A stretch of DNA of 64,000 bases. Source: Lytechinus variegatus (Eukaryota > Echinodermata > Echinoidea > Temnopleuroida > Toxopneustidae). Under the pieces are notes generated by a model. It was not told where the DNA came from and ran no database searches. It saw only the letters and a program-made list of their open reading frames with translations. Shown here one piece after another: positions 1 through 64,000 of this stretch. A program made the translations under genes and the position numbers. The stretch is from contig NC_054757.1 in assembly GCF_018143015.1 (NCBI RefSeq), forward strand, positions 2,962,001 to 3,026,000, written 5' to 3'. Position 1 is the stretch's first letter; every line of letters begins with the position of its first letter.

Positions 1-116
1 TTGTGGGATGGTCACTCTTTGCCGCGAGAGTCATTAATCATAGAGGACCGTTATTCATAATCGGGGCTATTATTCATACAGCTGAATAAAAAATCGCTAA
101 TCAGGTTATACATAAA

Positions 117-421
117 AGCACGTACTCTGAGGTCAGGTTTAACTTAGACATGTTTTAGACATGTTAGAACATGGTCCTGTGCTAAAATTATGGGAAGCCA
201 AATGTGTCAAAATTTTGTTTACAGTGAATGCTTCTCATGTGTACTGTACGTGCTCTTTACTAATTCTTTAATGGTGAAGACAACTGTCATACTCATCCTT
301 CCCAGTGAGTTAAACTAGCCGATAGAATGGACATCTACTATTATAGATTTATGTAACAACTGGCTTTCCATAGTTAAACCACAACTTAAAGTTTGAATTA
401 AACCCGACTTCAGAATACGCC
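117..421. mobile_element. Palindromic MITE, degenerate copy (same family as 26.8 kb)
   Basis: Imperfect terminal inverted repeats built from GGTTTAA / TTAAACC blocks bracket an interior with a 'cataattttagcac'-type segment. The same ends and the same interior, in reverse orientation, recur at 26802-27122. There is no coding capacity. The family resembles non-autonomous DNA transposons; no superfamily could be assigned. Confidence 0.6.
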
Positions 422-949
422 TTAGGATCACTAATCATTAAATCCGATTATGACTGGCAACAATCTTGTTTAATCATGTAGAGTGACATTGCCAAGTTAA
501 TTATGAAGAGCAACCCAAATGTTTGATTGCAATATATTTCTTATATGAATATTAAACTTTATCATACATCTTTATTTATATGAAAGAGACTTCAGATTTA
601 TGACCCCCTTTTCGTGATTTGACTAGCGATCATCTTTCTTTAAAAATCGACCCTTATAAATTGTAAACCATTTTATTTTATTATCCCGAATATAAGGTTA
701 GTGAACTTCGAAAAAATGATGTATCATAATATAAATTTATAAATCTATACTATCTAATGCCCTCAGTCTTTCAAATAATCGCTCTTCCTTTCCCCTTTTT
801 TCTTACTCTGTCCATTTTTGTTGTTGTTATTGTTGTTATGATTACTTGGAATATCATCCCGTGGTGCTGGATGTGAACATGGTAAAGTAAGAAGGTTTTT
901 AAGTTTTTAAGTTTTGTTTGATGTACATCCCGAATGATATGCAAATTAT
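422..949. other. Intergenic, nothing recognised
   Basis: AT-rich single-copy-looking DNA. No exon with matching splice sites, RNA gene or clear repeat was seen. Confidence 0.5.
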
Positions 950-1345
950 GGAACTGATGTGATCCCCCACTCACTATTTCTCTACATATTTTATTATATG
1001 AACTGTGAGATATAATACTTCCCTCATAATGTAATAAGGTTTGAAATTTTCTTATTGGTGGGATTACCATTGCTGCGACGCGGTGCGATGTGATGCTTCA
1101 TCAATATTGCCAAATCTCTACAAATTGAAATGTTATATAAAAAGTTCAAAAGAAATAGTGACATCATGTACTCACTAATTTGCATATGGTGCATATACGA
1201 TAACTGCTTTGCGGGAAATAAATGAATATTTGAAATGTCACAACCTTCATATTTACATCTGATTTTGGTAAAATTTTCCAGCATAATGCTTGTTCTACTT
1301 TCCTCTCTAGTTCTTTAATCGACTCTTTGATGGGGATGGACTTGG
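950..1345. mobile_element. Truncated palindromic MITE related to the TTAA family
   Basis: It shares with the elements at 5287 and 39083 the segments 'actcactatttct', 'agaaatagtga', 'aatttgcata' and the outer arm 'cagcataatgcttgtt' leading to 'gatggggatggacttg'. Only one outer arm is present, so it is a truncated and diverged copy. Confidence 0.5.
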
Positions 1346-1405
1346 CATCAAACATGTCAAAGCTAATATGATGATGATGGTGATAATATAAAGTTAATAA
1401 ACAAT

Positions 1406-1612
1406 GATAATATAAAGTTTCAAAATTTAATGATCAAAATCCACACATATTGGATCATTCTCAATTTTACACACACAAAAAAAAACACTTGGAAAATATG
1501 GACAATTACAGTGAGACACAAAGGTACAAATCAAATATATGAACATACAATAAATATAAATACGAAATACAGAAAAATTAAGGTTAACAATCTTCATGTT
1601 GAGCCCTAAAAC
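1406..1612. repeat. Dispersed repeat, copy 1 (pair with 2255-2450)
   Basis: About 200 bp starting 'gtttcaaaatttaatgatc' matches 2255-2450 in direct orientation with many point differences. The shared start followed by A-rich text resembles the 3' end of a LINE read on the minus strand, but no reverse-transcriptase residues are visible. The two copies flank the purine-rich tract at 1636-1860. Confidence 0.5.
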
Positions 1613-1635
1613 ATATTCGATACGATTCGATCTCA

Positions 1636-1860
1636 TTGCAGGTGGGGGAGGAGGCGAGGCATAGACGAAGGAGGAGGAAGAGGAGATCGAGCAATGCCGT
1701 GACGCTGATACTAATAATTAGTGAATCAAGGATGGGGAGAAAGGGAGCAGGAGGGGGGGGGGAATGGGTGATAACGGAGAGAAGGGAAGGAGGATGATAA
1801 TGGGGTGGAGAGGAGGCGGGAGGGTATGATAATGAGAAGAAGAGGAGAAGGAGAAAATAT
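1636..1860. repeat. G/A-rich (polypurine) low-complexity tract
   Basis: The + strand is almost wholly purine with many GGAGG and GGGG runs, including a run of G near 1753. Such tracts can form G-quadruplex or triplex structures. Nothing here suggests coding. Confidence 0.7.
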
Positions 1861-2254
1861 GCGGTGACAATATAATTATTGACTCGAAAACAGCACTTAG
1901 CCAAAATAAAGATCCTACATACGATCTATGACCAAAATTACTCTGTGGTATTATTACCGGTTCTACACCAATACTATACAGGTTTTTTTTTTATTAGTAT
2001 TTGTGATGTGTGCATCACCTATTATACGGATGTTAAATGAAGTGTGAGCACTCTGGTCTGTTTTTAAGCTAGCTCGTTTCATTTATTTCAAATTCTCATT
2101 AAAAATATATAATATAACATACAATTCAAATGGGAAGAAGAATACAATGTATACAAATGAATATGCAAACAGCGAAATACATAAGAGAAAAAGAAGATTG
2201 CGGGGGACCAGCATAGTGGCCTATGCTATAGCAATAAATCAGCAACCACATATA

Positions 2255-2450
2255 TATAGTTTCAAGTTTCAAAATTTATTGATCAAAATCCACGCAAATT
2301 GGATCATTTTCAATTTTACAAACAAGCATTTAAATGGACAATTACATTGAGACACAAAGTTACAAATCAAACATATGGATATATAAATACAAAATACAGA
2401 AAATACATATATGGGATGTTGGAAGTCATCAAATTTGATGCCCTAACTTT
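2255..2450. repeat. Dispersed repeat, copy 2 (pair with 1406-1612)
   Basis: Direct, diverged copy of the repeat at 1406-1612, beginning 'gtttcaaaatttattgatc' and running through 'acaattacattgagacac'. Possibly a LINE tail; no protein similarity was seen. Confidence 0.5.
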
Positions 2451-3880
2451 TTTGATAGAAATTGAGAATTTCATAACAGGCCTAAGTAAGAGAGGATTAT
2501 GGCGCATTGCAGATGACCACATTATTGGGTTTGAAAAATTATTTTATAAATTATGAAAGTGAAGATTTCTCGCTCATTTTTTTTCAAAAACGAATAAATA
2601 TCTGGACGAGCGAATGAACCACAAAGATGCCTTTCTCTTTTTCTCTCCTCCCTTCTTCCCCCTTTTTTTGGAGGGGGGCATTTGTGGAGACTGCCCCCTG
2701 GCTAGATGCCTACGTACATGTTTAAAGTTCTCTGACCTGTTAAGTTTTTCTCTTGAAATAGAACATTTATGTTCTCACTCGTATTTTAGGTTTCCTCAAG
2801 TATAAAATTGACACTTCTGGACTTGCATACAATACATGCACTGACATCTCCCTTATTGCCATAAGTCTTATCGCCACCGGCGAAATCATATAGGCCTATA
2901 TTTTATAGGCCATGTATTTTGAAGAAAAAAAACCACATCAGTGAAAATGTAATAATATACATTCTTAATCAATTTTGATATATCATCATCTTTTTCGCTA
3001 ATTCATTGTCATTCCCCATGCTACCCAGCATTACAATTATACTATGCATTATGTTGCCATGGGGGGGGGGGGCGGCACGGGCTGATATTGCCACATTGCA
3101 GATTCTGAAGCCTCCAACTGTCTTGTTAAGTCTCCCATGCACTCAATGGTGCTCACGATAGGCTTTATTGAAAATAATTTCACACATTTTATACTCTCTT
3201 TCAAATGTTAAATTTATGGGCTAATAACAGATTAAAAATATATTTGTATATTACAGAGGCCTCATTCTATAAATCATATAGGGAGCCTCTTTCGAGGCCT
3301 GGCTCGTTATAATTATTGTACGAATATAAATGAATGAACAATTTTAATTCAATGCGAATTCTATTCAATCATAAACTGTTATTATTAAGAAGGGGGAATT
3401 TACACTCCGGGTCCAAAGTTCTATTTTTTATGGATCACTAAATTTTCATTGAAATGACATGTTCTAATATTTACAAAAGGCCCATTTCAGTAACTCCGCA
3501 TTTATCATCGTGTGCATTATGAATGAATACAGGGGTGGAACTATTTTAAACTGATCATATTTGGTTGGGTACGTGTGCATTGCTATTACCATGGACACTA
3601 CACAATTTAGCAAATGGTAGTCGGTTTTATGACTGGTGATTTCTCTGTCCATCTTCTGCATCGATTTAAGTGGTTCAAGACCAACTTCTTTGAATTTTAA
3701 TGAGAGGTTATCAAAGTTTTGAAGGTCGCGGTTCTTTTGCTCGTAGTGTAACTGGAATTAAATCATGCATTTTGAATCTTAGATGACAAGACTTGTAGTA
3801 CTTCATGCGACATCAATGTGATATATATTTTTTCGTTTTCTGAACTTTAGATAGTGAATAGAATAATTTGAAGGAACTCA
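2451..3880. other. Intergenic upstream of the PLA2-like gene
   Basis: No exon was recognised. The stretch holds a poly-G run (about 3061-3072) inside a GC-rich patch and several short AGGCCT-containing palindromes (near 2893 and 3256). The last 100 bp are the likely proximal promoter of the gene starting at 3970. Confidence 0.45.
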
Positions 3881-3884
3881 AGAC

Positions 3885-3901
3885 GGATTAATCTATAAAA
3901 A
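3885..3901 (+). promoter_or_regulatory. TATA box with adjacent GGATTAATC site
   Basis: TATAAAAA at 3894-3901 lies about 70 bp upstream of the first usable ATG (3970), so a start site near 3925 would give a short 5' leader. Immediately upstream, GGATTAATC is an overlapping pair of K50 homeodomain (Otx/Goosecoid-type) core sites. Binding is inferred from the motif alone. Confidence 0.4.
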
Positions 3902-3969
3902 TACGTGTGTCTGCATGTTTGCTGACGAGAAGACGTCGAATTATTATAACTCTAGTTTGGCCCTTGTCA

Positions 3970-4288
3970 ATGTTATTATTGATCTCCAACATGAAGTTCA
4001 ACGTTAGTCCAGTCCGAATCCTCGAAAACAACTTCGTTATCCCAACCGTCCTCATCGTCATCGTCCATTATGTGACGATGTCGACTTCCACCTCGTCCGC
4101 GGAGTCGTTGGTGCTGGAGGACTTCCAGCATTTAACCGACAAGCTCACTCATAAGATCATGGAGAATATCGAGAGATTGAAAGCAACCGACCCAAACTGG
4201 GGGCAGCCCCCTAAGGATATGGGAGAGGACGATATGACACAGGAACAGATGAAAAGTATCTCAGAATGTGAATTTCATTGTCCAAATG
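3970..4288 (+). CDS. pla2g12: PLA2G12-like exon 1 (signal peptide to CEFHC)
   Basis: Open from ATG 3970 to a donor at 4289 (AATG|GTAACT, phase 1). Two in-frame ATGs are possible, 3970 and 3991. The frame is also open upstream of 3970, but without an ATG. It encodes the hydrophobic leader, a Ser/Thr-rich linker, a helical stretch (LVLEDFQHLTDKL) and the first two cysteines. Confidence 0.8.
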
Positions 4289-7200
4289 GTAACTATTTCG
4301 GTCTATTTCGCTTTATCAATACGATCTGTAGGCCTACAATGGCATAGATACACTGTTTGAATCAGTTACGATTTGCATACATGTATATTTAAAGTTATTT
4401 AAAACATTCACAATCAGTTGAGAACATACAACATGATAAACCACCAACCATCATTTTTTATCATTCGTTTGTCAAATATGCATCACAGGTAATATATACA
4501 AATTTAGATAAATGAAGTTTCCCTGTTAAATGTTTTATCTGTTTTACAATTGACAACGCTTAATATTAACATGCGGGCCCGAAACAGGAACTGATTTTTT
4601 TTCAACACTAAGACCTGAAAATGGGAAATTCTAAGCACCATTGTTGTCTACACTGGATAGGTACTTTACTGTAAAGATAATGCGAGCGCGAAGCGCGATC
4701 TGAAATTTTGATATTTTGGCACGTCGAAAGGATAAATTTAAGACAATAACATCAACATAAGGCCAATATCAATGTGAGGTCGAAGCACGAGCTTCAATAG
4801 TTTGAAATTCAAACCTATATTGTTTCAGAGTATACGTATCCTCCTTAACAAATTAATATTGTGAGCGCGAAGCGCGAATTTAAACATTTTTATACTCAGA
4901 CCTGAAGACAGAGAATTTCTAAACAATCAAAACAAAACATAGGGCCTCATCAGGATGCGTACTCCACTGCACAAAACAACTAGCTTGTGTAGTTTTCACC
5001 CAAAACACACATTATTGGTTTAGAACTACCCAGAAGTTTTAACCAATTGTGAGGACAGTATGTTGCCCAGCAACAGAGTGTACAATAATGATTGATTAGC
5101 AGGCTAATTACTCCTGAATTTTAGTAATACATGATTGATAAGAGAATAGCCAGCCAATAAGCTAACCGTTTTACCCCATTTTTTTACAGGTCAGATGGAA
5201 GTGGAAAACGAGCAATTCAAAATGCCAGGTTATAAAAACTGCAAGGATTATGACAGCATGGTTCGTATAACGACTACTCCTATTAAAGGTCAAGTCCACC
5301 TCAGAAAAATGTTGATATGAATCAATATAGAAAAATCAGACAAGCACAATGCTCAAAATTTCATCAAAATCGGATGTAAAATAAGAAAGTTATGACATTT
5401 CAAATTTTCGCTTATTTTTAACAAAATAGTTATATGAACGAGCCAGTTACATCCAAATGAGAGAGTCGATGATGTCACTCACTCACTATTTCTTTTGTTT
5501 TTTATTGTTTGAATTATAGAATATTTCAAAGTTTACGAATTTGACGATTCGGACCTCCTTGCCTGAAGCACAAAATGTTAAAATAATGGAATTCCACGTG
5601 TTCAGGGAGGAATGAAACTTCATTTCACATGACAATGACGAGAAAATAACAATATTTCATATTTCATATAATAAAGTACAAAAGAAATAGTGAGTGAGTG
5701 ATGTCATCAGTTCCTCATTCGCATACCGACCGAGATGTGCATATAACTGTTTTGTGAAATGAAGCGAAATTTAAAATGCCATAACTTTCTTATTTTACAT
5801 TCGATTTTGATGAAATTTTCAGTGTTATGCTTGTTGAATTTTTCTCTTTTTATTCACATCAGGTTTTTGTTGGGGTCGACTTGTCCTTTGCCTTACTGCC
5901 ATTTAACTGAATGATTAGATAATAATATTGTTAAAGGTAACTTTATATTGGATCTATCATGAATGTTTAGCCGAGGCTACCCTTAAGATTGAAGAAATAG
6001 AAAGGGGCAGGGGAAATAACCAGACAGAGATAGAAATAATGGAAGGGATGGGGGGGGGGGGGGGGGCACAGAAATAGAGGGAGACAGGGGTGGTGGAGAG
6101 GGAGTGGAAGAAACAAAATACTTAAAAAAGGAATCATGATTTCCTTCTAATTTACAACAAACGAAGTACAAATTCCGTATAAATCAACAATTAAAGTATT
6201 ATTTGAAACAGAATTTGATGAATAATAGTTCCAATCAATACTGGAAGAACAGTAGCATTTTATTTGTGAGAGAAAAAAATGAAGTCCGTCTTTTAATCAC
6301 TCTTCAGCCACTTGTCCTACTTTGCCTCAATTCGCTCATTATATGTTAAAGTCGTTTTCATCAAAGACAGTTTCATTTTTATTTTACTTAGGTTCATTTT
6401 TAGAGTCGAGACATAAAGCAAGAAATACTTTTGATATACTGACTGACATCTAAAAGTAAATTGCCAATTCGACTATTGCAAACTCGTCCACTCATCACAT
6501 GGCCTGCCTTCATTTAGTCTAGTGCCATTACGTCCATCAACGTTTCGTCTAACAACCATTTGGTCCAATTACCACTCGGTTCAATCATCACTTCGTTTAA
6601 TCACCATTTCGGCTATATGACCAGTTCAACTAATAACTAGTTGGTCTAAATTCCATTTCCTTTTCACTCATTTCGCCCAATACCACTAAGTCCAATAAAG
6701 ACGAAATGGTATATGGACTAAATGGCTATAAGACCAACTGGTTATTAGACGAAATAGTGAGTGGACGAAATGGCATTAGACCATGTGGATAGTAAACGAA
6801 CTGACGGTAGACCAAATGATAGTAGACGAGTTAGTAATTGGACGAATTGGCATTGGACCAATGATAAACCCATGCACCATAACGAGTAAGCTTTGCATTT
6901 GTTTTAATTGTAGTGGGACCGGATACCAGGTGCCTCGGACTGTTGTAAGCGACATCAGATTTGCTACCATACATGTGGGCTTGAAAGAACACGGTGTGAC
7001 ATGGAGTTTACTAGGTGTATGGAGAATGTTTGCGAAGAATTACAAGAGAAAGGAATGATTAAAACGGAGAAAGTTATCGAAGGTAAGACGGTAGGATAGG
7101 AATAGGATCCAGAATAGGTAGGGTAGGATAGGATCCAGAATAGGAAACTTACTTTTGTTACAAAATTATTGACTACACTCTTTACATAGTTGGGCAAGAA

Positions 7201-8187
7201 ATGCCCAACTTTTAACAACCTCTGTGATTTATTTTGGAAGAAAAAAGGTGTGTGATTTGCTCATATTAAGCACTTTCTTATGTCAAAAGGAAGCGCTTAA
7301 TTATGAGCGAAATCACACTTTTTTTTCTTTTAAAATAAATCACAGAAGTTTTCTTGCTTCGCGTGCATGAAAAGAAAAGAATCCATCTTCTACCTTGCAT
7401 CATATCCCTTAAAGATTTTTTTCTTCGTAATCGAGTTATATAATCTAAGAAATATTAAAATTATAATTAGAGCACTCAAAAGTTTCAAAATTTCAGAGCT
7501 GCAACGCCATTCGCGGGAAGGAATATTTCCTCCCTGCATCTTCTACACTGTTTTGCGAGTTAAAGAAATTTAATGTTGCTAACATTCTTGCTATAAAATG
7601 TGATCAGACCAAGGTACTACCACTTTTGTTCTCAATTTGTATAAAACGTTTTAGCTTTTGCTCATCGCGCGGGAACATAAATTATTTCAATCTTAATTGC
7701 TCATTCTTTCCCTTTTTTTGGCGCACATAATTTCTTTCCAAAACGATTTATTAAAAATCACAGCAAGTTATTTGAAGGCGAGTTGATAAGGGTACGCACT
7801 AGAGACGCAAGAGACGTCTTCCCTCTTATCTCTTCGTTTTCTTTTTCTTCATCACCAGCTTGTGTTTCTGCTATGAGAATGCTTGGTATCATGGTTATGG
7901 AACCCGGATGTAAAATGTATCCTAAAGCACAGGGCGCTGCCTGTCGGTGTGTCGACAAGGATCCCGATGATGATGTCGACGCTGATAGCAGCCTGTCTGA
8001 TTCAAATACCTCAGGAAAATTTGTCGACAACGAAAGAAGGCTAAAGGACTTGACACCGAAGAAAGATGACATCGTGATTAATGATAAAGGCAATGAAAAC
8101 ATTGGTGATGTTGAGATGACCATCGACGACGACGACGACGACTTCGACAATGGTATAGGCGCTCGTGTTGACCGGGATGAGCTATGA
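3970..8187 (+). CDS. pla2g12: Group XII secreted phospholipase A2-like protein, probable pseudoenzyme with ER-retrieval tail
   Basis: Four exons (3970-4288, 5190-5260, 6914-7082, 7859-8187) join in phase to 295 codons. Residues 1-44 hold a hydrophobic core (FVIPTVLIVIV) that looks like a signal peptide; the alternative start at 3991 (MKFNVSP) fits one better. Residues 100-217 form the PLA2 domain: CEFHC, NC, CCKRHQICYHTC, RCDMEFTRC, VC, AC, GC and AACRC. By eye all 14 cysteines match human PLA2G12A. The catalytic His is kept (144) but the calcium-binding Asp that follows it in active enzymes is Gln (145), and the glycine-rich calcium loop is replaced by CKDYDSM. Phospholipid hydrolysis is therefore unlikely. 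Vertebrate PLA2G12B is likewise inactive and works in the ER in lipoprotein assembly, but there the His is lost. Residues 218-295 are a very acidic tail ending RDEL, predicting ER-lumen residence. The human proteins are about 190-195 residues, so this one has extra length at both ends. The family assignment is firm; the function is inferred. Confidence 0.88.
4660..4895. repeat. Dispersed GCGCGAAGCGCG repeat in intron 1
   Basis: Two copies of the palindromic core GCGCGAAGCGCG (near 4686 and 4866) are each followed by a 'tgaaattt/aatttaaa' tract. Related cores occur on either strand near 34550, 34660, 45415, 54890, 54975 and 56395. It looks like a dispersed echinoderm repeat of unknown type. 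Confidence 0.55.
5190..5260 (+). CDS. pla2g12: PLA2G12-like exon 2 (degenerate calcium-loop exon)
   Basis: The acceptor TTTTTTACAG|GT restores phase 1 from exon 1. The donor ATG|GTTCGT is weak but is the one that joins exon 3 in frame at TGG; a better-looking GT 26 bases on (AAAG|GTCAAG) belongs to an inserted MITE. It encodes MPGYKNCKDYDSM, the place of the calcium loop. Confidence 0.65.
5287..5887. mobile_element. Palindromic MITE, TTAA family a (copy 1), in intron 2
   Basis: Its inverted ends AGGTCAAGTCCACC and GGTCGACTTGTCCT follow TTAA on the left and TTGC (a decayed TTAA) on the right. Internally the arms mirror each other around 'gagtgagtgatgtcat'. It is about 90 percent like 39083-39605 by eye. 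TTAA target sites suggest a piggyBac-type source. Confidence 0.7.
6040..6070. repeat. Poly-G run
   Basis: About 16 uninterrupted G near 6051-6066 within a GGGA-rich stretch of intron 2. Confidence 0.8.
6466..6862. mobile_element. Foldback element made of GTCTAAT/ATTAGAC blocks, in intron 2
   Basis: The left half carries repeated short blocks of the type 'cgtctaa-accattt-gtc', and the right half carries their reverse complements. The whole is thus a ~400-bp palindrome of degenerate ~18-bp repeats. A second copy lies at 29790-30182. It ends only about 50 bp before the acceptor of PLA2-like exon 3. Confidence 0.65.
6914..7082 (+). CDS. pla2g12: PLA2G12-like exon 3 (active-site exon, His-Gln)
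   Basis: The acceptor is TTTTAATTGTAG|TG and the donor GAAG|GTAAGA (phase 1). It encodes WDRIPGASD, then CCKRHQICYHTCG (residues 140-152) and the second half of the disulfide core. The Gln codon is CAG at 6956-6958. The frame is uninterrupted and the family spacing is kept, so this exon is under protein-level constraint rather than a fossil. Confidence 0.88.
7217..7350. mobile_element. Short palindromic MITE in intron 3
   Basis: About 55-bp inverted arms run from CTGTGATTTATTTT to its complement AAAATAAATCACAG, with a small loop near 7285. No genes. Just upstream, 7087-7143 holds a short tandem of 'taggataggatccagaa'. Confidence 0.65.
7859..8187 (+). CDS. pla2g12: PLA2G12-like exon 4 (last cysteines, acidic tail, RDEL stop)
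   Basis: The acceptor CACCAG|CT joins exon 3 as Ala-Cys. It encodes the family C-terminal block ACVSAMRML...PGCKMYP...AACRC, then a 78-residue tail rich in Asp (a DDDDDD run near 8126-8150) ending RDEL before TGA. Open frame continues upstream of the acceptor but lacks similarity, so the splice site is preferred. Confidence 0.85.
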
Positions 8188-9640
8188 TAAGAAACTTTAT
8201 CTAAGTTCAACATCTTACTTCAAAATCACTCAATAAGAATCGAATTGGAATAACATGAACTTTATTTTCAAAAGTTTTATTTTCAATGCACAGTTCATTG
8301 CTTGTTTTTGTACGGCCCATGGGGCTGTAAACCATGCAGCCAAAACTGATTTTCAAACTTGATCTAGTTTTAAATAGTGCCCTCATGCGATAAGTATGAC
8401 TATCATGAGTTGCGGAGTTCAGTTGTTGTATACGGTTTTGATAATCGGTAACGTTGCAGAAAAGTATACTGTTTCATTTTTTTTACAATAATGGTTATTG
8501 CTGTGTTATGCCGTGGTGTCGTGGTCAAGTGCAGTGGTGTAAGGTACAAAAAATATATGGGACAAATTTCTAAAAAGCTGCGAGAGGGCGAAGCAATCGA
8601 GCAAAAATTCTAATTTTATTACCACCGAAAAATATCTGATTTTGTGATAAATTTTGATATAGTATTCAGAAAATTATGCCATATTTCATATTTTCCTTTC
8701 ATTTTCTTTTTAATTTTTTTAATCCCCTGGTCGTGAAAATGTTTGGATGTCCATGGTCCCCTTGCATTAAAATGAATGAAAGTGATTATCGGTACTAACG
8801 TGTGGTTATTTCTTATATCAAAATAGTAATTATCAAAATCAATAATAATTAAAAGTCACTCGAACAACTTTGTTTAGTTTGTGATACAACAACGTGGTAA
8901 AAGTTCATTAACCCAAAATGACATTTTACCTCCATTTTGAATCTTTGATATACACCAAATGAATAATTTCTGTTTTATCTGTTTCACGAAATAGGTCGCT
9001 ATTCAAAAGGTAACCTTGATAAACGTATTTTTGTAGAGAAACAGCGAATATATTTCGCTTATGCCATGAAGACATCAAAACCCAAGATGAGAATACGCCT
9101 GAAACATAATCTTTCAATAATTCAAACGAATAAAATGAAGAAAGGGGAGAAAATGATTAGACAAATATTGATAAATGAGCATATATGATTGAAAATAACG
9201 ATTATGAATATTATGAAAACAAAGTTAAATAGAATACCCTGTGTAAAAATAATCATGGATTCAAGTCATGCACCAAATATGAAATATGTGAAATATATCC
9301 CAATTTTGCAAAAGAACCGTTTTACAGTCTGTTGAAAGTATTGGTTAACCAATGCTTTCAAACTCTTTCAAAAGTATATTTTTTTGTCATTGATTCTTTG
9401 GGAAAGGTTGAATATTACCTTGTACTCTTTCTCATTAATGTTTATATATTTTTTTTCACTTAGAAACTGGCTATTGTAGGTTAACTGTTTCATGATACTC
9501 TCATTTATTACTCATAAAAAATTGTAATGTCCGGAATTTTTATGCTCATTCCAAACCAAAATTGATTTTCATATGAGACAGCAAAATTCATATTATTTTC
9601 TTTTTACACAGTATTCACACACACCATACACTGTTGGCAA
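8188..9640. other. 3' flank of the PLA2-like gene, then AT-rich intergenic
   Basis: The 3' untranslated region of the PLA2-like gene must start here. The first AATAAA on + is near 9127 and no nearer canonical signal was found. No other exon was recognised. Confidence 0.4.
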
Positions 9641-9644
9641 TAAT

Positions 9645-9850
9645 CTAAACAACGATGTTTACAATGTGAATCGCACAGTAGTTGTTAAAACATTTAAACA
9701 ATTGTTTAAAATCTTAAGCAACAAAGTTTATGCAAATACTTAATAATCAATATTTTAAGCATGGTTGTTTAAGATTTTAAACACTTGTTTTAAACTGTTT
9801 AAACAATTAAATAATTACAACGTTATTTAAATCATATTTAACAATGTAGA
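9645..9850. mobile_element. AT-rich palindromic element (TTTAAACAATTG-type)
   Basis: Opposed copies of 'aaacaattgtttaaa' and 'ttgttttaaactgtttaaac' form inverted arms around 9745. A related, shorter copy is at 56860-56975 ('tttaaacaatgtttttatt'). Confidence 0.5.
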
Positions 9851-10574
9851 CTTTTATGATTAAGTTTTAAAAAGGCCCTTTTGTTGGGGGGGGGGGGCGG
9901 GGTACCTTTAAGGGTACCAAAAACTCCGGGCCAAAACTTAAAAGAGGCTCTAAACTCTGGCTTTAACACTAGGCTAATTTCAAATAAGTGAAAGCACAAA
10001 TAGGCCCAAATGATAATAATAGAATGGCTTCTTAGAATACCCATCCCCTAGATGAACTTAGGCTGTTCTATTACCTTTTCCACCTATACAACCCCAAAAC
10101 AAATTAAAGTTGATTATTAACCAATTTAAAAAAACCGATATTCAAACTTGATTATGCATCCATATAACTCCATATAAATTTCGTTTTATTTTGGACTAGC
10201 ATGCACGGAGAAGTATTTGATGGTGGTGATGATGATGACGTAAGAATGTACCAAAATAAAAAAATAAATAAATAACAATTGTTCGTCTTTAGGTTTCTAG
10301 GTTATCCTGGTAGTGACAAACAAATGTCATTCTTAATCGATCTGTTGTCAGATAAAACAGTCTTATCATTCATATACGAGTAGAATAAAACACAATAATA
10401 GGTACGAAGTACAATTCATATCATCAAATAGTGAGGGCATTTACAGGTCACTGTTTGTAGACCAGGGAAATAAACGTTGTGCTTCATAGGGATGTATCCA
10501 TTTAAGGGTAGAGTTTCGCAAAGAATGGGTTAAATTTCTAATCAAAAATCAGGATTTTCACAAACAGAAGCTTA

Positions 10575-10720
10575 ACAAAGAGGAACTTCTCCCTGACGAA
10601 AAGTTTATTGTAAAAATAGAAGAAATAATAATCATGAAAAAAAACATTGGTTAAGGTTTGAGGAAAGTCCATTGGCATTGAATACGTTATTAGAATTTTA
10701 AGTTTTTGATTTGTGACGTC
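10575..10720. mobile_element. Half-copy of the TTAA family c element
   Basis: Shares 'ctccctgacgaaaagttt', 'attgtaaaaatagaagaa' and 'ggtttgaggaaagtcc' with one arm of 22921-23364. The other arm is missing. Confidence 0.55.
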
Positions 10721-10894
10721 ATATACGGGCAGCTGCCCCATATTATGCATGACCCTGGGAACGATATTTTTTTATTTGGGTGCTGACTTAAATTTGAAAA
10801 GCAAAAAAAGTTTCACTACCATTTTTTGTAGTGGTCATTTTTGTACTTTGGTTACAATTTTTACACATCTTCCAGAATACCTGCAGGGAGTGCT

Positions 10895-11114
10895 GCTTAT
10901 AATAATGTTTATTTACCCAGGGTATAGCCACTTCAGTTAGAAAACTGCTCTACCAGCGGGCCCTGCATAAGTTATTACCCTTCTCCAATCTAAATGCCAA
11001 GCGCCTAGCAAGAAGGCAGAAAGTCCCATTTTTATAAGTCTTTGGTACGATTCGGTCGAGGATCGAACCCACGACCTCCCGTTCATGAGGCGGACGCTCT
11101 ACCACTGAGCCACC
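10895..11114 (-). mobile_element. tRNA-derived SINE
   Basis: On the minus strand the head reads TGGCTCAGTGGTAGAGCG (A-box region) and then GGTTCGATCC (B box), as in a tRNA. A non-tRNA body and an AATAAACATTATTATAA tail follow. The tRNA-like part is not foldable as a full tRNA with an acceptor stem, so it is a SINE and not a tRNA gene. It is similar in kind to the sea urchin SURF SINEs. Confidence 0.7.
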
Positions 11115-12075
11115 ATTTTAAAAGTTAAACACAATCCTATACACACAAACGCTATCACAAACCAAATCAAAAACGCAAGAAAGCACATAATCTTTAAAAT
11201 AAGAAATATTCACAGGTAGTCATTTTATTTCCCTTTCTATAAGAAGGAACGCCATAGGTGGCCTTAGTGAGGTTCAGAAACACATAATATCACATTGTCA
11301 TTATAATAACTCTTTCCATACAGTTTTTCTTCAATGAATTCATAATAGAGTTCTATATTCAAAATAAATTATGAATGTTTAACAAGAAATGGACAAAGAA
11401 TGGGGTTGAAAATTTGTAATTGAAATATGGTTTCACAATTCTCAGTCTTCAGGGTCCTCATCCATTTGAAATGGATATACCTAAGGTTTTACTTTCAAAG
11501 GAACTGTTTTACATGTTTCATTGTCTTTGTAGGGCAAAGAACTGGATACATGGATATCAACATACAATTACCATAGCTGCTGGGATGTGAATATCTTGTC
11601 CACTCTAGGGATCAAAAGTGGTCAAGAATCTCATCAAGTATATGCGCGCGACTACATTGTCTGGTTCCAGAAAAAAGATACATGCAAACAAAAAAAAGAC
11701 ATATATCATTTCTCATTAAAAACCAGTGTCAATATCTTAATGGCATTGCAATTACAGTATTATATGCTCTGACCCATATACGTTGATCACAGCGACAGAG
11801 CGTGTCTTATCAATCCTATCACACAATTAACCCGTCTCAGTTTTTTCACCTTCATTCGTTTGATATTCAAATTAAAACACTTTCCAGCATCCTTCATGTA
11901 GTATACTGTAGCTAGCAGCATATCTAGAAAAACAATATAGTGCAGAGCAAGTAATAACAGTACTATAAAGTTAAAAAGCCGTTTTTGCTAGGTTCAGTTT
12001 GCAATCAATAACAACTCCTATTGCTTACAAGTACACATATGATATGACTATTAAATAATAAGTATAAATGAGATC
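11115..12075. other. Intergenic, nothing recognised
   Basis: AT-rich unique-looking DNA without exons or clear repeats. It could include part of a long 3' untranslated region of the 4E-BP gene, which is transcribed toward it; TTTATT (a poly-A signal on the minus strand) occurs near 11225. Confidence 0.35.
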
Positions 12076-12077
12076 AG

Positions 12078-12434
12078 CGGGGGGGGGGGGGGGGTGTTTC
12101 ATATAGCTGTAACTTTAATAATAACTAGAGTATGACATGCCAAGTGGGTTGTAGCAAGTTTACCACTTCTGATAACTTTTGCTAAATTTGAAATATGCTG
12201 GGTATGTCACTTTTATACTATAAACTGAGTTAAATGACTTTGTAAGTGCTAAAGCTAAGCTATCATTTGTCTCGGTGAAATTAGTGCACTGAAAATCTGC
12301 CAAACTTCATTAAAAGCAGTTATTGATCAGTGAGATAACACCAGTTCAGGCTCATTTAATGGAACTTCATACCCCAGTCATTTGTGAAGTCACTCGTAAC
12401 TTAATGAACAGTGCTTTATGAAACCACCCCCAGG
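12078..12434. mobile_element. Palindromic MITE with poly-G edge
   Basis: The left end GGGGGTGTTTCATATAGC pairs with the right end GCTTTATGAAACCACCCCC. The 16-G run at 12080-12095 is part of the left terminus. It belongs to the broad 'GTTTCATAAAGC' group also seen at 18756 and 48811. Confidence 0.6.
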
Positions 12435-12561
12435 TTCAATAGGTTATTGAGAGGAAGTACACTGGTAGATAGATGCCTTTACACCTAGTAGACATATGGG
12501 TACAGTTACACAAAAGGTTAGCCAATAATCATGTACAATTGATTTTCATGATTGATCGCAC

Positions 12562-12803
12562 AATGGTTGATTTCAAGTCCGGTGTTGGCCCCAAGGTGTT
12601 GGTGTTGAACTTTGGATTGCTAACCCTAGCTCCAAATCTTATTCAGAGTTTGTAAAACTAATCCAGATCACTTTATTGACATCTCAACAACTAGTGAGTG
12701 ACTTTTCGGGACCATCTTCATTTTATGTCTGGTGTTATAATCGTGTAAAATTTGACCTAGCACCAACACCAAAAAGGTCAGCACTGAATTTGAAATCACC
12801 CAA
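12562..12803. mobile_element. Palindromic MITE (GGTGTTGGTG type)
   Basis: The left arm 'gattt-caag-ccggtgttgg-ccc' is mirrored by the right arm ending 'ctgaatttgaaatcaccc', with the GGTGTTGGTG / CACCAACACC pair near 12597 and 12763. Confidence 0.55.
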
Positions 12804-14800
12804 TGTAATTGCAATCAAATATTGTAAAGTCTACAAATAATTGCTAAGCTTCGTATTACAGAGCCCAGGTAAGCATAATGCCTTCACATAATCCACATGA
12901 GATTATGTTGAATCAAAGTTCATCTCATGCTACAGAAAGCAAAAACACAAAATTGAAAATCAAGAACATGTTCAATGTATCAGAATTATTCTTCATATTG
13001 TGAGGGGCTGTAATATCTTTGTGATAAGTACAGAAGAGCGCTACTTGATACTCTCTCAAATTACTGTAACCATGTGACATATCATGTGACAGAATATCAA
13101 CATGATAGCATTGGACCCAAAATAACCTTCACATAAAACACATAATCATTAGATAAAAAGACAATTTTGATCAGCAACTATTCAAAATTTTACAGAACAA
13201 TTTATCCCAAAGAAACACATTATTCTGCTGAAAGAACGTTCTACAAACTCTGAAAGAACATATCAATTGAGCAAACATGAAGCTCCCGTGAAAAACAGCA
13301 CCGAGAGCTCCCTCATGATCATAACTGTGCACCTTATGGGGGCATTCTGCACCATGTATGGTGCAGAATGCTGCATTTACACTTTGGTGCAGAAAGCAGA
13401 TCAAACGTGCACCATTTCAGGTGCATAATTACTGGCAACTTGATACAGATAATGCTATTGTTATCACAGACTAGCTGCAACTCTGCTTCTTTGTTTGGGG
13501 TAGCGGTAAACATGCTACTATGGTTGTTCGAGGTGCAAAATGGACCTTTTATTCTTCCTTTGACAAGGTGCACTTTGCACTAATTCATTTACCTCCAAAC
13601 ATGATCTATAATGTAATATTAAATGCAGGGCAACCATATGCATCTAATGCTGTGTTTGACACATGGATGATATCACCAACTATCGCCCGCTGGCCCAATA
13701 CAGGGATCACCAAGTGTCAGGGTAAAAGGGGGTACGCAGGAAAGGAAATTGATTTCAATCACTTCATCTTAATAAAATAAATTCTGTATGACCTGACTAT
13801 AATGCAGAGTTCATGTTCTTTGCCTAGTTTTGCCCATTACCAGTTGGAACTATTCATGTAAGCAGGGATTTGCAGACCTGAACATGAAATTGGTCAAATA
13901 TCTAGGACAAGATTTTTGTTTGTAATGCCTGTGAAGCAAGTCTTATTTTTTTTTAAAGTCAGGTATTATATAAAATAATGGTTGCTAGATATAAACAAAA
14001 GAGAAATAAAAAAAGAGAGATGAATTATGCAATTCCCATAAGCTCTACACAGGGATCACCCGGTCCCAATAGTCAATGCGTTAAAAATGACTCCATGTAA
14101 AATAGTGAACAATTATCTCTCCATTGTAACAGTTTGCATGCCATAGTGGAAAGATAATCAAGTAGACACCTCCTCTTAGGCAACAAAAGTGTTCAGGAAT
14201 ATAGCACAGATATCTAAAAATTTTCACAATGGAGATTACTACACAACCTCTACATTGCTGTATTTCAACGAATTCTAACCTTTTTAGGTAAAAACTACAT
14301 AGATTCTTGACAGCACAAAGTCAACATTTATGCCTCCGCCAATGCCAGATCAAGAATATTTTCCACGCCCGACTTCATTTTTTTTCTCCAATAATCACAA
14401 ACATATATGTGACCTTTGACCTTGTTAACCCATAATCGAATCAGACAATTGTACCTCCAATGTGATATGAAGTGTGAAATTGACATTTCACCTTTGACCC
14501 CAAAATCTGATCAGAAAATCATCACTCCAATAGACCTTATTGACGACATCACGGCGCCATGTTAAAAGCTGAGGCATTTGCCTTGCATGCATAAAATGAT
14601 CTGCGGCTTGCGCTTCTCTGATTTACTTGTATTCCTATACTAGCCTCTGTGAGACGGTGATGACACATGCGCATTATTAGACTTTAAAAATCTGCTGTTT
14701 TGGAGAATTTTAAAAATGTTTTCTGATTTCCCTCAATTCTCCTTCAACACATGGAGGGAAGGGAAGCCGTGAAGCAAGATGAGGTCTCCTGACCGAAAGA
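12804..14800. other. Intergenic; GTGCA-rich hairpin region and short repeats
   Basis: 13342-13371 is a perfect 14-bp inverted repeat with a 2-base loop (GCATTCTGCACCAT arms), set among further GTGCAC/GTGCAA words to about 13580. Near 14410 and 14495 are TGACCTTTGACC-like DR1 words. No exon was recognised. Confidence 0.45.
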
Positions 14801-14805
14801 GATTG

Positions 14806-14987
14806 ATGTGTGTGTATTTGAGTTTTGTCAGACATGTATCAATCAGATACATACATGTATGAATATTTACACCTGGGACCGACCTTAAACGTCACCATCA
14901 GAAAGATGTGACCAGTGCTTGAACCTCTGCATCAATTTGTAACTTCCCCACATAGATTGGATTATAGGCGCACACCACAATGCCCAG
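14806..14987 (-). mobile_element. SINE with 7SL/Alu-like head, copy B
   Basis: Read on the minus strand from 14987, the head (CTGGGCATTGTGGTGTGCG) and a B-box-like GGTTCAAGCAC are followed by a body containing TGATGGTGACGTTTAAGG, a CAGACATG-type spacer and a (CA)n tail. It is co-linear with the better preserved copy at 41614-41801. Confidence 0.65.
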
Positions 14988-16005
14988 TTTGGTCTAAAGG
15001 TCTATATGTGACATGAGTAAAGAGTGAACACTGAACACAGTAAAAACTTAATTTATTGCAAGAAAGAGATATTTCAGTGTATATAATGACCTCTGTGAGT
15101 TTGACCTTGCTTGCTCCGGAAACTAATCAGATCATTGTCAGTCATACTCATGCGCTTGAACCAAGATTCATATTGATCAGTCAAATTGTTCTTTAGTAAC
15201 TTACAAGAATGAAAACCAGGACAACCCTGAAAACACAATGTCTGGCACCAACCTATGTGGGCGGAGGCATAAATATTGCCGTACCAATCACATTGAAAAA
15301 AAAAGAAAGCACCATTGCCTCGTTTGAGAAGGGTCACAAACATGACAGCTTCAGTCAAAATACAAAAATTCTGCTTAGAAAAAGGAATGCTTTAGGTAAA
15401 CCGATTACTAAGAAGTAATTTTGTTGCATGATGTGCCTTGTAGTGCTCTCATACCAATTCAATCACAGAAAATTAAATGTGAATCCCTGTTCAAAAAGTA
15501 CCCGGTATTTCAATATACCAACGTGGAAGCAAAATACTTGTATTATCCCAGAAGAAAATACCTGAGTAGACACTTTTCATAATCAAAAGACTGGCAAGGA
15601 GTTCAAAAAGGTTGAAGGGATTTTAGTTCAAAGAAATGATGAGGACTTAAGAAGCGAACTGAGAAAAAACAGCCAACAGGTATCCTTGTATAGAGAATAC
15701 AAGAGTCTTATTGCTGGCTTATTACTATTGGAAATTCATTTGATTCAGGTGGTTTGAATACAAGAAATAAATGTTCAGGTACTTTATATTTTGAGGCCGG
15801 AATAACAACAGGTATTCTTGTGATTGGATGGGTATGAAAGCACCACTTTGAAAATATTTACAGTTCCCATGATGAAAGTATGACATCATTGCAAATACAT
15901 GTACGTGTAAATGGGATAGAGCAGTTTACATACACCAGCCCTGTCAGAAGGAAGAAAAGAAGAGACTCTACTCAGTCGTAACCCTTACCCTGAAGAGCAA
16001 GGGTA
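14988..16005. other. Intergenic, nothing recognised
   Basis: No exon was recognised. TTTATT near 15051, a poly-A signal on the minus strand, could serve the 4E-BP gene only if its 3' untranslated region were about 3 kb. Confidence 0.35.
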
Positions 16006-16008
16006 GAT

Positions 16009-16203
16009 CCAGGATTTTCCAAAGAGGGGGGAGGGGGCACATTTTCCCCAGGAAAAATTTGACAAGGAAAAAAAATTTAAAGAAAAAATGGACACAATTC
16101 TGTTTTAAAAGCATTTTAACATTACAAATTTTAATTGTGCCTGTCAAAGGGGGGGGGGGGAGGGGGGCACAAGCCTGCTTTGCCCCCCCACTCCTGGATC
16201 AGC
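16009..16203. mobile_element. Palindromic MITE of the GGATCCAGGATTTT group
   Basis: The inverted ends 'gatccaggattttcc' and 'ctcctggatc' flank G-runs and C-runs. Related copies are at 24618-24836, 33600-33806 and 54470-54760. Confidence 0.65.
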
Positions 16204-18090
16204 CAGTGATACAGAGCATTATCATGTGATGACATCTTTAAATGCCTCATATATTTCCACTGGCCAAGTGAGGTGGGTATACCATTTTAATCTCACATTG
16301 AGTGCACTAACTACTAAATATCATTAGGCAACAATCTAGTATTACATGTATCTGTGTATGCTAACTGCATTCTTCACAGTATACTGTGTCAAAAGCTTTG
16401 AGGCTGGATTGGTGAAAACGACGAAGGATTACGTTTTTGGAGAGTTATAAGAATAGCTGGTATTCCACTTTCACACGGAAGGGGGGGGGGGGTGAGTAGA
16501 GTCCGATTTTCCTACGATGCGTATGCAAACTTACATGCCCAACTACAGTGTATTTAGCTCAATGAAGAATCAATAATGGTTGGAAAGGCAATCCTTTTCT
16601 ATGTACAATCTACTGAGGTAATTTAGCTATAACTTCCATTATAATAGCAAGGATATACCATAATTTACAATATTTTCTCTCCTCTCCTTTAAAGAAGTTG
16701 AATAACCCCTAAGTGAAGGGCCTTTTTTAATTTCCAGTTGGACTATAATCTGTAGACCAGCTAAAGAGGAGAGATTGATTGAAAATAATGGATGACTGGT
16801 TAACTAATAATAGCCTTAATCTGCATGATAACAAGGTGACATTGAAAAATAATGATCATAATGAAGAATACAGCATCAAATTCATTATTACATCAGGACA
16901 ACAGCAAAGCATTTTAAAACGGAGTAGCCCTGTTAGGGGATTCTGGTTTGTCTACATACAGTGTATCCACAATCCCCACTCCCAGGAGAGTAACTGAGCA
17001 GCTAAGCATTTTAGTATGACATAGAGCTGCTCCAATAAATATCCCAAAAGATGTTTGAATATACAACACTGGAACAAGATGAACATCGATAAATTGGTTC
17101 GAGAGACCAAATGCAGGACTCCTTTCCCATGAAAAATTCCTGCATATAAAAAATGCTCAGTGGTCAGATGTCTGTATACCTCAATAGGAATATGCATGTA
17201 TTTATAATTCAGTATCTCTTTTCCTAATAAATGAAAACATGGCACAGTAAACAAAATAAAAATGTAAGATCCTTTTTGCATTCAAGCACATGGACACTTA
17301 ATTCTAGAAAACAAAGTGCAATTGTGAAACGCATTTTTTCAATGCAAAACTGATTTGATTGGTTATGGGGTATTCATCATTTTCTTGTAAGGTAGAGGGA
17401 TTTTGGGTTTGCTAATATGTTTGCCTAATATGGTCATCGTAATAATTGACATCATCTCACATTTAGAACAATAAAATTGCAAAGAGAGGTATTTACTATA
17501 AGAAAATATAAGACAAAATTTTTACTTAATGGCTTTGCCTGTCAAGATTGCAAAGTTAAGCTTTAATATTCATGGAAAACAGATATTTGAACTGAAAAAA
17601 AAATATGACACCTTTGTTGTAAAAAATGTATTGCACCTAAATATCTGTGTTGTAAACATATATGTACTTTGTATTGATAGAGAGAAGAAAAAACAAACAC
17701 AAATGGGAACTGATTAATATTATATTTGTGTATCATAATTCCTATTCATTCTGCAATAAACTACTAAGCATCTTGCCCCTTGTTTGTTTGAATAACAAAA
17801 TTTTCAGGAGTTTTTGATGGAACCTTTTTACTCTACCTAGCTTATCTTTGGAGTTATATGTTTTTCATCCATTTTTTATGAGAAGGTCTTGATATTACAT
17901 GAAAGGACATGATTGATATGATATTATTTAGAATAAATTCAGATTTGTCCCCATCAGGAACTTAAGTAAACAAAACAAACAGAACTGCGATGGTGAAATA
18001 AACAATTCAGGATCATTTATCTTTTTTACCAGCAGTATACATCTTTTCTTATTTTGTCTTAACAAGCCATCTTAGACAGTTGTCATCTGT
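16204..18090. other. Downstream flank of the 4E-BP gene
   Basis: Contains a 10-G run near 16481 and AT-rich DNA. The region just below 18107 must include the 4E-BP 3' untranslated region. No further exon was recognised. Confidence 0.4.
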
Positions 18091-18106
18091 ATGTTGGTCC
18101 TCCGTC

Positions 18107-18141
18107 TCAGATGTCCATTTGGAACTGATCATCAGCAGTGT
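18107..18141 (-). CDS. eif4ebp: 4E-BP exon 3 (TOS motif and stop)
   Basis: The acceptor TTAACTAG|AC continues phase 1 and yields [11 protein letters not shown]-stop (TGA at 18107-18109). At 35 bp it is too short for ORF finders; it is identified by the family's invariant C-terminus. Confidence 0.9.
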
Positions 18142-21100
18142 CTAGTTAAAAGAATAAGATAGAGAGAGAGAGAAAAGAAAGATGGTGAATTATACCAAGA
18201 GCACGCATTTCAAACAAACATATTTCATTCCGGCAAGACATGACAATTTTGTTACAATTCCAAAAATGAAATCTTTTAAAAAAAGTTGTCACTTTGCATC
18301 ATAAATTTTCTCAGCATGACTTACGATGTCCATTGAAGCATATGAAATAAATCTAAAGTTTCCTTCAAAAATGTAATCAGTTAGTGATAAGTTCATCAAG
18401 TGCTATTCATTCTTGAAACAGCTGTGTTCAAACTACATTGTACAAACAATATAGACTTAATCCAAAGGCCTGTGAAATGTGAATTCATATTCCTAAATTT
18501 CTGCAAGTTTTTGTTTCACTAGGTCTAGGTGTCTGATTAAGAATCAAGAATCCAGGATTTTTATTTCTTACGACATAAAGAATAAAAGTTTGCCACTTAA
18601 GACAGAGGCGGTACATGTACCTCACCATCTTTCTTGTTAAAAAAGGGAAGTGGGCACATGCCCCACTCCCATGTATACAATGTACCTGCTGGGACCAAAT
18701 TAATTATTAATGTAATCCAAGGCCATGAAGAGCCATGGTACATGTAGTTGATAGTGCAGGGTGCTGTTTCATAAAGCTGTTCGTAAATTAAGAGCGACTT
18801 TAAGAATGACTGGTGAACCTTCTTACAGGCTAAACCATGAACATTTTTGTATATACCATTTACCACAAGAAAGGAGGTCTTAAAGTCGCTCTCAACTTAC
18901 AAACAGTTTTATGAAACAGCCCCAGGTCAATATTGCCTAGTCTAAACATTCATATTTGTCCATTTTAAGTGGTAATTCTGTGAGAGCAGGGAAGGGAAAA
19001 AAATCAAAGCAAGACTTTCAAGTGCTTGTCCTTGAAGAGTGGGCATTTGTGTACCAACTAAACTAATAGTTCTGAGTTGGTTTAAAGCAATTCAGAGCAG
19101 CATGTGGTCAATCACTAGTGATTATCTTTTAATAATAATAGTTTTTGGCATATAGTGTTACTATGATATATCAACATATTCATAAATCATTATCAAATAA
19201 TATTTTTCAATATCACATAATATCGATGATAAAGAATTTAGAAATATTACCCAACACTAGCGGTTGATGCCCTTTTTATTGGCTTTAGTGCCCCACTCAT
19301 TAACCTCAGAGACTTATTGTGCCTTTTTAGATTTTTTTTTTCTTCTTCCATTTGAGCTGTAATGTATAAACATAACATACCTTCAGATGTTATGAAAGTG
19401 GACTTGCCCTGAAAATATTGAAATGTAAGGTGTGTACCTGTTTTACTCTTCGGAGCCTTGCTTTCGCCATTAGGTTTATCACCGGTCACTTCTGGACAGG
19501 TCACTCCAGGAATTGAAGGCAAGTTCTTAGGAGGAGTCTGGCTCAGTGGAGAATTCCTCATATTCAACAAAAAGTGACGATCGTAAATGATGCGTGTTCC
19601 TAGGGAATAAAAGAAGGATAGAGTTTCACATGGGTAAAGTAACCAGAGGGCAGTTCATAAAGCTATTTGTAACTAAAAACCAAATTGACTGGTAACCATT
19701 TCTTGGGAACTCAAGTTACTCAACAATGAAAATTTGATGTGTACCATTTACCACAAGAAAGGATCAGCAGTCAAACAGCTTTATAAATAACTCATCCAGG
19801 CCTGGACTGTAATTGTAATACATGTACGGCAAACAATAAATAATCATTCATTAAAATCAAGTTTCAAATTTAATTATTTGTTAAATAATAATTTCTATAG
19901 ATCTGTATATAAATTGTCCTTCAAAATGGCATTTTGTAACATCGCTTATCGAAGCTTCGTCATAACAAAATTGGGTTTTTAAATGGGCTCTAAGAGCCTC
20001 CTTAACCCTGCCACACTCATCTGTACACTCTCGTCGTGAAGACAGTGAGATGTGGCCATCAAGGTAACTTCAAGGTAACTTCAAGGGTCAAGGCTGTCGT
20101 ATTTGCGGTGTTTATGAACGGATTGAGTGATCTACACGAGATCGGTCTGGTAAGAAACCTCTCATATTTACATGTATACTAACATTTTTTGAAGGTGTAT
20201 AGTGAACAGTCAGACATTCAAATAAAAACAATTAAGTGATTTGTACTAGTTTATAGTCAGATTTGCTAGGGAAATCCATCCGTGTTTATGCCACTTTTTT
20301 ATTCAAGTACATCACATTCACTGTGTATGGGGAGGATTCATGATGAACAGATGAAAAAGTATACTGTCTATGAGTCTGACATGTCAAAATATTTAAAAAT
20401 ATCATCACGGAGTCCTGGGTCAAATCACTCATTCAATGAACAAGGTTATGGGTCAAATCGGCCTAACTAAATGTGTACGTTAGCTAATGAGCATGATGAG
20501 TAATGCCATGGCTAATCTTTGCAGTTCTTTGCCCCAGGGGCCCGTTGCTGAAAGAGTTGAATTTAAACGCAAGTCAAAATATCAAGCGCAAGTCCGAAAT
20601 GCATGCTGTTGATTGGTTGAAAATCAAGTTGCGCTTGATTTTTAGAGTTGTGATTGATTGCAACTCTTTCTGCAACAGACCCCAGGCCTGGGATCGTGAT
20701 CGGGAGGGTCGAAGGAAGGCTTGGGCCGATTGCACGAAAGGGTCTTTGCAAGGACGGTCTTTCGTGTCACCCCGGGGGGCCACTTCCATTCACGAGTGGA
20801 TACCATGCGCGACCATGGGGTCTCGAAAAGCACCCTAAACACGTAATTTACATATTCTGAAAATGCACCCCTTAACAAGTATTGGCGTGTGAAACCCTAC
20901 CCTTAACAAGTATTGGAAACAAAACGATACTCATGGCAAATATTCCCTGAAATGAACCCCTAAACAAGTACAGGAATGTTTTATTGTTACGGGTCCTTCG
21001 GTCGTCGGCTTTACCTTATTTGGTTTAGTACGACCCCACCTTCTACACCTCGCGCAAATAAGACTCTAAACACGTAGTGTTGGGGCAAAAAGGACGTCCT

Positions 21101-21763
21101 TTATAAAACATTTTAATTTTGTTTTATCATCCCCGCAAATTCGACCCTAAACACGTAATTTTCCTAGCGAAATAGATACCCTTTTTTCATTATTTTTGTG
21201 TTTTTGACACCCTTATCACGTTACGTACGTAACGTGCCCTATCGTGAAAAGGACATCCTTTTTACGTGTTTTTGGTCGCGCATGGTATCCACTCGTCAAT
21301 GTAAGTGGCCCCCCCGGGCGTGTCACCCATCTTTTATGATGCGCCAAGAAACGCATTTTAAATAAATCATCTCCAAACATATTTCATTCGTCCGTTAAAA
21401 TTAACAGAATACTTGTTTATAAAATGATATGATATCTTATGAAATTGTATAAAATTTGATTTAAAAGCAAGCTAACAAATCTTATTCTTTATCATAAATT
21501 TCAGAAACACCCCGCTTATAGCGTATCATAAAAGATGGGCGACACGAAAGATGGTCCTTGGAAAGACCCTTTCGTGCAATCGGCCCCAGTATAACGTTAG
21601 CGTTAGTGTGTGTTTACGCACCTCCCGGGGTCGTTGAAAACAATGTGCCTCCTGGCGTTGTGCTGTAATCTTGTGGAAGCTGCGATGGGTCGTCGACGGC
21701 TACTCTTTTCGCTGGAATATCCCGACCAGCACTGAGTTGACGACTTGCTGCAGGGGCTGACAT
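18107..21763 (-). CDS. eif4ebp: eIF4E-binding protein (4E-BP), translational repressor
   Basis: Three exons on the minus strand (21763-21622, 19599-19438, 18141-18107) join in phase 1 at both junctions to 112 codons; human 4E-BP1 has 118. Order: [20 protein letters not shown] at the N-terminus, then [17 protein letters not shown] with both priming TP sites (human Thr37/Thr46), YDRHFLL as the YxxxxL-phi eIF4E-binding helix, [19 protein letters not shown] with the Ser65/Thr70-type sites, a Lys/Ser linker, and the C-terminal TOS motif FQMDI that recruits mTORC1 through Raptor. The protein blocks eIF4F assembly in the cytoplasm until mTORC1 phosphorylates it. In sea urchins 4E-BP is known to be released and destroyed at fertilisation. 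Differences from vertebrates: RDIP instead of RAIP, and FQMDI instead of FEMDI. It lies head to head with LRRC20. Confidence 0.95.
18756..18925. mobile_element. Palindromic MITE (CTGTTTCATAAAGCTG) in 4E-BP intron 2
   Basis: The end 'gctgtttcataaagctgtt' is mirrored by 'aacagttttatgaaacagc'. The internal arms AGCGACTTTAAGA / TCTTAAAGTCGCT also pair. A diverged relative is at 19648-19800 in intron 1, sharing 'taccatttaccacaagaaagga'-like text. Confidence 0.7.
19438..19599 (-). CDS. eif4ebp: 4E-BP exon 2 (eIF4E-binding helix and TP/SP sites)
   Basis: The acceptor CCCTAG|GA gives Gly-Thr-Arg-Ile-Ile-Tyr-Asp-Arg, and the donor is ACAG|GTACAC. It carries YDRHFLL and the NSP and QTP phosphorylation sites. 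The open frame beyond the donor (toward 19247) has no similarity to the family and is read-through. Confidence 0.93.
20532..20688. mobile_element. Palindromic MITE (GCCCGTTGC/GCAACAGACCCC) in 4E-BP intron 1
   Basis: The inverted arms are 'ggcccgttgctgaaagagtt' against 'aactctttctgcaacag', with nested pairs 'atcaagcgcaag' / 'ttgcgcttgat'. The several ORFs here are shadows of this element. Confidence 0.7.
20723..21587. mobile_element. Palindromic element, outer of a nested pair, in 4E-BP intron 1
   Basis: The outer arms GGGCCGATTGCACGAAAGGG (left) and their complement ending at 21587 continue through GTGTCACCC and ATCTTTTATGATGCGC. The left arm is split by the element at 20773-21318 and reads continuously if that is removed. 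Confidence 0.75.
20773..21318. mobile_element. Palindromic element nested in the one above
   Basis: The ends GGGGGGCCACTT (left) and AAGTGGCCCCCC (right), then ACGAGTGGATACCATGCGCG and its complement, form long inverted repeats. It is flanked by a direct repeat CGTGTCACCC (20763-20772 and 21319-21328), a target-site duplication of about 8-10 bp. Many 'taaacacgtaatt' words lie inside. The 8-10-bp duplication is compatible with a hAT- or Mutator-type source. Confidence 0.75.
21622..21763 (-). CDS. eif4ebp: 4E-BP exon 1 (start codon to TTPGG)
   Basis: ATG is at 21763-21761 (context AAAATGTC) and the donor is GGAG|GTGCGT in phase 1. It encodes RDIP and both TTPGG blocks. Confidence 0.93.
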
Positions 21764-22475
21764 TTTGCTTGAATTTTAGAAGATTGCGGGACAGCTAAAG
21801 TTGCAAAGGAATGGACGGCTCTTCGGGTTCTTTTGAAGGTAAATATTGTGATGACGGATTTAGGGGAAATCCGCATCGGACGTTACAGCAAGGAGGTAAC
21901 AGTTTTGCCAATTTTGTGAGTCATACAGAGTTGCGATTTTTAATTTGTATGTGGATCGTTATTACAAATTCGTATTATTTGGAACAATGATAAAAAATAA
22001 AATTAGTTCAAAATAATTTTAAAAAGTGAAAACGCTAGATGAAACTGATATTTCTTAATTAATATTTGGGATATGTAATATTCTTACTAGATTGGCAAGT
22101 GTATTGGGTAGACTGAAGTTATCAACTAAAATTCTCTTATGGAAATTAACAATGTATTTTTTCAACAATTTAGTTCATGCGTTTCAAAAATCAGGGTTTT
22201 GAGAGGAAATATGATAAACATTCTGTATCTTATGTAATTAGAATGAATATCTGCTCATTTCAAAGGATTTCGATGGAGATGGACGAGAATCTACGCTTTG
22301 GATTTGTGCCAATGGGTCGACGACATTTGCGATAGCATGTCAAGATGATGTAAACAAAACCACGTGATATCAGCAAGCACGCACACAATGCTATGACCTT
22401 TCAAGGCGATAGTTGAAGGTTCAGACTATTTTAGATGCATTATCAGGACGGACTGAAACTGCAATCTTCACCAAA
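21764..22475. promoter_or_regulatory. Shared bidirectional promoter region, 4E-BP (-) and LRRC20 (+)
   Basis: The 712 bp between the two start codons must hold both promoters and both 5' leaders. No TATA box is well placed. An E-box CACGTG is at 22361-22366. A + strand ATG at 21811 opens a short frame ending at a donor-like GAAG|GTAAAT (21838/21839), a possible alternative first exon of LRRC20. Confidence 0.55.
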
Positions 22476-22542
22476 ATGGCAGCAGAGGCAGTGACAAGAG
22501 TCGTACTAAGATGTGAAAAGGCGCAAGAAGATAGAAATTTAG
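22476..22542 (+). CDS. lrrc20: LRRC20 exon 1
   Basis: ATG at 22476 in the context CCAAAATGG. Ends AATTTAG|GTGATA, phase 1. Encodes the amphipathic N-terminal helix of 22 residues. Confidence 0.85.
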
Positions 22543-25500
22543 GTGATATATTCATTCTTTTGTAATTGAATGTTCGGGTTAACGTTATGGGGGGAAAACT
22601 TGAACATGAAAAGGCTAGTCTGAGTCTCCTGCAATTCAGCGAACTGCTGATATATCGGTTCGCATGCCGAGGCCGTGTTCATCGATCGGGGCGGCGCAGG
22701 CGGCCTAGCCTGGACTCTGTCCGGACGTTCCCTCATTTTAGTGCCGAGATGGGCGTGGCAGCTAGCAGCTAGACACGTCCATTTATTGTTTGATGTCCCT
22801 ATTTTTTCCTCATTTACCAGTACAGTCAGGTGAAGATTCAAGAACCAAACATCAGATGGATTGATAATCAAAATAAAACAGGATCTTGATTTATATATTC
22901 TTTCATGATTAATCAGTTAAAAAGGAAGTTCACCCTGAAGAAAACTTTGTTGTAAAAATAGCAGAAAAAATATTGGTGAAGGTTTGAGGAAAATCCGTTA
23001 AAGAGTAAGAAAGTTATTAAAGTTCAAAATTTAGGATATAAAATGTATGAATTTAAAAGTTTGTATGGTTCCTGATGACTTAATTTTGTTTTCTTTTCAT
23101 GATTGGGTGTGAAACGATTTGTCTCTTGATATACAAAAGTTACAGTGAAAACCATTTTCAATTTTCTGAGAAAATGACATTTCATTGATTTTTTACCATT
23201 CGCTATGTAGGAATGCTGCTCGCATATGATGTCACAAATCAAATACTTGAAATTCTAATAACTTTTTAATTATTTGATGAATTTTTGTCAAACCTTCGGC
23301 AATATTTTTTATTATTTTTTCTGCTATTTTTACAATAAACTTTTTGTCAGGGTGAACTTCCCCTTTAAGTTCTATAGATATTGTATATGTATTTTTAGTG
23401 AAATAAATAAATAAGAGTGATATATGCACTCTCTCAATCTTAACATTAAGTATCTTAATGTTTTTTTGTCACTCAACAGATCTATCAAGCTGTCTACTGG
23501 AGTCAGTTCCGCAAGCAGTTTACCATCTCATGAGGAACACACAATTATCATCCATTGACCTCTCACATAATGCACTCACTATAATGTCAAAGAAACTCCC
23601 AATGAAATTTCCAAGTGTTACAGGTAAGCTAGAGTATATTATAAGCATACTCCCCTGATATATTTTCATTATTTTTGTTTTATTGCTGTTATCATCATTA
23701 TCATTACTATCATAATCACTGTTGTTTTTTATTACTTATATTTTATTATAATTATTATCATCATTATTATTATTATTATTGTAATTAATATTATCATCAT
23801 TATCATTAGGCCTATTATTGTTATTATTATTATCATTATTATTATCATTATTATTAATAGTAGTAGTATCATTATTATGCATTAATCATTATTATTACTA
23901 TTATTACTATTGTTAACTTATTATTATTATCATTATTCTTGATATTATTGTAATTGTTATTATTACCATCATTGTCATCATTATTATTTATTAATGTCAT
24001 TGTGTTTTGTAATCATATTGAACAGGGAGCCATGCACCAAAGATTTTTAGGATAAGTGATATATGACAATGTAGGCCTAATTTGTGACAAGACGAGCAGC
24101 TTTTATTTTGAATTTCCCTTTTTCCCTTATTTCGTGCTGTATTGGTGTTTTGTTAATTGTAGGCCTATAGTAGATATTTATAGTTTTTTGTGGTAAATGT
24201 GCAAAGAAGCGTATACAATTTTAATTTGCATTGATGTGTAAGGTATTGATTGAAGAGATTGATTTGAACGCATGCCAGGCAATTCAAAAGTACAGAAATC
24301 CAATTGCTCACAAACATGAGTTGTAACAGCTGCAATTCTGTGAATCAAATGCTTGCCTAACCTGAAATAATTATATCCTCAATAAAAAAAAAGAAAATTA
24401 GTTTTGAACTGCCCAGTCACTTTGATAATGATAATGTTATGATCATGAAATGGTCAGTGCATAGGTGATGGTGATGTGCTCTTGTAATTAGGAAGTTAAT
24501 TGGTCCATGGTTTAAAGCCTGGGTTATGTTGAAAAAAAGAACAATTAATCAGCCATATGTAAAAAAATAAAAACAAATAACATGTCCAAAGAGAACAACT
24601 ACATAAACATGTCAGGTGCTGATCCAGAGTTGAAATTTTACAGGGTGCTAGAGGATCCTTAATTTTCAAAAAGGGGTAGCCCATTTTACCTGTTGGAAAT
24701 TTGACAGGCAAAAAAAAGAAAAAAAGTTTTGATCTATATAAGGTCAAATCATCTCTCTTTTTATTTTATTTTTATCTTTTTTAAATCCTATGGGGCGCTA
24801 GCACCCCTTCAGCCCCTCCCCTGGATCCTCGCCTGCATTTAAGGTAATCAATGGTGTGCATTGAATTGTGAAATTTTTTCGGTGATAGTGCATGCTCTAT
24901 CCTATTTCATTGTTTCTTCTCTTCATGAAGCTTTAAATATTTCAGATAACAAAGTTGAAAAGATTCCAGATGAGATCAAGGAGATGACTATGTTAGAAAC
25001 ACTGAATGCTTCTCATAACCAGCTCACTACCTTGCCAGAGACTTTCTATGAATTGCCCTCTCTCAGAATATTAGATTTGAGTCACAACGATATTACAGGT
25101 TAGTATACATGTACATGTATTTAAAAATAGTTATGGGGGGAATCCAACCCAAATATAAGCTTTTTTTCAGAGGGAAAAGAAAACTCATAAAAGTTGATAG
25201 ATGAAGGTTTGAACAATATCGTACAAACAATAAAAAAGTTATGAATTTTTAAAAGTTGTGAAAATTATTTATCACTGTACACATGGAGACTTCAAATTGG
25301 CCGCATATGTGATGTCATAGTGATGTAAGGCAGGGTCTAATCTATGTACTCCTAAAACATGAAATAGCTAAAATGTTTTGTCTTTTTTTTTCCAAAGTTT
25401 TACTTCAAATCATATTTTTCTTTCATGAGGATATAATACTATATGACCTGAGTTATTTTACTGCCCCAGGGGAATGGTTACTTCAGCAGTGAAAAAACGA

Positions 25501-27352
25501 ACCCTGATAATAAAGTACTTGGCCTAGATGGGAAAGTTGTCCTTTCAGTTTGGCATAATTTACCCAGTTGCCAGTTTGAAATCTACATAGTCTTAATATG
25601 AATTTTAAAGCAGCCATTACTGTATTAATGCTTGTCTGATTTCTTACAAACATTACCATTCTGTTTGATTTATTTTTCTCCTTTCTAACACAACATTTTA
25701 TGACTAAGGCTGGCTTCCCCTTTAGTACTTCACGTTGGAAACAAAATCTTATGATTTTTCCTGAAAAACCCTAGGCAAATTTCTCCAATCTGACAAATAT
25801 ACAAAATATCAATAAAAAATGACTAAAATCAACTGTATAGGCATATGATGAGCTAGTTTTTGTTCATTCTAGCATTAGGTATAACAAATTAAAGGAGAAT
25901 GAAACCTTTGGACCAAGATAGCTTGTGTGAAAACAGATAAATCAAAGAAACAGATCAACGAAAGTTGGAGAAAAATCGGACAAGTAATGAGAAAGTTATG
26001 AGCTTTTGAATATTGCAATGTCTAATGCTATGGAGATCCTCACATTGGCAATGCAACAAAGATGTGTGATGTCACTCTTGAACAACTCTCCCCATTACTT
26101 TAGTATATATTTCACTTAAATTGCCTCTTTTATTACATCTATCAGTAGAACATGTATTCTTTCTATAGGAGGGCATGTAATACAGATTTTTAAAGAATAC
26201 ATCATGGATAAAGAGTTTGTACCACTATACGAAAAAGCAAAAAGACACATTTTCAGGGTATTTCATAGTCCATCAAAGGGAAAGTTGATCATGTGTGACA
26301 TCACACATCCTTGTCGCGTTGCCAATGGGAGGATCTCCATAGCATTAGAAATTGCAATATTCAAATGCTCATAACTTTCTCATTATTTGTCCGATTTTTC
26401 TCAAACTTTCTTTGTTCCTATTCTTTGATTTTTCTGTTTCGACGCAAGCCTACTTGTTCCAAAGGTTTCATTCTCCTTTAAGAATCAATTTTCAGCTTGT
26501 CATCACCTTCTTTAATGTACTATGACATATGGATAACAATGTTTTTTTCTTAAATGATAAATTGCTTAGTGCTCGGTAAACGAAATACGGTATATATAAA
26601 TGTATATATATCATGCAAAGGATAATAGTCAACATGATGATATTATCTTCTAGCCTCTGTCAGAAGAGAAGTGATAGATGAATTGTGCCCCAATAGCTTT
26701 CACATGAGATGTTTTAGCCTGGCAGGTATCTCACCTCACCTGGGTTGAGAGTGGCAAAATACAAATTTATATATCATTCAAAGGATAATAATCAACATGT
26801 TGATGATGGCCTGTATTCTGAACTCTGGTTTAAATTAAACCCTGGTTTAAAGTTGTGGTTTAACTATGGAGAGCCTATTGGGGCACAAATCATTAACAGT
26901 TCACATCCAATCTATTAACTCATACGACACCCGAATTGTTCATAATTGCCGGGGAATTAAAAATTAAGTATTTTGATTTTTTTCTTCATCATGAAAGCAA
27001 AACATTAAACACGCTGAGAAATATACAATAGAAACATAATTTTTGAATATTTGGCTTCCCATAATGTTAGCACAGAGTTAGACCATCATGGTCTAAGTTA
27101 AACCAGATTTTAGAATCTGGGCCATTATCAGAAGAGAATTGATAGATAAAAATGATCTCTTTTTATTTCCATTTTGGTATAATTGCAGATCTAGATGCAA
27201 GCAAACTGTGCAGAATGCCTGGTATCAGTGAAATCAACCTGGAAGATAATCCTATACCTGGTGATATCTGCACAGAACTATCACAACTTTCTCAAGAATC
27301 TAATCTTAAATTATTAATATCAGAACCAACATCATCAGATCACATGGACTGA
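22476..27352 (+). CDS. lrrc20: LRRC20, leucine-rich repeat protein
   Basis: Four exons (22476-22542, 23480-23623, 24931-25098, 27189-27352) all join in phase 1 to 180 codons, against about 184 in human LRRC20. The N-terminal helix MAAEAVTRVVLRCEKAQ resembles the human start (GEAVARVARKVNE). It is followed by LRR units beginning DLSSCLLESVP, LSSIDLSHNALT, ALNISDNKVEKIPDEI, LETLNASHNQLTTLPE, LRILDLSHNDIT and ISEINLEDNPIP. There is no signal peptide or membrane segment, so it is probably cytosolic. The family has no established biochemical role; LRRs usually bind other proteins. It is divergent from 4E-BP with a 712-bp gap, suggesting shared regulation. Confidence 0.93.
22921..23364. mobile_element. 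Palindromic MITE, TTAA family c, in LRRC20 intron 1
   Basis: It is flanked by TTAA (22917-22920 and 23365-23368). The ends AAAGGAAGTTCACCCTGA and TCAGGGTGAACTTCCCCT are inverted repeats, and the interior is mirrored around 23140. A half-copy is at 10575-10720. Confidence 0.75.
23480..23623 (+). CDS. lrrc20: LRRC20 exon 2
   Basis: The acceptor is CTCAACAG|AT and the donor ACAG|GTAAGC (phase 1). Encodes the first two LRR units (DLSSCLLESVP, SSIDLSHNALT). Confidence 0.92.
23660..24010. repeat. ATT/ATC microsatellite-like tract in LRRC20 intron 2
   Basis: Imperfect trinucleotide repeat of ATT with ATC, TAG and ACT variants. Confidence 0.9.
24618..24836. mobile_element. Palindromic MITE of the GGATCC group in intron 2
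   Basis: The ends 'gctgatccagag' and 'cccctggatcctcgcc' flank an interior with 'atttgacaggcaaaaaaaa', text shared with 54510-54535. Diverged. Confidence 0.5.
24931..25098 (+). CDS. lrrc20: LRRC20 exon 3
   Basis: The acceptor TTCATGAAG|CT (phase 1) gives Ala-Leu-Asn-Ile-Ser; the donor is ACAG|GTTAGT. Encodes the central LRR units with the IPDEI and LPETF turns. Confidence 0.92.
25893..26477. mobile_element. Palindromic MITE, TTAA family b, in LRRC20 intron 3
   Basis: It is flanked by TTAA (25889-25892 and 26478-26481). The ends AGGAGAATGAAACCTTTGGA and its complement are nearly perfect. The arms of over 150 bp carry 'aaaaatcggacaa' and 'gagaaagttatgagc', and the middle carries 'gatgtgtgatgtcac'. 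Confidence 0.8.
26802..27122. mobile_element. Palindromic MITE (CTGGTTTAA ends) in LRRC20 intron 3
   Basis: The left end GGCCTGTATTCTGAACTCTG pairs with the right end ending CAGATTTTAGAATCTGGGCC. It sits inside a locally duplicated stretch: 'atcaaaggataata-tcaacatg' occurs at about 26612 and 26775. Same family as 117-421. Confidence 0.7.
27189..27352 (+). CDS. lrrc20: LRRC20 exon 4 (last LRR and stop)
   Basis: The acceptor is TATAATTGCAG|AT. Encodes DLDASKLCRMPGISEINLED and a polar C-terminus ending SSDHMD-TGA. Confidence 0.92.
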
Positions 27353-29790
27353 AAGCAAACTGGGGGTGGGGTCAATGCACCCTTTACCCTTCCACCCCCA
27401 CACATGCAAACACATAATTGATATCAGTGGTGCTTCCGGAAGACGAATTGGGTGTAAGGCAATATGTTTGTGCAGTCCATCCACATTTATGTGATTTGAA
27501 GACATTTTGTTCATAACTTTTTGGTGAATTTCTTTTTCATCAAATATAAGTATTAATCATTATTATTGTAATTGTTATTTATTACTATTATCATTATTAT
27601 TATTTTTATTGTTATATGTAATATTATTATTATTTGAAAAGGCTGAATATACTGCATTTTTTTTACTATTTCCAGAGTGATACTGTGATTTGGATAAAAA
27701 AATATAAACACAAGAACACATTAAACAAGAGCAAATTAAGCCCATGAAAAAAATGGAAACCTTTGGCTTAAAATTTGGATTGCGTGAAATAGTTCATGAG
27801 GGCCCATAAAGGATTATAGAATTTTTGTAACTTTGTAATTATGGTAACTAGCATGGTAGCAGGGCTCAGCAGCCAATTACAATAAAAACAAAAATCCACG
27901 GTAGTTGCTTTTAAAGTTACAATAATTATCCAGCATAGTTTTGTGTTTATGAAGAGGAGTACTTTTATGTGGTACACTTATGGGCTCAAATCTCTAATGA
28001 AATGATTTGATATGTAATGAATGTTAGCATGCATTAAATGTGAAAGTGTTGACACGTTTTAAATATCACATGAGGCTTTACTTATGAAATAACAGTAATT
28101 CGAAGCTTTAATGTTACCCACAAGAAGGTGCTCACTCAATTGTGATTTGATTTGTACCTATTGAGTTTATCATTGTGATGAAACATTTTCACGAAAAAGA
28201 ATGGAACATGTTTCAATTTACTGATGTACTTAATCGATTAAAAGATTTAAAAATTTAAGGGGCATATTTAAAAAAAAATCTTTTCTTGAGCGGAAGGGAC
28301 TGAAGGACCTTTCTGCTGACCAAGTAGCTTCGAACAGAAGCTCCTTGTGCTGACCATGTGCTGACAAACAGTTGTACAAAATTATGAAGAGATTTCCTCT
28401 TTAGCTCTGGGGATAATAAGGTAAATGCTACCCTCTTGAGTTTGAAATCATACAGTCACCAGTTCACATAGATTATCATACCGGATAGTATACATTATAC
28501 ACTTATGGGGGGGGGGGGGGGGCTATGTAAATCAGTATTTCAGCATCGTCGAAATTGCTTTCTTGATTTGCAAAGGCCTTTTACAGGGTTCACAGCACCT
28601 CACTATCATTCAAGAACAAAACTCGAAATGTAGTGCCACTTCTCACAATTTAGAATGGATCATGATATTTTACAATGAACCGATCAATATCAAAAAGTGG
28701 TTACAAATAGCGAATGCTCTTCATGTTCCAAAGTTTAATCAGGTGTTTCTCAAGGAACAATTTTAGAACGGTATTGTTTTATGCTTTATGAATGATATAC
28801 CTAATAAAATTTAATTAACTATTTGATTTTATACATACGATGGAGAAGTATATAGTAACCACAAGTGAATAGATTATGAGGAAATGATAATAATTTGAAA
28901 GTGAATGTTCCATTTGCTAGTACAGGCTACTTCATGAAGTCCTATCCTCAATTAATGAAAGTAATCAAGTCCAGCAAACAATAACAGACAATTGCATAAT
29001 ACCTTAAATTCTGAAATATCTCCAAGTGATAGACATTTGAAATAGTATCATTAAGCACTCTGAGTATTTCAAAGAATTAGTTTTTGTCTCTCTGATGTTA
29101 TATTCATATTGAACTATAATTTTTGTTTACTTATTTGTATTTCTTATTTAATGTCAACGATATGTTTTATATTTCGTTTTATATCTGGGATGCCTTTATA
29201 CTTGTGTGGTTTTTCCTAAACCTTGTTTTTCAACCAAAGACATAATATTTTATTTCATGGCTGAATAAAAGTCAAACCAACAGAAAGGGCTACCCCTTTG
29301 TAAATAAAAATAGAAAGTAAAATATGAATAAATGAATATCAAGCAAAATCTTTGTGCTTCCGTTAGCACCTCTTTCAAATAGGAAATTAATTGTTCCTTA
29401 TTAAGATATGTGATGGTGCCTTATTATAACTTAAAATTTCCTTATTAAGATATGTGATGGTGCCTTATTTTGACTTAAAAAATAAGTTGTCTTTCATTAT
29501 TTTAAAAAATGAAAATTCACATTGACTTTCCGTATCAGGCAATATTTCATATCATTACTCTTAAATCACGCACCCCGTAACAAAATGTGAATATTATTAT
29601 GTATAAATCATGTTTAGTATCATTGGAAATTGAATGTTTTCTTGCGTATCTGTATTAAAATTCAAATAAACATTTATTTTCTTCTATTTCTTCCATTTCA
29701 TTACATTTTTCGTAAAAATGAAACACAAACAAGACAAGGATGATTATTATTGCACCATCTATATATAGATGTAAATATTTATTTCCAATT
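27353..29790 (+). other. LRRC20 3' flank and intergenic DNA
   Basis: The LRRC20 3' untranslated region starts here; candidate AATAAA words on + are near 28803 and 29264. A 16-G run lies at about 28507-28522. A 43-bp tandem duplication ('ccttattaagatatgtgatg') is at 29397-29483. No other exon was recognised. Confidence 0.45.
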
Positions 29791-30182
29791 CGTCTAATGC
29801 CAATTTATCAAATTGCCAACTCGTCTACTATCATTTGGTCTCCCATCAGTTCGTCCACTATCCATATGGTCTAATTGGCATTTCGTCCACTTACCATTTC
29901 GTCTAATAACCAGTTATTCCATGCAATAGCCACTTAGTCCATACACCATTATTATGGTCTAATTGGAATAAGTGTTAATTGTGCAAATGAAAGGAAGTTA
30001 ATGAATATTAGACCAACTGGTTATGAGACAAAATGGTCAAAGACGAATTGGTGATTAGACGAAGTGATGAATTGACCAATTGGTTATTGGGCCAAATGGT
30101 TGTTAGACGAAATGTTGATGGACGGAATGGCATTAGACTAAATGAAAGTAGACCATATGGTGAGTGGACGAGTAGGCAGTTA
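29790..30182. mobile_element. Foldback element of GTCTAAT/ATTAGAC blocks, copy 2
   Basis: Same organisation as 6466-6862: degenerate ~18-bp units in one sense to about 29940 and in the opposite sense after 30000. The ends carry 'tcgtcta' and 'gtggacgagta'. Confidence 0.65.
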
Positions 30183-30249
30183 CGACTTGGAAATTTACTG
30201 AGGTGATATCCTTTAGAAAAACGATATAATTACAATATATATTACCAAT

Positions 30250-31060
30250 GAAATATTTTTTTCAATTAAATTCTTTATTCATTCAATTTCAAATAGGTTA
30301 ATAAACGTATGTACAATGCAAACAAATTAAAGATGCATACAATAATACAGAGTAAATTATTTCATAAATAAATAAAACATTGCCTTGATTAAATATCATA
30401 ATTGAATGAAAGAGAACTTGAGAAGAAAAGCACAGTGGCCTTGTGAGGATAAGTTCTCAAAAGAAATTAAAATATATATTACACAGGCATATCTATGTAG
30501 GATGACATTCAAAAACATGCAAATAGGGAAAGCAAAATAATTAATACTTGGACAAGAGGGATTTTTTTAGACAGATTTTTAAAAAATTCATATTTGTGTA
30601 TGATCGTATGTTACGAGATATGGAATTCCAAACAGTGGGAAAACTAAAGCGGAATGATTTTTTGTGAAGGTTGAGGAAAATTTAAACAAATGAAAATCAT
30701 TGTTGTTCGAGTGTTATAATTGTGAATACATGTATTGCTATTTATCTGAAACATCTGTTAAACATTCGAAGGTAAAACATTTTGAAAATAAAAGTATCCA
30801 AGAACGGCAGTATAATAAATGTATAAATCACAAATATTCAATTATTTTTTAATGTTTATTTTTTTGATAATGGTGCAGAATGTGCAAGATAATGACTTCC
30901 TGTGCAAATCCGGACTGCTTTTTTTTGTAGTTTAAATTTTAGCTTGGACTGATTGCAATTGCTCCCAAAGTGGTATACAATATATTAAATAAGGTAATAT
31001 TAAGGAATTATACAAAATAAGCAGAGCAGATAAGGATATAGTTCTTTTTAATCTCAGGAA
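30250..31060 (-). mobile_element. Decayed 3' end of a CR1/L2-like LINE
   Basis: Read on the minus strand, fragments match the C-terminal region of non-LTR retrotransposon ORF2 proteins: a Gln-rich helix EQLQSVQAKI, a segment with HNYNTR (about 30704-30724, the common H-x-Y-x-TR motif), then a 'hydrophobic-WN/CLEFHIS' block and KNLSKKIPL near the end, followed by an AT-rich tail toward 30250. Several stops interrupt it and the 5' part with the catalytic core is absent. It is a dead, old copy. Confidence 0.6.
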
Positions 31061-32635
31061 ATCGGATCGTACAGTGACATCGCTTCAGCCCCTTTCACAA
31101 TATTGGTGCAACTGCTTACAACCGTTGCGATTGAGTGCAACATAATTATATTGTGACCAAAATCACAAACGATCGCACGAGCAATTGTAAAAGCCCCATT
31201 CCTCAGACCACCGCACACCTTACGACTGCTCCACGATCCGATTTTGGAATAAATCGCATTTTGCTTATGTTAGTGAGTGAAATGTGTATTTTTATTTGAT
31301 GTTCGAATTAACTGAAGCAATGCTGATATAACAATTTTGGATGATTACAAGCCTTTAATTTGGAGTAAAGGTCAAATTAGTTTCAAATCGTACGATTGCG
31401 ATGACGTCTTATAGGCTAGAAAATAAATTAAGTCATTTTTATACTAAAAAGGATGACAAGCAAAGTCACAGTCTCACAGATTTGAACATAGGTATTCGCA
31501 CGATGGTTTAGAACATTACACAGTAAGATATTCCATGTCTCGATATTATCACCAAATTCTACTACTTTTTATTCCAAAATCGGGTCGAAGACCAATCGTA
31601 AGTTGTGCGATGGCCTTGATACCTAGTCCCAATGTCACGGTTCACATCACGAGTGAAACCGTGTTCTATCGTGGAGTAACGGTAGTGATCGTATCAAATC
31701 ATATCTCTTCAATCGTAGCTAGCGTATTGATCGTATAAAAATGTTAATGGTCTTAAAATATTCGTGAACAATTTCGAAAAGGCAAATCGTGGCTTTCGTT
31801 ATGGCTCGCACGACAGACATTGGGAACGAGGCGTTAATTACGACATATTGTATCGAGCAATCAAGAACATTCAGACGAAAACTAAAGTCTTCCTTCGGGA
31901 TGATCACGCGAAATATGACTTCTATTCATCACCTAAGACTTTTTCCTGTCAGGTCACATCAAAATAATGATATTCGACCCTTATTTTCTTGTAATTTTTC
32001 ATAAAATACTCTCGATTAAAGATACGGGATGTTTTCAAGGCCGATTTGGATGGGGGAAATACATGAGTGAAGTAGGGATTTAGAGTGTACGAGTGTTATG
32101 ATATCATCTTAGGTGTTGAAACATGTCTTTATCCACTCTGCTAATGACACATCGTATCATGATCTCATTCACTCCCGTCTCATCATCAACATTTAGTTCT
32201 TTCCCCCCCAAAAAAATCTCACTTTTTTGTTAAAAAAAAAATCTCACTTTTTTGTTAAAAAAAAGAAATAAGCAAACACGCATACAACTTGGATTATCAT
32301 GTACCTTTGAAACTGGTTCCAATAATGAATTGAAAAAAGAGAAATAACAGGCCTGGCTGTCCAAACTATCACGTATATATATAGGATTTCCCTTGATGCC
32401 CCCCTCCACGTGGAATAAGATATAACACAAAATAGGAAAATGTCAAGCATTATTGGACTTGGAAGCTTATTTCTTTTTTACGTGTCAAATTCTAGTGGAG
32501 TCGAATGTCGATAAATTCTATCATAATGGTTTACCACATTTTTGACAAACTGGAGTTAAATACCACCCCTCCAATCATGCCAAAACGGACATTTAAAAGG
32601 ATATTTTAATAAAATAGTAGTAATGTAACGTGAAT
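31061..32635. other. Intergenic with an imperfect palindromic segment
   Basis: 31065-31640 carries opposed 'ccgattttggaataaa' / 'ttccaaaatcgggt' and 'atcgtac' / 'gtacgat' words, so it is probably another decayed foldback element. A local 28-bp duplication ('aaaaaatctcactttttt') is at 32211-32262. No exon was recognised. Confidence 0.4.
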
Positions 32636-32636
32636 A

Positions 32637-32755
32637 ATGATGATGATAACAATGATATTAATAATGATAATAATAATAATAAAAACAGCAATATTAATGA
32701 TAATAACAATAATAATAATGATGATAATAATAATGAAAATAAAAATGATATTAAT
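32637..32755. repeat. AAT/GAT microsatellite-like tract
   Basis: Imperfect (AAT)n with GAT variants. Confidence 0.85.
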
Positions 32756-32795
32756 ATACTTTAATGTTTACATTGCGCTTAACATCTCAATCTCA

Positions 32796-33092
32796 AAAGA
32801 CTTAATTAAAACTTAAGCTTTATATTCAAATCCACAAGTATTCAATCTAATTGTTATATTCGACAGGTCACTCATTTTAAATACTTGTAATTTAGAATGT
32901 AATGTAGCATCTCTGTGATTGGGAACCATTCGAATATTATATTTATTTCAATCTTAAGGATTAACTTTTGTAGATCAAAAGACTGAATTAAAATTTAAGC
33001 TTTATATTTAAATCCATAATGTTTAAATTTGAATCTAATATTCGACAGGTCACTTGCTTTAAATCCTTATAATTTCGAGTGTAGTATAGCAT
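32796..33092. repeat. Two direct copies of a ~115-bp unit
   Basis: 32796-32910 and 32978-33092 share 'aaaagact-aattaaaa', 'tcgacaggtcact' and 'gtagcat/gtatagcat' in the same order and orientation, with about 80 percent identity by eye. Confidence 0.65.
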
Positions 33093-33164
33093 AACGATTA
33101 CTCTGAAGTGCAACGATAAAAGATATAGGTGTTTCCATAATAAATTAGATCACTCTTCGTTTGA

Positions 33165-33309
33165 TTTGATCAAAACCAAATACTCTTCCATGACCATCAC
33201 CATTATCATCACCGTCATCATCATCATCACCATCATTGTCATCATCATCACCATCATCACCATCATCATCATCATCATCATCATCATCATTATCATCATC
33301 ATCATCATT

Positions 33310-33340
<31 letters not shown>

Positions 33341-33460
33341 CCATCATCATTATCATCATCATCATCATTATCATCATCATCATCGTCATCATCTCCATTG
33401 CCTTCATTTCACCATTGTCATCCTCCTCCTCATTCTTATCTTTTTCATCATTAAAATTAT
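33165..33460. repeat. (ATC)n microsatellite
   Basis: About 200 bp of nearly perfect ATC repeat with ACC, ATT and GTC variants. Long frames on both strands here are low-complexity artefacts. Confidence 0.95.
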
Positions 33461-33599
33461 GAACAATTATGACCATTCTGCATGAGTTTTATTTCGGGGT
33501 TGCTACCGCCCCCCCCTCCTGTCGTGAAAATAAATAGCTGGCCCTTCCTATAAGCATGCAACTTGTTTTTCCCAATACAAATTAATCATCTTTATCACT

Positions 33600-33806
33600 G
33601 GCGGATCCAGGGGGGGGGGGCACATCCGGCTCGTGCCCCTCTTTTGAGAGTCATTATTAACAAAAAATTAATGTAAATATGCCATTTTACCCAAGTGTGC
33701 CCCCCCTTGAAAGAGAGAACCTTTTTTTTTTTGGGGGGGGGGGGCTTGTCAAATTTTCAACATGAAAATGTGCCCCCCCCCTTGGAAAATCCTGGATCCG
33801 CCCCTG
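33600..33806. mobile_element. Palindromic MITE of the GGATCCAGG group
   Basis: The left end GGCGGATCCAGG and right end CCTGGATCCGCCCC are inverted. Long poly-G and poly-C runs lie inside at 33611, 33735 and 33773. Confidence 0.75.
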
Positions 33807-36587
33807 ATTTTTATGTATATTATTTGCAATGTACAAAGTAAGTCTTAAATTTCACTTTATTATTTTTTTTCTGTATACGAGAACACTTTTTAAAATGAAA
33901 TTGTTCGAGTGTTTGTTATTTTTTTATATTGATGAGCTTCAAATACAGCTCTTATCTCAGTTCACTGCCTCTTCCTTTAGTTAACAAGACATGTTTCATT
34001 TATTCATAATCACTGTTTACTGCTTGGTGTAACGTTGATCCATTTCTAAATTCTTCGATTAGAATTTCCAGCGGTGAAAATCCCAAGCGCCTACGAGTCG
34101 GAGCCGAGATGGGGCGCCCGGATTTCTGGCGTAGATCCCGCGTAGTGGGTCGGAGTCGGCGCCCGGTATGTAAGGGCATTTTTGCGATTTCCATAATGAA
34201 TTGGGCATGGTTTTACAAGGATTATGTTTTGTAGCTTTGAACGTTGTTTATAAGGCTTTGAGTTAGCTAATAAGTAGCAGCAAATTCAGGAGATAACATG
34301 ATGACGTAGGTGTACCGGAGGAATAGTGTGGTATAGGGTTATGTGGATCGACCCAGGGGGCGAAGGGCCACCCCTCCCTATTGCTGGCGAAAAAGGAGGG
34401 TAAAAAAGGAATACAGAGTAGAACAAGAAGAATGAGAAGTCAAGAGAAGGAAAAGAATAAGAAAATGACACGAGGAAGAGAAGTGAGGAAAAAGATGTGA
34501 AGGAGGTGTTGCAAAACTTTCATGATATTTAATAAAAATTTCGCCCGCTCTTCGCGCTCTAATTTCCTGTTTAATTAGACACATATCATATAAATGAGGA
34601 TTATATTGCTATTAAAATGTCTCGTTTTCAGATTGAAATATTAGACTTGCATTTCAGTTCGCGCTTCGCGGTTGCATTATTTGTTTATTCGGATATGTAT
34701 TTCACTCAGGACTACATGCTTAAAATGAGCGGTCCAATATTCAGGTAATTATATCATATATAAAAAAAATCTACCCCACCTATTTGACAAAGCTGGAGCC
34801 GCCTCGGGTTATTCAATTGACTGCATCGCACACAGGGCAATATGTTCTCGTTAAGAAGGGGGGGAGGTGGGTGGGTGGGTGGGGGGGAGCAAAGGGGATC
34901 CTGGGGCAAGTGACCAGAATTTTATTAGAAAAAATACTGTCCCATACTGTTCCATTTTCAAATGAAGATTAAATTATAATCCCCTTACTATTGAAGACAT
35001 TGGTTGGTTTGTCAAAGTCTATGTCAACATAATTTGAATTAAGGGGGAAATTTACTCCAATTCATTTAGTTTTAGAAGGGGTGCATTTTTTAACAGGACC
35101 TCATTAGCACCTCTGAATAGCATTGAATGACCCCCCCCTCCTCCCCGGCCAGGACCTCATTAGCACCTCTGAATAGCATTGAATGACCCCCCTCTCCTCC
35201 CCCGGCATCCGCCCCCCAAAAAAAGGTAAAAGAGGGAGAGGGGAGGGGGTGATGAAACAATAATGGTTACTTCATGCACCCATTATACGAATACAAATTT
35301 TCAAGTGTAAACGTAGTTTATTCCTCCTTGATAACGGTATTACAAACATACATTTATATTAATAGAATTATATATTCAATCTTTGAACATGTTGAAAGTG
35401 AATTTCACAATGTCGTCAACAGACAAGTCATGAGAGTCGACTGCTAATTTGTGATGCACAAATTACACTCGTTCTGGTGCAGAGATGTCGGGCTTTTTGG
35501 TTAAATCCATGTAAAGTACCGTGACCTTGGTTGGTATTAGAAATCTCGTAATGTATCATCGTTGCGGATTAACAGGCAAACAGTAACTTAATACCATGTC
35601 ATCACCCGCCACTCATCACTTCTACACACAAAGCGACTAAGATGGGATTTTTAAAATCAATTTCATTTAAACTAAAAATCTTGGAACTTTGTATATAGGT
35701 TTTTTAAGCTTAAAGATTGGTATACCAGCTAATGCATAGGATTTGGGATTTATTCTAACGGCATGAAAATCGGTCATTAAATAAACAACTTTCACATGGT
35801 CTGTTAAGCTACATGCAAAATGACTTGGCTTTAATAATTCAAAAACTTGATAATGTTGTGTTTCTAATGTTGTTTCTCGATGAAAAATATTTTGCGTCAT
35901 TTCATATCATTATTTTTAACTCAATTTTGGAGGGAGGAGATTTGACTATTGCCCCAAAAGAATAAAAATATCATATTGCTTGAATGCAATTTGAAGGCAA
36001 AGACCACACGATGTATTTTTGCATTATTTACACCATTCACCGTTCGTATCACATCAAATTCTTTACAATATTCTCTGATTTTCACTCCTTGCTGTGAAAT
36101 TGTAATTTATACCGGAAAGGTGAATTCCATTGGCAATATATCGCCATATTTGGTAAACATGAAGACAGACAGTGAGCAAAATCAGCATATTAATGACGGT
36201 GCGGGAACGCACAATTACTGAATATACGGTTTTATATTCCAAAAAGAAATGTGTGATTGAAGAAATAACAAAAATTAGAGAGCCATAAAACCAATATTTT
36301 AACACTTTATGTCTGTCCCATCTTAAAATCCAACGAAGCGCCGACTGCAGCGAGCAGGAAGTCGGCTTGAATCCATCGTCTTAATACGATTCGAACATTT
36401 TGGAGAAAGGATGTTATGCACGCCGAAGGGATGTGTTCAGAGTACGTTGTGGTGTTTTGATTATTATGACATTTTGTCTCTGATTCAGTTCATTGGATAG
36501 TTAGTGATGAAAGTTAACTAAGGATGATGAAAGAAGGATGAAAAAAAAACAGGGCAAGATTATGTCCAACCACCATGGCTGTAGTCA
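33807..36587. other. Intergenic with short duplications
   Basis: 34070-34185 is unusually GC-rich. 35096-35205 holds two tandem copies of a 56-bp unit starting 'aggacctcattagcacctct'. Two GCGCGAAGCGCG-type relics lie near 34550 and 34660. No exon with matching splice sites was recognised. Confidence 0.4.
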
Positions 36588-37015
36588 TACACTCTTAAAA
36601 CAAATCAGTCAAATTGACTAGACCAGTAGTCAGCTGGGTGCAACTGATTTGTCTAGCACATTTCTTACATAATATTCTAGTCAGAAATAGCTCTGTTCTA
36701 GTGAAATACGACTAGAAAATATTTAAATATGACTGGAATAACAGTTACACTCAGCTGACCCTATTAACTAGTCATTTTTGACTGATTTGTTTTTCGAGTG
36801 TACACTCTTAAAACAGATCAGTCAAATTGACCAGACCAGTAGTCAGCAAGCTGCAACTGATTTGTCTAGCACATTTCTTACATAATATTCTAGTCAGAAA
36901 TAGCTCTGTTCTAGTGAAATACGACTAGAAAATATTTAAATATGACTGGAATAACAGTTACACTCAGCTGACCCTATTAGCTAGTCATTTTTGACTGATT
37001 TGTTTTTCGAGTGTA
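36588..37015. mobile_element. Two fused tandem copies of a 215-bp palindromic MITE
   Basis: Each unit starts TACACTCTTAAAAC and ends TTTTTCGAGTGTA, with arms containing ATCAGTCAAA / TTTGACTGAT. The first unit's right end and the second unit's left end share one GTGTACAC at about 36799-36806. The copies differ at only a few bases. Confidence 0.8.
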
Positions 37016-37299
37016 CAGATCAGTAGTCAACTGGGTGCAACTGATATGTGACCGAGGGCATATAGTGACTTTTCTGTCATTTTGTTACCGGTATATCATT
37101 TCATTTGATATTAATAATCGCGACCAAAGCAATGTTTTTAATACAAAAAGATCTCTCATGATAATTTTCTTTTTATTTAATTCTTTATTTTTTTTTCATT
37201 CCTACGGCTTTTAGGCATTTTCTTAGCTTTGTATTTTGTTCAAAGTCTCCCTTAATTTTCATTAAAAAAATGAGAACCTTGCATGTTCATAATATTATT

Positions 37300-37390
37300 T
37301 TCTTGCCTATACTGGGATTCGAACCTGAAACATTGCCATTGTAACTATCGTAATGATTATCCCTTTGCGCCAAGCTGACGAGTTGCTCCA
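37300..37390 (-). mobile_element. tRNA-SINE head fragment
   Basis: On the minus strand GGTTCGAATCC (B box) follows a tRNA-like stretch AATCATTACGATAGTTA. No cloverleaf can be completed, so it is a SINE relic. Confidence 0.45.
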
Positions 37391-37497
37391 GACGTCTATG
37401 GTTAGGCCTACCACTTTAGCTTTTACGATCCGTTTTCATCTTTCCTATTCTTACGCCGGGAAGAAAATGTCGTAGGACAAATAATTTAGCGCTCGGG

Positions 37498-37515
37498 AGG
37501 GGGGGGGGGGGGGGG
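37498..37515. repeat. Poly-G run at the edge of the foldback element
   Basis: Eighteen G in a row directly abut the left terminus at 37516/37517. The right terminus is followed by GGGG. Confidence 0.85.
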
Positions 37516-37521
37516 TTGTTA

Positions 37522-37738
37522 CACCCACAAATGTAATAATCGCCCACAAATGTAATAACGCCCACAAATGTAATAACACTTTACCCACAAATGTAATAAC
37601 GCCCACAAATGTAATAACACTTTACCCACAAATGTAATAATTTCACCCACAAATGTAATAATGCACTTTACCCACAAATGTAATAATTTTTGATCGCCCA
37701 CAAATGTAATAATGACTTTACCCACAAATGTAATAAAT
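37522..37738 (+). repeat. Foldback outer domain, left: ten CCCACAAATGTAATAA units
   Basis: Ten 16-bp units separated by variable spacers of about 2-11 bp (CA, CG, CG, CTTTA, CG, CTTTA, TTCA, CACTTTA, TTTTGATCG, GACTTTA reading inwards). The right arm has the same spacer series in mirror order. Confidence 0.9.
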
Positions 37739-37799
37739 TTGAAGGGATTTTTGGCAAATCCGTTCTGAACTAAAATCGTATAGTAATGCGTTCATTTAG

Positions 37800-39060
37800 C
37801 ACAAAAGTGCAAAGTCTCTTTTCCTGACCCGGTCAATAAACAAATTATAATATAAATCCAAAGTCTTTATTCCAGACCCGGTTGTTTCAAAAATGATAAT
37901 ATGAGCCCAAAGTCTTTATTCCAGACCCGGTTGTTTCAAAAATTATAATATAAATCCAAAGTCTTTATTCCAGACCCGGTTGTTTCAAAAATAATAATAT
38001 AAATCCAAAGTCTTTATTCCAGACCCGGTTGTTTCAAAAATAATAATATGAGCCCAAAGTCTTTATTCCAGACCCGGTTGTTTCAAAAATAATAATATGA
38101 GCCCAAAGTCTTTATTCCAGACCCGGTTGTTTCAAAAATTATAATATAAATCCAAAGTCTTTTCCAGACCCTGTTGTTTCAAAAATTATAATATAAATCA
38201 AAAGTCTTTATTCCAGACCCGGTTGTTTAGAAAATAGTAATATAAGTCCAAAGTCTTTATTCCAGACCCGGTTGTTTAAAAAATAATCATATGAGCCCAA
38301 AGTCTTTATTCCAGACCCGGTTGTTTCAAAAATTATAATATAAATCCAAAGTCTTTTTCCAGACCCTGTTGTTTCAAAAATTATAATATAAATCAAAAGT
38401 CTTTATCCCAGACCCGGTTGTTTAGAAAATAGTAATATAAGTCCAAAGTCTTTATTCCAGACCCGGTTGTTTAAAAAATAATCATATGATCCAAAAGTCT
38501 TTATTCCAGACCCGATTGTTTCAAAAATGATAATATAAGTCCAAAGTCTTTTCTCCAGACCCGGTTGTTTCAAAAATTATAATATAAATCCAAAGTCTTT
38601 TTCCAGACCCTGTTGTTTCAAAAATCATAATATAAATCAAAAGTCTTTTTTCCAGACCCGGTTATTTCAAAAATTATAATTTTAGTCCCATATGAGATAC
38701 ATTAATGATATTCCAGTGGAATAAAAATGAGAATCGAGCTTAGTCTTTTCTCCAGACGCTAATGGTAAATTGAAAATCAAGCATAGTCTTTGCTCCAGAT
38801 CCGGTAACTAAAAGCTGAAACTTTATAGTAATGTGTTTATATAGCACAAAAATGCGAAATCTTTTTTCCAGACCCGGTTAATTAAAAAATTATAATATAA
38901 GTCCAAAGTCTTTTTTCCAGACCCATTTATTTCAAAAATTATAATAATTATAAAAAAACAAAGACCCACGATCCTTTTTATGCTGAATAACATGGAACTG
39001 TAGCGTAGTCTTTCTGTCAGACCCAGTTATAAAAGTCATTAAAAACACAACAACAACAAA
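37800..39060 (+). repeat. Foldback inner domain, left: ~49-bp tandem units
   Basis: More than 20 units of the type 'caaagtctttattccagacc-cggttgtttcaaaaat', with higher-order repetition (a block at about 38130-38290 recurs at about 38320-38480). Confidence 0.9.
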
Positions 39061-39082
39061 ACAAAGACCCTGCAACCATTAA

Positions 39083-39605
39083 AGGTCAAGTCCTCTTCAG
39101 AAAAATGTTGATTTGAATCAATAGAGAAAAATCAGACAAGCACAATGCTGAAAATTTCATCAAAATCGGATGTAAAATAAGAAAGTTATGACATTTCAAA
39201 GTTTTGTTTATTTTTAACAAAATAGTTATATGAACGAGCCAGCTACATCCAAATGAGAGAGTCGATGATGTCACTCACTCACTATTTCTTTTGGTTTTCA
39301 TTTTTTGAATTATACATTATTTCAATTTTTACGAATTTGACGATTAGGACCTCCTTGCCTAAAGCACAAAATGTTAAAATAATAAATTTCCACGTGTTGC
39401 AGGGAGGAATGAAACTTCATTTCACATGACAATGACGAGAAAATAAAAATATTTCATATTTCATTTAAGAAAATACAAAAGAAATAGTGAGTGAGTGATG
39501 TCATCAGTTCCTCATTTGCATACCGACCGAGATGTGCATATAACTGTTTTGTGAAATTTTTCTCTTTTTATTCAAATCAAGTTTTTGTTGGGGTGGACTT
39601 GTCCT
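39083..39605. mobile_element. Palindromic MITE, TTAA family a (copy 2), in the foldback left arm
   Basis: It is flanked by TTAA (39079-39082 and 39606-39609). The ends are AGGTCAAGTCC and GGACTTGTCCT. It matches 5287-5887 closely but lacks about 80 bp of the right inner arm. Confidence 0.8.
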
Positions 39606-39611
39606 TTAAAA

Positions 39612-39822
39612 AAAAATAATTTCTTGTATATTCCTTCCTTTTTTCTATGAAAAAACCTAAATAACAAAACATTAAAATACATATGAAAAAAAAACTGAGA
39701 AATAAGATATCAGTAAACAATAGGGGGATTACTTCCCGAAAACGATAAAGTTGTTGATTGACGATCTATGATATATTATATAAAAGAAAAACATTCTAAC
39801 AAGAGGGGATAACCATTCCATT
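39612..39822. repeat. ~200-bp direct repeat, left copy
   Basis: Shares 'tttcttgtatattc', 'gataagatatcag', 'gggattacttcccg' and 'caagaggggata' with 41034-41222 in the same order and orientation. It brackets the element at 39922-41001. Confidence 0.75.
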
Positions 39823-39921
39823 CCATGTTTTTATTTGGCAATAAGTCATGATTGACTATTTTTTTTTGTATGAGAAGTAGGGTAACAATTTTATTTAGTA
39901 TTATTTTTATTACTTCTTTTT

Positions 39922-41001
39922 GTCTCACCTGCATAGCAGAGTGAGACTATAGGCGCTGCTTTTCCGACGGCGACGGCGGCGGCGTCAACATCAAATCTTA
40001 ACCTAAGGTTAAGTTTTTGAAATGACATCATAACTTAGAAAGTATATAGACCTAGTTCATGAAACTTGGTCATAAGGTTAATCAAGTATTACTTAACATC
40101 CTATCAGAGTTTCATGTCACATGACCAAAGTCAAAGGTCATTTAGGGTCAATGAACTTAGACCATGTTGGGGGAATCAACATCAAAATCTTAACCTGAGG
40201 TTAAGATTTTGAAATATCATCATAACTTAGAAAATGTATAGACCTAGTTCATTAAACTTGGACATAAGGTTAATCAAGTATCACTAAACATCCTGCATGA
40301 GTTTTACGTCACATGACCAAGGTCAAAGGTCATTTAGGGTCAATGAACTTTGGCCGATTTGGAGGTATCTGATGAATTACAATCAAAACTTAAAAAGGTT
40401 TTGGATCTGATTCATGAAACTTGGACATAATAGTAATCAAGTATCACTGAACATCCTGGGCAAGTTTCAGGTCACATGGTCAAGGTCAAAGGTCATTTAG
40501 GGTCAATGAACTTTGGCCGAATTTTTTTTTTTGTGAATTACCATCATAACTTTGAAAGTATGTTGGTCTAGTTCATAAAACTTGGACATAAGAGTAATCA
40601 AGTATCACTGAACATCCTGTGTGCATTTTAGGTCACATGACCAAGGTCAAAGGTCAATGAACTTTGGCCATAATGGGTGTATCTGTTGAATTACCATCAT
40701 AACTTTGCAAGTTTATTGATCTGACTTTTGAAACTTGGACATAAGAGTAATAAAGTATCACTGAATATCCTGTGCAAGTTTCAGGTCACATGATCAAGGT
40801 CAAAGGTCATGTGAGGTTAATGAATTTTGGCCACATTGGGGGTATTTGTTGAATTACCATCCTATCTCAGTAAGTGTATTGGTCTAGTTCATAAAACGTG
40901 GAAATAAGATTAACCAAGTATCACTTAACATCTTGTGCGAGTTATAGTAGTTTTCAAAGTCAGCACTGCTGCTATTTTGAATCGCGTGATGCAGGTGAGA
41001 C
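39922..41001. mobile_element. 1.08-kb element with 13-bp inverted ends and an internal DR1-bearing tandem array
   Basis: Perfect terminal inverted repeats GTCTCACCTGCAT (39922-39934) and ATGCAGGTGAGAC (40989-41001). The interior is five diverged tandem units of about 150-190 bp, each with 'cataact', 'aaacttgg-cataag', 'atcaagtatcact' and the core AGGTCAAAGGTCA or its variant (40128, 40320, 40483, 40644, 40797). No open frame. Confidence 0.7.
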
Positions 41002-41033
41002 GGTCAGAGGCATTCCACTTGTTTATTATTATT

Positions 41034-41222
41034 ATTTCTTGTATATTCATTCCTTTTTTTTATGAAAAAAACACAAAACCTTTAAATACATATAAAACAA
41101 AAAAAATGAGGAATAAGATATCAGCACACAATATGGGGATTACTTCCCGTAAACGATAAGGTTGTTGATCGACGATCCATGAGATATTATATAAAAGAAA
41201 ATCATTCTAGCAAGAGGGGATA
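41034..41222. repeat. ~200-bp direct repeat, right copy
   Basis: Partner of 39612-39822. The two copies are about 90 percent alike by eye. Neither begins TG nor ends CA. Confidence 0.75.
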
Positions 41223-41613
41223 AAGTTTTAACAAGTTCTTCGGTATTTTAAATTTTCAGTGTACCAAGCACCATTTGTAATATATTCAGCATTTCTTTTT
41301 ATTAGTTACAATTCCAATAATCTCAGTGGCCTAAGATATATTTTCTGGGGTTATATTGACCCGTTAAGTAAGTAAAGAGAGAGAGAGAGAGGATTTATGT
41401 GATCAAGAAGTGATAAGATAGGAAAAAAAAACTGATTTGAAATGACTGAAAGAGAGACAGGCAAAGAAAGAAGGGCCCCCTCCCACACCCGTACCAGAGT
41501 TACGGAGTTAGGCTGTCCCGTCGGTGGATTCAGGTCCATCAACATCTTGAGGTTTAATCTTTCCAGGGGGCAAACGTATGTGTGTGTGGATTACAGGCGC
41601 ACGCCACAACGAC

Positions 41614-41801
41614 CAGTGTGTGTGTGTGTGTGTATTTGAGTTTTGTCAGACGTGTATCAATCAGATATGATTATTTACGTCTGGGACCGACCTTTAACGT
41701 CACCATCCGAAAGACGTGACCAGGGCTCGAACCTCGACCCTCTGCATCAATTTGTAACTTCCCCACAGCTTGGATTACAGGCGCACGCCACAACGCCCAG
41801 T
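41614..41801 (-). mobile_element. SINE with 7SL/Alu-like head, copy A
   Basis: From 41801 on the minus strand: GGGCGTTGTGGCGTGCGCC, then TGTAATCCAAGCT. By eye 21 of 26 bases agree with the start of human 7SL RNA (GGCGCGGTGGCGCGTGCC and on). A perfect B box GGTTCGAGCCC (41733-41723) sits about 70 nt in, the Alu/7SL spacing. Next come a body with GATGGTGACGTTAAAGGTCG and a (CA)n tail. A second head-like copy follows the tail at 41588-41616. Confidence 0.7.
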
Positions 41802-42004
41802 CTTTAAATATGGTGTAGTCTTTGCTCTAGACCCATGCAGTTATTTCAAAATAGGAAATTATTAGAAACGATAAAAACAGACAAACAATATTAACCAAGA
41901 CGCCACAATATCATTGATGTAGAATAACGTTGTTGTTGTTGTTATTTTGGGTTTTTAAGGCGCGTACCATTCAGATCTGAATATTTACGCCTTTTATTAA
42001 TTTG

Positions 42005-42085
42005 ACGTTTTTGTGGTATTCAATTCAATTCAATTTTATTTATTTCACTTCCATCAAACAAAAACAAGTTGTATACCAACTTACG
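42005..42085 (-). mobile_element. Probable LINE 3' tail near the foldback axis
   Basis: On the minus strand the text ends AAATAAATAAAATTGAATTG, a tail typical of CR1/L2-like LINEs in marine invertebrates. Only about 80 bp is recognisable. Confidence 0.35.
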
Positions 42086-42169
42086 GTATGCCTTATCACA
42101 GGGTTTTATAGTTTGGGAGATGCTGGTGTCTAAGTTTTTAGATTAATCTTTTGCTTAATTTGTATTTTA

Positions 42170-44525
42170 AGAGAACTGGATGTGGGGTAAAGACAACTCT
42201 CTAAACCCAAGCATTTAACTGGGTTTAATTTTAAAGATTGGTCTTAGCTTTGATTTTTTTTTCAATATTTGTTTATCTTATAAATAGCTGGGTCTAGACG
42301 AAGGTCTAAGCATAATAATAATGTTATTCAACAGGAATAAGAATATGACAAAGTCTTATGTTTTTAAGATTGTTTGAATTAATTTCTAAATGACTGGGTC
42401 TGGAATAGAGACAACGCTCTAAACATGTGCTTTTGTACTTGGTCTTAATTTGGAGGATTGTTGGTTCTTAGATTCGTTGTTGGGGGTTGGGATTTATTGT
42501 TTTTTTTATTCTTGAAATAATTGTGTCTGGAGGAAAGTCTACAATCGATCTCCATGTTATTCCACAAAAGTAAGATTATTGGGTATTTGTTTTAGACAAT
42601 TTTATTTTTAAATAATAACCAAGTCTGGAAAATGGACGTTTTCTTTGCAAATGCATAATTACAATGTTTTGTAGGGGTCTTAGTATTATTATACAAAAGA
42701 ATCTGGGTGTGGGGTACAGACATATTTTTTACTGGGTGTAATTTTTGAAAACTGGTTTTAGATTTGATTTTCTTTTTTAATTCATTTCTTAGATAACCTG
42801 GTCTGGAGGAAAGAGTACGTTTTACAACTCATGTTATTCCAAGAGAATATGATAGGGTCTTATGTTAGATTTTTTTTCCGTAATTTTTGTAATAATTAGG
42901 TCTGGAATAAAGACAACATTCTAAACCTCTTTTTTAAAACATGTTCTTAGGTTCAAGGATTGCTTGGTATTAGATTTGGAGTTATTTATATTTTTACTCT
43001 TAGCCTTATTTTGAAAAACAAATGACTGGGTCTGACTGAAAGACTACGCTATATGTCCATGTTATCCAGCATTAATAAGATTATGGGGTCTTTATACGGT
43101 TTTTGTTGTTGTTGTTGTATTGTTATTTACAATTTTTGAATAACAGGGTTTGGAGAAAAGGCTAAGCTCGATTTTCTTTTTTTCCACTGGAATATCATTA
43201 TGGTATCTTAGTTTGGACTTATATTGTAATTTTTGAAATAACTGGGTCTGGAAAAAAGACTTTGGACTTACATTATAATTTTTGAAACTACTGCGTCTGG
43301 AAAAAGACTTTGGACTTTTGTGCTATATGAAGGCATTACTATAGGGTTTTAGTTTTTAGTTTTAAATAACCGGGTCTGGAGAAAAGACTATGCTTGATTC
43401 TCAATTTACTCATAGCGCGTATATTCACAATACGTTCAGTATAATTTAAAACAACAACAAAGACTTTGATTCCACCAGTTTTAATTAACTGGGTCTGGAG
43501 AGAAGACTAGGCTCGATTCTCATTTTTATTCCACCGGAACATCATTATCGTATCTTAGTTTGGACTTATATCATAATATTTGAAACAACCGGGTCTGGAA
43601 TAAAGACTTTGGGCTCATATTATTATTTTTGAAACAACCGGGTCTGGAATAAAGACTTTGGATTTATATTATAATTTTTGAAACAACCGGGTCTGGAATA
43701 AAGACTTTGGGCTCATATTATCATTTTTGAAACAACCGGGTCTGGAATAAAGACTTTGGATTTATATTAATTTTTTGAAACATCCGGGTCTGGAAAAAGA
43801 CTTTGGATTTATATTATAATTTTTGAAACAACCGGGTCTGGAGAAAAGACTTTGGACTTATATTATCATTTTTGAAATGACCGGGTCTGGAAAAAGACTA
43901 TGGATTTATATTATAATTTTTGAAACAACAAAAAGACTTTAGGCTCATATGATTATTTCTTAAACAACCGGGTCTGGAATAAAGACTTTGTACTTATATT
44001 ATAATTTTTGAAACAACCGGGTCTGGAATAAAGACTTTGGGCTCATATTATTATTTTGAAACAACAGGGTCTGGAATAAAGACTTTGGATTTATATTATA
44101 ATTTTTGAAACAACCGGGTCTGGAAAAAGACTTTGGATTTATATTATAATTTTTGAAACAACGGGGTCTGGAGAAAAGACTTTGGACTTATATTATTATT
44201 TTTTAAACAACCGGGTCTGGAATAAAGACTTTTGGATTTATATTATAATTTTTGAAACAACAGGGTCTGGAAAAAGACTTTGGATTTATATTATAATTTT
44301 TTAAACAACCGGGTCTGGAGAAACGACTTTGGACTTATATTATCATTTTTGAAACAATCGGGTCTGGAATAAAGACTTTAGGCTCATATGATTATTTCTT
44401 AAACAACCGGGTCTGGAATAAAGACTTTGGGCTCATATTATTATTTTTGAAACAACCGGGTCTGGAATAAAGACTTTGGATTTATATTATAATTTGTTAA
44501 TTGACCGGGTCAGGAAAAGAGACTT
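42170..44525 (-). repeat. Foldback inner domain, right: ~49-bp tandem units
   Basis: Inverted relative to 37800-39060: 'gaaacaaccgggtctggaat-aaagactttgg'. From 43560 outward the units are nearly identical; from 42170 to 43020 they are strongly diverged and have no complete partner in the left arm. Confidence 0.88.
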
Positions 44526-44599
44526 TGCACTTTTGTGCTATATGAACGCATTACTATACGATTTTAGTTCAGAACGGATTAGCCAAAAATCCCTTCAAA

Positions 44600-44820
44600 T
44601 TTATTACATTTGTGGGTAAAGTCATTATTACATTTGTGGGCGATCAAAAATTATTACATTTGTGGGTAAAGTGCATTATTACATTTGTGGGTGAAATTAT
44701 TACATTTGTGGGTAAAGTGTTATTACATTTGTGGGCGTTAATAGCTCTATGATTTGTGGGTAAAGTGTTATTACATTTGTGGGCGTTATTACATTTGTGG
44801 GCGTTATTACATTTGTGGGT
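44600..44820 (-). repeat. Foldback outer domain, right: ten TTATTACATTTGTGGG units
   Basis: Mirror image of 37522-37738. The seventh unit counted outward (44744-44760) is degenerate; all others are intact. Confidence 0.9.
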
Positions 44821-45099
44821 GCAACAGGGGTACATCTTTTGGGCACTGTAAGCTTCCGTCATCAAAACCAGGTTCGAAGTAATTTTATACCACATACAGG
44901 AAAGTCCCTTTTCAATTTCATATTTCTATGTCTTGAATTGTATTTCACACCAAATTTCGAGTTTCAAATCGTGGTGTTACATTACACTCAGTGGGGTAAC
45001 ACACTCGATTGTTACACGCATCTTAAAACTATTTTCAATATTCTGGTTTCTCATTTAGCACCGACCACAAACTATTGACCTTTGACCACATCGTAGTAT

Positions 45100-45240
45100 T
45101 TAGAGTGATGATGATGATGATGATGTTGACGATGATGATGATGGTTATGGTGATGATGATAATTATGATGATGATGATGACGACGATGATGAAGATGATG
45201 ATTATGATGATGATAACGATGGTTATGAATATGATATTGA
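45100..45240. repeat. (GAT)n microsatellite
   Basis: Imperfect ATG/GAT repeat. Confidence 0.92.
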
Positions 45241-45534
45241 TCATAGGTGTCGATCACGGGGATGGGGATATTTAAAGTCGAGCATCATATCATTTTACGA
45301 CGAACAACATGACAAGTATGATAATGATGATAAGGAGAGAGTTCGCGATGATCGTAATCATGATGGTAACATTGTTTGTCGTATTAACACCATGCATTTT
45401 TTCTTATTTCAGCTCGCGCTTCGTGTTCGCATTATTGATCTAGTCCTTATACGAAGTTCCTCATTTTGTTGTAAAAAAGAGATAAAATTATGCTAAAACA
45501 CTGAGCTGGCGTACTGATGTAGGCTTGGGGCTAT

Positions 45535-45735
45535 GTATGATGATGATGATGATGATGAAGAAGATGATGATGATTATGATGATGATGACGATGGTGATTA
45601 TGATGATGTTGATGATGATGATGTTGATGATGATGATTATGAAAATGATGAAGACGATGATGATGATTATCATGATGATGGTGATATTGATTATGATGAT
45701 GACGGTGAAGATGATTTTGTTGATGATGACATCCC
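45535..45735. repeat. (GAT)n microsatellite
   Basis: Nearly continuous GAT repeat with GAC, GTT and TAT variants. The frames of 157 and 176 codons crossing it are low-complexity artefacts. Confidence 0.93.
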
Positions 45736-46714
45736 ATATCTTTGACAGAATAAATAATGCAGTGTATATAGGACTTGTTCGTCCTTCTTTCTTTGCAATA
45801 TTCAGAGTAGTGGACCATACCATATCAACCCTCGATGTTTTTTTTTTACTCATTACGCCACATGGCACAAGCACGATCAAAATTGACCAAATTCTGCTTA
45901 TTTTTAATGAATATATTGATATATACATGTATAGAGAGATGACACAAGTTCGACAAAAGATATTAAATGTCATTTTTCTCTCAATCTTGTTAATTTGAAA
46001 CTGGTACCCAAATGACACGTGTTAAAGTAAAGTTATTCAATTGCCATTAAAATTCAATCTTTTTGTTTTGACTAAAATTTCGTCAATCGTAACATAAAGG
46101 CAGTCAAAGATTTGGCTAGATTTGATCTGGTAATTTGACAAGACCACGTATAGCCATTCGTGAATACATGTGATATTTTGATGTGATTTCAACCTTTGGC
46201 AAGCTTCCATTGATGCCTAGTGACAACATCGCCGCCATGTTCGTCTCGTAAAAACAATTAGAGTTGACTGGAACAACCAAACTTGGTTTTATACATCGTT
46301 TTAGAAACCGCCCCGATGGCGTGGAATATATTACAAGCAGCAAAATAACACACCACATAATTGGCCAATTAATAAGTTCCTAAATCGGGCGCGCCTGCAG
46401 TATTCTTATGAAAGTGAACGACTAAAATGTGACATTGTTTTATTAACCTTTCCCTCACTCCCTCATTGTCTCTCTGATTAAATTTTCTTTCTACCTACTT
46501 ATCTATTCAACTATCTATCCATCTATTCAATTGTTTTCCTGTTTGTACCTCCCCCAGAATCAAGATATACTGACGATGGAAATGTGACAGGAGAAATGTC
46601 ATCGATTTTCTTTCTGCTTTCGATACGATTAATCATTCTATTCAATTTACATGATTTAAGAAACTGGAACACTATTCGTGGTATGGAATTAGAATGGTTT
46701 AATGAGTATGATTA
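45736..46714. other. Intergenic, nothing recognised
   Basis: Unique-looking AT-rich DNA with an AscI-like GGGCGCGCC patch near 46386. No exon was recognised. Confidence 0.4.
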
Positions 46715-46782
46715 TGATCTGATAATAATGATAATAATAACAATAATAACGATAATAGTGATAATAATAATAATGATGATAA

Positions 46783-46820
<38 letters not shown>

Positions 46821-46842
46821 ATAATAATAATAATAATATGAC
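46715..46842. repeat. ATA/ACT microsatellite, tail of a SINE
   Basis: (ATA)n, (ACT)n and (AAT)n blocks immediately follow the 3' end of the SINE at 46843-47128, on that element's sense strand reading ATT/AGT. Confidence 0.85.
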
Positions 46843-47128
46843 CGATTTATATAGCACAGCTACTATAATATTGTACTGTGCTTGATAAATGGTATCATAT
46901 TATTATCCCGGCTGTAGCTTAGCCGCCGTATAGGCGCTAAAACATTCAAGGAATTAATCCTACCCTGTACCCATTCAGCATGTTCAGGATTCAGCACACC
47001 TGGGTTGACTGAAGCACAACCATGGGGTAAATTTCTTGTTGGAAGAAAACACGCAATGGCTTGGATTCGAACCCACGTCCCTCTGATTAAAAGACGAGCA
47101 TCGTAACCACTAGACCACGAAGACCCCA
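46843..47128 (-). mobile_element. tRNA-derived SINE
   Basis: The minus-strand head from 47128: GGTCTTCGTGGTCTAGTGG (A-box region) and GGTTCGAATCC (B box). A ~210-bp body follows, including CCATGGTTGTGCTTCAGTC, ending in the trinucleotide tail at 46715-46842. The head resembles a Lys/Glu-type tRNA. Confidence 0.75.
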
Positions 47129-47261
47129 CATTGTGATGATCACTAAGTTAGATGGCATTATATCCAAAATACAGGTCAATTTCTTGTGGTATTCCACAAG
47201 AATCAGTTTTGGGTCCAACGTTGTTCCTGTTGTAAATAAATGATAACAGAACCAGGATTTA

Positions 47262-47880
47262 GCAGGTTATGGAACTCCTTACCAAACTTGACTACTAGGT
47301 TATATAACTTCTTACCAAACTTGAGCAGGTTATGGAACTCCATATCAGACTTTACTAAGTTATGGAACTCTTTACCAGACTAGATCAGGTTATCGAATTC
47401 CTTACCAGACTTGATCAGGTTATGGAACTCCTTACCAGGCTTGACTATTTTATGACTCTCCTTACCTAACTCGACTATATGTTATGGAACTCCTCACTAG
47501 ATTTGAGCAGGTTATGAAACTCCTTATACCAGCCTTGAATAGGAAATGGAACTCCTTACCAGGCTAGAGCAGATTATGGAACTCCTTACCAAACTTGACT
47601 ATAATTTATGGAATTACTTACTAGATTTATGCAGGTTATGGAACTCCTTAACAAACTTGACTATAATTCATGGAATTACTTACTAGATTTGAGCAGGTTA
47701 TGGAACTCCTCACCAGCCTTGACTAGGTCATGGAACTCCTTACCACACGTAAACTAGGTTACGGAACTCTTTACCAGTCTAGTCCATGCAGGTTATCGAA
47801 TTCCTTACCAGACTTGACTAGATTGTGGAACTCCTCACCAGACTTGACTAGGTTATGGAATTCCTTACCAAAGCTGACTC
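47262..47880. repeat. ~30-bp minisatellite, about 20 units
   Basis: Diverged tandem of the unit 'ttatggaactccttaccaga-cttgactagg'. A 60-bp higher-order form with 'ggaattacttactagattt' appears at about 47610-47690. Spacing and divergence do not fit a CRISPR array. Confidence 0.9.
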
Positions 47881-48810
47881 TTCTGATCTCCTCAAGCAAA
47901 ACGCATAGGCCTACACTGCTCTGCTTTAAAAGGAAGGCATGCATGGATTTAAGGTTTTACAACACTTAAAATGCTAGGGAAATTGTTAAACTACACTGTC
48001 CCCACATCAAATGTAATCCATTCAACATTATAATCAATATCATTATGTTGGTTTAGATCATGTAGTATATTGGAAATACAAATGACTGTGCAGGATCCAG
48101 ATTTGTCAAATAAGATCAAGGAAAGAGTTACGATTGATCCAATCAGTGTCAGATTTTTTCTACAGGAAATTTGCAATATGTCCTTTGTAAACAAAGGAGA
48201 ACTCATCAATTTGTCAAAAAAAAATCAATGAATTTATGGATATACATTCATATCTATTTCTTTTAACAAACATGCATTTTCGACGTTGTCTCTGCTGGCT
48301 TTCCATAGTTGCGATTGATTGGATCAATCACGTGGATCAATCACAACTCTTTGTAAGACGGGGCCGAAATATTTTAATGGAGTGTGTATGTTGGCAGATA
48401 TTTTCCCAGACAAAGCGCCACGCCCTGCTGTATGCGTCGATAATCCTCATTGGTTTTATACAAGCACGCATTGAATAGATGAAAGGTACTACACCCGTCT
48501 ATACCAAGAAACTACTCCCATTCGTTATTCACTGGCAGACAGTTATCATGGTTACAGACTGACGGAAATTAACTGGTTGTGTGAGAGGGGCTGTTGCCTT
48601 CTTTTAATTTCCATAATTTTGTCTAGTTTTTTTTCAGTAAATATAAATATTGTCTATTTATTCAACATTACGGTTTTCACCTAGCTACTTTGAATTTCAC
48701 ATTCCTATTTTATTATTCTGTGATACTACAACTTCTATTGCTTTGTTTTGTAATCTAAATACATGTATTTTGGCTTGCCATCAGGTCGGAATGAAACTAT
48801 GGACCTGCAT
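47881..48810. other. Intergenic, nothing firm
   Basis: 48304-48365 carries a fragment 'gattgattggatcaatca-cgtggatcaatcacaactctt', a decayed relative of the MITE at 20532. No exon was recognised. Confidence 0.4.
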
Positions 48811-48960
48811 GGAGCCCGTTTCATAAAGAGTTACAACTGTTGCAACTTTTCCATTATACCATGGCAACAGGGCTCAGCAGCCAATCACAATCAAGGTTAC
48901 CATGGTACTTGCCATAATAGCAAAATTATAACAGTTGTAACTCTTTATGAAACGGGCCCC
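48811..48960. mobile_element. Palindromic MITE (GCCCGTTTCATAAAGAGTT)
   Basis: GGAGCCCGTTTCATAAAGAG is mirrored exactly by CTCTTTATGAAACGGGCCCC. The inner arms ACCATGG / CCATGGT pair as well. 150 bp, well preserved. Confidence 0.8.
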
Positions 48961-50779
48961 TGTTCTTTTTATATACGTACTTGTTTGCTACATTATCATT
49001 GTCTTGAACTTGAATAAAGCCATGATGAAACAACAATAGCAAATTATCTTGATTGCTTGTTCGTTTCATTTGGTCACCAATTTCCCAACGAGTGAACGAT
49101 ATCTCAGCCCCTTAAAGTGGTTGTCTTTTCACACCACTGCAGACAAGGAGGGGTTAAAGTCAGAATAAAACAATAACTTCAATAAAACAGTGTTTAACGT
49201 CGTTAAATTTTTTTTTTTTTGGGGGGGGGATATTTTTTTTCATTGTAATCGCTTTCTCACCACACGATCTCTGCTTGATCAAAGCTCTATTATACACGTT
49301 CTTTTTTCAATATTGGATAAAAATGTCAACTGCAGGCAACGGGATGGGCATCATTCGCATGTCGCCAACCTTGGTTACGCGACGATTTCAGGGGCGGATT
49401 CTGTGCGACGGGTGCCGAGATTTTCATCGGCGCCAAAAATCAAAACGCTATACTGTCATGTCTACCTAACCATTCATTGTAATGTGCAGAATTTACGTTT
49501 TAACGGTTTTTTTCAGAAACCTCCCACCGCCAATGATATCTTTGTTAACACCCTTTCTGTTTTTTTTTTAAGCTTGGCATTTCGTTCATAAGCGGCGAAA
49601 TCTTTAATTGTTGCTAGGCGTGGTAGACAGCGTCGGTTTCATGATTTAAAAACCCGTTTCCCAAAACCCCCACCCCCCCTCTTCAGGCGAAAAAGTGGGT
49701 AAAATGCATACTTACATTTCATGGGTAAATGTTAACACATGATATATATGGCGTATATACCTATAGGGTATTGTATTTTTTATATTGATACTGAAAAGGA
49801 AATTTTTACATTTTTTACTGCAACCAAAAATCTCCAGAAATCATGTAACATCCTATCGACGAGTTGGTTTACCTATTAAGAAATATTTACTTCAATCTAT
49901 ATAAACATTTATTTTCATCCAATTTATAAATCATTTAGAGTAAACAGTTTAAAAAATGAATAAAGTATTTACAAATTACTGATGTGTTGCTTTCATTATT
50001 TCTGGAAAACAAACCAAAAACTGAAATAACCTGAATTTGATTCATTAATTCATTTTTATCGATTTCATTTAATTTTTTTCAAAATAGGTAACCGAGTAAC
50101 ATTATCATGATAATCTTAATAAAAAAAGTACCAATAATATCTATAACCCCTTTACACCAAACGTGAACCCCTAATCAATCATTTCTATCAAAAAATAATC
50201 AGAAACGAATATAAGCCAAGTCAGGGATCGCGGAAAGGTTTTAAAGGGGACGGGGCTGATCGTGTACAAAATCAGTCAATTTTTAATTTTAATTTTTGCA
50301 TTTTTGTACCCGTTTAATGAATAAAGTGGGGGCACCCCCATGCAGTTCCACTGCCCCTCCAAGTGGTATTTAGTGCGTGTCAGTCAAAAAAGATTACACT
50401 CGTAGTATTCTGCCGTTTTCTTCAACATTTATTGCCTTAGGTCTCTTTAAGCAAATAAAAATATGAATATCGAGGAAAGTTTCCGCTTGAGTGAGCACCG
50501 TTTATTTTTTTGAAAATTTGTGAAAATGATTTCCGCAAAAATTGGAAAGATTTGCATCGATGAGAGAGGACTTAAATCATGAAGGGCACTTGCACTTGGT
50601 AAGAGGATTGATTTGAAGATGTTTTCCCAGTTTTTAACCCTTTCCCTTGCCAAACGCATTCCATTCAGCCCTATACCCCCCCCCCCGACCATCGTGACAA
50701 ACATGCTATATATGAGCCGCATGAAATAAGTTCGATTTTTTTTGTTAATATTCCTTTGTTTCCCTTTTCTTGTTATTGT
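48961..50779. other. Intergenic, homopolymer-rich
   Basis: Contains T-runs and G-runs near 49210 and C-runs near 49670 and 50682. No exon was recognised, although 49320-49450 is unusually GC-rich for the window. Confidence 0.35.
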
Positions 50780-51285
50780 TATGATGGAGAAAGTGAAGAG
50801 AAATGCGTGATCAAAATCGGATAACAAATAATAAAGTTATTGAAGTTTAAAGTTTATAAATAATTTTTGAAAACATAAATATTCATTAGGTGGGCTGATG
50901 ATGTCACATCTCTACTTTCCTTTTTTTTAAGTTACTACATAAAATCATAATTTTTCATTATTTCATAGTTGTGTGAATAATAATTATGTCTCCCTTATAA
51001 TGATATAAATTGCAGCAATAAATATCTAATGTACTTAATCAGTTGTCAATCCAATTTTGCTAGTTCTTGGAGGAAAAAAAATGAATAAACCTAATTTCAT
51101 ATAATAAAATACAAAAGAACAAGTGGAGATGTGACATCATCAGCCCACCTAATGAATATTCATGACGACTGTTTTCACAAAATATTGCTAAACTTTAATA
51201 TTAAGTAACTTTGTTATTTGTAATCCGATTTTGATGACATTTTCGCCATTTTACTCAGTGCATTCTACTCTATTCATTAAGTTAT
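50780..51285. mobile_element. Palindromic MITE, family d (TTAA-group core)
   Basis: The arms 'gatcaaaatcggataacaaa' and 'aatccgattttgatgaca' mirror each other, as do 'cattaggtgggctgatgatg' and 'catcatcagcccacctaatg'. It shares the AATCGGA-AAAGTTAT core with families a-c. The termini were not resolved. Confidence 0.65.
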
Positions 51286-52373
51286 ATACTTTGGCCCAGG
51301 CCATCCCGTTAATATATAACACACGACAAAACGTAATCATGAAAAATTCTGGAGATGTTTAAATGAAATTGTGTTTACTTTGATTTGTTTCACCATGCCC
51401 CCTCAGATCCAGCTGTCACAAATAACCTGAATTTATGTTTGTTTACCAAATGCTTAATTTCGGTAGCAAAATTATTGAAATAATTTGAAATGTATCATTA
51501 TTTTCATTGATAAAACATTTGAAGAAATCATTTAAAATGCCAATTCGTTGTATGCCCTTATTCTTTGACACAGCGTAGACGTCAGCATTTTTGAGCAAAA
51601 CAATTTCCGCGAGCTTTACACAAATGGGCAGTGCTCGCGTACTCAACCGAAACACTCAGGCCATTATCATACTGACATCTGATGGTAGAGACCAAAGCCT
51701 AACTATGTGCATTTTTCAAACTTACCCGGCTTTTTTCAAATTGTAAACTTTTTATTGACACTCAATGATACTGTCAAGTTACTGTAAGATCATCGTTTTT
51801 ATTTAATTCTTTTGCTGCTTCAGTGGCCCTGAATTTGCAACATTTTTTTAATTGAGAAATATAAAATTGGTATACTTTGTTATTGGCTCTGATTAGCCTA
51901 TACTATTATTTTACGATTTCTCAGTATTCGTAGGCAAATACCATAAAATGGTATTTTACTGGGGTCCGCAAAGGACAACCATTTCATGGGATCCGTCCAT
52001 TTCCATATATCATATATATCGATCATGTGTTATAATCTGCTCATCCGGGCTGCTCTTATATTTTGTTATGTTAACTCACGATCAAAGGAAAATTACCAAG
52101 CATTTATAATTATCGTATATCATAAACAGTTTCACTTACATTTCTTTTATTTTTCTGTTAGAAATAAAATAAACATGAATTATTTTTTTATGCACACGAA
52201 TCCTATATCAATTACGTCAATCATATTGAGAGAGCAAACTAGTGGTAAATAGAATTACAATTTAAAGTTAGAGTTTGTATGGTTCCCTTTTTAAATTTGA
52301 TTGTCTCTTAAAAATGTAACCATTACGAAATTTGCCAAAATCATAGATGAAAATAAATCAACCGTGATCTGAA
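51286..52373. other. Intergenic, nothing recognised
   Basis: AT-rich DNA without clear repeats or exons. Confidence 0.35.
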
Positions 52374-52553
52374 ATGGAGACTCGTGGAATTTTTATTCCA
52401 GAGATGGCGCGAGCAAACCAGGATGTGTTTAAAAATACCCAGCAATCTTTGGTAGGTGAGTCGACACGCTGCGTGACAGTTGCACCGGAAGTGCTCGTTT
52501 ACAATGAAAGATTAAAGTGTCATATCCTATGCAGTATGGCCAAGCGTAGGTAA
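52374..52553 (+). CDS. Candidate first exon of an unknown small gene
   Basis: A 59-codon frame starts METRGIFIPEMARANQ. Within it are two usable donors, GTAG|GTGAGT (52455/52456, phase 1) and GTAG|GTAACG (52549/52550, phase 2), and an ETS-like ACCGGAAGTG. Its base composition is richer in GC than the flanks. A candidate second exon begins at 53292 (TCCACAG|GTGTAT). With the second donor the frame closes after 18 further residues, and AATAAA follows near 53436. No family was recognised; it may be a chance frame. Confidence 0.25.
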   Translation: METRGIFIPEMARANQDVFKNTQQSLVGESTRCVTVAPEVLVYNERLKCHILCSMAKRR

Positions 52554-52654
52554 CGTTTGGTTTCGTGTTATTATTTATTGTTTTGATGAGACTTCGCTTT
52601 ATATATACTTTGATTGAAAAAAAGTAAATGAAATATACGCCTACAACTTATTTG

Positions 52655-52860
52655 CTTGAATGGTTGATTGATTGATTGACTGATTGATTGATTGACTGTT
52701 TGATTGATCGACTGATTGATTGATTGAATAATTGTTTGATTGATTGAATGAATGATTGAATGATTGATTGATCGATCGATCGGTTGATTGATTGATTGGA
52801 TGAATGATTGATTGATTAAAATAATGACCGAGTGACTGGTTAAATGATTGATTGTTTCTA
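52655..52860. repeat. (GATT)n microsatellite
   Basis: Imperfect tetranucleotide repeat TGAT/GATT with GATC and GACT variants. Confidence 0.9.
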
Positions 52861-53729
52861 CAGGTATAACGTAACAAAAATAAGATTAAGAGTATCAAAA
52901 TACATTTGACAGTATATGTAGCCAATGAAAACCGAGAAGGATCCCTCTCAATGGGGTCTTTACTTTATCAATGACAGATCTGCTATATTATCGTCATCAT
53001 CAAATCATAGAGAGCTATCAATAGCTCCATGATCAAATCAAATGAAAGCAATTTCAGTTATCATTAATATAAGGACCTATTGGATAGGTATTTAGCAAAA
53101 CGGGTCCCAGTTCGTGTTGGATCCTGACTGATTTAAATATTCATGATAATAAAAGAGGATAATAATGAATGATAATCATAATAATAATGTAAATGAGCAG
53201 GGGAGCTTTAAAAGAAATTTTCATTTAGAAATAGTTTAAGGTACTGACTAAAATAATTTAACAGATGATATAAGATACCAATTCTCCACAGGTGTATCCC
53301 GCCACAAGCATGTGCTTCTAGGGACATACGCCTTCCTCTGTACACATAAGTTGTATATATTTATATTCTTTATGGAAATTGATTTCATGTGATTTTTTGT
53401 TAACAAAATGAAGAAATTTTGTCAAATGGAGGTAAATAAATGTTTATTAGAAATGAAATTCCTTTCTCCCTTTGTGATGAGCTGCTGTACGAGAAACAAA
53501 GAACACACCTGTGATGGCCAAACTGTTCCAACACCTATCCATTCTTAAGTTACAGTCACACCGAGACTTGCTCCTAATCGGCCTATGGTTTCTCACGTGC
53601 TAATAACGTAATAGCTTTGATCGTTTTTCACTGGTGTGACTTGCATAAGGTGCAGGGGGACGATCAGCCCAACCACTCCCCTCTCTCCGTCTCTCTCTTC
53701 CCCTCTCTCTCCTTTCATACGTCACATTC

Positions 53730-54180
53730 TATTACTCGAATGGGTTGGACCCGTCAGCTGTCATTCTAATAGTGTCCACTCGATAATTAGTTAATAGTCG
53801 GCGTTTAATCACCCCCATATTGTAATTAATCGCACGCCTTACGAACGTCCCCGTTTTACAAGCCCATCCAATCTCACCAGCGACATTCAAACCTTTATTA
53901 TCCACAGTCGACATTTTAAACCTCTCTACAATCCTGCTTTTGTCTTTCCTAATACATTTAATGAATACTTCTATACTTAAATGCTTCTCTTAGCTTCTTT
54001 AAGCCAGGGATAATTCGATTGAATACTCTGTTTTGGCGGGAACTTGGAATGCATATAAAGCACGGTCGATTGGATTTAAGTTATTATTTGGGGTAAATTA
54101 TCGGTAAGAATTGGGACGAAATGTTTGACGGTAGTTTACCCTTAGTGAATTACACTTAATTTTTATATGCAGGTACAGGG
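53730..54180. promoter_or_regulatory. Candidate regulatory block: homeodomain words, E2F-like site, TATA box
   Basis: 53775-53835 has several TAATTA/TAATTAG words. TTTTGGCGGGAA (54031-54042) matches the E2F consensus, and TATAAAG follows at 54054-54060. ATCG|GTAAGA near 54100 could be a donor. There is no repeat similarity and no coding exon nearby, so the reading as a promoter or enhancer is inference. Confidence 0.3.
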
Positions 54181-55000
54181 CGGCGGAACGTATTTTTGTT
54201 TGGGGAGGGGGGGGGGGGGGCAAAGCCAACAAGGGTACTGTTACATCAAAATGAGCATTTGGTGCAAACGTCTATTTTCACCATGAGATTACCATCAGCG
54301 TCAAGTAGTTGTGTGTTTTGTAATAATTGAGCCTTTTTTAAAATGATTTCTGATTGATAAGGTATATATTTTTTCCAAGAGAGAGCGAAGGGGCGTTTTG
54401 GTAAAATCAAATCAATGTTAGAAAACTCGCCTTTTGGTCAATAATGGCACAAATTTTACAACTGCATCCAGAGGCCTGAGAACGATTTTTGGGATGAGGG
54501 TGATGAAGTTAATTTGACAGGCAAAAAAAAAGTTTTTCTCTTCAAATTGAAGGTCATTTTGGTCCCAAGAAATTTGAAAAGCAAAAAAAAAAAAAAGGGG
54601 GGGGGGTTTCCAAACGAAATGTTGGTCTTTTCCATATATTTCTCCAATTTTACACACCTCTGTTCCAGGGGTGCTGCCTATGGAAAATAATACACGCAAC
54701 ACCCCCTGGGAAAATCTTGGGAGTGCTGAAGCACCCCCCCCGCTTACCTTGGCCATGAGGGTATCCTTGCGAGATGTTGCGAGCTCGAACTTTTGGTCAT
54801 TTCAACAAGACGTGCAAAGTAAACATTCCGAGCAGTTTTTTTGTAATCATGAAAAAGATACGTATCTAACTAATGAATTAACTCGAGCTTGATGCGCGAG
54901 CTGAAATTTTTTATATTCTGAACAGAAAATTTAGTGACTAATAAATAGAATACATCTCACCAATATAATAATGCCAGCGCGAATCGCGAGCTGAAATTCG
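54181..55000. repeat. Cluster of GGATCC-group and GCGCGAAGCGCG relics
   Basis: The G-run at 54208, 'atttgacaggcaaaaaaaa' at 54515, C-runs near 54735 and two GCGCGA-type cores near 54890 and 54975. Degraded palindromic repeats; the 112-codon minus frame here is an artefact of them. Confidence 0.45.
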
Positions 55001-56329
55001 TAATATTCCAACCTGAAAACTGGACATTCTAAGATATCTCATTTTGAAAAGGGGCATATTTCATTTTGAAAAAAAGGTATTTTGCATTTTGAAAACTGGG
55101 CATTTTTTCTAATGTGATTTTTTTTTTTTTGGGGGGGGAAGTGCCCCCGCCCCCACTGGTTCGGTTCCCTATACAAGTAGCAAACAAATACAGAAGAGAA
55201 AGACATTTTAGATCTAGAAAGTTCTATCTTATACAAACAAAATGCAGTATCAATAATTTCCCTTTTTTTCTATCCAAGGAATTCATTCTTTCACTATCTT
55301 AATTGAGGAAAACATAATAAATAATTTTACTTTCTGTTGGGGTCCTGTCTTTGTAAGAGAATAATTGGGGCTTCGTGATCATTAGGAATTCGGATCATAT
55401 AATTTGTCAGCACTGTCACTTTCTCATCATTAGGAAGTTACCATAGTAACAGATACAAATGCTCTTCATTGGATCAAATCCAAGATATGCAAGACAAATT
55501 TATGGGATCAGGGGTTCGATCCCCGGCACGGCACTTATGCCCATTGAGCTAGGCATTTTATCCACATTGCTGTTTTATCGTATACCAATAAATGAAAATG
55601 CTATCGGAATACCAATGCGTTGGCTTAAAAAAAAATAATCCAAGAATTTTATCGAAGTAATTTTTAGACGTTGAAAAAAAATCTAGGTTTTCGGAAAGAA
55701 AGTGAAATACTCTACTCTTAAATTATACATAATTGAAGAAACGAATTTATACATGTATACTTGTGAGCTTTTATTGAACAAAAATAAGTGAATTATAAAA
55801 GAAAACATACAAGAGCAAAACATCATACTTATTTTCTTTTAACTATTCTTAGTATCAAACCAAAAATTGTTGATATACTGACCTGGAAACTGGCTATTCT
55901 AAGTTCGGTTTAGATATTGAAGAAATTGTGTATAATCTCAATAAAATATGCTTTATTTTTCTGACCAAAAAATGGAACCTATTTAAGGGGTATTCCTGGT
56001 TGAAAATAATTAACTCTAAATAAACATAATGTATAAAAAACTGATAAAAATAGCGAAATAGTGAATGCTCAAGTTCAGCAATACAAGGTTGATTTCCTAA
56101 TTGTTTCTCATAAATAAAGATATTAAAAAATTTGAAAAGATACTTTCGCATATAAAAGTTTATTTTAAAGATGGTGGTAATAAGACGCATGCCCAAATTA
56201 ACCAAAATGGTGATGTCATTATGCCTTTTAAAAATTCAGCTTCAATAACTCCCTTTCCGGAAGATCAGCTATGTATCACACTAGTCTACTGTAGACCCAC
56301 ATCTGCAGTGTGTGTATCACAGCTGATTT
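55001..56329. other. Intergenic with a small SINE relic
   Basis: 55508-55540 carries GGTTCGATCC followed by 'ccggcacggc', a B-box relic of a tRNA-SINE. The rest is AT-rich with no exon recognised. Confidence 0.4.
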
Positions 56330-56460
56330 AAGGAGTCTGCATAGCAGACTAGGTCTACTGGGGCTCGCTACGCTCGTCTTTAAAACCAGCAGCAGCGCGC
56401 TTCGCGCGCTTAGTTCCCACCTCACGAGCCATTCAGAGTCTGCATAGCAGACTAGTATCA
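56330..56460. mobile_element. Short element bounded by AGTCTGCATAGCAGACTAG
   Basis: The palindromic word AGTCTGCATAGCAGACTAG occurs at about 56333 and 56437 as direct copies around a GCGCGCTTCGCGCGC core (about 56394). It resembles the 'GCATAGCAGAGTGAGAC' start of 39922. Confidence 0.5.
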
Positions 56461-57138
56461 CACGGCCATGACGATTACTGAGACCCATAAGATGAAATAA
56501 GAAATAATTGCCAGACATATTGTAACCGGCCAATAATCAAATTTATGATCAAATAAGAGACACATGTTTTTAATGATTCTTAATTGGCATACACACGCAT
56601 GCATGAACACATCACACGATTCCACAGAAGACTTATCTAATTGACATGCAGAGGGGATATACGGGGCAAAACAAAAGAGAAATGTCTCAAAATTGAAGAC
56701 CATGGCTTATCATTAACATATCGAATTGGGGTCCAACTACCCCGCCGCCTTTATTTTATCCCAATACCCCCAATGATAATAAGGATTAAATATGATAAGA
56801 CTTTCCCTCTTTTATCCCTTCCAACGAAGTAAAAAAAAAACCGCCGAATACTATATATGAACTATTTAAGAGTTTAATCAAGTGTTAAAAATCTTATACG
56901 CTTGTCTTGTTTAAACTATTAAACAACTATTGTAAAGTTAAAAAACATTTTTAAACAATGTTTTTATTGTGAATGTATATGTAACGCCGGATAGGGGGTA
57001 GATCGGGGGTGAATTACTTTTGTCAAAAAAAAGGAGAAAATTATCGGATAATTTTGCTCATTGTGTTTTATTGTAAAGATAAACCTAAATTTTGAGAGGA
57101 GTTACATTTTTTTTTATAAAGCTGGGGAGGGGGGGGGG

Positions 57139-57420
57139 TGCAGCGTAGTTCAGTCGGTTAGAGCATGGACCTTTTACTCTGACACAGTAGTAGGTCCATG
57201 GTTAGAGCGCCTGTTTCGAATTATTATTTAACGTGTGGGGTTCAAGTCCCTCACATGCCGAAACACGTCTAAAAAAAATCTGATGCTCTAGCGTTATGTG
57301 AAAGCGTGCCTCACCACTGTATTCAGTGCAGGTGTGAATGCAGCTGGAAAACAGTCCGTCCATCGGAAAGGACGCAAATGTTCTTTCCATGTGTAGGAGA
57401 GTCAAAACCTATGCAAGATA
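57139..57420 (+). mobile_element. tRNA-derived SINE, rearranged
   Basis: TAGTTCAGTCGGTTAGAGC (A-box region), then a second 'ggttagagcgcctg', then GGGTTCAAGTCC (B box) and a body ending near 57420. The doubled A-box segment argues against a functional tRNA gene. Confidence 0.5.
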
Positions 57421-58230
57421 AAACCAACGCTCTGTTTGGCAAAGAGTAGGATGTTGCACCTACAGTGTTGCAAGGTCCAAGCTGAAGAAAATCCCCCAAA
57501 AGGCACTAGAATAATCTCCAATTGGACCCCAAATCCCCAAATTTTTAAAATCACATTTTTTTTTGGAAAAAAGAGGATTGATATGGTTATTGCCTCCTGT
57601 GCTTGTTCACATCGCTGCAGATTTTTTTTTTCGATGCAACATCGTATTTAGGTTGGAAACAAATAAACCATTGTATCATACAACTAAGTTCAATTTACTG
57701 AATTAATCGGTTGAATTGCATATAGGACAAGTGCTGATGTACTCTGTTTTAACTATCTACAGTAGATCGTATTAGCGTTATACCCGGCGGGCTTGATATT
57801 ACTGAAAAAATATCAAATTTATTGCTCTTTAACAAAACCTTCAAAAATCCCCCAAAATAGAAAAAAATCCCCAAAATTTTGTTTAATCCTTTTTTTCATC
57901 ACCAAAGGCTTGTAAAAATCCCAAAATTTTCAAAATTTTGGGATGGAAATCCCTAAATGGCAACCTGCCGACCCCGGCAAATATCTACAGGTCAAGTCAG
58001 TCTTGACGTTCAATTGCCACAATTATAGCTGATTGTGCATGGGCATTAACGGAAAGACAAGACATTTTATAGTTTTTAAAACTCTTGAAATTAAACATAT
58101 AAACATAATATATTTCTACAATATTTGGCAAAACAACAAATCAACTTCAATCTCCTCTTAACAAAAAAAATCCCCTCTTAAAACTATTTAAATAGAACTT
58201 CTTTAAGAAACTTTTTCTTTCCTCTCCCCA
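57421..58230. other. Intergenic, nothing recognised
   Basis: A-rich and C-rich short words ('atcccccaaa') repeat loosely at 57490-57550 and 57840-57940. No exon was recognised. Confidence 0.35.
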
Positions 58231-58650
58231 TTCAACCCTTTCCCCTCACCACAGATCACCGGCAGTCGGAAATCATTCGTGTTGTATATCTTTCTTGTTT
58301 AATTAACTCAAGAGTGTTGTGTATGGGGAGTGTTATGTGGTGAAGTTTTTAAGGGTGTTGGCTAAAAAGGACATGCCGTGATGTGGGGCTGAATCATAGC
58401 AAGCACGTTGTATAGGGTTTGGCTCTCATGATGAATAATAGTCGAGTTTGAAACGAGTGACGACGCTGGTCTATGCTGACAGCTCCCAGTAAACTATCGT
58501 CTCATCATTATACATTGTCGGAATATCATAATCTCTCCACTCACGTCTCCAAGTTGTATGGTTCCACTGCATTAATAAACATTGTTTATTTATATGTTCT
58601 TTACCTGTCTATTATATATATAAGATCAACCGCTCACTCGACCAGTAGTT
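58231..58650 (+). promoter_or_regulatory. Candidate promoter with Fox/Sox words and TATA box
   Basis: AATAAACATTGTTTATTTAT (58574-58593) combines a Fox palindrome with a SoxB-type CATTGTT. TTAATTAA lies near 58303, and TATATATATAAG at 58613-58624 is a TATA box. Unique-looking sequence. The start site would fall near 58650. Confidence 0.35.
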
Positions 58651-59169
58651 CATTTTGCTGATTTATAGGACATCGCTCTCAGTCTATCGATATCATCTAA
58701 CAAATCCGCGGGAAAAAGTTTCCGCCGAGAGAAAACTTTTCGTGGATGCACATGCGCAGAAGGGTGCTCCGTCATCGACTTAGGGGTTAAACCCACTTCA
58801 ATCTCTGATTTCCTGGCCTAACCGTGGTGCAAGAAACAGATAATAAAATTTTCTTGGGGTTTATCATCGTTTTTTTTTCTGAAGCAGCAAGACGACAAGT
58901 TCATCGGAGAGGGGGGAAAAGTCAGAAAAAGAGAAATTACATGGGGTGAGATCATAGATTTTTTCCTAAAACATTCATCAAAGTGGCGGGTTGGTTGATG
59001 AGCGAGAGCATAGCACGTCGATTGCATCAACACTATAATTACTTTCTAGAGCCGACTGTTGATCCATCCAGTAGCGACTGCCACCTTGACAAGCTCGCCG
59101 TAACTTCAGGCGTACCAATCGTGCAATTCACCGTCTTCTATTCCCGTTGAAACCACCTCCTCTCCAACG
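58650..59169 (+). other. Candidate 5' untranslated exon
   Basis: Follows the TATA box at 58613 and ends at CAACG|GTAAGT (59169/59170), a consensus donor preceded by a pyrimidine-rich stretch. No long frame. If real, the gene runs rightward on + and its coding exons lie further right or beyond the window. Confidence 0.3.
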
Positions 59170-60084
59170 GTAAGTCATGCCAATTTATCTAATTAAAACT
59201 AATCTCTTCAGTTCATGTGCGCCTTTTTCTCTTGCTTAATCTTTTCCGATTTTACTTGATCTGGTTAAGTAGAGCTGTATTCGTTCCCATCACCAATGTG
59301 CTTGTCACCTCATTAATGGATTAACCAATTAATTGTTACAGAAACTGAGCAAAGTAAATCTTACTCACTATAAATACTTCAAAAATAATCAAGTAGACGA
59401 ATGCTTTGCAGCTCAACGCTTTAAAACAACGTTTTCAATGAAGATTACTGGCCCAGTTGGCGAGTTCATTCTTTATTCCATTTTCTTTTCGATTTCATAT
59501 TTTTGGCGTTCTTCGTGATTCAATCAAGAGCAAAAAGATTGCATTATTTAGAATATTCTTTCTTCTTATCATGCTTATAAGATTAATTTCATTTTCATCT
59601 CTCACATACATCACACACTTTATACCTGTTATATTTCTTTTGCTAATGCTCTTCCAACATTGCTTTCATATACATATAGTAAGGATCCGTTTCAATACAC
59701 TTTAACATCTAATCGTCTTATTGTTATTATCAGTTCACAACTATACAACAAAGTATCAGACAATATTTAAAAAAATGATACATATAATGATGGCCTGATT
59801 GTTAACATGACAACAACATTTCGAATAACATTGACATTTTTTAAAGTAAAAAGAAAAAAAGTCGGATGCTTGCCCATTATTGCTAATTAATATCAGTCTT
59901 ATATCTGTAGAGAAAGGATCATAAAAGTAATTGCATTATCAAAATCATTGAATACGAACACAAAACGAGTTAACCTAAAGTGGTTTACAAAAAATATCGA
60001 TCATTTAATAACAAGAAAAAAATATACATAAAGAAGTGAATATATATACTAGGAAACAAACAACGATGATTACGACAATGGTGA
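59170..60084. other. AT-rich stretch, nothing recognised
   Basis: It would be intron if the preceding exon is real. No repeat or exon was recognised. Confidence 0.35.
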
Positions 60085-60275
60085 TAGAAATTGTTGTTGA
60101 TGATGGTGATGAGGATGATTAGAATGATGAGGATGATAATTATGATGATGATAATGATAATGGTAAAGATGATGATGACGACGAGAGCGACTATGTTGAT
60201 GGAAGATGATGACTACGACAAATATGACGACGACAGAGACGATGGTGATGATAATGATGAGCGTTTTGAAGAAGA
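60085..60275. repeat. (GAT)n microsatellite
   Basis: Imperfect GAT/GAC repeat. Confidence 0.9.
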
Positions 60276-62420
60276 TTAGTCGGATTTAATTATGATAACT
60301 TGCACAATAGTTGCATTTCTTAACCAGTACCCAGCCGAAAAAACACGATTTAACAGCTCAGTCGAATTTGATAGAAATTGTTGAATCAAAATGACAAGAC
60401 ATCGTTTTCTTATTGTTATCATTTTCTGTCGATTTATAAAACAAGGGACGTCGTTAAAACGGGGTGGTAAAGAATCTAGTGAGGAGGGTGCATGATAAAT
60501 CGAATTACACTTTTTTTCTTTAAATCGATAATTTTGTTTCATAATAATGATAATCATTATCCGTTGGTGTTTTGAAATATACATTACTATGACACAGCTC
60601 CCATCAGCAATAAAAAGCAAGGGTCTTTACGTTTGAGTTATATGATGATTCTGTCATTTTCTGTGGTATGTTTCATCACCTTATTATGTTATCGTTGATT
60701 TAAATCAATCCGAGCAAAATGAGATCAAGTTTTAGATATCTCTACTCTCTCGCAAAGTGTAGATATATCACGTAGTAAGTTAATCCTTTCCTTTCCTCAC
60801 CCCACCCCCAAGATTTCGTCATTGGATCAACTGATCAATGACATGATGAACATCACGATATCACATTCCGATTATACATCCCATTACTACACCTGTTTTA
60901 TCAACACACATTAACACCCTTCTCTTCGGGCTGGGTGAAGGGGGGAAGTGGAGGGGGATCCCTGGGGTGTTATTTGTCCCCATTTACGCATTAATTTTGC
61001 ATAAACCACGTCTAATCAGAATTTGAAAAAATCTAAAAAAAGTCTAAAAATGAAAGCCTGCTAAGTAGCATCCTTGGCCGTAAGTCTGAAGTGGGATGTA
61101 TTCTCCCGAAGCTTGGCTTTTTAATTAAGTAATCTTGTCCCGTCTTAACACTCTCCCTACTAAATGTCCCGGATATAGGTATTTGTTTGTGATTAGACGG
61201 TTAAACCGGTCTTCATTTTAGGTATGTGGTTTCTGAAAACTGCATCCTCGGATTTCGGCCGGATCAGCTGAGGCAAAATGAGCTTAAAGATAATTTTGGA
61301 GTATTTGTGGACAGATGATTTTATATGCTTCTCCCTTTTGCAACTATGCCTTTTGGAGAAATTCCGAAATACAGGGCATCGATTTGATATGCATGACGTA
61401 AATCTCGGCTCGCAGCTTCAGTGCCCAAACTCGAACAAAATATCTAATTTGATATCAAATTTTGAGTAAAAGCCATATGCAAATAAAGTGACGAATAATT
61501 TTTCACCCGTCAATAAAAGTCATTCATACATGCACGCTCGTTTTAGTGTGTTATTTTGTTACGTATAGGTAACACTTAGACATTATATTGGAATTACTAA
61601 AAATCATTTCAATTATCTCTTCTTTGACAGTAGTGTAGATATTCATAATGGGATTGTAGTGAATATTTTTTTCAGTCAAATGAAATAGTGGTATTCATAA
61701 TAACTGTAATTCATTTAGAAAAAAAAAATCATAAACACCACATCAGCATAACAATAACTTTATAGGAACTGCTTGAATTAAGAATCGCAATATTTCTGTA
61801 TTTAGTTTTACAAAATATATAAAACGGAATATTCATTATAAGCAAATATTGAGTTCAATGATATTGAAAATAATTTTTGAGGGGGCGGGAAAAGACTGAT
61901 AGGGAACGGGGAGAATACGAGAATAAAATAATTCAAAGTCGAAAGAAGGGTACGTGAACAAAAATAAAATGAATAAAGTATGTAATTTGGGCAATTCCAT
62001 GAAATGATCCGCCTTTTCGTACGACCGAACCCCCATTTTCCTCAAGTTTTACTTCACTTCATAAACTGACCAAGTCATTGTCCATTGAGAACATCACAGA
62101 CTGTCAAAAGAACAAGAAATCAGAGACAGACAATTTCACGAAGGTCCCTCATAATACATGTAATAGGGGATCGGACGTACATAATGGAATTGCCCATTTT
62201 TTTATTGATTCTACATGGTTTATGTAAAGAAAGTTTGACAAGGAGCAAACTAGTGATCCGTTTGATAGGTCATCGTTATTTTGCTAGATAAGTACGTTAA
62301 CTGCACACAACTTAGTGCAAAGTAGAAAAAAGGATTTTGAAATAACTGGGACTGATATAAGGCCTTGAAATAAGGGGTAAATACGAAGAATGCGTATATA
62401 GGCCTCCTGAAATAAAACAA
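60276..62420. other. Unique-looking DNA, no exon recognised
   Basis: 60900-61260 is less AT-rich, with homeodomain-type TAATTA words and CAGCTG. It could be regulatory, but there is no direct evidence. Confidence 0.3.
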
Positions 62421-62573
62421 CACTGTAAAAAAATAAAGTGCTAATTTATCCCTTACAGTGCTTGTATGGTGACTGCACTACGAGTGCAAATTTAAACTAG
62501 AAAATCAGCACTCGTAGTGCAGACACTATACAAACACTGTAAGTGCTAAATTAGCACTTCATTTCTTACAGTG
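62421..62573. mobile_element. 153-bp palindromic MITE (CACTGTAA ends)
   Basis: The ends CACTGTAAAAAAAT and ATTTCTTACAGTG are inverted. The inner arms 'ttacagtgcttgtat' / 'atacaaacactgtaa' and 'gcactacgagtgc' / 'gcactcgtagtgc' fold back almost perfectly. Confidence 0.8.
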
Positions 62574-64000
62574 TAAATAAAGAAACTGCGGAAAGATGAA
62601 GCATCTATGACATGGGAAACAAATGAATTTACACTTAGAACCAGGTGTGGGCATATAACGGAATACTGGGAATACTAAATAAAGAAAAAAAAATGTTCAC
62701 TTCGAAAGAGAATACAGCCAAGGTGCTGACGACTATAATTAGCCATGCATGTTAATTACATGATTTATCACAAATGGGCTCGAAAAAGACGCCGGTTATT
62801 GGTAATTTACACCTGTTTGTATCATCCCATATTGATTTATCAAATTGGCATTTGTCAGAAAAGATATACTAGGGGTTAATGAACGCAACAACTGAGTCGT
62901 GATCAAACCTCATTCCTATACTGAATACAACTTGATGAACAACACAGAAGCGCGTATTTGGGACTTAAATGAATTTTTTTTTTGGGGGGGAGGTGGTATT
63001 AATTGCATTTTAGCATTTCAGGCAATGCTATTCATCGTGCCAGACTGCCAGGTAAATTTGTATAAGGATTATCATGATATCATGAGCTTATTCTTGATTT
63101 GGTTGGACTTGTATGTTAAACAACAACAACAACTAAGTCAGACGGTTTTGAGTCCTTAAATCGAAGCACTGAGCATGCCCAGATAAATCAACAGTTTGTC
63201 AGGACGTGGATCCCCAAAACTGCATCTTTAACAAGGATCTTCTTCTCCTCGCCTTCCCTTCGTGGCATTCTTCTTCTTCTTCTTCTTACGTATTTTTTTC
63301 TCACACCCCTCCCCGCGCACGTACAGCCATGTATGATTGGACAATTCCAGTGAGTCAGTACACTAATCATAAACTTCAGACCAATCACAAGTCTTGTTTT
63401 ATTACCCAGCGTCTTACAATGCACGCATCTCACAAAATTCATGGCGATGATCATCAATCAGAAATATTAGAATTCCGAATGACGGTTCTTGTGAATATTC
63501 ATATACAGTTTGATCACGAATAGTCTCTCGCATGAATCGGGTGCTTTGAACGATTGGGACTTCATTTTTTTGTTTTGTTTTAACGATTGACATTTGTTGA
63601 AAGTTGATCTATTTTCATTGTCATAGTCTGCCAGGGATAATCCTTGTATATCTAGAACCTCGTCATGTTTGATTGATTGCATATGGATATAAGGTTAATA
63701 AAGTATTGAGATGTCGATTTTATGACTGAGTATTGTGACGATTTTAGCAAGGAATCCTTATAAAAAAAAACCACCGTAAAGACGTGCGATAGTGAGCCAT
63801 AAAAATAGAAAAAAACGTCATTATCCTATATAGATGTGAAGTCGTACTTTCGGATAATACTTTTTTAAATGTCCTATATTACCCCGTACAAAGTTATACT
63901 CTTTATATGTTTTCAAAAAATCAGTTGAATTCCATTTCAGTGTTCGACGGATTTACATACGACTTACAACCAATATTAAGATTGATTGATATGGAGGTGC
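62574..64000. other. Right edge of window, nothing recognised
   Basis: A T-run and G-run are near 62975 and a CTT repeat near 63270. The rest is unique-looking DNA without a supported exon. Confidence 0.35.

What the first reader, a model, noticed from the sequence alone, without database searches (positions are those of the whole stretch)
6914..7082. Group XII PLA2 with His-Gln in place of the His-Asp catalytic pair
The sequence shows CCKRHQICYHTC where active secreted PLA2s have CCxxHDxCY, and the glycine-rich calcium loop is replaced by CKDYDSM. In this superfamily the Asp and the loop bind catalytic Ca2+, and snake-venom PLA2s with Gln or Lys at this place have little or no activity. All 14 cysteines and the frame are kept, so the protein is probably made and folded. 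Loss is by a different route from vertebrate PLA2G12B, which loses the His. Independent inactivation within one family would argue that a non-enzymatic role is old.
Basis: partly seen in the sequence, partly recalled or inferred. Interest (0 to 1): 0.8.

Follow-up and report, generated by a model that had tools for sequence, protein, structure and literature searches.

The report
Sea-urchin group XII phospholipase lacking calcium site
A sea urchin's only detected group XII phospholipase gene keeps the protein's disulfide framework and an endoplasmic-reticulum retention-like ending but lacks the calcium-binding residues that these enzymes need to cut lipids, so it is probably a non-enzymatic relative.

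Summary
Four exons (3991-4288, 5190-5260, 6914-7082, 7859-8187, +) encode a 288-aa group XII PLA2 (PF06951, 74 bits). It reads CCKRHQICYHTC, with CKDYDSM in place of the glycine loop. L. pictus and S. purpuratus records have the same HQ and the same loopless join, so assembly error or a missed exon is very unlikely. One correction: the adjacent Asp is the Ca2+ ligand (Asp49 type). The catalytic dyad is His plus a remote Asp, and an invariant candidate for it (D152) is kept. What is lost is the Ca2+ site: ligand, glycines and three residues of loop.

Two things were not in the finding. This is the only group XII gene detected in its genome. And it ends in RDEL after a new acidic tail, while 101 of 104 non-urchin group XII C-termini examined end [KR]x[DE]L. 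It most likely makes an ER-resident pseudoenzyme that lost its Ca2+ site independently of vertebrate PLA2G12B, which lost His but kept the Ca2+ motif (papers). A role in ER lipid handling is inference. The S. purpuratus record lacks RDEL. dN/dS and other echinoderm or hemichordate sequences were out of reach.

The parts
3991..4288 (+). Exon 1: ATG, short lead, hydrophobic stretch from about residue 15 (signal-peptide-like), linker, first two Cys (CEFHC)
   Evidence: splice model; most hydrophobic 15-residue stretch starts at residue 15; aligned in the L. pictus and S. purpuratus records; donor AATG|gtaact
5190..5260 (+). Exon 2, with the remnant of the calcium loop: KNCKDYDSM (C117 at 5240-5242) where group XIIA has NGCGSPLFG
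   Evidence: same join in P0001 and P0002; acceptor tttttacag|, donor CATG|gttcgt. A XIIA profile does not recognise this diverged exon (-1.5 bits for its frame); it rests on the orthologue records and splice sites.
6914..7082 (+). Exon 3, core: IPGASDCCKRHQICYHTCGLERTRCDMEF...
   Evidence: (profile 44 bits; tblastn in the window: shark XIIA E 1.4e-6, catfish XIIA E 1.5e-7)
6953..6958 (+). CAT CAG: active-site His (H137) kept, adjacent Ca2+-ligand Asp replaced by Gln (Q138)
   Evidence: Asp in 24 of 24 non-urchin rows of A3, Gln in both urchin rows
6998..7000 (+). GAC: D152, invariant Asp of the CDxxF motif, the likely dyad Asp (Asp99 equivalent; assignment inferred)
   Evidence: invariant in A2 and A3
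7859..8187 (+). Exon 4: last four core Cys (AC...GCKMYPKAQGAACRC), acidic extension and stop
7951..8184 (+). C-terminal extension of 78 residues, net charge -17 (23 Asp); the vertebrate XIIA rows end within about ten residues of the last Cys
8173..8184 (+). RDEL: C-terminal ER-retrieval-like signal directly before the stop
   Evidence: also the end of the L. pictus record; not the end of the S. purpuratus record; 101 of 104 non-urchin C-termini [KR]x[DE]L

Best explanation
The gene is the sea-urchin (Lytechinus) co-orthologue of vertebrate PLA2G12A and PLA2G12B, and the only group XII gene detected in its genome. It encodes an ER-lumenal group XII pseudoenzyme. The Cys framework, the active-site His and the likely dyad Asp are kept (shown). 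The catalytic Ca2+ site is gone: Asp49 to Gln, no glycine loop, three residues deleted (shown). Without that Ca2+ the ester to be cut cannot be polarised, so ordinary PLA2 hydrolysis should be absent or negligible (inferred from established sPLA2 chemistry). The RDEL end should bring the protein back to the ER through KDEL receptors (inferred from the motif). There it most likely binds membrane or lipid, or scaffolds lipid-transfer proteins, without hydrolysis, as PLA2G12B does in vertebrates, but without a loop-bound Ca2+ (inferred and untested). My rough confidence is 0.85 for no canonical activity, 0.7 for ER retention and 0.35 for a role in ER lipid or lipoprotein handling.
For: Family: PF06951 at 74 bits for the window protein, 72.5 for L. 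pictus and 71.5 for S. purpuratus. 14 of 14 core Cys columns kept. Loss of the Ca2+ site: alignment with 8 XIIA-type proteins, 7 of named vertebrates and 1 unnamed; the columns that are the same in at least 23 of 24 non-urchin rows but changed in urchins include the N, G, G, S, F, G of the loop and the Asp. Shared by 3 of 3 urchin sequences, so fixed before their split. No other group XII gene: PF06951 finds 1 place in the 870-Mb genome at E<=0.001 (4 candidates scored); a catfish XIIA probe at E<=10 finds 2 places, exons 3 and 4 of this gene. Constraint: window vs L. pictus 7 of 118 core residues differ, window vs S. purpuratus 34 of 118, with open frame and all 14 Cys aligned. ER signal: RDEL in both Lytechinus sequences and [KR]x[DE]L in 101 of 104 non-urchin group XII C-termini; in PLA2G12B the C-terminal ER-retention motif is essential and the protein sits in the ER (PMC10920679). 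PLA2G12A and B are vertebrate-specific duplicates (PMC4522105 passage; called ohnologs in PMC10920679). Because XIIA has the Asp and loop, the ancestor very probably had both, and the urchin loss is then separate from that of 12B. Linkage: the only two 4E-BP matches found in the genome lie 11-14 kb downstream, and all 4 P4HA N-domain matches found are on the same contig; human PLA2G12B, P4HA1 and EIF4EBP2 are all on 10q22 (recalled).
Confidence: 0.55

Rival explanations
1. A secreted or surface non-enzymatic ligand: the scaffold binds a receptor or growth factor, as reported for the Xenopus group XII protein Rossy, which inhibits BMP signalling.
For: Signal-peptide-like start; Cys framework kept; a group XII sPLA2 named Rossy with BMP inhibition is cited in PMC3111613 (title in its reference list). 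XIIB was once hypothesised to act as a ligand (PMC3422231 passage). The S. purpuratus record lacks RDEL.
Against: RDEL at the very end of both Lytechinus proteins, in a family where such an ending is nearly universal among the records examined (101 of 104), argues for ER retention.
Confidence: 0.2
2. Still an enzyme: weak hydrolysis with Ca2+ held in another way, for example by the acidic tail or by the acidic residues around KDYDSMWD, or a Ca2+-independent reaction.
For: His137 and the likely dyad Asp152 are both kept in 3 of 3 urchin proteins, which pure loss of catalysis would not require; XIIA itself is described as a very weak enzyme (PMC3111613 passage).
Against: Both the Asp ligand and the glycine loop are gone. 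In human group IIA a Gly30Ser loop change alone abolishes Ca2+ binding and catalysis (PMC7583969 passage). The His and Asp may be kept for structure.
Confidence: 0.12
3. A gene under relaxed constraint on its way to loss, kept by chance.
For: Only 24 of 69 near-invariant XIIA columns are kept in both urchin rows; no dN/dS could be computed.
Against: Frame, splice sites and all 14 Cys are intact; between Lytechinus and Strongylocentrotus the core differs at 34 of 118 residues with every Cys kept; 21 of 22 residues from W124 to G145 are the same in the window and L. pictus.
Confidence: 0.05
4. Gene-model artefact: a loop-coding exon or a second isoform has been missed.
For: The exon 2 donor CATG|gttcgt is not a strong consensus. 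A XIIA profile does not recognise the diverged exon 2 itself (-1.5 bits), so an equally diverged short exon could escape it.
Against: Two NCBI orthologue records have the same join (whether they rest on transcripts I could not see). Canonical loop segments score 32-34 bits on the same profile (5 of 5), while the best + strand piece in intron 2 scores 0.7. The Gln lies inside exon 3 and does not depend on splicing.
Confidence: 0.03

Closest known systems
PLA2G12A (group XIIA sPLA2)
   Same: PF06951 domain, 14 Cys columns, His, CDxxF Asp, KDEL-like C-terminus
   Different: XIIA has the NGCGSPLFG loop and HD; the urchin has KNCKDYDSM, HQ, a loop segment 3 residues shorter, and a 78-residue acidic extension
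PLA2G12B (group XIIB, catalytically inactive, ER-resident)
   Same: Group XII pseudoenzyme with C-terminal ER signal (PMC10920679)
   Different: 12B lost the His (to Leu; PMC3111613) and keeps an essential calcium motif; the urchin keeps His and lost the Asp and the loop. 12B is a vertebrate-specific duplicate, so NCBI's 'XIIB-like' name for the S. purpuratus record is not an orthology statement. No XIIB sequence was aligned here.
Asp49-less venom PLA2 homologues (Lys49/Gln49/Ser49 types; recalled)
   Same: Loss of the Ca2+-ligand Asp in a retained sPLA2 scaffold
   Different: Different sPLA2 group, secreted; kinship only at superfamily level; not compared by sequence here
Fungal/bacterial sPLA2 fold (4aup, Tuber borchii PLA2)
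   Different: 18% identity over the aligned part; no sequence match of the window protein to any solved structure at E<=0.001 (5 weak matches up to E 10, none a PLA2)

Membership tests
PLA2G12 homology family (PF06951) | Scores above the curated cut-off | tested here: met
   74 bits vs cut-off 34
PLA2G12 homology family (PF06951) | Group XII cysteine framework | tested here: met
   14 of 14 XIIA Cys columns are Cys in P0001 and P0002; the window protein has 14 Cys at the same aligned places
Catalytic sPLA2 (group XII enzyme) | Ca2+-binding glycine loop (NGCGSPLFG type in XIIA) | tested here: not met
   KNCKDYDSM, segment 3 residues short
Catalytic sPLA2 (group XII enzyme) | Ca2+-ligand Asp after the active-site His (HD) | tested here: not met
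   HQ in 3 of 3 urchin proteins; HD in 137 of 151 other fetched group XII records, 10 without the motif, 4 with other letters
Catalytic sPLA2 (group XII enzyme) | His + remote Asp dyad | tested here: inconclusive
   His kept; D152 invariant, but its identity as the dyad Asp is inferred, not shown by structure
Catalytic sPLA2 (group XII enzyme) | Phospholipase activity | not testable with these tools
   needs expression and assay
sPLA2 fold | Structural match to solved sPLA2 | tested here: inconclusive
PLA2G12B orthologue | Active-site His replaced (Leu) | tested here: not met
   His kept; feature from PMC3111613
PLA2G12B orthologue | Calcium motif kept and essential | tested here: not met
   motif absent; feature from PMC10920679
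ER-lumenal retained protein | C-terminal KDEL-like tetrapeptide | tested here: met
   RDEL at the stop in the window protein and L. pictus; absent from the S. purpuratus record
ER-lumenal retained protein | N-terminal signal peptide | tested here: inconclusive
   hydrophobic stretch from residue 15; no signal-peptide predictor was run
ER-lumenal retained protein | Localisation in the ER | not testable with these tools
   needs cell biology

The most novel reading that the evidence does not exclude
In sea urchins the whole of group XII PLA2 is one ER-resident pseudoenzyme. Its non-hydrolytic job in partitioning ER lipids (for example loading lipid onto vitellogenin/apolipophorin-type yolk or haemal lipoproteins) goes back to before the vertebrate 12A/12B duplication and before triglyceride-rich lipoproteins. 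Loss of catalysis in urchins and in 12B would then be two parallel unmaskings of an ancestral ER function that never needed hydrolysis and, in urchins, does not even need the Ca2+ site.
Probability: 0.25. Interest if true: 0.75.

Novelty: new variant of a known kind. Interest (0 to 1): 0.5.

Why it matters
PLA2G12B is known to load triglyceride onto lipoproteins without catalysis, and its origin is put in vertebrates. An invertebrate group XII protein, the only one detected in its genome, that has lost the Ca2+ site by another route but keeps the Cys framework and an ER-retrieval ending suggests that catalysis is dispensable in this family and that ER residence may be its oldest shared trait. 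It gives a simple test animal with no detected enzymatic paralogue to cover for a knockout. It also separates two things that are mixed in 12B: the calcium motif and the non-catalytic function. The near-universal [KR]x[DE]L ending among the 'secreted' XIIA records examined (101 of 104) also questions the name 'secreted'.

Tried and rejected
Missed loop exon: rejected, with the limit that the profile does not see the diverged exon 2 either. Assembly error: rejected, since two other species agree. Enzymatic paralogue: none by family profile at E<=0.001 or by XIIA protein at E<=10; both searches score only the best candidates. The genome-wide pattern CCxxHDxCY gave 12 places against 1 for the reversed control. 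By eye, translations, 10 look like conventional group I/II-type exons, 2 look like chance, and none has the group XII continuation; I did not run these through a family library.

dN/dS: not computed, no orthologous coding DNA was reachable. Wider animal survey: three protein searches gave 2 urchin records, 232 hits of which 120 were listed, and 67 listed. Every named hit listed is a vertebrate, and some listed hits are unnamed, so the echinoderm/hemichordate/amphioxus comparison asked for was not done; the 112 unlisted hits may include invertebrates. No tree was made. PDB sequence search: 5 weak matches, none meaningful. Foldseek: nothing at E<=0.001, and no PLA2 among the 50 of 144 rows shown; the PLA2 match appears only in the VIA re-ranking. 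Pfam on 10 of the 148 ORFs of at least 70 aa in the window found only a 4E-BP exon above cut-off. Papers: a search for PLA2G12 with sea urchin held 4 papers, none about this by title and abstract start; searches listed no paper on a sea-urchin group XII PLA2 either (listings only, partly capped; open-licence library only).

Full report
What is there. The window lies at 2.96-3.03 Mb of one of 33 contigs of an 870-Mb genome. The spliced protein is 93% identical to a Lytechinus pictus record and 64% to a Strongylocentrotus purpuratus one, so the source is a Lytechinus, probably L. variegatus (inferred, not named by any tool). The gene has four exons on the + strand at 3991-4288, 5190-5260, 6914-7082 and 7859-8187 with gt-ag introns and encodes 288 residues with 14 Cys. 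Pfam gives one family, PLA2G12 (PF06951), 74 bits against a cut-off of 34; a catfish XIIA scores 262 bits, so this is a diverged member. The L. pictus record (290 aa) is collinear from Met to the last residue apart from a two-residue insertion in the tail, which supports every exon junction at protein level; I could not see whether that record rests on transcripts.

The active site. Against eight XIIA-type proteins (seven of named vertebrates, one unnamed) the urchin reads CCKRHQICYHTC for CCNQHDRCYDTC and KNCKDYDSM for NGCGSPLFG. The segment between the loop Cys and CC is 15 residues in the two annotated urchin proteins and 18 in the six XIIA proteins measured. Among 151 other group XII records fetched, 137 have HD, 10 lack the motif and 4 have other letters (HG 1, QG 1, QD 2); the four are single mammalian predictions that look like degraded copies (my judgement). 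These records are redundant and include isoforms, fragments and chimeric predictions. PMC7583969 (passages) states that in sPLA2 the dyad is His48-Asp99, and that Asp49 plus loop backbone carbonyls hold the Ca2+. The urchin has therefore lost the calcium site from both sides, while His137 and the invariant Asp152 (likely dyad Asp, inferred) remain. A single Gly30Ser change in the loop of the human group IIA enzyme abolishes Ca2+ binding and catalysis (same passages), so canonical activity here is very unlikely.

Is it real and kept? All three urchin sequences share HQ and the loopless join. A XIIA profile over all frames of the window passes its inclusion threshold at exons 3 and 4 only. Canonical 20-aa loop segments score 32-34 bits on it (5 of 5), while the best + strand piece inside intron 2 scores 0.7. 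The profile does not see exon 2 either (-1.5 bits), so it excludes a canonical loop exon, not a strongly diverged one. All 14 Cys columns are kept. Differences are 7 of 118 core residues to L. pictus and 34 of 118 to S. purpuratus. Against this, only 24 of 69 columns that are near-invariant in XIIA are kept in both urchin rows. dN/dS was not possible.

Is there an intact paralogue? The family profile finds one place in the genome at E<=0.001, this exon. A catfish XIIA protein at E<=10 finds two, exons 3 and 4 of this gene. The genome pattern for CCxxHDxCY gives 12 places (reversed control 1); 10 look like conventional sPLA2 exons and 2 look like chance (by eye). So this urchin seems to have conventional sPLA2 genes but no detected enzymatic group XII gene.

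Where does it act? The protein ends in RDEL, the last residues of a 78-residue acidic extension (net -17, 23 Asp) that the XIIA rows lack. L. pictus ends the same way; the S. purpuratus record does not, which may be a model fault or a true difference. Of 104 non-urchin records with a recognisable C-terminus, 101 end [KR]x[DE]L, most often KTDL (56). PMC10920679 (passages, section 7 and the first part of the discussion read) shows that PLA2G12B is retained in the ER, that signal peptide, ER motif, calcium motif and one Cys are each essential for rescue, and that it raises the share of MTP at the ER membrane. PMC10803770 (passages) finds PLA2G12A to be an endogenous substrate of ER-associated degradation. 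ER residence thus looks like a family trait.

Evolution. PMC4522105 (passage) calls Pla2g12a and Pla2g12b vertebrate-specific duplicates, and PMC10920679 calls them ohnologs. XIIA keeps HD and loop, so their ancestor very probably did; 12B lost His (to Leu; PMC3111613 passage) and kept the calcium motif, while the urchin lost the calcium site and kept His. The two losses are then independent, provided that the urchin gene is the co-orthologue. Linkage fits this: the only two 4E-BP matches found in the genome lie 11-14 kb downstream and all four P4HA N-domain matches found are on the same contig; human PLA2G12B, P4HA1 and EIF4EBP2 are all on 10q22 (recalled). I made no tree and aligned no XIIB sequence.

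Judgement. The interpretation needs one correction (calcium ligand, not dyad) and gains two facts (no second group XII gene detected, ER-retrieval-like ending). That group XII can lose catalysis is known from 12B; an independent loss in a species without any detected enzymatic group XII gene is a new variant. The functional step, ER lipid handling, is inference.

Noticed in passing
window 19445-19600 and 21617-21748 (-): Two exons of an eIF4E-binding protein gene (PF05456, 65.6 and 62.3 bits), the only two matches of that family found in the genome; tail-to-tail with the PLA2 gene.
   Followed up: partly
same contig, C18 9.83 and 13.80 Mb: All four genome matches found to the prolyl 4-hydroxylase alpha N domain (PF08336) lie on the contig of the window, hinting at linkage shared with human 10q22 (human positions recalled).
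   Followed up: partly
L002-L011 (C1 9.56 Mb; C2 7.11 Mb; C11 16.8-19.9 and 31.6 Mb): Ten CCxxHDxCY exons that look like conventional sPLA2 genes, some close together (by eye).
   Followed up: no
window 5285-5889 and 6464-6788: Two nested sets of inverted repeats (arms up to 123 nt, 82% complementary) in intron 2, like non-autonomous foldback/MITE insertions.
   Followed up: no
window 11048-11119 (-): tRNA-like sequence just over the Rfam threshold (30.6 bits, threshold 29); could be a tRNA-derived SINE.
   Followed up: no
P0002 (S. purpuratus record): Named 'group XIIB secretory phospholipase A2-like', although its active-site His is kept, unlike XIIB; its C-terminus differs from Lytechinus and lacks RDEL.
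   Followed up: partly
P0123, P0125-P0127, P0133-P0141 and others: Many vertebrate predicted proteins carry both a caspase domain (PF00656) and PLA2G12, several named caspase-6, pointing to neighbouring genes or read-through transcripts.
   Followed up: no
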